Assembly: GCA_017859815.1 (NCBI GenBank)
Contig: JAFMMM010000014.1
Span: 1 to 33,836, forward strand
Direction: 5' to 3'
DNA length: 33,836 bases
Source: Planctomycetota bacterium
GTDB lineage: Bacteria; Planctomycetota; Planctomycetia; Planctomycetales; Planctomycetaceae
Positions within the stretch are counted from its first letter, which is position 1, and every line of letters starts with the position of its first letter. Both the position numbers and the translations under genes were made by a program. A model generated the notes under the pieces. That model was not told where the DNA came from, did no database searches, and saw only the letters and a program-made list of their open reading frames with translations. Of this stretch, positions 1-33,836 are shown in pieces.

Positions 1-1410
1 CCGCCACAGGATGGTGAAGAGACGCAGCGATTGCGTTACATGGCCGCCCGACTGCACAGTCTTTCCCAAACGCACAAGTCCGTTCTCTGCTTGTGTACGC
101 TGCAGGACTGGCCGTGGCTGCGACAGGAGTTCCATGCAAAACAACAGCCGCTGGAACAGCCGGAGTGGTCCGAAGCACCGGCAGAAACCTTTTCGGTTGA
201 TCCACGAACACTGCTGTTCGTGTTGGGTGAACTTCCCTTCATTACAGCTCTGTACGAACAAGCACGTGCTCAGCTTGACGACGACGAAAACCTGTCGGTG
301 GATGGAGTGAAGGCCCTCCTGATCGCGGCCAGAGACAGTTACGTTCACGAGTTCGGCCGGCGAGCCAGGCGAATCAGCCCTGGGCTGCTCTCCAGGACAC
401 TGAAATACGCTCGAAACCTGTCTCTGATTGAACGCCGTCTCACTCCGGATCTGTACACACTGGTCGTGGCATCGCGGCAGACCGCTGGCGATCAGTACGC
501 CATTCATGTTGCTGAACAGGCTGCGCAGTATTTTCCACAGGATCATGATCAGGAGCCATCAATACGGTTCGGGGTTGACCAGGCGCAACTGCCTGACGGG
601 ACCCCTGTGAATCCCGTTTCCCTGCTGCCGGGTCCGCCGGTCGTCTGGCGTTCCTGTCGTCTCAATGCCCGACCGGATCTGCGTTCAGTGATGCGCTGGC
701 AGAAGACGTGGAATCCCTTCGGGCAGTGCAGCTGGCCACCGGAAGACGCCGCGATCGAGCGTTTTCGGGGCCACGTCAGGGATGTGGCATTGGAGATGAT
801 GGGGCACGACCTTGCCCGAACAGAGAAATTTTCTGCCAGCATGAAGGACGGTCTCGACATTCGTGAGACGCTGCGAAACTGGCATACGGGAGACATGTAT
901 GTACGCATCAACCCGCCGGCGGCCGGAAAGCTGGATTGTGTCCTGATGCTCTTTGACAGCCCCGCCGATCCGCGAGATTACCCCTGGAGGATCACATGGC
1001 ACGCGGAGCATCAGGACGAATCAACTCTGTCTCTGTTCGCCACAAATTTCCTTGAGGAGATGGCCGGGCCTGGTATCGCCGTTTCGCGTTACGGCGGTGC
1101 CATGTTTCTGTTTCCTCCGCGGCCGGTTCCGGAAATCTGGCAGGACCCGCAATTTGACTTCACCGATACGCTTGAAGAGCGACTTTTGGCGGCGGCTCTG
1201 CATTACTCACAGGAGAAGCAAATCGCCGTGATGAGCCATGCTCCCCCTGGGCCGGCCTGGAGGCGACTGGCGTCGCGCTATCGTCGCCGCCTGATCCATG
1301 TTCCCATGTCCCGTTTTGGCTCCGAAACCATTGAAAAACTCCGTATTTTTCACGTCCTGAATGGCCACGAAGTCCGCTCGTACGCTGAACACTTTATTCG
1401 CCGGCCATGA
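1..1410 (+). CDS. Conserved hypothetical protein, 5' end outside the window
   Basis: Frame 1 is open from base 1 (PPQDGEETQRLRYMAARLH...) to the TGA at 1408-1410. The listed ORF start at 31 is a TTG inside an ORF that continues upstream. No family recognised. Confidence 0.7.
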   Translation, partial: PPQDGEETQRLRYMAARLHSLSQTHKSVLCLCTLQDWPWLRQEFHAKQQPLEQPEWSEAPAETFSVDPRTLLFVLGELPFITALYEQARAQLDDDENLSVDGVKALLIAARDSYVHEFGRRARRISPGLLSRTLKYARNLSLIERRLTPDLYTLVVASRQTAGDQYAIHVAEQAAQYFPQDHDQEPSIRFGVDQAQLPDGTPVNPVSLLPGPPVVWRSCRLNARPDLRSVMRWQKTWNPFGQCSWPPEDAAIERFRGHVRDVALEMMGHDLARTEKFSASMKDGLDIRETLRNWHTGDMYVRINPPAAGKLDCVLMLFDSPADPRDYPWRITWHAEHQDESTLSLFATNFLEEMAGPGIAVSRYGGAMFLFPPRPVPEIWQDPQFDFTDTLEERLLAAALHYSQEKQIAVMSHAPPGPAWRRLASRYRRRLIHVPMSRFGSETIEKLRIFHVLNGHEVRSYAEHFIRRP

Positions 1411-1517
1411 TTCCGGGACGGTGACCTGCACCCTGTGAACTTCGCCGCAAAAACAGCGATTTCGCTTAACCTCGGGTCCAGAAACTGCGATAATTCAAAG
1501 AACGGTTGAAGTCCTTG

Positions 1518-1556
1518 ACTGAGCTGGTGCGGAATCGCCCTTGCTCAGTTTTTTTT
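1518..1556 (+). terminator. Intrinsic terminator between the 1-1410 gene and argF
   Basis: ACTGAGC...GCTCAGT stem with an inner GG(T)GCG-GAAT-CGCCC helix, followed by a run of 8 T. Confidence 0.75.
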
Positions 1557-1601
1557 GTTTCTGTCCGGACCTGTCATCTGTCCTTTCATTAGCTCGTCTT
1601 T

Positions 1602-2525
1602 ATGAAGCATCTTACGTCGCTGCTCGACTTGTCTGCGGATGATCTCCTCGCTGTTCTCGATCTTGCTGCGGACTTGAAACGTCGGTTTCGTCAGGGTGAT
1701 CGCCCACAGCTGCATCCGGGGCGAGTACTGGTGCAGCTGTTCGAAAAGCCATCGCTCCGCACTCGGAACAGTTTCGAAGCGGCGATGATTCATCTTGGCG
1801 GATCCGGGGTTTTCCTTTCCACTGACGAAGCCGGTCTGAATGGTCGGGAAAGCCTCTCGGATATTGCTCGCGTGATCACTTCGTTCGCAGACCTGATCAC
1901 AATGCGAACCTTCTCCCAGAAACTGATCGAAGATTTTGCGGCAGTCGCCGGATGCCCTGTCATCAACGGACTTTCGGATGAACGTCATCCCTGCCAGGCA
2001 CTGACCGACTTGCTGACGATCCGGGAACTGCGTGGCAATCTGGCAGACCAGCATCTGGTTTTTGTGGGAGACGGCAATAACGTCTCCATGTCTCTGGCAA
2101 TCGCCGCCGCGATGACGGGGATGCAGATGACACTCGCCGCACCGGTGGGGTTCGAGTTCAGCGAGGAATTTCAGTCGTTACTTGTACAGCGTTTTCCCGC
2201 TCACCGCGTCGCCCTGTCCAACGACCCCCACGCTGCCGTCAACGACGCCACGCTGGTTTACACCGATGTCTGGGCCAGCATGGGGCAGGAAGGCGATGCT
2301 GATCGTCGTATGAAGGCGTTTGCAGATTTCCAGGTCAACGAACAGCTGATGACAGCTGCTCCTCGGGACGCTCTCTTCATGCATGACCTTCCGGCGAAAC
2401 GAGGGCTGGAGGTGACGGACGCTGTGATGGATAGTCCAGCCAGCGTTGTCTTCCAGCAGGCCGAAAACCGCATGCACCTGGCTCGCGGGCTGTTCGCGTG
2501 GCTGCTGCGGTCCGGATCCGCGTAA
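1602..2525 (+). CDS. argF: Ornithine carbamoyltransferase
   Basis: KPSLRTRNSFE carbamoyl-phosphate motif, HPCQALTDLLT, VGDGNNVSMSL, SMGQE, and MHDLPAKRG at the HCLP position. Confidence 0.93.
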   Translation: MKHLTSLLDLSADDLLAVLDLAADLKRRFRQGDRPQLHPGRVLVQLFEKPSLRTRNSFEAAMIHLGGSGVFLSTDEAGLNGRESLSDIARVITSFADLITMRTFSQKLIEDFAAVAGCPVINGLSDERHPCQALTDLLTIRELRGNLADQHLVFVGDGNNVSMSLAIAAAMTGMQMTLAAPVGFEFSEEFQSLLVQRFPAHRVALSNDPHAAVNDATLVYTDVWASMGQEGDADRRMKAFADFQVNEQLMTAAPRDALFMHDLPAKRGLEVTDAVMDSPASVVFQQAENRMHLARGLFAWLLRSGSA

Positions 2526-2558
2526 AGTCCTGGTGCGGTAACTGTTGAAAGACCCGGT

Positions 2559-3377
2559 ATGGAACTCCGAGCTTTTGCCGAACAGGTCCTGCTGTCCGAT
2601 TCGCTCTCTGTCAAATTGCAGGCCCCCGTTCTGCCTCTGACAGATCAGGACCCAGGGCCAGCGATTCTTATTGACACTCCGGGGCGGCCGGCCGCACTCC
2701 TGTTTGCTCCCAGACGCACCGCCCCGGCCATGCCCCACGGCTCTGCTCTTCACGACCCGGCAAAGCGAGCCGTTGCGCATCACATCATGGCGAATCATGA
2801 GTTGCAGGCGCTGGAGGTGATGGGAATGATCCTGTTGTCTTTTCCACAGGCGCCCGCTGATTTTCGCTCCGGGCTTGCCGAAGTCATGGTCGATGAACAA
2901 CGACACACGCGGATGCATATGAGTCGCTGTCGGGATTTGGGTACTGAGTTCGGCGACTTTCCGGTGAACTCGTGGATCTGGCAAAAAGCTCAAACGTTTC
3001 GCAGTGAACTCGAATATGTCGCCGGGTTGCCTCTGGTGTTTGAGGGTGCCAATCTTGATCACAGCATCGAGTTCGAAGAGGCTTTTCTGCAGGCTGGAGA
3101 TCGCCGCAGTGCCGCCGTCATGCGAACGATTCACAATGATGAAATTCGGCACGTCCGTTTCGGCATGGAATGGCTGCAGCGTTTCAAGCCGCCGGGGCAA
3201 TCAGACTGGGACGCGTGGACTCAGGCTCTGCACTTCCCGCTGCGGCCATTGCGTGCTCGCGGGACAATGTTTCAGCATCAGGCACGCCTGGAGGCCGGCT
3301 TGTCAGAAGAGTTTATCCAGCTGCTGCGGGAATATTCTGACGACACGGATCAGCCGCGTGAACAGACTCGCGGCTAG
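2559..3377 (+). CDS. DUF455 family ferritin-like protein
   Basis: HHIMANHELQALEVMG, DEQRHTRMHMSRC, FGDFPVNSWIW and HNDEIRHVRFG: di-iron-type E/H motifs typical of DUF455. Confidence 0.85.
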   Translation: MELRAFAEQVLLSDSLSVKLQAPVLPLTDQDPGPAILIDTPGRPAALLFAPRRTAPAMPHGSALHDPAKRAVAHHIMANHELQALEVMGMILLSFPQAPADFRSGLAEVMVDEQRHTRMHMSRCRDLGTEFGDFPVNSWIWQKAQTFRSELEYVAGLPLVFEGANLDHSIEFEEAFLQAGDRRSAAVMRTIHNDEIRHVRFGMEWLQRFKPPGQSDWDAWTQALHFPLRPLRARGTMFQHQARLEAGLSEEFIQLLREYSDDTDQPREQTRG

Positions 3378-4666
3378 TCCCCTGCTGTTTCGTGATCGCG
3401 ATGAGACCAGAACACCAGTCCGGAAGGTACGGGCTGCATTGGCAGAAAATCCTGTTCCGATCCTGACCGAATGATCTGTTCGAACTGTGACTGAAGACCG
3501 CCGCGAACGGAGAGCCGGGAGATCAATGCCACATTTCCCGGTGTGGGTTTTCCTGATCGCTGCAGTTGCAGAAACCCTTCGTAGCTTCCGCTGACAAGCT
3601 GATGAGCTGCTGTGCCAATGACCTCTTCACAAACAAGCGTACGGAGCTGCGTCAGTGTCCTGCAGCGAGCCGGTGCAGACAGCAAAAAACAGCACCCATC
3701 CTCTGTGACCATCACCAGACAGGGCTGGTCATCACTCAGACCGGAAAGATCGACCGCGTCTTCGACCGCACTGGCATCACTGCCGGCATCTTCCCACTGG
3801 AGTCCGGGCACTGCTTCCGCTTTCGATTTCAGATCGCCTCCTGCAAGTCCGCTTACGGCAACTTCACAGAAATGAGGCTGAAAGCTGAGGTCCTGTTCAT
3901 TGACCGAAGTCACGCTGCAAAGCAGTTTGCATGCTGGCGCATTCTGTTCCGGCAATTCCATGTGTTCTGCAAGCTGTCGACGGGCGGCGAGGAACAGCGA
4001 TAGTCCACCTGCAAGACCGGCTGTGCATTCAAAAAAGTAATCCTGCAACGACTTTGTCAATGCGCGATCAGACACAGCCCAGACTCGCGTTGTGTGCCCG
4101 CCTGGCGACACACAAACGACTGGAGTCAACGAACGCACAGCACGCTCCAGCAGAATACGGAGTGAGTCCTTTTCATCCGGAAGCGCTGGCTCTTCGATCA
4201 GCAGTCGAACCGGGGAGTGGTCCATTTGGCAGAAAGTGCGTCGCTGCAATGCTCGTTCAATCGAGTCCGCCGCAACGCTGTCTGACTCTCGGGGCAAACG
4301 AATATCCGCAGCCTCGGCTGTCAGGTCGGTGAGGCCTGTTACAGACCAGACCTCGTGAACACCGTTTTCATCCGTGACGCTGTTCTCCACCACGTAGAAC
4401 GCGGCGTCGTGTTCCAGCTGCAAAACACCCTGCCGCCGCCATCGATGAAAGCTGTCGACGCTGTGCGTCAGCAATCCGCGCAATTCTGACGTCGGTTCGA
4501 TCTCTGATTGCCCGCCGGTCAGGTGCGCGAAGCTGTATGGATGATCCGATGCCGACGGAAAACCGCCATGTGCAGACGGACTTGTGACCACGTCAGCCAG
4601 AGCGCCAACCTGGCTCAGGTCATATCGCCATCCGGCGAAGGGCAGCAGCGAGAACCCCATTCTCAT
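3374..4666 (-). CDS. Divergent DUF1015-like protein
   Basis: N-terminal layout (FAGWRYDLSQVGALADVVTSP, HPYSFAHLT, FHRWRRQGVLQLEHDAAFYVVE, VWAVSDRALTKSLQDYF) matches DUF1015. The central ADGHHR-type motif is absent. Confidence 0.6.
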   Translation of the reverse strand: MRMGFSLLPFAGWRYDLSQVGALADVVTSPSAHGGFPSASDHPYSFAHLTGGQSEIEPTSELRGLLTHSVDSFHRWRRQGVLQLEHDAAFYVVENSVTDENGVHEVWSVTGLTDLTAEAADIRLPRESDSVAADSIERALQRRTFCQMDHSPVRLLIEEPALPDEKDSLRILLERAVRSLTPVVCVSPGGHTTRVWAVSDRALTKSLQDYFFECTAGLAGGLSLFLAARRQLAEHMELPEQNAPACKLLCSVTSVNEQDLSFQPHFCEVAVSGLAGGDLKSKAEAVPGLQWEDAGSDASAVEDAVDLSGLSDDQPCLVMVTEDGCCFLLSAPARCRTLTQLRTLVCEEVIGTAAHQLVSGSYEGFLQLQRSGKPTPGNVALISRLSVRGGLQSQFEQIIRSGSEQDFLPMQPVPSGLVFWSHRDHETAGD

Positions 4667-4720
4667 CCTCTTTGTGCAGATCCGCTTGAACTCACGGGAA
4701 TTCTCGATCCGTCCCCGGCG

Positions 4721-5653
4721 TTATTCCATCAGCCCCATCCGCTGCAGTTTGCTGCGACACTCGTCGCGTTCCCGACAGCGCGTCAGATCGGCCCACGCTG
4801 GATCCTGAGCAGCCAAAAACGCTTCTTCGCTCCATGGGGGAGCTGTGGCTGCGGCAGAACTGAGTCGCTGAACCACGCCTGTATCCGGACCGGTCAGCGA
4901 CATACTGTTCATGCGGTAATCGAGAAACGCTTCCCAGACAACCGGAAACAGGGGCCGAACAATTTGTTCCCCAATGGTTGTCGCGTACTGCCGGATCTCC
5001 AGCTGGGCATGGCTGTCCATTCGCAGTGCCAGAAAGTGCAGCAGGTTGTGCAGATCCACTTTCCAGTACGCTTCCGTATAGGTTGATAATGGCAGATCCT
5101 TTCGCGCCTGCTCACGAGCCACGCCGGACTCAATCCGCCGCTGATAGACGTCGCGGATCCCGTCCTGCAACTGTCGTTCTTCGGCTGTAAGCCGTTCACC
5201 CACATCTGCCGGCAGAGGATCCCCGCTTCCCTGTCGATTGGATTCTGCCTGCGTTCGCCAGTCTGTCGCTTCGGTTGTCTGCGACGCATCAATCGCCAGT
5301 GAATAACGCGTGCTGTATTCATTGATGTTGGCGGTGCGATGCCGGACCCACTGTCTCCAGCAGTCCATCGGAACGCGAACCAGAAACTTGATTTCCGCCA
5401 TCTCAAACGGAGTCGTGTGGCGGTGACGCAACAGATAGCGAATTAAAGTACGGTCATCACTAACTTTTCGCGTTCCGTCACCATAGCTGACACGCGCCGC
5501 CTGAACTACGCTGCTGTCGTTGCCCATGACATCAACAAGGCAAACAAACCCATCATCCAGCACAGGGAACTTCTTCCATCGCAACGTGTCCACCGTTGCC
5601 TGAGCCTCAGAGGCGCTGGAATTCGTATCGCGGGATGTCGGGTCTGCTGACAT
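4721..5653 (-). CDS. thyX: FAD-dependent thymidylate synthase
   Basis: [42 protein letters not shown] contains the ThyX RHR...NEYSxRY signature. MSADPTSRD is taken as the likely start; the ORF is open to 5809. Confidence 0.95.
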   Translation of the reverse strand: [310 protein letters not shown]

Positions 5654-5790
5654 GGTTGAGTCTGGTCCGGAGAGAAATCGAATCGGGATCCGTTTCGGGG
5701 CAGATCGTCGCCCACAAGGATGTGCCAGAGTGTACAGAATTTTGCCGTCGAATCGTCTGTACGCAACTGTTAAGCATAGGGCATCTTCAG

Positions 5791-6333
5791 ATGAGAAAAA
5801 AGCGGCCACTCAGTACGAGCCACCAGCTGCGGCTGGATTGTTCACCAATCGGATCACTCTTGCTGACGGCCAACCATGACTGTCTGCAGGAGATCCGCTT
5901 TGAAGATGATCCGCCCGGCACTCAACCCGCTGTGCATTGTCATTGTTCCCTCGCGCGCCAGATTCTGGATTCCGCTGTCGAGCAACTGCGGGATTACTTT
6001 GCCGGTCACCGCAGGCAGTTTCAATTGCCGCTGAGACCCGCGCCAAGTCATTTTCAACAGCTTGTCCGTGAGCAACTGGTGCAGATTCCATGGGGAACGA
6101 CGGCCAGTTATGGTGAGATCGCGGTCAGAATGGGACAACCCTCTGCTTCTCGTGCGGTCGGAGCGGCCAATGGACGGAACCCCCTGCCCATTATTGTTCC
6201 ATGTCACCGCGTCATCGGCGCAAATGGGCAGTTGGTTGGTTTTGGCGGGGGCCTGGAACGCAAGTTGACTCTGCTGCGGCTTGAGGGATGGACAAATCCG
6301 TCGCGGACGGGTTCACTGTTTCCTGACGAGTAG
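5791..6333 (+). CDS. ogt: Methylated-DNA--[protein]-cysteine S-methyltransferase
   Basis: VPWGTTASYGEIA-type segment and the active-site IVPCHRVIGANGQLVGFGGGLERK. Start taken at ATG 5791 (MRKKRPLST); the ORF is open upstream to 5596. Confidence 0.92.
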   Translation: MRKKRPLSTSHQLRLDCSPIGSLLLTANHDCLQEIRFEDDPPGTQPAVHCHCSLARQILDSAVEQLRDYFAGHRRQFQLPLRPAPSHFQQLVREQLVQIPWGTTASYGEIAVRMGQPSASRAVGAANGRNPLPIIVPCHRVIGANGQLVGFGGGLERKLTLLRLEGWTNPSRTGSLFPDE

Positions 6334-6347
6334 ATTCTCCGGTCACG

Positions 6348-6388
6348 AAAAAGAAAGGGAGAAAGAACCGAAGTCCTTCCTCCCTTTC
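6348..6388 (-). terminator. Very strong intrinsic terminator on the minus strand
   Basis: Minus strand GAAAGGGAGGAAGGAC-TTCG-GTTCTTTCTCCCTTTC: a continuous 16-bp stem with two G.U pairs and a C(UUCG)G tetraloop, followed by TTTTTC. The plus-strand version has two A.C mismatches. Confidence 0.85.
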
Positions 6389-6550
6389 AATTCGAGAAAT
6401 CTGCCTCAACATCTTCCTCGGCAGGAGTGCTTTGCTCAGGCCACGCACCTCTACGAACACAGCGAACGAAACCCCGATCGGGACTCGTAAACTCCTGTGG
6501 AGATCATGTGAGATCGGTTCCCACCTTTCCAATCTCACCTCCTTAACTCC
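6348..6550 (-). ncRNA. Candidate structured RNA or regulatory leader/3' element
   Basis: Minus strand carries TAAGGAGGTGA (perfect extended Shine-Dalgarno), hairpin GTGAGATTGG/CCGATCTCAC, palindrome CCCGATCGGG, GAGGTGC/GCACTC, then the UUCG terminator. No convincing CDS. The 5' boundary is a guess. Confidence 0.4.
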
Positions 6551-6775
6551 CTCTACAGCAACCAACGTGCCATTTGCGTGTTAACATTCCATTTGAGTCC
6601 GCAGACTTGAGTAAACACGGCGTTTTCGCCCGTTTTCTGATCGACTGTTCGCTGTGGATCGACAATCGCTGATCGCTGCTGAAGTCGAAGCGTGCAGCAA
6701 TGCCTTTGATTCGGGCAACGACACTGCAGGATTTCGGGCAATCCGGCGGGGCGGCGGCTGACATCCGCAGAGCGA

Positions 6776-7018
6776 TCACACCATCTGCATGAACAGGATG
6801 ATCAAACAGAGAGCGACGATCAGCAGGGTTATTGGAGCACCACGTCTGACGGGCGGCCTGTCTTCACTGGAGAACCAGCAACCGCAAGCGGAGCACTGCG
6901 GGGAATCTTCATAAACATCCGCGCTACATTCCGGGCAGCTTATCAAATCCGCCTCGAGTGCTTCGTCCGCTTCCGGGTAGTCGTCATACCAGTCATCGTC
7001 ACTGTCATCCGAATACAC
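6776..7018 (-). CDS. Small zinc-ribbon protein with a C-terminal transmembrane helix
   Basis: ISCPECSADVYEDSPQCSACGCWF (two CxxC knuckles), acidic N-terminus, C-terminal hydrophobic ITLLIVALCLIILFMQMV. Lies 36 nt downstream of the 1121-aa gene on the same strand. Confidence 0.75.
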   Translation of the reverse strand: MYSDDSDDDWYDDYPEADEALEADLISCPECSADVYEDSPQCSACGCWFSSEDRPPVRRGAPITLLIVALCLIILFMQMV

Positions 7019-7054
7019 GATCAGATGTCCTCATACTCTGCAGGCGGGTGGGCC

Positions 7055-10000
7055 TTACCAGCGACACAGTGACTCGACGAAGGCCGATGAGCCATCTCGC
7101 AACCAGCCATCCAGCTGGGCAGGGTCTTTCAACTGTCGCCCACGGCCCATTGGAACTCCGAGGAATCCGCTGCGCAGTCCGCTTTGAGCAGTCATGTCGC
7201 CCCAGAGTTTTTCGAATTGTGAAACGGGGAAGACATCTTCCTGACCTCTCCCCCAGCGTTTTTTGACATCCTTGAGGGTGATATACGTGGGCAGTCTTCG
7301 CGCAGCTTTGCGAACGGCCTCCTCAGTCACTTTCTGATTCGACAGATCATTCACCGTCAGGCCAAAGAACTCCAGCAGTCGAGTGATGTCAATCCAGGTC
7401 GTCATGGAGTTGTACCATGTCAAGCCAAATTCATCTTCTTCGCGAGGCATCGCCAGGCCCTCGACCAGTCGCAGCCGGCCATCGGTACGAGCAAGTCCTC
7501 CACCTCGGTCATCCAGCCGGCGACAAATCACTTCAAAACTCAGATCCGCTCCCGAAGCCAGATGCAGCCCCAGACAGGCAGGGTCCAGTGATGCTCCAAG
7601 CGTATCGATGTTGTGCAGCAGCAAATAGCGCAGTTGCGGTCGATCGTTTAGCATTCGCAGCAGAGTTCCGTTCAGCAGCATGTTGGGAACTTCGTACCAG
7701 TGGCCAACCGGGTGCATGCACTGCAGTGGCAGATTCTCTGTATAGTCTGAGGCTTCGCCGGTCACTCGTGCCCACTTCATCAGAGCAGCGCGAACACTCT
7801 GTCGCATTTTCTCCTGTTGAACATCAAGTGTCTGTTGGGCCGTCTCTTCCCAGGTAAACATCAGATCTTGAACGGTTGGGATCATTCGCAGGCCAACAGA
7901 AGCCCCGCGTGAGATCAGAACCTGCTCGTCCGGCGATAATTTCGAGACTGCTTTTCTGATCGGGCCATCGGTCAGGTATCCGGATGTCACCACATGCTGT
8001 GGGCGCATCCCAAATTCCTCAGCTGTCTTTCTGCACTTTGCAACATGGATGTCAAGAAATGAACGCCACCTCCCACCCATGCGACAGAACGGGTTGAGTG
8101 CTTTCACGACACCCGCCCCCTGTGTCCAGCGACTGCCTGCACCCGCAGCCAGCGTTACGACGGCAACTTCACCTGCGGCAATTGCGGCTCGCCCCCGTTC
8201 AACGACAGCCGCAGGAACACCGTGCCTCAGTTGGGAAACGTCGCCCTCGTTAACGTCATGGACTTGTACCGAGTCTGCGAGACGATTCTGGGCCATTCCA
8301 AGACGGCCGGATTTCAGGTCTTCACGCAACTGTTCGTGGGCGATTGGATCGAAGCCATTCTGCTGCAGCAGGACGTCGAGCTGTGTCGTCTGAGCAGCGG
8401 TCGATTCGCTGGTGGGAAGCATTCGCTGAAGTAACGACTTTGCCATCGCGCCGTCCGGCGAAGCACTGCACTGCTCGCTGACAATGCGAATCTGATTTCG
8501 AGTCTGTGGACTCAGTGCTTCCGGTCCGCGGCGAATCCATTCCGGAAGCATCATGGCGTAGTATCCGGAGAGCATTTGGCCTCCGTCAGAAAGTTCGGCA
8601 GTGGTTCCGTTTTCGTTGATCTCGAAGTCGTAAACCACCGGGTCCATCGCGAACGGTACCGCGTCCTCGATTTCCCGCTTCACTTCGATCATCGTGGTCT
8701 GCAGCCAGTCACGGGCTGAGTCCCGAACTTCCGGATCGAAGATAAACCCCATGCCTCCGCCGGCCATTCCGCCCAGCATCCAAAATCCGTGAAAGCTGTC
8801 CTGATACTTTTCTCGACACAGCTCTGTCAGTCGTTCGGTCCACGCATTGCTGCACCACGGGATGATCTGCTGAAGCGGTTCATGGAAATTTCGGTGGGTG
8901 GCTCGCCCAACTGCCGGAATATCTCCGTCTTCGAGCGACTGTTGCATCTGGTCCAGCAACTTCACAGCGTCCTGCCGTGCATCCCATTCCGGTTGAGATC
9001 GCAGCAGGTACTTCTCTGTCACCATTTCCAGTACCGGACCAACATTCTGTGCCATGCCGCCATGGACCAGAATCAGACTCTCCTGTAACCGTTTTCTGGC
9101 TTCTGCGGAGATTTCATTTTCGGTGAAGACATGATGTGACGGCATCAACCGACCGCGGCTGATCCCCCATTCAGGATCTCCCTCTTCCGCGACTGAACCC
9201 TGAATCAGTTTAATTCCGGGCCAGATCCCACCGGAATCCTGCCAACCACCGCCGGATCCTCCCAGCCACTCGCCAAGAATCGCCCGAGCAGCCACAATTC
9301 GGCGATCGGATTCGGTCAGGGGGCCGGCCAGCGTGGCGACCTGCCCAGTGACTCGCATGCACAGCGAAATTAGGGAGCCCAGGAGGTTGGTAGAGACTGC
9401 CAACCGAGAGCCTTTCGGAATCTCATTCACCCGGCTGACGATTTCGAGACCCAGCCCGGGGCCGCAGAGCCGACTGAGGATCCCTTCGATGGAGACATCG
9501 CTGCCTTCCAGTCCCGGTGGAATAATTCCTGCTGCGATCACTGCCGCTTTGAGCAATCCGAGATAATCTCTGGCGAAGTCAAAGACTTCCTCGACCCGCG
9601 ATATCTCAGCTGAGGCATCAAGATCGATGCTCACCAGACGCAGAATCGGCTCGTCAATGACACGAATGGTACACTCCAGCGGCGGAGCCGGGGTCTGGTG
9701 TTTTCCGCGTACCGCAAGGTCAATCGACGCGTTAATCACGCGGGCACCTTCCGGGTAGTCCATGCCCAGAAAGAAGATGTCGCTCCAGCCACTGTGCGTG
9801 AAATCCATGCGCACAGGCGTCTGTTCCCGAAGGACACGAAACGAGCCATCCGCACTTCGCTGCAACAGCTCATCTCGAATTCTGAGAGGAAAATCCGCCG
9901 GATGTCCCATGCGAAACATCCATTGATTCCCGCGAAAGCTGCGGACACTCTTGCGAACCTGCGCGGCCAGCGTCTCGAATGCCAGCCGGTGATACGCTTC

Positions 10001-10420
10001 TGCCAGTGCACTGCTGAGCGTAACGGACGGACCAGCCTTGTCCTGGGCAGCGAGCAATTCGTCAATGGCTTCCTGATAGCGTCGACCCAGCATGTGTTCC
10101 CATGCTGAATACGAGATTCGACCACTCTCCCGCTCTGTCTGCTCAAGGTGACGAATTATCTGAAAGCGATACACCGCGTACAGGAAAAACAGGGTGCGAA
10201 CGCGGCGGTAAAGATTGGGACATCTTCTGCGAAATTTCTCCAGTTCAGCGCACTCAGCAAGCAGCTCTTCAGGATTCATCGAACCACAAATGGCATCCAG
10301 AGATTGATTTCTGATCTCCGTGACGTCCGATTCGATTATTCGAAGAAGCTGGCCCATAGCGCCCGACGTTCTATTCTGAAAAAGGTGCTGCTCGATTCTC
10401 TGCGAAGAAAACCGGGTCAC
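7055..10420 (-). CDS. Fusion of an N-terminal FKP/fucokinase-type GHMP kinase-like region and a C-terminal UDP-sugar pyrophosphorylase-like domain
   Basis: [53 protein letters not shown] and [25 protein letters not shown] resemble the FKP kinase half. [25 protein letters not shown] resembles the UDPGP nucleotide-binding loop with its lysine. GTG start. Confidence 0.75.
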   Translation of the reverse strand: [1121 protein letters not shown]

Positions 10421-11262
10421 GCTGTTTTTGCGGCCAGCAGAGCGATCATCTCTCCCAGCACGTAATCGCGGTCCTGTCCACCCAGTGAGATCGCAAGTTG
10501 TGCCAGCAGAAGCCCATACTTCTGGCCGATGTTGCAGCGGGTTCCATCAAGGATGCTTGCCAGACACCGCTCAGACTGGCACAGCGCATTCAGGGCATCA
10601 GTCAGGTTGAACCCGCTGTCGTCAGATTCATCGCGACTTCGTCTCAGCTGATCCAGCACGGATGGAGTCAGCACATGCATGCCAAAAAAACACAGGTAAT
10701 GCCCCGCTCTTTGACCTGCAACAACAAGCTGCTGTTCAGCAATGGTTGGCGTGGGTTTTTCGATAATTCCCGTTAACTCATACAAGTTGGTTTCTCTGGC
10801 CACCGGCATCCCGCTGATCGTGCCAAAGTTCCCGATCTCATTTTCCCGAGTCGACTGAACCGCGGACGCACAGCAGTTGTGCTGTTCGGCAACATCGATC
10901 AATTGCCGCGCACAGGGACGGTTTGATGCTGTGAGATAGAGATGGTCTGAAACAAGATGCAGGAAAGACTCCCTCGCCAAAAATTCTTCCGCCCGCAATA
11001 TCGCGTCACCATATCCCCGTGGTTCGTGCTGCTCGATGATGGTCAGATCAGTGAAAGCACTGCCGGCCGCCGCGACAAACGAGTCCCGCATGCCCGGACA
11101 TATCACCAGAGCGACCTCGTCGATGCCGGAATCCCGAATCTGTTCCAGCGTCATTTGCAGCGCAGTCCGCACCAATCCATCACCGCCGACAACCGTTTGT
11201 AGTGGCAATTGCGAATGATGTTCGCCGGCGGCCGTGATCACCGCTTTTCGAATTTTGCTCAT
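10417..11262 (-). CDS. GalU-like nucleotidyltransferase-fold protein with a degenerate active-site loop
   Basis: KAVITAAGEHHSQLP, EQHEPRGYGDAILRAEEFL, NFGTISG, GIIEKPTPTIAEQQLVVAGQRAGHYLCFFGMHVLTPSVLDQL and FNLTDAL are GalU-like, but the GxGTR motif is absent. Overlaps the next gene by GTGA. Start MSKIRK at 11262. Confidence 0.78.
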   Translation of the reverse strand: MSKIRKAVITAAGEHHSQLPLQTVVGGDGLVRTALQMTLEQIRDSGIDEVALVICPGMRDSFVAAAGSAFTDLTIIEQHEPRGYGDAILRAEEFLARESFLHLVSDHLYLTASNRPCARQLIDVAEQHNCCASAVQSTRENEIGNFGTISGMPVARETNLYELTGIIEKPTPTIAEQQLVVAGQRAGHYLCFFGMHVLTPSVLDQLRRSRDESDDSGFNLTDALNALCQSERCLASILDGTRCNIGQKYGLLLAQLAISLGGQDRDYVLGEMIALLAAKTA

Positions 11263-11472
11263 TGTGAATTCATCTGGTTGCGGACCAGTTGCTGACGAGG
11301 GAATTCCCACGACTCTTATCACTAATATACAACCGTTCGACGAGTCCGCTGAATTCTCCAGAACAAATAGCCGTGATATGCGGGAAAACAACTCCGAAAA
11401 ACACCGGGGAGAGCCGTCAGATTCTGCGAAAGCTCTCAAGACGATCCGGTCGGAAAAGATGTCAAAACAGAA

Positions 11473-12969
11473 CTAATCGCCACAGTACACACCATGCAGA
11501 TCGCTGAGATATTCGCTGGCACGCTCAAGATGCAGGTCCAGCTTTTCACCCATCCGATCACACTGTTTGACCATCAACGACATCCGCGGATTCGAAGCAA
11601 AGAAATCCCGATTATTGTTGATAAACCGCCAGTACAGAGCGTCCCAGACTGTGCACCAGTCGCCTCGACGGAAACTGCTCATTCGCAGAACATAAGAGGA
11701 ACCACTGATGTAGGGCTTCGTGGTAATTCGTCCTCCATCAGCAAACTGACTCATTCCATAAATGTTCGGAACCATCACCCAGTCGTAGGCATCAATAAAA
11801 AGCTCCATGAACCAGCGATAGACGTCATCCGGGCGAATCTCACAGAGCAGCATGAAATTTCCCAGGATCATCAACCGCTCAATGTGATGACAGTAGGCGT
11901 AGGTGTTCACACGGCGGATGACGGTATCCACAGGTTCAATCCCCGTGGTGGCATCGTAAAACGCTTGCGGAATCGGATGGTTGTGCTCGAAGAAATTCGA
12001 CGAACGCTGCTTGCGACCCTGCTCGCAATACACTCCCCGCATGTACTCCCGCCAACCGGCTACCTGACGAATGAACCCCTCAAGAGAATTCAGGGGCACG
12101 GTATCCGCATATTCGAGAGCTTCCTCAATGACCTGCTTCGGAGAAAGCAGTCCAATGTTCAGCGACGGGGTCAGCACCGAGTGAAACAAAAATGTTTGAT
12201 CGGAATCGATCGCATCTTCATAGGCACCAAAGTCTGCAAACCGATGTCGCAGGAAATCGGACAACATTTGCTGAGCCTGCTGATGGCTGACCGGGTACTG
12301 AATGCCATCTGATTCGCCAGGCGCGCCTGGGAACTCCTCTGAAATCTCCTGCTTCGCTTTCTTCAGGCAGCGCTCTTCAACGGAGCCTGTTGTGCTTTCC
12401 GGAAATTGCACCGCCGGAACCGACAGACCCTTCGGAAGCTTCTTTCTGTTTTCGGGATCAAAGCTCCACTTGCCGCCAACAGGCTTGTCGCCGTCTTCCA
12501 GCAAAACGCCGAGGTCTTTGCGCCGCGCGATATAGAACTTGGTAAAGAACCACTTCTTGCCAGTTGCACTGAGTTCAGCAAACACGGTGTCGGGAGTCAG
12601 AAAATGCGGATCCGGCAGTCGCTCGACAGCGATCTTTTCACGTGTCAGCCCGGCGGTGAGTTTCTTCTCCAGCCAGTCATCGACCGGATCCACATAAATT
12701 GCTTCGTTAATCCCGTGCTGTTTCAGCAAGCTGGCCAGATCTTCTGTCGCCGCGAGCTCGGTCGACCGAAGATGCAGCACCTGAATGCCCTGCTTCTGCA
12801 GGCTCTCTGCGTAAACCAACAGCGAGGCCCGGTGCAGAATCAGTTTCCGAACGTGAAACTGGTATTGGCGAAACAGCAGCGGATCTTCAACCAGGACAGC
12901 GAGATCCGCTCTCTGTAAAGCCGGGTGTTCCGCGAACAGTTGATGTGGAAAAACAAGTCCCGCACGCAT
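11473..12969 (-). CDS. Cryptochrome/photolyase-related protein, FeS-BCP/prokaryotic (6-4) photolyase family
   Basis: LVFPHQLF, YIARRKDLGVLLEDGDKPVGGKWSFDPENRKKLP, GFIRQVAGWREYMRGVY, YAYCHHIERLMILGNFMLL and VPNIYGMSQFADGGRITTKPYISGSSYVLRMSSF are family hallmarks. Start MRAGLVFPHQLF at 12969. Confidence 0.9.
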   Translation of the reverse strand: MRAGLVFPHQLFAEHPALQRADLAVLVEDPLLFRQYQFHVRKLILHRASLLVYAESLQKQGIQVLHLRSTELAATEDLASLLKQHGINEAIYVDPVDDWLEKKLTAGLTREKIAVERLPDPHFLTPDTVFAELSATGKKWFFTKFYIARRKDLGVLLEDGDKPVGGKWSFDPENRKKLPKGLSVPAVQFPESTTGSVEERCLKKAKQEISEEFPGAPGESDGIQYPVSHQQAQQMLSDFLRHRFADFGAYEDAIDSDQTFLFHSVLTPSLNIGLLSPKQVIEEALEYADTVPLNSLEGFIRQVAGWREYMRGVYCEQGRKQRSSNFFEHNHPIPQAFYDATTGIEPVDTVIRRVNTYAYCHHIERLMILGNFMLLCEIRPDDVYRWFMELFIDAYDWVMVPNIYGMSQFADGGRITTKPYISGSSYVLRMSSFRRGDWCTVWDALYWRFINNNRDFFASNPRMSLMVKQCDRMGEKLDLHLERASEYLSDLHGVYCGD

Positions 12970-13082
12970 CGTTGTGCCTCTGGTTGAAAAGGTCGGGCAG
13001 TTTTCGGCAGGACAAAATTCTACCGCATGTCTAAAACCAGCAGGACGCCCGTTTCTTAACCCACTTTTGTTAGTGCCGAACA

Positions 13083-13514
13083 ATGAACCTTTCAAACCCA
13101 AAATCGCCGGCCTGGATGCGGCAAGTCCTGCTTTGCGCAGCGGCCTACAACATTCTCTGGGGAATTTTTGTCATCTTTTGGCCAGTCTTGCCGTTTCGGC
13201 TGATGGGTTCGCCCGAGCCAGTGTATCCCGGACTCGTCCAGTGCATTGGAATGATCGTTGGCGTCTACGGCGTTGGTTACGCTGCCGCAGCAAGTCAGCC
13301 CGCTGTGCATTGGCCTGTCGTACTGGTTGGTCTACTCGGAAAAATCTTTGGCCCGATCGGATTTGTCTGGACAGCCCTGCAGGGACAGTTCCCGTGGTCG
13401 GCAGGATGGACCATCCTCACCAACGACCTGATGTGGTGGATTCCCTTCACGTTGATCCTGCTTCACGCCAGAGAGCAGCACCAGCTGTCGGCGAGTACGT
13501 CACAAGGACCCTGA
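13083..13514 (+). CDS. Small multi-pass membrane protein
   Basis: 143 aa with about four hydrophobic segments (VLLCAAAYNILWGIFVIFW, VQCIGMIVGVYGVGYAAA, VVLVGLLGKIFGPIGFVW, DLMWWIPFTLILL). Divergent from the photolyase-like gene. Confidence 0.7.
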   Translation: MNLSNPKSPAWMRQVLLCAAAYNILWGIFVIFWPVLPFRLMGSPEPVYPGLVQCIGMIVGVYGVGYAAAASQPAVHWPVVLVGLLGKIFGPIGFVWTALQGQFPWSAGWTILTNDLMWWIPFTLILLHAREQHQLSASTSQGP

Positions 13515-13583
13515 AAACGCAGGCTTTCCGGCAAATCTGATCGGGTTTGCTGGCCTCTGGCCGAGTCTGAACGTGGTTTGAAC

Positions 13584-15899
13584 TCACCGAGGCCGCGACT
13601 CGTCTTCCTGATTTGGCCAGTTGAGGTGACGGTGCAGGAAATCGTAGGTTCCCTGGCCATTAATTGTGTGCGGACCGACGAACCACTCGATTTCGGTTTT
13701 TTCACCCAAACCCAGGCGGGCTGCGTAGAGATGCCGTACCTTGGCGTATTCGTAGGCCACCCAGTCGTCTTCGCCGACACCATCAAAGTGGCCGCGTTCC
13801 ACCATGAATGGACGAGGACAGATCAGAGCAGCCATTTCCGCATAGTTAAATGTGCTGCCAAGGTCCCACTCGAAGATTTCGTATTCGCCGGTCCAGACAT
13901 AGCTGAAACCATGACGTGTGGTTGCATTCTTCAGCACCCATTCATTGAAGTCGGCAGAGCAGATCGACAGGCAGTAGTCCGTCACAAGGGCCGGGATCCG
14001 CATCGCTGATTTTCCACCGTAACTGAGTCCGTAGAATGCAATTCTACTCTGATCCACGAACGGTTGAGTCTTCAGCCAGTTCACGATTTGCTGATGCTGC
14101 GGGACAATCAGGCTGAACAGGGTCTTGCCGAGCGGCTGGGCCTTTCGCTGCAGTGTGCGAAAACGATCGGTAAAAATATATGGGTTCTGAGGACAGAAAG
14201 TGATGAAACCCCGTTCGCAGAGCTTGGCGGCAAAATCATGGTAGGCTTGATGATCGTGCAGGAAACAGTCTGTTGGTCGCCCTTCCAGACCGTGCTGACA
14301 GACAACCACCGGCCGCTGTTCCCCCGGTTTTAGATCCTTTGGAAGCAGCAGAACTCCATAGGCAAAAACGTCTTCAAAAACGTCCAGCACGACTTCATGT
14401 CCTGTCCACGCTGTCGTTTCCCAGCTCTTTCGGGATCTGGCGGCAGCAGGAAGCAATTCTTCGCTGAACTCACCAATCACAGACTTGCGAAAGATTGTTC
14501 GGTAGTCTTCCACCGACTGTTCATAAGCCTCCACGGAATCTGTTTTCAGTTCCTTCATGAACTCTTTTCGAACAAAAGAACTTTCGCGTAACAAACTTTG
14601 TGTGTGTCGATCAATCTGGCGGATGAGTTGCTGTTCCCGATGCTTTGCTGATTCCTCGGTATTGCGATTCACCTGCAGCTTCAACAACGGCTGGATCGGA
14701 ACGGCCTCATCAGTCGCCATCAAAGCGCGACCGAACACCCGCACGATTTCCGATGCTGACTGCTGGGCGGGATCCAGCAGAATCGCTGATGACGAGTTTG
14801 CACCGGCAAGTTGCTGAAGTCTCTGAAACTCACTCTGCACAGCGTCCGCTGCGGGTGATTTTAAGACGGCCGGTGCACCGCCATTTCCAGCAAACGATAC
14901 CTCCGGGCCGGTCTGCGGATTGATGAACAGTTTTCGCGGCATTACCAGAGCCGCTGCCTCCGCCGCGCCTGCAAAGTTCAGCAGCCCAAAAAAGTTCCTG
15001 TCTATCGGCTCTTGCCAACTGCCTTCACGGGGACCGAAGAAACCACTGACCATCGCTGCATCAATTCGTTCATCAACAGCTGCGGCGTAAAGTGATTCAA
15101 GACCACCTTCTCCGTAGCCTGTAATCCCACATGGAAGGCCGGGGAATTCTCTTGTCACCCAATCAACGATGCCGAGGATTCCCTGGATTTCATAACCGGC
15201 CAGAGTTCGACCCAATTCAAACGCCGTACGATGCAGGTACTCCCGATGGGTCAGATCCGCTCGATTCAGACGTTTTTCTCTATCTCGACTGATGGTTGTT
15301 GGAATGACAACTGCGCAGCCAAGTTCCGCAAGATGCCTTGCTGTTTGCTGATCCTCTGGAAGGTTGTCGCCGATTCCGCTCAGGTCTTCAGGTGTCTGCC
15401 CGGCATCCGGTACAACGATCACCGCAGCTCGAATCATGCCGCGAGGCTTCAGCAGCAATCCCTCCATCTGAATGGACGGCAGGCCGGAACCCTGTGGAGA
15501 CGGATCATTCAATACCGGCCAGCGGATTGCAGCGATGTCCAGACGTTCGTTCTCTGCGACGACTCCCTGCTCGCCGAAAGCGATTACGACCTCCGGGCTG
15601 GCGAATTCTGCTCGCTCGTCCCGGATACCCAGTGCTTCACGCAGTTGTTCTCGCAGTTTCGCCGCTGACTCGGCTGTGAGTGGCCTGGGATTGAGGCGTT
15701 GCTCAGAAACCTGCCGAATCTGGTTCAACAGAAACCGATCCAGTCCGTCAACCATGTCGGAGGCCAGATCACCTTCGTGCTGCAATGGCTGAGTTCCGAC
15801 TGGTGCTGGAACAGACTGAGCAAAACTGTTGACCTGGAAACTACACGCACAGAGCAGGAAAAAACATTGGAAGTGAAGTCCGAGACGCATTTGACTCAC
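13584..15899 (-). CDS. Secreted tandem alpha/beta-hydrolase (dienelactone hydrolase/acetyl xylan esterase-like)
   Basis: N-terminal signal-like MSQMRLGLHFQCFFLLCACSFQVNSFAQ. Two hydrolase-like regions, with GITGYGEGG in the first and AFYGLSYGGKSA in the second. Confidence 0.8.
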   Translation of the reverse strand: MSQMRLGLHFQCFFLLCACSFQVNSFAQSVPAPVGTQPLQHEGDLASDMVDGLDRFLLNQIRQVSEQRLNPRPLTAESAAKLREQLREALGIRDERAEFASPEVVIAFGEQGVVAENERLDIAAIRWPVLNDPSPQGSGLPSIQMEGLLLKPRGMIRAAVIVVPDAGQTPEDLSGIGDNLPEDQQTARHLAELGCAVVIPTTISRDREKRLNRADLTHREYLHRTAFELGRTLAGYEIQGILGIVDWVTREFPGLPCGITGYGEGGLESLYAAAVDERIDAAMVSGFFGPREGSWQEPIDRNFFGLLNFAGAAEAAALVMPRKLFINPQTGPEVSFAGNGGAPAVLKSPAADAVQSEFQRLQQLAGANSSSAILLDPAQQSASEIVRVFGRALMATDEAVPIQPLLKLQVNRNTEESAKHREQQLIRQIDRHTQSLLRESSFVRKEFMKELKTDSVEAYEQSVEDYRTIFRKSVIGEFSEELLPAAARSRKSWETTAWTGHEVVLDVFEDVFAYGVLLLPKDLKPGEQRPVVVCQHGLEGRPTDCFLHDHQAYHDFAAKLCERGFITFCPQNPYIFTDRFRTLQRKAQPLGKTLFSLIVPQHQQIVNWLKTQPFVDQSRIAFYGLSYGGKSAMRIPALVTDYCLSICSADFNEWVLKNATTRHGFSYVWTGEYEIFEWDLGSTFNYAEMAALICPRPFMVERGHFDGVGEDDWVAYEYAKVRHLYAARLGLGEKTEIEWFVGPHTINGQGTYDFLHRHLNWPNQEDESRPR

Positions 15900-16127
15900 C
15901 CTCTACTGAATGTGACCACCGCTGTGGAATCTGCCCTCGGGGTTCCATGCACCCTTCGGTAGCAATACCGAAGCTTATCCAACTCTCGGCAGGTGGTCGA
16001 ACATCAGTACCGTTCTTACGAAGTTGTGATCCCTGACTACTCGTCAACGGTCGCGTGCATTAGACTCCCCGGTTGCCTTCGGATCGGCAGCAAGTTCCGT
16101 CATTGTCTGTCTGATCCGTAAGCGAAT

Positions 16128-16213
16128 GGCCAGGTGGCGAAATTGGCAGACGCACGGGACTTAAAATCCCGGGTCTCGGAAGAGACGTACGGGTTCGACC
16201 CCCGTCCTGGCTA
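16128..16213 (+). tRNA. tRNA-Leu (anticodon TAA)
   Basis: GGCCAGG/CCTGGCT acceptor stem with terminal G.U, D-arm GCGAAATTGGCAGACGC, anticodon arm CGGGACTTAAAATCCCG, long variable arm GTCTCGGAAGAGAC, T-arm ACGGGTTCGACCCCCGT, discriminator A. No encoded CCA. Confidence 0.95.
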
Positions 16214-16621
16214 ATTCCTGAAAGCAAACAGGATGTTCCCGATTGGTTGCTCCAGTCCAGAAACTGGTGCCCGGCACCGCAGGAAATCCCCACCACCTCA
16301 CTGCTGTTGAGGCATAGTGCAGCTTTCGCCGCAGATTTCGTTTTGCTGATACCCGGCCCCACGAAATAACCTTGATGCCGGATACTGCCGGTCCTGCCGG
16401 ATTTCGATGGATTGCAACCAATAAATCCCTGCTCCTGCGATTTGCCACGTTGTTCAGCGAAGCCTGTGATTTGCAGATTCATCTGAACCAATATCTGGTC
16501 ATTCAGTTCCATCAACAGTGCTTCGATGCACAGTGATGTTGTTTTTCGTATCCTGCAGCGACAGCATTTTTCCAGCTCGCTCAACAGTCATCGACTCATC
16601 CACTGTGGAGTTAAAACCAAC

Positions 16622-17728
16622 ATGAGACTTGTTCTTTTCCTCGCCCCACTGATGCTTGTTTTCGGCTGCTCGAAATCAGAAAACCCATCCGCTGTTTCGG
16701 CATCGCAGAACTCTACCCCTGCCGGACCGACCGCCGCAGAGCTGGATGCCATCAGTGCGATCGAAGCTGCACAGGCCAAAGTCAGCAAGACCCCCAATGG
16801 ATTCGCCACTTCCGTCGACTTTCGTGGTACAGAATTCACAGATGAACTACTGTCCAGTCTGGGATCACTGACTAAAGCAACAGCCGTCAATTTCGCAGAG
16901 ACTTCCCTGAATGATGAACAGCTGGAAAAACTGGTTCAGGCTGGCAGCAGCCTGAATAATTTTGACCTGCGCGGATGCGCGATCAGCGACAGTGGCCTGA
17001 AGACTCTGGCCAGTTTGACCAATGTGCGAGCCATTCGGCTGTCCGGAAAAAATGGTCAAACGACCGTCAGTGACGACGGTCTGGCACACTTGTCAGAATT
17101 GAAGTCCCTGAAACTCCTGGCTCTCGATGATTTGTGGATTGGAACCCCCGGGATTGCTCACCTGATTGATCTTGCGAGTCTGACCGAACTGTATCTTGCC
17201 GGAACCCTTATTGATGACGAATCTATTGCTCTGGTGGCAAAGCTGCCAAACCTTCAAAAACTGCGACTGGCCCGAACATCGGTTGGTGACACCGCTTTGG
17301 AAGCACTGACCGCCTGCGGAAATCTTCAGGAACTGGATCTCAGCGAAGATTCACTGCTGACCGATGTGGGAATGGCCTCGCTTGGCAGGATTACATCGCT
17401 GAAAAAACTGAATTTGTGGCGTGTACAGATTACCGATACGGGTGCACTGGCGCTCGCGCCTCTGTCCGGCCTCAACTGGCTTAACCTCGACAACACCAAG
17501 TTGTCGGATGAAGGACTTCCTGCTCTCGCTAACATGAATCAACTGACATTTCTGCATCTGGGCTCGACACAGATCACCGAACAGGGAGCTTCGGCTCTGT
17601 TTCATCTGAAGACACTGGCTGACCTGAAGATTACTCGAACCGCTATGGGCGCATCTGCTGATGCCCTTGCAAAGCTGACAGCTGAACTTCCAGACACTGC
17701 GATTCAAACTGAATATGAAGGTGAGTGA
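16622..17728 (+). CDS. Leucine-rich-repeat lipoprotein
   Basis: MRLVLFLAPLMLVFGCSKSE lipobox, then about 10 LRR-like repeats (L..L..L.L..T.I.D.gL..L). ORF is open to 16526, but the ATG at 16622 gives a proper lipoprotein signal. Confidence 0.88.
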   Translation: MRLVLFLAPLMLVFGCSKSENPSAVSASQNSTPAGPTAAELDAISAIEAAQAKVSKTPNGFATSVDFRGTEFTDELLSSLGSLTKATAVNFAETSLNDEQLEKLVQAGSSLNNFDLRGCAISDSGLKTLASLTNVRAIRLSGKNGQTTVSDDGLAHLSELKSLKLLALDDLWIGTPGIAHLIDLASLTELYLAGTLIDDESIALVAKLPNLQKLRLARTSVGDTALEALTACGNLQELDLSEDSLLTDVGMASLGRITSLKKLNLWRVQITDTGALALAPLSGLNWLNLDNTKLSDEGLPALANMNQLTFLHLGSTQITEQGASALFHLKTLADLKITRTAMGASADALAKLTAELPDTAIQTEYEGE

Positions 17729-18034
17729 GTGCTGCTGGACTTCGTTGACCCAAATCCGGTTCGGTGTTGAAAACCTGTGGCTTTCTGCTTTGGATTCATC
17801 GGGAGCCTTCAACACGATTGGCTATTCCTGCCAGATGTGGTGGACATACCAGGAAACTTCTCCGCCTGCTGTACCTTGGAAATCCGCCAAATTTACGGCA
17901 CTTTTCAACGCCTAAATAGAAGTCGTAAGCTGCTCAAATCAAAAGACTTACGGTGAGTAAAAGAGAACTTTTCAACAAATCTCTTCGCTTCTAAATACTG
18001 CTGTTTCTACAAGATTTTCATTTTAGTTTTGAAC

Positions 18035-18072
18035 AAAAAAAAAGACCCCGAATCAGCAATTGATCCGGGGTC
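18035..18072 (-). terminator. Intrinsic terminator for the Gfo/Idh/MocA gene
   Basis: Minus strand GACCCCGGATCA-ATTGC-TGATTCGGGGTC (12-bp stem) followed by nine T, 30 nt past the stop of the 18103-19428 gene. Confidence 0.92.
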
Positions 18073-18102
18073 CCGTTTGTGTAATCGCAACCATTCAGGA
18101 AA

Positions 18103-19428
18103 TCAGGCAACTTCCCAGCCAGCACGATATTTCTTGTTCACCAAAGCAGCCGCTTCCGGAACATTCGTTGCCGTCAGATTTGCTGCATCCCAATCCAGAG
18201 CCTTTCCGGTTCGATAAGCCACGTTGCCCAACAGAACCGATTCGGTCAAAGCACCTGAATAGTCAAAATTGCAGGTGGTTGGTGAACCATCCTTACAGGC
18301 TTTGATCCACTCAGCGTGATGCCCGATGGAATCAGGAATCGTCTTTTCGGGGGCCTTGAAGTCTGAAAAACGATCTGCAGGAAACAACCGATATCTGCTG
18401 TAGTCAGCAAACATCATCCCATTGCTGCCGACAAACATGACTCCGTTCGCCGGAACTGGCTGATTGTTGATCTTCTTGGGGATCATGTTTCCATCATACC
18501 AGGTCAACTTCAGAGCGGGCATGTCTCCGCGAGCCGGGAAGTCGTACTTCACGGTTAGTCCCAGAGGACATGTTTCCGGATGCACATCAGGCCCGACGGC
18601 TTCGCAGCGTGTTGGATGTCGAAGCTTGAGTGCCCAGAAAGGGAGGTCCATGTAGTGGCATGCCATGTCACCCAGTGTTCCACCACCAAAGTCCCACCAA
18701 CGTCGCCAGTTGGCAGGATGGTAGGCTCCATTGGCATAGGGACGTTCAGGGGCCGGTCCGAGCCACAGGTCCCAATTCAGAGTTTCGGGAACCGGATCGG
18801 CTTTCGCTGGACGGTCACCACCTCCCCAGCCTTTACCAACCCAGACGTGCACTTCGGTGACATCACCGATTGCACCGGACTGAATGACCTCGACGACGCG
18901 ACGGTAGTTGTCACCGGCGTGAATTTGAGTACCGAGCTGGGTCGCTACGCCCATGCGAGCTGATTCTTCGGCCAGCAGGCGTGCTTCGAAAACCGTGTGA
19001 GTGAGCGGTTTTTCGCAGTAAACGTGCTTTCCGGCGCGAATCGCTCGAATGGCAGCCGGGGCGTGGTGGTGATCGGTTGTTCCAATCACAACCGCATCAA
19101 TTCGGTCGCCTTCCTTATCGATCATCTCTCGGTAGTCAGCGTAGGTTCGGGGCTCCAGATTCTTTTTTTCTGTCAGCATGGACTTGCAGCGAGCAAGGTA
19201 TGCTGAATCGATATCAACAATCGCCACGATGTCATCAGACATTACACCCTGAACGTCGGCAGCGGCTCGATTAGCAGTGCCGATACAGGCAATATTCAGG
19301 TTTTCCAGAGCGCTTCTGGAGGTCCTGGTGGCGGTAGAGGCGTGCAGGCCAGCGGAAAGTGCGGCTGCAGATCCAACGCCGGCAGTCTGAAGAAAACTTC
19401 GGCGACCGGTCTGAAACTGACTCGTCAT
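18103..19428 (-). CDS. Gfo/Idh/MocA family oxidoreductase with twin-arginine leader
   Basis: TGRRSFLQTAGVGSAAALSAG Tat-type leader, IACIGTANRAAADVQGV, VVIGTTDHHHAPAAIRAIRAGKHVYCEKPLTHTVFEAR, GGTLGDMACHYMDLPFWAL. Confidence 0.93.
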   Translation of the reverse strand: MTSQFQTGRRSFLQTAGVGSAAALSAGLHASTATRTSRSALENLNIACIGTANRAAADVQGVMSDDIVAIVDIDSAYLARCKSMLTEKKNLEPRTYADYREMIDKEGDRIDAVVIGTTDHHHAPAAIRAIRAGKHVYCEKPLTHTVFEARLLAEESARMGVATQLGTQIHAGDNYRRVVEVIQSGAIGDVTEVHVWVGKGWGGGDRPAKADPVPETLNWDLWLGPAPERPYANGAYHPANWRRWWDFGGGTLGDMACHYMDLPFWALKLRHPTRCEAVGPDVHPETCPLGLTVKYDFPARGDMPALKLTWYDGNMIPKKINNQPVPANGVMFVGSNGMMFADYSRYRLFPADRFSDFKAPEKTIPDSIGHHAEWIKACKDGSPTTCNFDYSGALTESVLLGNVAYRTGKALDWDAANLTATNVPEAAALVNKKYRAGWEVA

Positions 19429-19685
19429 TGAGAGACCTTTCGGAACAGGTAGGAAACAGGGCAGGAACTATCCACGAGGATACTCGGAAAAGCCTGAAAA
19501 GGAAAACAGGAACTCCCGGAAACCGTCGGTCAGGCGATCCAATAAATGTCCCCAGGATGACAGTGAAGAGGCGAAATTTGCAGACGCATGACTTCGTTTT
19601 TTCTGCACGAGGCGATATTTAAGAGTGGCAGGCGTCTTCAAGGTTTCTCACGCTGCAATTGCCACTCCAGCAAAGTAGTCCTCGG

Positions 19686-21314
19686 ATGCACTCAGCAGTT
19701 CAAACGGAATCACTCATTGTTGGCGGGGGACTTGCCGGAACAGTTTTGGCATGGTGCTGTTTCCAGCGAGGTGAGCGAGTGACTTTGCTGTATTCTTCAA
19801 AGCGAGCAGCGGCGTCCAGTGTTGCAGCAGGACTGATGATGCCCATCAGTGGTCGCTGGATGAAATTGGATCCGGATTACCCGAAGCTTCTGGAAGTGGC
19901 CCAACAGTTCTACGGGGATGTCCAGGAAACTCTGGGATCTGTTCTTTTTGAACGTATTGAGATCCAGCGAAAGTTTTACGACGAATCAGAGCGGGCACTG
20001 TTTGAGACTGAGCGGTATCGGAAGCTGCGGGAGTTGGTTGAGGTCTTACCTGATGGCAGCGGTTTTCTGATGCCTGGTGCTCGGCTGAATGTCCCGCGAT
20101 TTCTTTCTGCCAGCAGGCGCTGGTTCTCTGAATCCGGGTGTGTGATCGAAGCAACGCTGTCCGCGGAGACTCCAATTGAATTTGCACCGGAGGAAGTCCG
20201 GATACCGTCTTTGGGGCTGACATCACGTCGAGTGTTCTTTTGCACGGGGGCCCATGATTCTCTGCAGGACCTGTTTCCGGGAGTACCGAACCATCCTGTA
20301 CACGGAGAAATCCTGCGGATTCGTCTGCCGGAAAAGCTGGAATGTGATACGAGCGTCTGCAGACACTGGGTGACGCCAATTCATTCCGGCGAAAAGGAAA
20401 CTCCTGTCTTCGATTACCTTGTCGGCGCCACATTTGACCGTGAACATCCCGGGCAGGGGCCCACGCGGGAAGGAAGTCTGCTGCTGCTGCGGTCCGCAGC
20501 GGATCTTTTGCAGTTATCACTCGGTTCCGATCATGTCATGGAACATCAATGGGGAATACGTGCGGCGATGAAAAATCGTCGAGTTCTGATTCAACGTCAC
20601 CGGAAGTATCCTCAGGCAGCTGCCCTGAATGGGCTTGGATCGCGAGGTTCACTGCTTGCACCGACCGCAGCCAGGGATATGCTCAATATTATGGATCAAC
20701 AGCCTCAGCAGGAAAAAGCGGCACCGGCAGCAGGAACTGTCAATCTGACAGCGATGGCTCATACAGCCGTCCGTCGGCGGTATCGCTCGGGTGACTGGTT
20801 GCTCGATGCAACTGCCGGAAACGGGCACGATACATTATTCCTCGCTGGACTTGGTGAACCGTCTCGGGTCATCGCTGTGGACATTCAGCAGACGGCGATC
20901 CGGCAAACGCAACAACGTCTGGCTGATTCCGGGCTGCAGGGGGTCACTCTGTATCACGCCGAACACGCCATGGCTCTGGGCACGATCCTTGATGAGGGAT
21001 TGGTCAGGGATGTGGGTGCAGTGATGTTCAATCTTGGATATCTTCCGCGCAGCGACCACCAGCTGATCACGCGGGCTGAAACAACAATCCCTGCACTCAG
21101 GCATGCAATCGATTTACTGCGACCAGGTGGTGTGTTGACGGTCCTCGCATATCGCGGGCACTCCGGAGGTTCTGAAGAGGCCGAGTCTGTCGATCAATTC
21201 TTTTCAGAAACTCAGGCTGGACAGGTTTCGGTAATACCCGGGAACACAGACGACAGCAGTTCACCGGTGTTATTTCTCTTTCAGAAGTCAACTTCAGTGA
21301 ATTCTGACGCTTAA
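19686..21314 (+). CDS. Predicted bifunctional tRNA modification enzyme: N-terminal FAD-dependent (DAO/MnmC1-like) oxidoreductase fused to a C-terminal YtqB/MnmM-like SAM methyltransferase
   Basis: N-terminus: SLIVGGGLAGTVLAWCCFQRGERVTLLYSSKRAAASSVAAGLMMPISGRWMK. C-terminus: GDWLLDATAGNGHDTLFLAGLG, AVDIQQTAIRQTQQRL, AVMFNLGYLPRSDH, LRPGGVLTVLAYRGHSGG. ORF is open from 19659; MHSAVQTES is the preferred start. Confidence 0.85.
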   Translation: MHSAVQTESLIVGGGLAGTVLAWCCFQRGERVTLLYSSKRAAASSVAAGLMMPISGRWMKLDPDYPKLLEVAQQFYGDVQETLGSVLFERIEIQRKFYDESERALFETERYRKLRELVEVLPDGSGFLMPGARLNVPRFLSASRRWFSESGCVIEATLSAETPIEFAPEEVRIPSLGLTSRRVFFCTGAHDSLQDLFPGVPNHPVHGEILRIRLPEKLECDTSVCRHWVTPIHSGEKETPVFDYLVGATFDREHPGQGPTREGSLLLLRSAADLLQLSLGSDHVMEHQWGIRAAMKNRRVLIQRHRKYPQAAALNGLGSRGSLLAPTAARDMLNIMDQQPQQEKAAPAAGTVNLTAMAHTAVRRRYRSGDWLLDATAGNGHDTLFLAGLGEPSRVIAVDIQQTAIRQTQQRLADSGLQGVTLYHAEHAMALGTILDEGLVRDVGAVMFNLGYLPRSDHQLITRAETTIPALRHAIDLLRPGGVLTVLAYRGHSGGSEEAESVDQFFSETQAGQVSVIPGNTDDSSSPVLFLFQKSTSVNSDA

Positions 21315-21387
21315 TAACCGATGATCCACGACGATCGCGGACCTTGATTCGACAACAGGCTCAGACCAGCATTGGAATGCTCATCAA

Positions 21388-22368
21388 ATGAGAGAATTGG
21401 CGGCATTTTCAGAACAAACAAAAGCGGAGCAGCTGGCTTCCTTTCTGTTATTCCATGATTTGGAAACACAGCTGGAGGAAGAGGAGAATCAATGGACTGT
21501 CTGGATTCTCAACGACGACCACCGCGATCAGGCGAACCAACTGCTTCAACAGTTTCAGGAGGGAGCCGATCCGGCTCTGATCAGACAGGCGGAAGAGCAT
21601 GTCGAAAAAGTTCGTAAAGAACAGCTGGAAGATCAGATCAAGCGGCGACGAAGTGCGGCTGCTGCAGCACGCATGCGACAACGTTGGGATGGAGTCTGGT
21701 ATCGCAGTTTTCCGGTCACTGTTGTACTGATTTCCATCAGTTTTGCTGTGGCGTTGTTGACCAGCAACTTTCGTGCTGAAGAAAACAGGGGCAGCTTGTT
21801 CCCCAGACTCTGCAACAAACAGGATTCGGAGCTGCTGCAGGGGTTATTCCTCGATGTGCCGTTAACCACTGCAGAGCGCCTGCAAATGTTGTTAACGGGT
21901 GAGCGGCCATCTTTGTATCAGATTGTCCAAAGCGGACAGGTTTGGCGGTTCGTAACACCGATATTCCTGCACTTTGATTTTCTGCACATCCTGTTCAACA
22001 TGTACTGGATGTGGGGACTTGCCCGAGGCATCGAATACCTGCGGGGCAGTTTTCGCTTTGCCGGTCTGGTGCTGGTGATTGCCGTGGTATCGAACGTGGC
22101 CCAGTGGTACTGGGCGGGGCCGAACTTTGGAGGAATGTCCGGGGTGGTCTTCGGTTTGATTGGCTATGCGTGGATGAAGGGGCGGTATGAGCCTCACCAG
22201 GGAATTGGAATGCGGCAGGAACAAATCGTTTACTGCATGTTCTTTCTGTTTCTTGGGATGGGAGGTTTATTTGGTCCGGTGGCGAATGTGTGCCACGTCG
22301 CCGGCCTGTTGACGGGGATTGTGGTAAGCAGGGTGAACGCAGTCCGAGAGATCATCAGTGGTCGGTAA
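21388..22368 (+). CDS. Rhomboid family intramembrane serine protease
   Basis: HFDFLHILFNMYWMWGLARGIE, catalytic GGMSGVVFGLIGYAW, catalytic NVCHVAGLLTGIV, plus a cytoplasmic N-terminal domain resembling that of GlpG. Confidence 0.92.
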   Translation: MRELAAFSEQTKAEQLASFLLFHDLETQLEEEENQWTVWILNDDHRDQANQLLQQFQEGADPALIRQAEEHVEKVRKEQLEDQIKRRRSAAAAARMRQRWDGVWYRSFPVTVVLISISFAVALLTSNFRAEENRGSLFPRLCNKQDSELLQGLFLDVPLTTAERLQMLLTGERPSLYQIVQSGQVWRFVTPIFLHFDFLHILFNMYWMWGLARGIEYLRGSFRFAGLVLVIAVVSNVAQWYWAGPNFGGMSGVVFGLIGYAWMKGRYEPHQGIGMRQEQIVYCMFFLFLGMGGLFGPVANVCHVAGLLTGIVVSRVNAVREIISGR

Positions 22369-22395
22369 ATAAATACAGACGGGGGATCGTTGATC

Positions 22396-22965
22396 ATGGG
22401 TCGGGAGCAGAATCTCCAGCTGTTGTTCGAGTACGTCAGTAATGACGGTCTCAGACGCCATATGTATGCGGTTGAGGCTGCCGTCGCCGCCTACGCAAAG
22501 AAATTTGGAGAAGACGTGGAAAAGTGGGCGACCGCCGGACTCCTTCACGATTTCGACTACGAGCGTTGGCCTGATCCTCCGGATCACCCGTTGCAGGGAT
22601 CAAAAATTCTTAGCGAACGGGGCTATGCCGACGAAGTGATTTACGCCATTTTGTCTCATGCTGACTATCTGGCGGATCAGTATCCGCGAGTATCGTTGCT
22701 GGACAAAACTCTTTACGCTTGCGACGAGTTATGCGGATTTTTAGTGGCGTGTGCTCTGATGCGGCCGGGTCGTTTGGAAGGCATGAAAGCATCCAGCGTC
22801 AGAAAGAAAATGAAGCAGGCATCATTTGCCGCCGCAGTCAACCGCAACGATATCATTCAGGGTGCAGCCGACCTCGGTGTTGATTTGAATGAGCACATCA
22901 CATTCTGCATTTCAGCATTACAGCCTCTGGCAGCAGAGCTCAATTTGCTTCCGGAAGAAGCGTGA
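22396..22965 (+). CDS. HD-domain protein (predicted phosphohydrolase)
   Basis: LRRHMYAVEAAVAAYA, AGLLHDFDYERWPDPPDHPLQGSKIL, AILSHADYLADQYPRVSLLDKTLYACDELCGF. ORF is open to 22390. Confidence 0.88.
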   Translation: MGREQNLQLLFEYVSNDGLRRHMYAVEAAVAAYAKKFGEDVEKWATAGLLHDFDYERWPDPPDHPLQGSKILSERGYADEVIYAILSHADYLADQYPRVSLLDKTLYACDELCGFLVACALMRPGRLEGMKASSVRKKMKQASFAAAVNRNDIIQGAADLGVDLNEHITFCISALQPLAAELNLLPEEA

Positions 22966-22992
22966 ACAGCAGTCCTGCGGGAGACATCACAA

Positions 22993-24210
22993 GTGAAGCG
23001 GCTGCGAGTGATGTTTGCGATCGGCGCGATGTACGGTGGAGGTTCCGAGCGGCAGATTGTGCATTTGCTGCGGCACCTTGATCGGAAACGGTTTGAACCG
23101 CAGCTTTACCTGGTAGACCGAACCGGGCCTTTGCTGGACCAAATACCCGAAGACGTTCGAATTCATGCGTTTTCTGAGAGGGCTGGTAAAGCGTCCATCT
23201 ATTTTCCTGGCAGAAACTACAGGCGCAGGATCAGCGACTATGCCCGCTGTCTTGTACAGACATCGAGTGATATCAGCTATGACCGAACGTTTCTGATGAC
23301 GCTGACTGCCGCTGCCGGAGCGGCCCGCGCAGGTCTTCCTGCAGTCTCGACAATCGTGACCGACCCGGAACGGGGGTTTGCTCCCGTCGCAGGGCGATTT
23401 CAAAGTATGAAACGACGCCGGCTGTCGGCTCTTTACAACAGAACGGCTCAGACTCTTGCTGTCTCGGAAGGTGCGAAACAGGCCGCAATCCGTTTCTATG
23501 GAATCCGTGAAGAGCAGATTCTCACTCATCGAAACGGGGTGGATACTGCGGCGATTGAACAGCAGCAACACCAGGCAGTGAATGACGATTGGTGGAATGC
23601 TCCGCTGAAACCCGGGAAAAATCGCCTGTTGCGTATCGCAGCAGCTGGTCGCCTCCACCATGACAAGGGTTTTCATCTGCTGATCGAAGCTGCCAGCCGG
23701 ATACAACGGCAGGACGAACAATTGGATTTGCGACTCGCTGTCCTGGGTGAGGGCGACCATCGTTCAACTCTGCAAAAACAGATCGATGACGCGGGCATGT
23801 CTGACCGACTGCGGCTGCCAGGATTTCAGGTCAACCCGATCGCCTGGTATCATTCCGCAGATGTGTTTGTACTCCCTTCCCTTGTCGAAGGAATGCCCAA
23901 TGTGCTGTTGGAAGCGATGGCCTGCGGTACTCCGGTGATCGCTGCAGATTGTCAGTCCGGTCCTCGGGAGATTCTGGCCGGCGGTCAATTGGGACAACTG
24001 ATTCCCGCAGGCAGTGCAGCGGCGTTGAAGACGGCGTTACAGCAGGCAGATGAGGAACGGGTTGCTGCTGTGGCGACAGCGCACACTGCTCGATCCGTGA
24101 TTCACAAGGAATGGTCGGTCCGGAGGTCGGTCGCTGAGTTGGAGGATATTCTGCAGCGTGCGGCAGCAAACCATGGACGAACCGGAAAAACCAGTGAGTC
24201 ATGGCGGTGA
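22993..24210 (+). CDS. Glycosyltransferase family 4 protein
   Basis: GAMYGGGSERQIVHLLRHLD and VFVLPSLVEGMPNVLLEAMACGTPVIAADCQSGPREIL. GTG start. Confidence 0.92.
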   Translation: MKRLRVMFAIGAMYGGGSERQIVHLLRHLDRKRFEPQLYLVDRTGPLLDQIPEDVRIHAFSERAGKASIYFPGRNYRRRISDYARCLVQTSSDISYDRTFLMTLTAAAGAARAGLPAVSTIVTDPERGFAPVAGRFQSMKRRRLSALYNRTAQTLAVSEGAKQAAIRFYGIREEQILTHRNGVDTAAIEQQQHQAVNDDWWNAPLKPGKNRLLRIAAAGRLHHDKGFHLLIEAASRIQRQDEQLDLRLAVLGEGDHRSTLQKQIDDAGMSDRLRLPGFQVNPIAWYHSADVFVLPSLVEGMPNVLLEAMACGTPVIAADCQSGPREILAGGQLGQLIPAGSAAALKTALQQADEERVAAVATAHTARSVIHKEWSVRRSVAELEDILQRAAANHGRTGKTSESWR

Positions 24211-24296
24211 TAGCGGGAAAAGTGCTGTCGAATGCGATACGATCAGCAGGACGATGCTTTTGACAGGGTGCGCACAGGGAAACGAGGCTTAATGCA

Positions 24297-24776
24297 ATGA
24301 TTATTCGCAAGGAATACAAGTTCTACGCTGCGCACCGAAACGAAACTCTGCAGGATAAATGCAGCAACCTGCACGGACACCGCTACGGGTTACTGTGTCA
24401 CTTTGAAGTAGAGCGTCACGCCGACGAAATCAGCACGCTGTTCGGCGAGTTCGATGCAAAGATCGAGCCGTGGCTGAAGAATAATTATGACCATGGCATG
24501 TTGATCAACGCTCACGATCCGCTGTATCAAACACTTCTGGACCATTGTCGCAGAACAGGTGAAACCTTCCGTCTGAAAGTGTTCGACGGTCCCACATGTG
24601 TGGAAAACCTCGCGTGGACGATGTTCACTGAGATCACGGAAATGGGGTTCCGTTTGTCCCACATCGAAGTTCAGGAAACGGACACATCCGTTGTGACTTA
24701 TTCGCGTGAAGACTGGATACGTGAGAATCGGTTCTTCGCAAAAACGGGCACAGCAGACGTCAACGGCGAACACTGA
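24297..24776 (+). CDS. queD: 6-carboxytetrahydropterin synthase / 6-pyruvoyltetrahydropterin synthase family
   Basis: FYAAHR, CSNLHGHRY zinc/catalytic motif, NYDHGMLIN, GPTCVENLAW, IEVQET. Confidence 0.88.
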   Translation: MIIRKEYKFYAAHRNETLQDKCSNLHGHRYGLLCHFEVERHADEISTLFGEFDAKIEPWLKNNYDHGMLINAHDPLYQTLLDHCRRTGETFRLKVFDGPTCVENLAWTMFTEITEMGFRLSHIEVQETDTSVVTYSREDWIRENRFFAKTGTADVNGEH

Positions 24777-24814
24777 ATGCGGTGAACTGTCAGAAGATTT
24801 GACAACACCTCTGA

Positions 24815-27775
24815 TCAGTCCACGAATACGAATTCGTTCATGTTCAGCAGAATCCGAGTCAGGGCGGGCAACCCGTGTTTCGACGCGTACTCCGATAACA
24901 CCCGTTGCTCAATTTCGGATGGAGACCTGCTGGCAATCAGCCAAAATCCGGCCTCAATTTGCTCCGTCATGGTGTCGTGCTCTGACTTCAGGCGATCAGC
25001 GAACTGCTGAGACATTGTCAGACAAAACGGATTGTTCAACAGGCTGAGTGCCTGCAGGGCAGTCAGTGTTTCGTGTCGACGAGGCGTGCTCTGCGATGAA
25101 TCCGCACAATCCAGTGTCGTCATAAACGGATCCGGCTGAGATCGAACAATGAAGCGATAGATACTGCGACGATGCGACTTTGGATCTGAGGGATCGAATT
25201 TGAAGTATTCGTAGTGCGGGGAATGAGCTGTCTTCTCCAGCTCAAACAGATAGAAGCCTGGGCCGCCCATTTCAGAATTCAGGCAGCCACTGACAGCCAG
25301 CATCGCGTCACGCAGTTCTTCCGCTGAAAGTTTTCGTCGAGTCATCCGTGCCAGCAGCCGATTCTGTTGATCGAGCTCAGCGGCCTGTTCATGGATACTG
25401 GAACTTTGCATCCAGGTGCTGCTGTTCAGAATCAATCTGTGCATCGCCTTCATGGACCCGCCGCTGCGAAGGAATTCCGCAGCCAGCCAATCGAGCAATT
25501 CCGGGTGGCTTGGCAGTTGTCCCATTCGACCAAAATCGTTCGGTGAATCCACAATCGCCTGACCGAAATGATATTGCCAGATGCGATTGACGATCGATCT
25601 CCATGTCAACGGGTGATCTTCCCGAACAATCCATTTTGCCAGTGCCGCACGTCGATCAGCTTCCGAATGATCCTCGGGAAGTTGAAACAGCCACTGGTCA
25701 TTTGCACTGAGCGGAACCGTTCCGGGAAGAGAGAGTTCACGCGGCTGTGTTTCATTGCCGCGGTGCAGCACATGGACAGATCGTGGAACACCCGCAGTGG
25801 GTTTGAAGTTTCCCTGGGGCTGAAATTGTGTGGCGGCAGCATAGACCATTCGTCCCTGCGGAAGTGCAGCAAGTGCATCCGCAGCCTCTTTCTGACGGGC
25901 CTGAAGCATCTTCTTTTTCTCGTTTCGCTCGGCAGTCCACAGTCGATTGCGAAGGGCGGTGAACTGTTTCTCGGCATTGAGCAGCTGTCGGGTTGCTTCC
26001 GGATCCGCAGCTGCCGGCCAGATACCGTCGGTCAGGTTGGTCTTGCGCCAACGAACCGGCGCTTCAATCGAGTCGAGAGCAGTAACCTGACACCCGGCTG
26101 CAGCATTTTGATCCTCAGCGGTTATCGCTCGCACTTCGCTTAATGCGAAATTGAAATCACCGGAGCGGCTGGCGAGTTTGACGGCAGTGACACGAATCAG
26201 CCGAACGGTTTGTTCCAAATTGACACTGACGGTATTCAGACCCGGGTTGGGAAAGTCCTGTTGAGTCTGGTCGAGGACCACCTGAAAGTCATCGGGATCA
26301 GTTGCAGTTTCGACCTTGAATCGCACGGGAAACCCGAAACCAGCGCCGATATCAGCATAATCATCGTAGCAGGGGTGCAGATCGATCCGGTGAATGGGAG
26401 TGGATTCTCCGAGATCGACGATGAACCATTTTTGCTGATCAGCCTGCTTTTCGATCTGGCTGTGATAACCGTATTCCGGTTTCAGTCCGTTCACACCAGC
26501 CAGCGGACGAAGCTTTGCCACCTGTTTTTCCAGAGTGGAGAACAGGTCTCCACCCTCGTTTCGAACATCACTTTCAAGTGCCGTCAGTTTCCGTGCCGCG
26601 TCGTCTCGCTGCTGTTCCAGCAGCAGTCGATTTTGTTCAACCTGCGGGTCTGTGTCGTAAGGTCGTTCGGCGCGATCCACCGCCGCGAAAACAGACTGCA
26701 GCGCGTAGTAATGCTGCTGCGTCATCGGGTCAAATTTATGATTGTGGCAGCGAGCGCACTGAATGGTCAGGCTGCAGAACGTGTTGAGAGTACTGCTGAC
26801 CATATCGTCACGGTCAAGATTTCGAGCGACCTTGCCGTCAATTTTCGACTCGGGAACTTCCACATGGCCAATGAAATCCCATGGTCCTGCAGCGATGAAC
26901 CCGAGCCCGAGGATTCCGTCAGCATCGCCGGGGAAGAGAATATCTCCGGCAATCTGCTCCGCGATAAAGCGCGCGTACGGCTTGTCATCATTGAAAGAAC
27001 GGATCACATAATCTCGATACGGCCACGCATTGGGCCGTAGTTTGTCCTTGTCATAACCGCAGGTGTCAGCATAGTGGGCCACATCCAGCCAGTGCCTTGC
27101 CCAGCGCTCGCCATACTGCGGGGAATCCAGCCAGCGATCGACCAGTTTCGCCCACGCCTGTGGATCTCGATCATTGACGAATGCCTCCACATCTTTGGTG
27201 TCCGGAGGCAATCCCAGCAGGTCGAAACTCAGACGTCGAATCAGCGTTCTTCGATCTGCACGCGGTGATGGTTGCAGACCGGCCTGTTGAAGTCTTCGCA
27301 GGATAAAAGCGTCGACCGGCGACTGAATCCACGTGTTGGAATCCGGTGGTTCAGGGACAGTCACCACCCTGAGAGGTCGCAGAGACCACCAGTCATAGTC
27401 ACTGACAACAGGTGGTTTCAGCTGCAGCTTTGCCGGAGCTGCAGCACCGTTTGCGATCCACGTTTCAATCTGGTCTCTCTCGGATTCGGTCACCTGAGCA
27501 CCATCAGGAGGCATTGAGGGCGGCATGGTTCCGTCGGGCGAGATCACCTGCATCAGTCGGCTGGACGCTGAGTTTCCCGGTTCCACGACTCCGGACTCAC
27601 GCAACTCAGCAACCGATTCCAGAGAAAAATCGCCCTTGCGATCTGTGCTGTTGTGGCAACGCAAACATTTTTGTTCCAGCACCGGGGCAATCTGTTTGCT
27701 GAACACAGACTCGTCAGCAGAAAGGCGGGGAACCAAAACCACGCCGCAAAGCAAAGCGATACGATGAATTGTCAT
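24815..27775 (-). CDS. PSCyt1/DUF1549/DUF1553 domain protein with an embedded discoidin (F5/8 type C)-like region
   Basis: CLRCHNSTDRKGDFSLES cytochrome motif, FILRRLQQAGLQPSPRADRRTLIRRLSFDLLGLPP (DUF1549), RMTRRKLSAEELRDAMLAVSG (DUF1553), and KWFIVDLGESTPIHRIDLHPCYD...SEVRAI. Start MTIHRIALLCGVV at 27775. Confidence 0.92.
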   Translation of the reverse strand: MTIHRIALLCGVVLVPRLSADESVFSKQIAPVLEQKCLRCHNSTDRKGDFSLESVAELRESGVVEPGNSASSRLMQVISPDGTMPPSMPPDGAQVTESERDQIETWIANGAAAPAKLQLKPPVVSDYDWWSLRPLRVVTVPEPPDSNTWIQSPVDAFILRRLQQAGLQPSPRADRRTLIRRLSFDLLGLPPDTKDVEAFVNDRDPQAWAKLVDRWLDSPQYGERWARHWLDVAHYADTCGYDKDKLRPNAWPYRDYVIRSFNDDKPYARFIAEQIAGDILFPGDADGILGLGFIAAGPWDFIGHVEVPESKIDGKVARNLDRDDMVSSTLNTFCSLTIQCARCHNHKFDPMTQQHYYALQSVFAAVDRAERPYDTDPQVEQNRLLLEQQRDDAARKLTALESDVRNEGGDLFSTLEKQVAKLRPLAGVNGLKPEYGYHSQIEKQADQQKWFIVDLGESTPIHRIDLHPCYDDYADIGAGFGFPVRFKVETATDPDDFQVVLDQTQQDFPNPGLNTVSVNLEQTVRLIRVTAVKLASRSGDFNFALSEVRAITAEDQNAAAGCQVTALDSIEAPVRWRKTNLTDGIWPAAADPEATRQLLNAEKQFTALRNRLWTAERNEKKKMLQARQKEAADALAALPQGRMVYAAATQFQPQGNFKPTAGVPRSVHVLHRGNETQPRELSLPGTVPLSANDQWLFQLPEDHSEADRRAALAKWIVREDHPLTWRSIVNRIWQYHFGQAIVDSPNDFGRMGQLPSHPELLDWLAAEFLRSGGSMKAMHRLILNSSTWMQSSSIHEQAAELDQQNRLLARMTRRKLSAEELRDAMLAVSGCLNSEMGGPGFYLFELEKTAHSPHYEYFKFDPSDPKSHRRSIYRFIVRSQPDPFMTTLDCADSSQSTPRRHETLTALQALSLLNNPFCLTMSQQFADRLKSEHDTMTEQIEAGFWLIASRSPSEIEQRVLSEYASKHGLPALTRILLNMNEFVFVD

Positions 27776-28147
27776 GGGGCGATATTCACAGGTGAGTGAC
27801 AGCAGACAGTGCGGCGTCGCACAGGAATGAACGCGACAGTCGATATCGTAGCCAAACATACGCGGACTGACACCGGACAGCAACAGCCTTTTCATCAGCG
27901 AGCCCCGGCACACGGAAGAACCGAAGTGCCGGCGTCAAGCGACGTATGCGTTTCTTCAACCGGTATTTGGCCGCAGTGAAATTCACCGATGAAAGATACA
28001 GAACAGGCGTTTACATCTTCGCAGCGATTCGTGAGAGTATGAAGCTTGGGCACGACTGGACTTTGGATTCCATCAATCGATCGCAGAGCCTCGGCAGCCT
28101 TACACCTTCCTTTTTACTTCTGTCTAAGCACCAGCGCAGGTTGACTG

Positions 28148-28906
28148 ATGGAGATTCATCTCAATCATTCACGCACCAGCGAATCGCTGGCTTCCCGAGT
28201 GATTGTGTCTCGCGTGCTGAAGAGCAGCAACATTGAACAGTTGCTGCGGGAAGTCGAGGGGCTTCAGCAGCAGGGGTTTCGATACGCAGCACTCCGCAGA
28301 CAACAGGCCCATCGCATCGGTCGAGAGAAAATTCGCCACGTTCTTGATGATGCAGGTATTCGAGTCTCCAGCTATGGCTACTGCGGTGGTTTCACCGGTA
28401 CTCTGGGAATGAGTTTTGACGAGGCGATGGAGGATACATCCCGGGCGGTCGACGAAGCCATCGAACTTGGTGCCAGATCCCTGATCGTACTTCCCGGTGC
28501 GCGCGGTGTTCACACATGGAAGCACAGTCTGAAGTCTATTCGAATCGGACTGCAAAGCGCCATTAGCCATGCTGGCACTGCACAATTGAAGCTGTTGGTT
28601 CCCACATCAGAAATTATCGCCAGCGACCGTGACAAGATCACCGTTCCGGGTTCTGCGGTACAATGGCTTCGCGAAAACACCAGCAGCCGCATTCAGCCAC
28701 TGCTGCTGGTCCGAGGACGAGGTCGTCAAAGAACCCTGCCACGGGGCTGGAAGAAATCTCTGCTCGGCGGGGCCAGTCTCAGGCTGTGCAACCGATCAGA
28801 GACATTCTTTTGGAATCAGCGACTGCTCACCCGGGTGCTCAGCGTATTCTCTTCGCAAGAACTGGGCCAGACGCCAGTCGCACAGGATGAGTGGACAGTG
28901 GATTAG
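28148..28906 (+). CDS. Sugar phosphate isomerase/epimerase-like TIM-barrel protein, divergent C-terminal half
   Basis: LGARSLIVLPGARGVHTWKHSLKSIRIGLQSAISHAGTAQLKLLVPTSE resembles AP-endonuclease-2/xylose-isomerase-like barrels. Confidence 0.6.
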   Translation: MEIHLNHSRTSESLASRVIVSRVLKSSNIEQLLREVEGLQQQGFRYAALRRQQAHRIGREKIRHVLDDAGIRVSSYGYCGGFTGTLGMSFDEAMEDTSRAVDEAIELGARSLIVLPGARGVHTWKHSLKSIRIGLQSAISHAGTAQLKLLVPTSEIIASDRDKITVPGSAVQWLRENTSSRIQPLLLVRGRGRQRTLPRGWKKSLLGGASLRLCNRSETFFWNQRLLTRVLSVFSSQELGQTPVAQDEWTVD

Positions 28907-28933
28907 AGGGATTGAACACAGACAGTGTTTGAA

Positions 28934-30259
28934 TTACTTGTCCTGATGAGTATCGGCAGGTTCCGCTGCTGTCTGATTTTTCTCTTGACCTCGTGAACGA
29001 AGATCCAGCAGAGAGCCAAGATTCTTCAGAAGTTCACCGCCCGGTCCAGCACCCCTCTGCTGCTGAAACAGATTCTGAGGATCAGCGTTCCGATTGCTGG
29101 CACCATTGTTCAGGAAGCCGCCGAAATTTGGCAGAGCTGTAAAACCACCAGCCATGCGAAACTCGGGGTGATCAATCGTTCCGGTGACCTGCAGAGGAAT
29201 GAGTGAGTTGGGGAACAGGAGGGACATGTCTCGACCAATCGCAGACAGATCCACCTCAAGTCCCAGATTCAACGATCCGTCCATTCCCAGTAAACCTGAT
29301 GACCTGATCTGCAGTCCGTGGCTGATTTCCGGCATCAGAAACGCACAGCTCTCGTGAACGAATCCGAGTTCACTGATACTGAACGAGATTGTGGAATTCC
29401 GAGCCATTGTGAGCTGAGGAATGTCGTCCATCTGCAAACCCAGCAGTCCGGCGAGCGAACGAGTTCGATTCAGCAGGTTATCGTCGGCTGCCGCATACAG
29501 ATCATGGATCGTAGCTGTTCCACGAATCGGAAACGGATCAGCGGCTTCGTCGTCCAGCGAAAACTCAATGGTCTCCAGGCTGATTGAAGCCGAGCCGTGG
29601 ATGCCGGCCGCCTGAGAAAGCAAAGGAGCGATCAGCACAAGGTTCTGTTGTTGGTCAAGATCAGACAGCGGTTCATGATCCATCAGCACGCAGGGGCTTA
29701 TTCTGAGCTGCTGTCCGTTTCCGGGAGTCCACGTAATTTCGCCGGCAAGATTGATCCGCGGAAAATCGATCAGAGGAACATCTCGTGAAGCCACTTCCAG
29801 TCGAAGCGAGGAATCTTCCACCATGAACCTGCCGAAGGATTGAGAGGGTGTTCCGGAACTGAATTCCGGCCACTCTCCATTTTCGTCGAGTCTCACGAGT
29901 AAACTCGCCTCAGTGAGCGTCAGGGTGCCGAAGTCGGCTGCGTTGATCAGGTAATGCAGAAGACCGTGTGTGGTCGTGAATCGGCGGGCGGTGCAGATGA
30001 GTCCACCATCCCTGTTGTGCAAATCGATCCCGCGGAATTCGATGGGTTCAAACCAGCCACCGGAAGCGCTTTCGGCGGTGGCACTGATGGAGGTGCCGGG
30101 GACTGCGGCGGCGAGAATCAGATTCCGCAACGGCGTTTGGAAGAGCACCGCAGGGGCCAACAGCGTGAGCACCGACAGTGGGAGGAGAGCGGTCAGGAAT
30201 CGCCGCCGAATTCTGCGGGATGACGGAGTATCAGCGGCAACTCGAGACGGTTGATTCAA
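28934..30259 (-). CDS. Membrane-anchored AsmA-like protein
   Basis: N-terminal hydrophobic FLTALLPLSVLTLLAPAVLF, then SISATAESASGGWFEPIEFRGIDLHNRDGGLICTARRF and C-terminal PLQVTGTIDHPEF, an AsmA-like layout. Start uncertain (TTG at 30259 proposed; ORF open to 30409). Confidence 0.55.
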   Translation of the reverse strand: MNQPSRVAADTPSSRRIRRRFLTALLPLSVLTLLAPAVLFQTPLRNLILAAAVPGTSISATAESASGGWFEPIEFRGIDLHNRDGGLICTARRFTTTHGLLHYLINAADFGTLTLTEASLLVRLDENGEWPEFSSGTPSQSFGRFMVEDSSLRLEVASRDVPLIDFPRINLAGEITWTPGNGQQLRISPCVLMDHEPLSDLDQQQNLVLIAPLLSQAAGIHGSASISLETIEFSLDDEAADPFPIRGTATIHDLYAAADDNLLNRTRSLAGLLGLQMDDIPQLTMARNSTISFSISELGFVHESCAFLMPEISHGLQIRSSGLLGMDGSLNLGLEVDLSAIGRDMSLLFPNSLIPLQVTGTIDHPEFRMAGGFTALPNFGGFLNNGASNRNADPQNLFQQQRGAGPGGELLKNLGSLLDLRSRGQEKNQTAAEPADTHQDK

Positions 30260-30414
30260 GCTGATACTCCGGACCGGGTGCAAAAAAATAGATGTCAACC
30301 AACACGGCTCCTGGTTGTAGCAGCAGCAGTGCAGGATGGCCAACACGAAAGCATGGAAAAACACAGCGAGGGTTACAGATTGAATCGTGTGCTCAATGTC
30401 ATCCGCCACACGAA

Positions 30415-31467
30415 TCAGAATTCGCCAATAACCTCACCATCATCCGGAGTACAGAGGCGTCGCAGCACCTGTCGATCGATATTCTCGGAGAGGAAATGCG
30501 CTGATCCATCGCCGAGGATCGCCTGACAACCTCCGGTATGAGTACTGAACGGCTCGTCGTTGGATCCACAATTATTGACCGACCACGGACAAGCTGCCGG
30601 CCCACCTTTCGGTGCCTTATTGTTGTTGATGATCTGTGTCTCGCCGGCCCCCAGATTTGGCGGACCGGAAACACCATTGCCTGTGTCCCCGTCAGCCCAG
30701 CGATTAGGACAGCGCTTCCCGTTCTGTGTGCAGGCCCCGACCTGGCTCAGGGCGTATGCGATGGGACTACCATAGACTGAACCGACCACTGAGGCGTCGT
30801 CATATTTGCCCACGATCCTTGCCGGTCTGCCGGAATCTTCGATGACGCAGATTGTGCTGCTGAGGCCATCAGTGACATCGCGAAAACGATTGCTGCCTGG
30901 GCTGGCCAGCATACCGTCGGCGATTGCCAGTTTATTTCGCAATCCCGTGATGGGGTCGAGATCGATATACGCGATGGGCATGTAGTCAGTCTGCCCGTAA
31001 CCGTCACCGCCATCCTCCTGAAAAAAACCGTTGCTCGGACACAGGTAAGTCGGAACGCTTGTCTTTGCGAGGAGATCATTGACCACTCCCGTGTAGACCG
31101 CCGGATTGGCGTTGTATGGGTAGTCAAAATTCCATCTGTTGTAGACGTTTGCCTGTTCGACGTAGGGCAGGATGGCAGTGAACATCGACACCGGGGCAAA
31201 GACACGAACACCGGGCTTCCCGTTGGGATAAATTGTGTACTCACCACTTGTAGGCAGTCGACCGTATGTGCCTTCATAGTTGTGAATGGCAATGCCCATC
31301 TGCCTCAGGTTGTTCTTGCACTGTGTGCGGCGAGCAGCTTCCCGTGCCTGCTGCACAGCCGGCAGCAGCAACGCAACCAGAATGGCAATGATTGCAATGA
31401 CAACCAGAAGTTCGATCAGGGTGAATCCGCGAGTACTTTGTCGTCGCGAAACGGGGTTCATCTTCAT
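30415..31467 (-). CDS. DUF1559 domain protein (type II pseudopilin-like)
   Basis: RGFTLIELLVVIAIIAILVALLLPAVQQAREAARRTQCKNNLRQMGIAIHNYE, and C-terminal THTGGCQAILGDGSAHFLSENID. Confidence 0.95.
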   Translation of the reverse strand: MKMNPVSRRQSTRGFTLIELLVVIAIIAILVALLLPAVQQAREAARRTQCKNNLRQMGIAIHNYEGTYGRLPTSGEYTIYPNGKPGVRVFAPVSMFTAILPYVEQANVYNRWNFDYPYNANPAVYTGVVNDLLAKTSVPTYLCPSNGFFQEDGGDGYGQTDYMPIAYIDLDPITGLRNKLAIADGMLASPGSNRFRDVTDGLSSTICVIEDSGRPARIVGKYDDASVVGSVYGSPIAYALSQVGACTQNGKRCPNRWADGDTGNGVSGPPNLGAGETQIINNNKAPKGGPAACPWSVNNCGSNDEPFSTHTGGCQAILGDGSAHFLSENIDRQVLRRLCTPDDGEVIGEF

Positions 31468-31647
31468 GGGACGGAGACCTTTCAAAAAACACCTGCCGGA
31501 CGGGACAGTCTGCCACGGCCGGGAAACAGAAGTGTCCGAATCAGTTCGAACGCTGGTCATACTCGTCCGTACAGATGAGTTCCTGATGAAGAAGGCGTGA
31601 ATACTCTGCGAACCGCGAAGACTGCGTGCAGGGTTCCATTCGGTGGA

Positions 31648-32934
31648 TCAGCTGCCAGCAATCTCACCGACCAGCGGAGACAGTTTCTGTCCGGCAGCCG
31701 CAATTTTTTGCCGATCCTTCACAGGGTGGCTCGCGGCGATTTCCATCAGTAGTGCGGCGGCTTGTGCAACCGGCGCGTCGCTTGATCCGCTCGACTCGGC
31801 GATGGGTTTGACGTCGGTATTGATCAGGGTCACAAAATGGTCCCATTCGACCTGATCGGGCATTCCGGCGAGATTGCGGTATTCCAGAAAGCAGTGGACG
31901 ACGACACCACGATCACCATCAAGTGCCCCGCCGAAGGCACCAAACGGGAGAGCAATCCATCCCAGATAAAGTGCCAGGACCAGCATCACGGAACCGGCTC
32001 CGCCGCCTGCCATTGCCAGCGAGCGACCTTCCGGCATCTGAAAAGCTGGTCGGCAGCGTTTCTTCGGTTTGTGGTATTGCGTTGCCGGTGCTGGTTTGGG
32101 AGTTGCCGCCGTAAAAGCCGCCAACGCTGGGGCTGGTTGAGTCGTTGGACCGGGATGATTCCAGTCGGCCACCGGAGCGGATGTTGGTGTCCGCCCGACA
32201 GGAACCGAGGCCGACTCTCGGGGTGTCGGCGTTGATTTCTGCTGAACTTCCATTTCGTCAAAGATCTCTGCCAGCTTGTCTTCGGCCTCCCGATCCCGTC
32301 GGCGCAGTTCCGCCAGGCGAGCGGCGTGCGGCGACCTGGCCCGATGATTTCGCCGGCGTCGGTTGGTGGTCTGTCTAACGGTGTCCGGTCGAGCATACTT
32401 CGCGTATTCGTCAGGAATCAGTTCGCGCACTTTGGACCAGGGATCTGTGCTGAGTTTGCGAATGGGCGTACGACCATTGATCGCGCCGACGAGAATCAGG
32501 CTGCGTACTGCGTCTGCAGAATAGTACTCAGCGCCGTCCTTGTGGAGCCGCACTTCAAAGCCATCGCGGCGAGGGGAATCTCCGGTTGCTACTGGCGGTT
32601 TCGGTTTGTTCTCCGGGCCAGATGAATCCGCCGTAGCCTGTTGCAGGACAGCGACATTCGACTCAGCCACGGGAAGCTCCTGTTCGCCGCCACCGGAATC
32701 AAAATCGATGTTGAAATCATCGAATGAATCGGCGAAATCCAGTGATTCCGAGGCGATTTGTGCGAACTCCGGTGTTTCACTGACGTGTTGCCAGTCGGAC
32801 TCGGAGCCACAGGAGACACGGTCTTCGGATGACAGCGTGCCGATTTCGAGAAGTGCTTCAAGTTCGGACCGCGATACCGGTCCAAAACTCTCTCCGAACA
32901 CCATGTAGTACCACTGATCCGACATAGACTTCAT
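31648..32934 (-). CDS. GYF_2 domain membrane protein
   Basis: DQWYYMVFGESFGPVSRSELEALLEIGTLSSEDRVSCGSESDWQHV (GYF_2), long low-complexity linker, C-terminal TM MAGGGAGSVMLVLALYLGWIAL. ORF is open to 33009. Confidence 0.8.
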   Translation of the reverse strand: MKSMSDQWYYMVFGESFGPVSRSELEALLEIGTLSSEDRVSCGSESDWQHVSETPEFAQIASESLDFADSFDDFNIDFDSGGGEQELPVAESNVAVLQQATADSSGPENKPKPPVATGDSPRRDGFEVRLHKDGAEYYSADAVRSLILVGAINGRTPIRKLSTDPWSKVRELIPDEYAKYARPDTVRQTTNRRRRNHRARSPHAARLAELRRRDREAEDKLAEIFDEMEVQQKSTPTPRESASVPVGRTPTSAPVADWNHPGPTTQPAPALAAFTAATPKPAPATQYHKPKKRCRPAFQMPEGRSLAMAGGGAGSVMLVLALYLGWIALPFGAFGGALDGDRGVVVHCFLEYRNLAGMPDQVEWDHFVTLINTDVKPIAESSGSSDAPVAQAAALLMEIAASHPVKDRQKIAAAGQKLSPLVGEIAGS

Positions 32935-33191
32935 CCCCGAGAGTGGCGGTTGAAAGAAATCGCAGGAGCTACAAGCCAGTGGAATGTCGAAATGCGGAGC
33001 GAAGAACACGTTAGAAAATGATGAAAAAACCGTGAAGTTGATTCTTTGAGCAGTCAGGCAGGGGTGTTCCTATTCAGCCGGGAAGTGGGCATACAGCAGC
33101 AATTCAACCGAAACTGACTTGCGGCGATGCATTAAGAAGACGGACAATCCAAAGCAGGTGTTGAACCAATTCCGCGACAGGGAGCCTGAAG

Positions 33192-33836
33192 ATGGCGGGT
33201 ACCGGACTGGAACGAAAGCTGGCAGTTGTAGCATCACGGTTGATGCGTCTCAGAATCTTTCGGCGGCAGACAGTAATCTGGCTGGGGTTGATCCTTCCCG
33301 GCGGGTTATTGGCGATGTTCCTTCCGGCTCAACTCGGCGGATTTCAAACAGAGCTGATCCTCCTGCTTCTGATCACCTCCCTTGGCACCGTGTTCGCGAA
33401 GTATCTGACAGGTCCACCGTCGTTGACTGAAGTCGCTCGTGTCGTTGAGCAACGTGACGAAGAATTGCAGGATGCAGTAATCACCGCTGCAGAATTGTTG
33501 CAGCGACCGCGGGGTTCAGCCGGCGTACTTGGTCAAATGACTCTTGAAAACGCCGACAATATTGTCGCCCGCCGCGATCTGTCCCAGTCTGTACCCGGTC
33601 GGCAGCTTCGCTGGTGGGCTGGATTAAGTGTCGTGTCATTTGCTCTGTTATTCTCCAGCGTCATGGCGGCCGGACGCTATGGCCGGCAATTGCGGGAAGC
33701 GGCAGAGCTCGATGGACAGGCGGCCGGATCTGCTGCGATCGCCGAGTTGGCAGATCAATTGGATATTCAGGTGGAACCCGGCGATACCGAACTTGAGCAG
33801 GGCGCCGCGCTGACAGTTGTGGCCCGGTTAAGCGGT
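33192..33836 (+). CDS. Membrane protein resembling DUF4175, truncated by the window end
   Basis: Manual translation is open from ATG 33192 to the end: MAGTGLERKLAVVASRLMRLRIFRRQTVIWLGLILPGGLLAMF...LTEVARVVEQRDEELQDAVITAAELL. Not in the ORF track because no stop lies in the window. Confidence 0.65.
   Translation, partial: MAGTGLERKLAVVASRLMRLRIFRRQTVIWLGLILPGGLLAMFLPAQLGGFQTELILLLLITSLGTVFAKYLTGPPSLTEVARVVEQRDEELQDAVITAAELLQRPRGSAGVLGQMTLENADNIVARRDLSQSVPGRQLRWWAGLSVVSFALLFSSVMAAGRYGRQLREAAELDGQAAGSAAIAELADQLDIQVEPGDTELEQGAALTVVARLSG

Follow-up and report, generated by a model that had tools for sequence, protein, structure and literature searches.

An FAD oxidase fused to an MnmM methyltransferase in a planctomycete: a probable analogue of MnmC built from other parts

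The question raised by this locus is whether a single planctomycete protein, in which an FAD oxidoreductase precedes a methyltransferase, performs the work for which E. coli uses the bifunctional enzyme MnmC. The gene lies in the window, by which we mean the whole stretch of 33,836 nucleotides that was analysed. We predict, from sequence and genome evidence, that the fusion probably finishes the modification of the tRNA anticodon wobble position. It is in our view likely a functional analogue of MnmC, converting cmnm5(s2)U34 to nm5 and then to mnm5 with different parts and in the reverse domain order; it likely works like MnmC without being a member of the MnmC family.

The gene can be read from an ATG at 19686 or from an alternative in-frame TTG at 19659, and both versions end at 21314. 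The features to which we refer are:

19686..21314, + strand: fused oxidase-methyltransferase gene, 542 aa, uninterrupted frame
19713..20678, + strand: DAO-type FAD domain, predicted cmnm5(s2)U34 oxidase (residues 10-331; PF01266, family profile A1), with the motif GGGLAG at residues 13-18 of the 542-aa protein
20559-20561, + strand: invariant Arg292, aligning with glycine oxidase Arg302
20697..20741, + strand: inter-domain linker (residues ~338-352), placed by low model confidence and by linker comparison with the related fusion L093
20742..21281, + strand: MnmM methyltransferase domain, predicted nm5(s2)U34 methyltransferase (residues 353-532; NF053511), with key residues D382, N449, Y452, Y489 and H492

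That one open reading frame joins a DAO-type FAD half to an MnmM half, as the preliminary description had it, is borne out by the uninterrupted frame, by the Pfam matches (DAO, PF01266, residues 10-331, E=2e-20; PF06962, residues 395-520, E=1.5e-34) and by the NCBIfam match described below; the motifs it quoted (GGGLAG, AAASSVAAGLMMPISGRWMK, DATAGNGHDT, FNLGYLPRSDH and GHSGG) all occur in the translation, and the joint that it located near 20690-20756 agrees with our placement of the linker. A structure model of the 542-aa protein has both halves confident (mean pLDDT 89, pTM 0.72), with the joint between them poorly modelled (residues 341-350, pLDDT ~45). An assembly artefact or a frameshift that merged two genes can be ruled out, because the sister protein L093, from an independently assembled Planctomyces sp. 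MAG, has its junction at the same point while being 41% identical from end to end. Fusions more distant than L093 were also found.

The identity of the C-terminal half, for which MnmM had been claimed, is well defined. It scores 161 bits against the NCBIfam model tRNA_U34_MnmM (NF053511, residues 353-532), above the curated cut-off of 135, and solved MnmM/YtqB structures are matched both by sequence (3eey, 3e-30; 8h0s, 4e-26) and in a fold comparison. Mutants of the B. subtilis enzyme that lose nearly all activity are those of K11, D34, N101, Y104, K110, Y141 and H144 (PMC9976899). The equivalents of D34, N101, Y104, Y141 and H144 are retained in the fusion as D382, N449, Y452, Y489 and H492, i.e. 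5 of the 6 residues that can be mapped; the K110 position is occupied by His458, a substitution frequent among planctomycete relatives, and K11 falls beyond the pairwise alignment. Judged by curated score and fold, and in keeping with most of the key residues, the sequence of the C-terminal half is that of a member of the MnmM family.

The oxidase half is less readily named. A designation as MnmC1 had to be abandoned: the score against MnmC1 (TIGR03197) is 44 bits with a cut-off of 174, and the tree places it in a separate DAO clade. ThiO is likewise excluded by the tree and by its cut-off (TIGR02352, 70 bits, cut-off 251), the ThiO score of the window protein exceeding its MnmC1 score. A tree built from 114 domains shows the FAD family as a single clade (support 100), separate from MnmC1 (99) and apart from the DAO paralogues of the host genome itself, with a branch support of only 18 for the relative order of this clade, MnmC1 and the ThiO-like proteins. 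Profile A1, built from 20 planctomycete relatives of the FAD half, ranks glycine oxidases first among the solved structures and MnmC next, while a fold comparison puts iminodiacetate oxidase IdaA (6pxs) at the top, followed by glycine oxidases and MnmC. The closest solved folds, IdaA and ThiO (1ryi, 4ysh), are ~18-20% identical to the FAD half and act on free small molecules. Arg292 is invariant across the family, and its glycine oxidase counterpart, Arg302, holds the substrate carboxylate. Chemically, iminodiacetate (N-carboxymethyl-glycine) and cmnm5U are both N-carboxymethyl amines, and the step predicted for the FAD half, from cmnm5U to nm5U, would hence be of the type that iminodiacetate oxidase performs.

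What ties the two halves together is their genomic arrangement. In most Planctomycetaceae relatives they are encoded by two separate, adjoining and usually overlapping genes, of which the oxidase gene leads; the start of mnmM either overlaps the oxidase stop (ATGA) or precedes it by a few codons. Among 103 copies of the FAD family examined, 12 are fusions; mnmM is found nearby in 48 and is not nearby in the remaining 43 (the survey of named genomes comprised the best 80 FAD matches; the true spread is wider, and the counts are not frequencies). Linkage between the FAD family and PF06962 extends across phyla. The order oxidase-mnmM recurs in Verrucomicrobiota, Methylococcales, a member of the Mariprofundaceae (Zetaproteobacteria), Hyphomicrobiales and a member of the Ignavibacteria (Ignavibacteriota), and a position of the FAD gene directly upstream of mnmM is thus shared by Planctomycetaceae with four or more further lineages. 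Every fusion found comes from a Planctomycetaceae-type genome. A 720-aa "fusion" in one other planctomycete (G265, locus L049) was discounted, its N-terminal part having no FAD match and looking like a chance open frame in GC-rich sequence. Mapped onto the FAD tree, fusion requires six changes of state, of which well-supported branches force two or more; such counts do not distinguish gain from loss. Within Planctomycetaceae the fused form occurs sporadically, as a variant of a two-gene operon that several phyla possess, and it is not the norm among planctomycetes.

The distribution of the two genes points in the same direction. Among 399 Planctomycetota genomes, PF06962 was found in 29 and the FAD family (E<=1e-20) in 23, all of the latter belonging to the family of the window, Planctomycetaceae. 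Within this family 23 genomes have both, 5 have neither and none has only one; the chance of such a split would be 1e-5 for independent genomes, a figure that overstates the case because the genomes share kinship. In three of them (G024, G290 and G328, all outside the search profile) both genes are present but far apart. The link between the halves is upheld by the operon, by repeated fusion and by joint presence or absence in the window's family. Six Planctomycetota genomes of other families have a PF06962 match (one of them weak) without the FAD family; MnmM without the FAD family was noted there in G017 (L028), G060 (L035), G073 (L030), G109 (L025) and G265 (L049). MnmM genomes of this type have to rely on a different oxidase or on MnmEG working with ammonium. 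In Planctomycetota three arrangements occur side by side (L051-L062), namely the ordinary fused MnmC (PF05430, frames >600 aa), PF05430 methylases standing as orphans, and the system based on MnmM; many genomes have none of the three.

Where the FAD gene has no mnmM nearby, a methylase is usually encoded elsewhere: of 38 searchable named genomes of this kind, 33 have PF06962 or PF05430 at another position (PF06962 in 16, PF05430 in 19, both in 2, one of these weakly). Neither was found in the other 5, some of which are incomplete MAGs. Sixteen Bacteroidota genomes with the FAD family have PF05430 (MnmD) elsewhere and lack PF06962 (loci L115, L117, L119, L120, L126, L129, L137-L140, L154, L159, L160 and L163-L165), and the Bacteroidota may use the FAD family as a free-standing MnmC(o). 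This co-occurrence is weaker evidence than the operons, as PF05430 may be common in Bacteroidota regardless; within the fetched flanks, no FAD gene adjoins PF05430 in this group.

The preliminary description proposed a check of the host genome for related genes: mnmG (817 bits), mnmE (224 bits, full length, below its own cut-off of 253) and mnmA are all present and a canonical mnmC is absent, there being no match to PF05430 in the host genome; the fused gene is its only PF06962 match. Its other strong DAO matches (L003 left out) were typed as DadA-, ThiO-, SolA- and HpnW-like, none as MnmC1. As to the neighbourhood, a gene for tRNA-Leu(UAA), a tRNA that MnmEG is known to modify in bacteria of other groups, is located 3.5 kb upstream of the fusion (16127-16214, +), a proximity that is probably due to chance. 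Directly after the fusion and on the same strand follows a rhomboid-family membrane protein (21388-22368, +), and further downstream, also on the same strand, a 6-pyruvoyl tetrahydropterin synthase/QueD-like protein (PF01242; 24297-24776, +), which could serve queuosine synthesis, a modification of the same tRNA position 34.

We propose the following pathway, in which the activity of both halves of the window protein is predicted. MnmE-MnmG would attach the carboxymethylaminomethyl group to U34 of the tRNA, and the N-terminal FAD domain would oxidise this N-substituted glycine at its N-CH2(COOH) bond, so that glyoxylate is released and nm5(s2)U34 remains, the freed amine of which would then be methylated by the C-terminal MnmM domain with SAM to give mnm5(s2)U34. 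Like MnmC, the fusion would keep the enzymes of two successive steps in a single chain, and it probably originated from a translationally overlapping two-gene operon with the oxidase gene before mnmM. Its existence can be accounted for in this way because the two genes of the relatives adjoin and usually overlap, a proportion of the copies being fused.

E. coli MnmC likewise carries a SAM methyltransferase and a DAO-type FAD oxidase on one chain, with the same predicted pair of reactions. As claimed at the outset, the domain order is opposite (FAD first in the fusion, the FAD motif near residue 270 of 668 in E. coli) and the methyltransferase belongs to another family, PF06962 (MnmM) instead of PF05430; the FAD half falls far under the MnmC1 cut-off, in a clade separate from E. 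coli-type MnmC1. Having no PF05430 domain and missing the MnmC1 FAD cut-off, the fusion was rejected as a member of the MnmC family. The term "convergent", which had been applied to it, is appropriate for the methylase, which comes from another family, and for the fusion event itself; it does not extend to the oxidase, which shares the DAO superfamily with MnmC1. To our knowledge, the known MnmM proteins are stand-alone; those of B. subtilis and S. aureus (8h0s, 8h1b) resemble the C-terminal half in cut-off, fold and most key residues, and differ from it in that the fusion carries MnmM behind an oxidase and has His458 for K110. MnmL is an FAD-dependent oxidoreductase and, likened by description and not by sequence, resembles our FAD half in its predicted step and its partner methylase. 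It is the name given to the B. subtilis cmnm5 oxidase, credited to Jaroch et al. 2024 in a passage of PMC12548931. In the 2023 paper on the discovery of MnmM, an oxidase-methylase fusion or operon was sought in Gram-positives and not found, and the MnmC(o)-like partner was left unknown in MnmM organisms and thought likely to exist also alongside orphan MnmC methylase (PMC9976899). Our literature search, which did not reach the primary MnmL report, found no description of an MnmM-oxidase fusion, and a text search for PF06962 returned unrelated papers only.

Several observations count against the reading as an MnmC analogue. MnmEG can form nm5U directly from ammonium (PMC9976899), in which case an oxidase would not be needed; the FAD half lies under the MnmC1 cut-off and has diverged at 9 of 42 positions; and there are the 6 Planctomycetota genomes with PF06962 but without the FAD family, and the 5 FAD genomes with neither methylase. 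It is conceivable, but unlikely, that the MnmM half alone works on tRNA, being supplied with nm5U by the ammonium route, while the FAD half oxidises a small molecule (glycine, iminodiacetate or some comparable amine) and the fusion is incidental. The nearest folds are indeed iminodiacetate and glycine oxidases, ThiO outscores MnmC1 on the window protein, and some MnmM genomes lack the FAD family. On the other hand, recurrent operons and fusions, perfect joint presence or absence in the family and the keeping of both genes even when unlinked are hard to account for without a shared pathway, and the host genome already has a separate ThiO-like protein.

The FAD half of the window protein ranks with the most diverged members of the family, differing at 9 of 42 strongly conserved positions (median 3), and that of L093 likewise departs at 9 of 42. 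In both proteins the acidic residue that ends the second strand (Asp36) is replaced by Tyr or Gly. G13, G15, G18, S44, G49, P53, R292, N315, G316, G321 and P326 are retained in the window protein. We also observed that an "RPxxxxxxPxxG" stretch after the substrate-binding Arg, near-universal in relatives, is altered in the window protein (19686-20678) and in L093, with Pro293, Pro300 and Gly303 substituted. That the FAD half is catalytically dead in the window protein, surviving as a structural or tRNA-binding domain while its relatives remain active, would fit the changed positions, Asp36 among them, but is the least probable reading, as the residues listed above are retained, the frame is intact in two lineages sharing just 41% identity, the domain is modelled with high confidence, and E. 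coli MnmC1 also has no acid at the Asp36 place and no Pro following the Arg.

We retain the reading of the fusion as a likely functional analogue of MnmC. It is quite possible, if short of probable, that the FAD half represents a third class of cmnm5U34 oxidase, not described before and separate both from MnmC1 and from MnmL (the latter compared by description only), present in at least five phyla, pairing with MnmM or MnmD and joined to MnmM on more than one occasion within Planctomycetaceae. The FAD family is linked to MnmM through operons, fusions and shared presence or absence, and to PF05430 through co-occurrence in Bacteroidota; this makes it a concrete candidate for the oxidase that is missing from the cmnm5U pathway of Planctomycetota, Verrucomicrobiota, Bacteroidota and some Proteobacteria. 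The fused protein permits a single-gene test, as it should, if the proposal is true, replace E. coli MnmC alone. The two steps would then have become fused on a separate occasion, in reversed order and with a methylase from another family.
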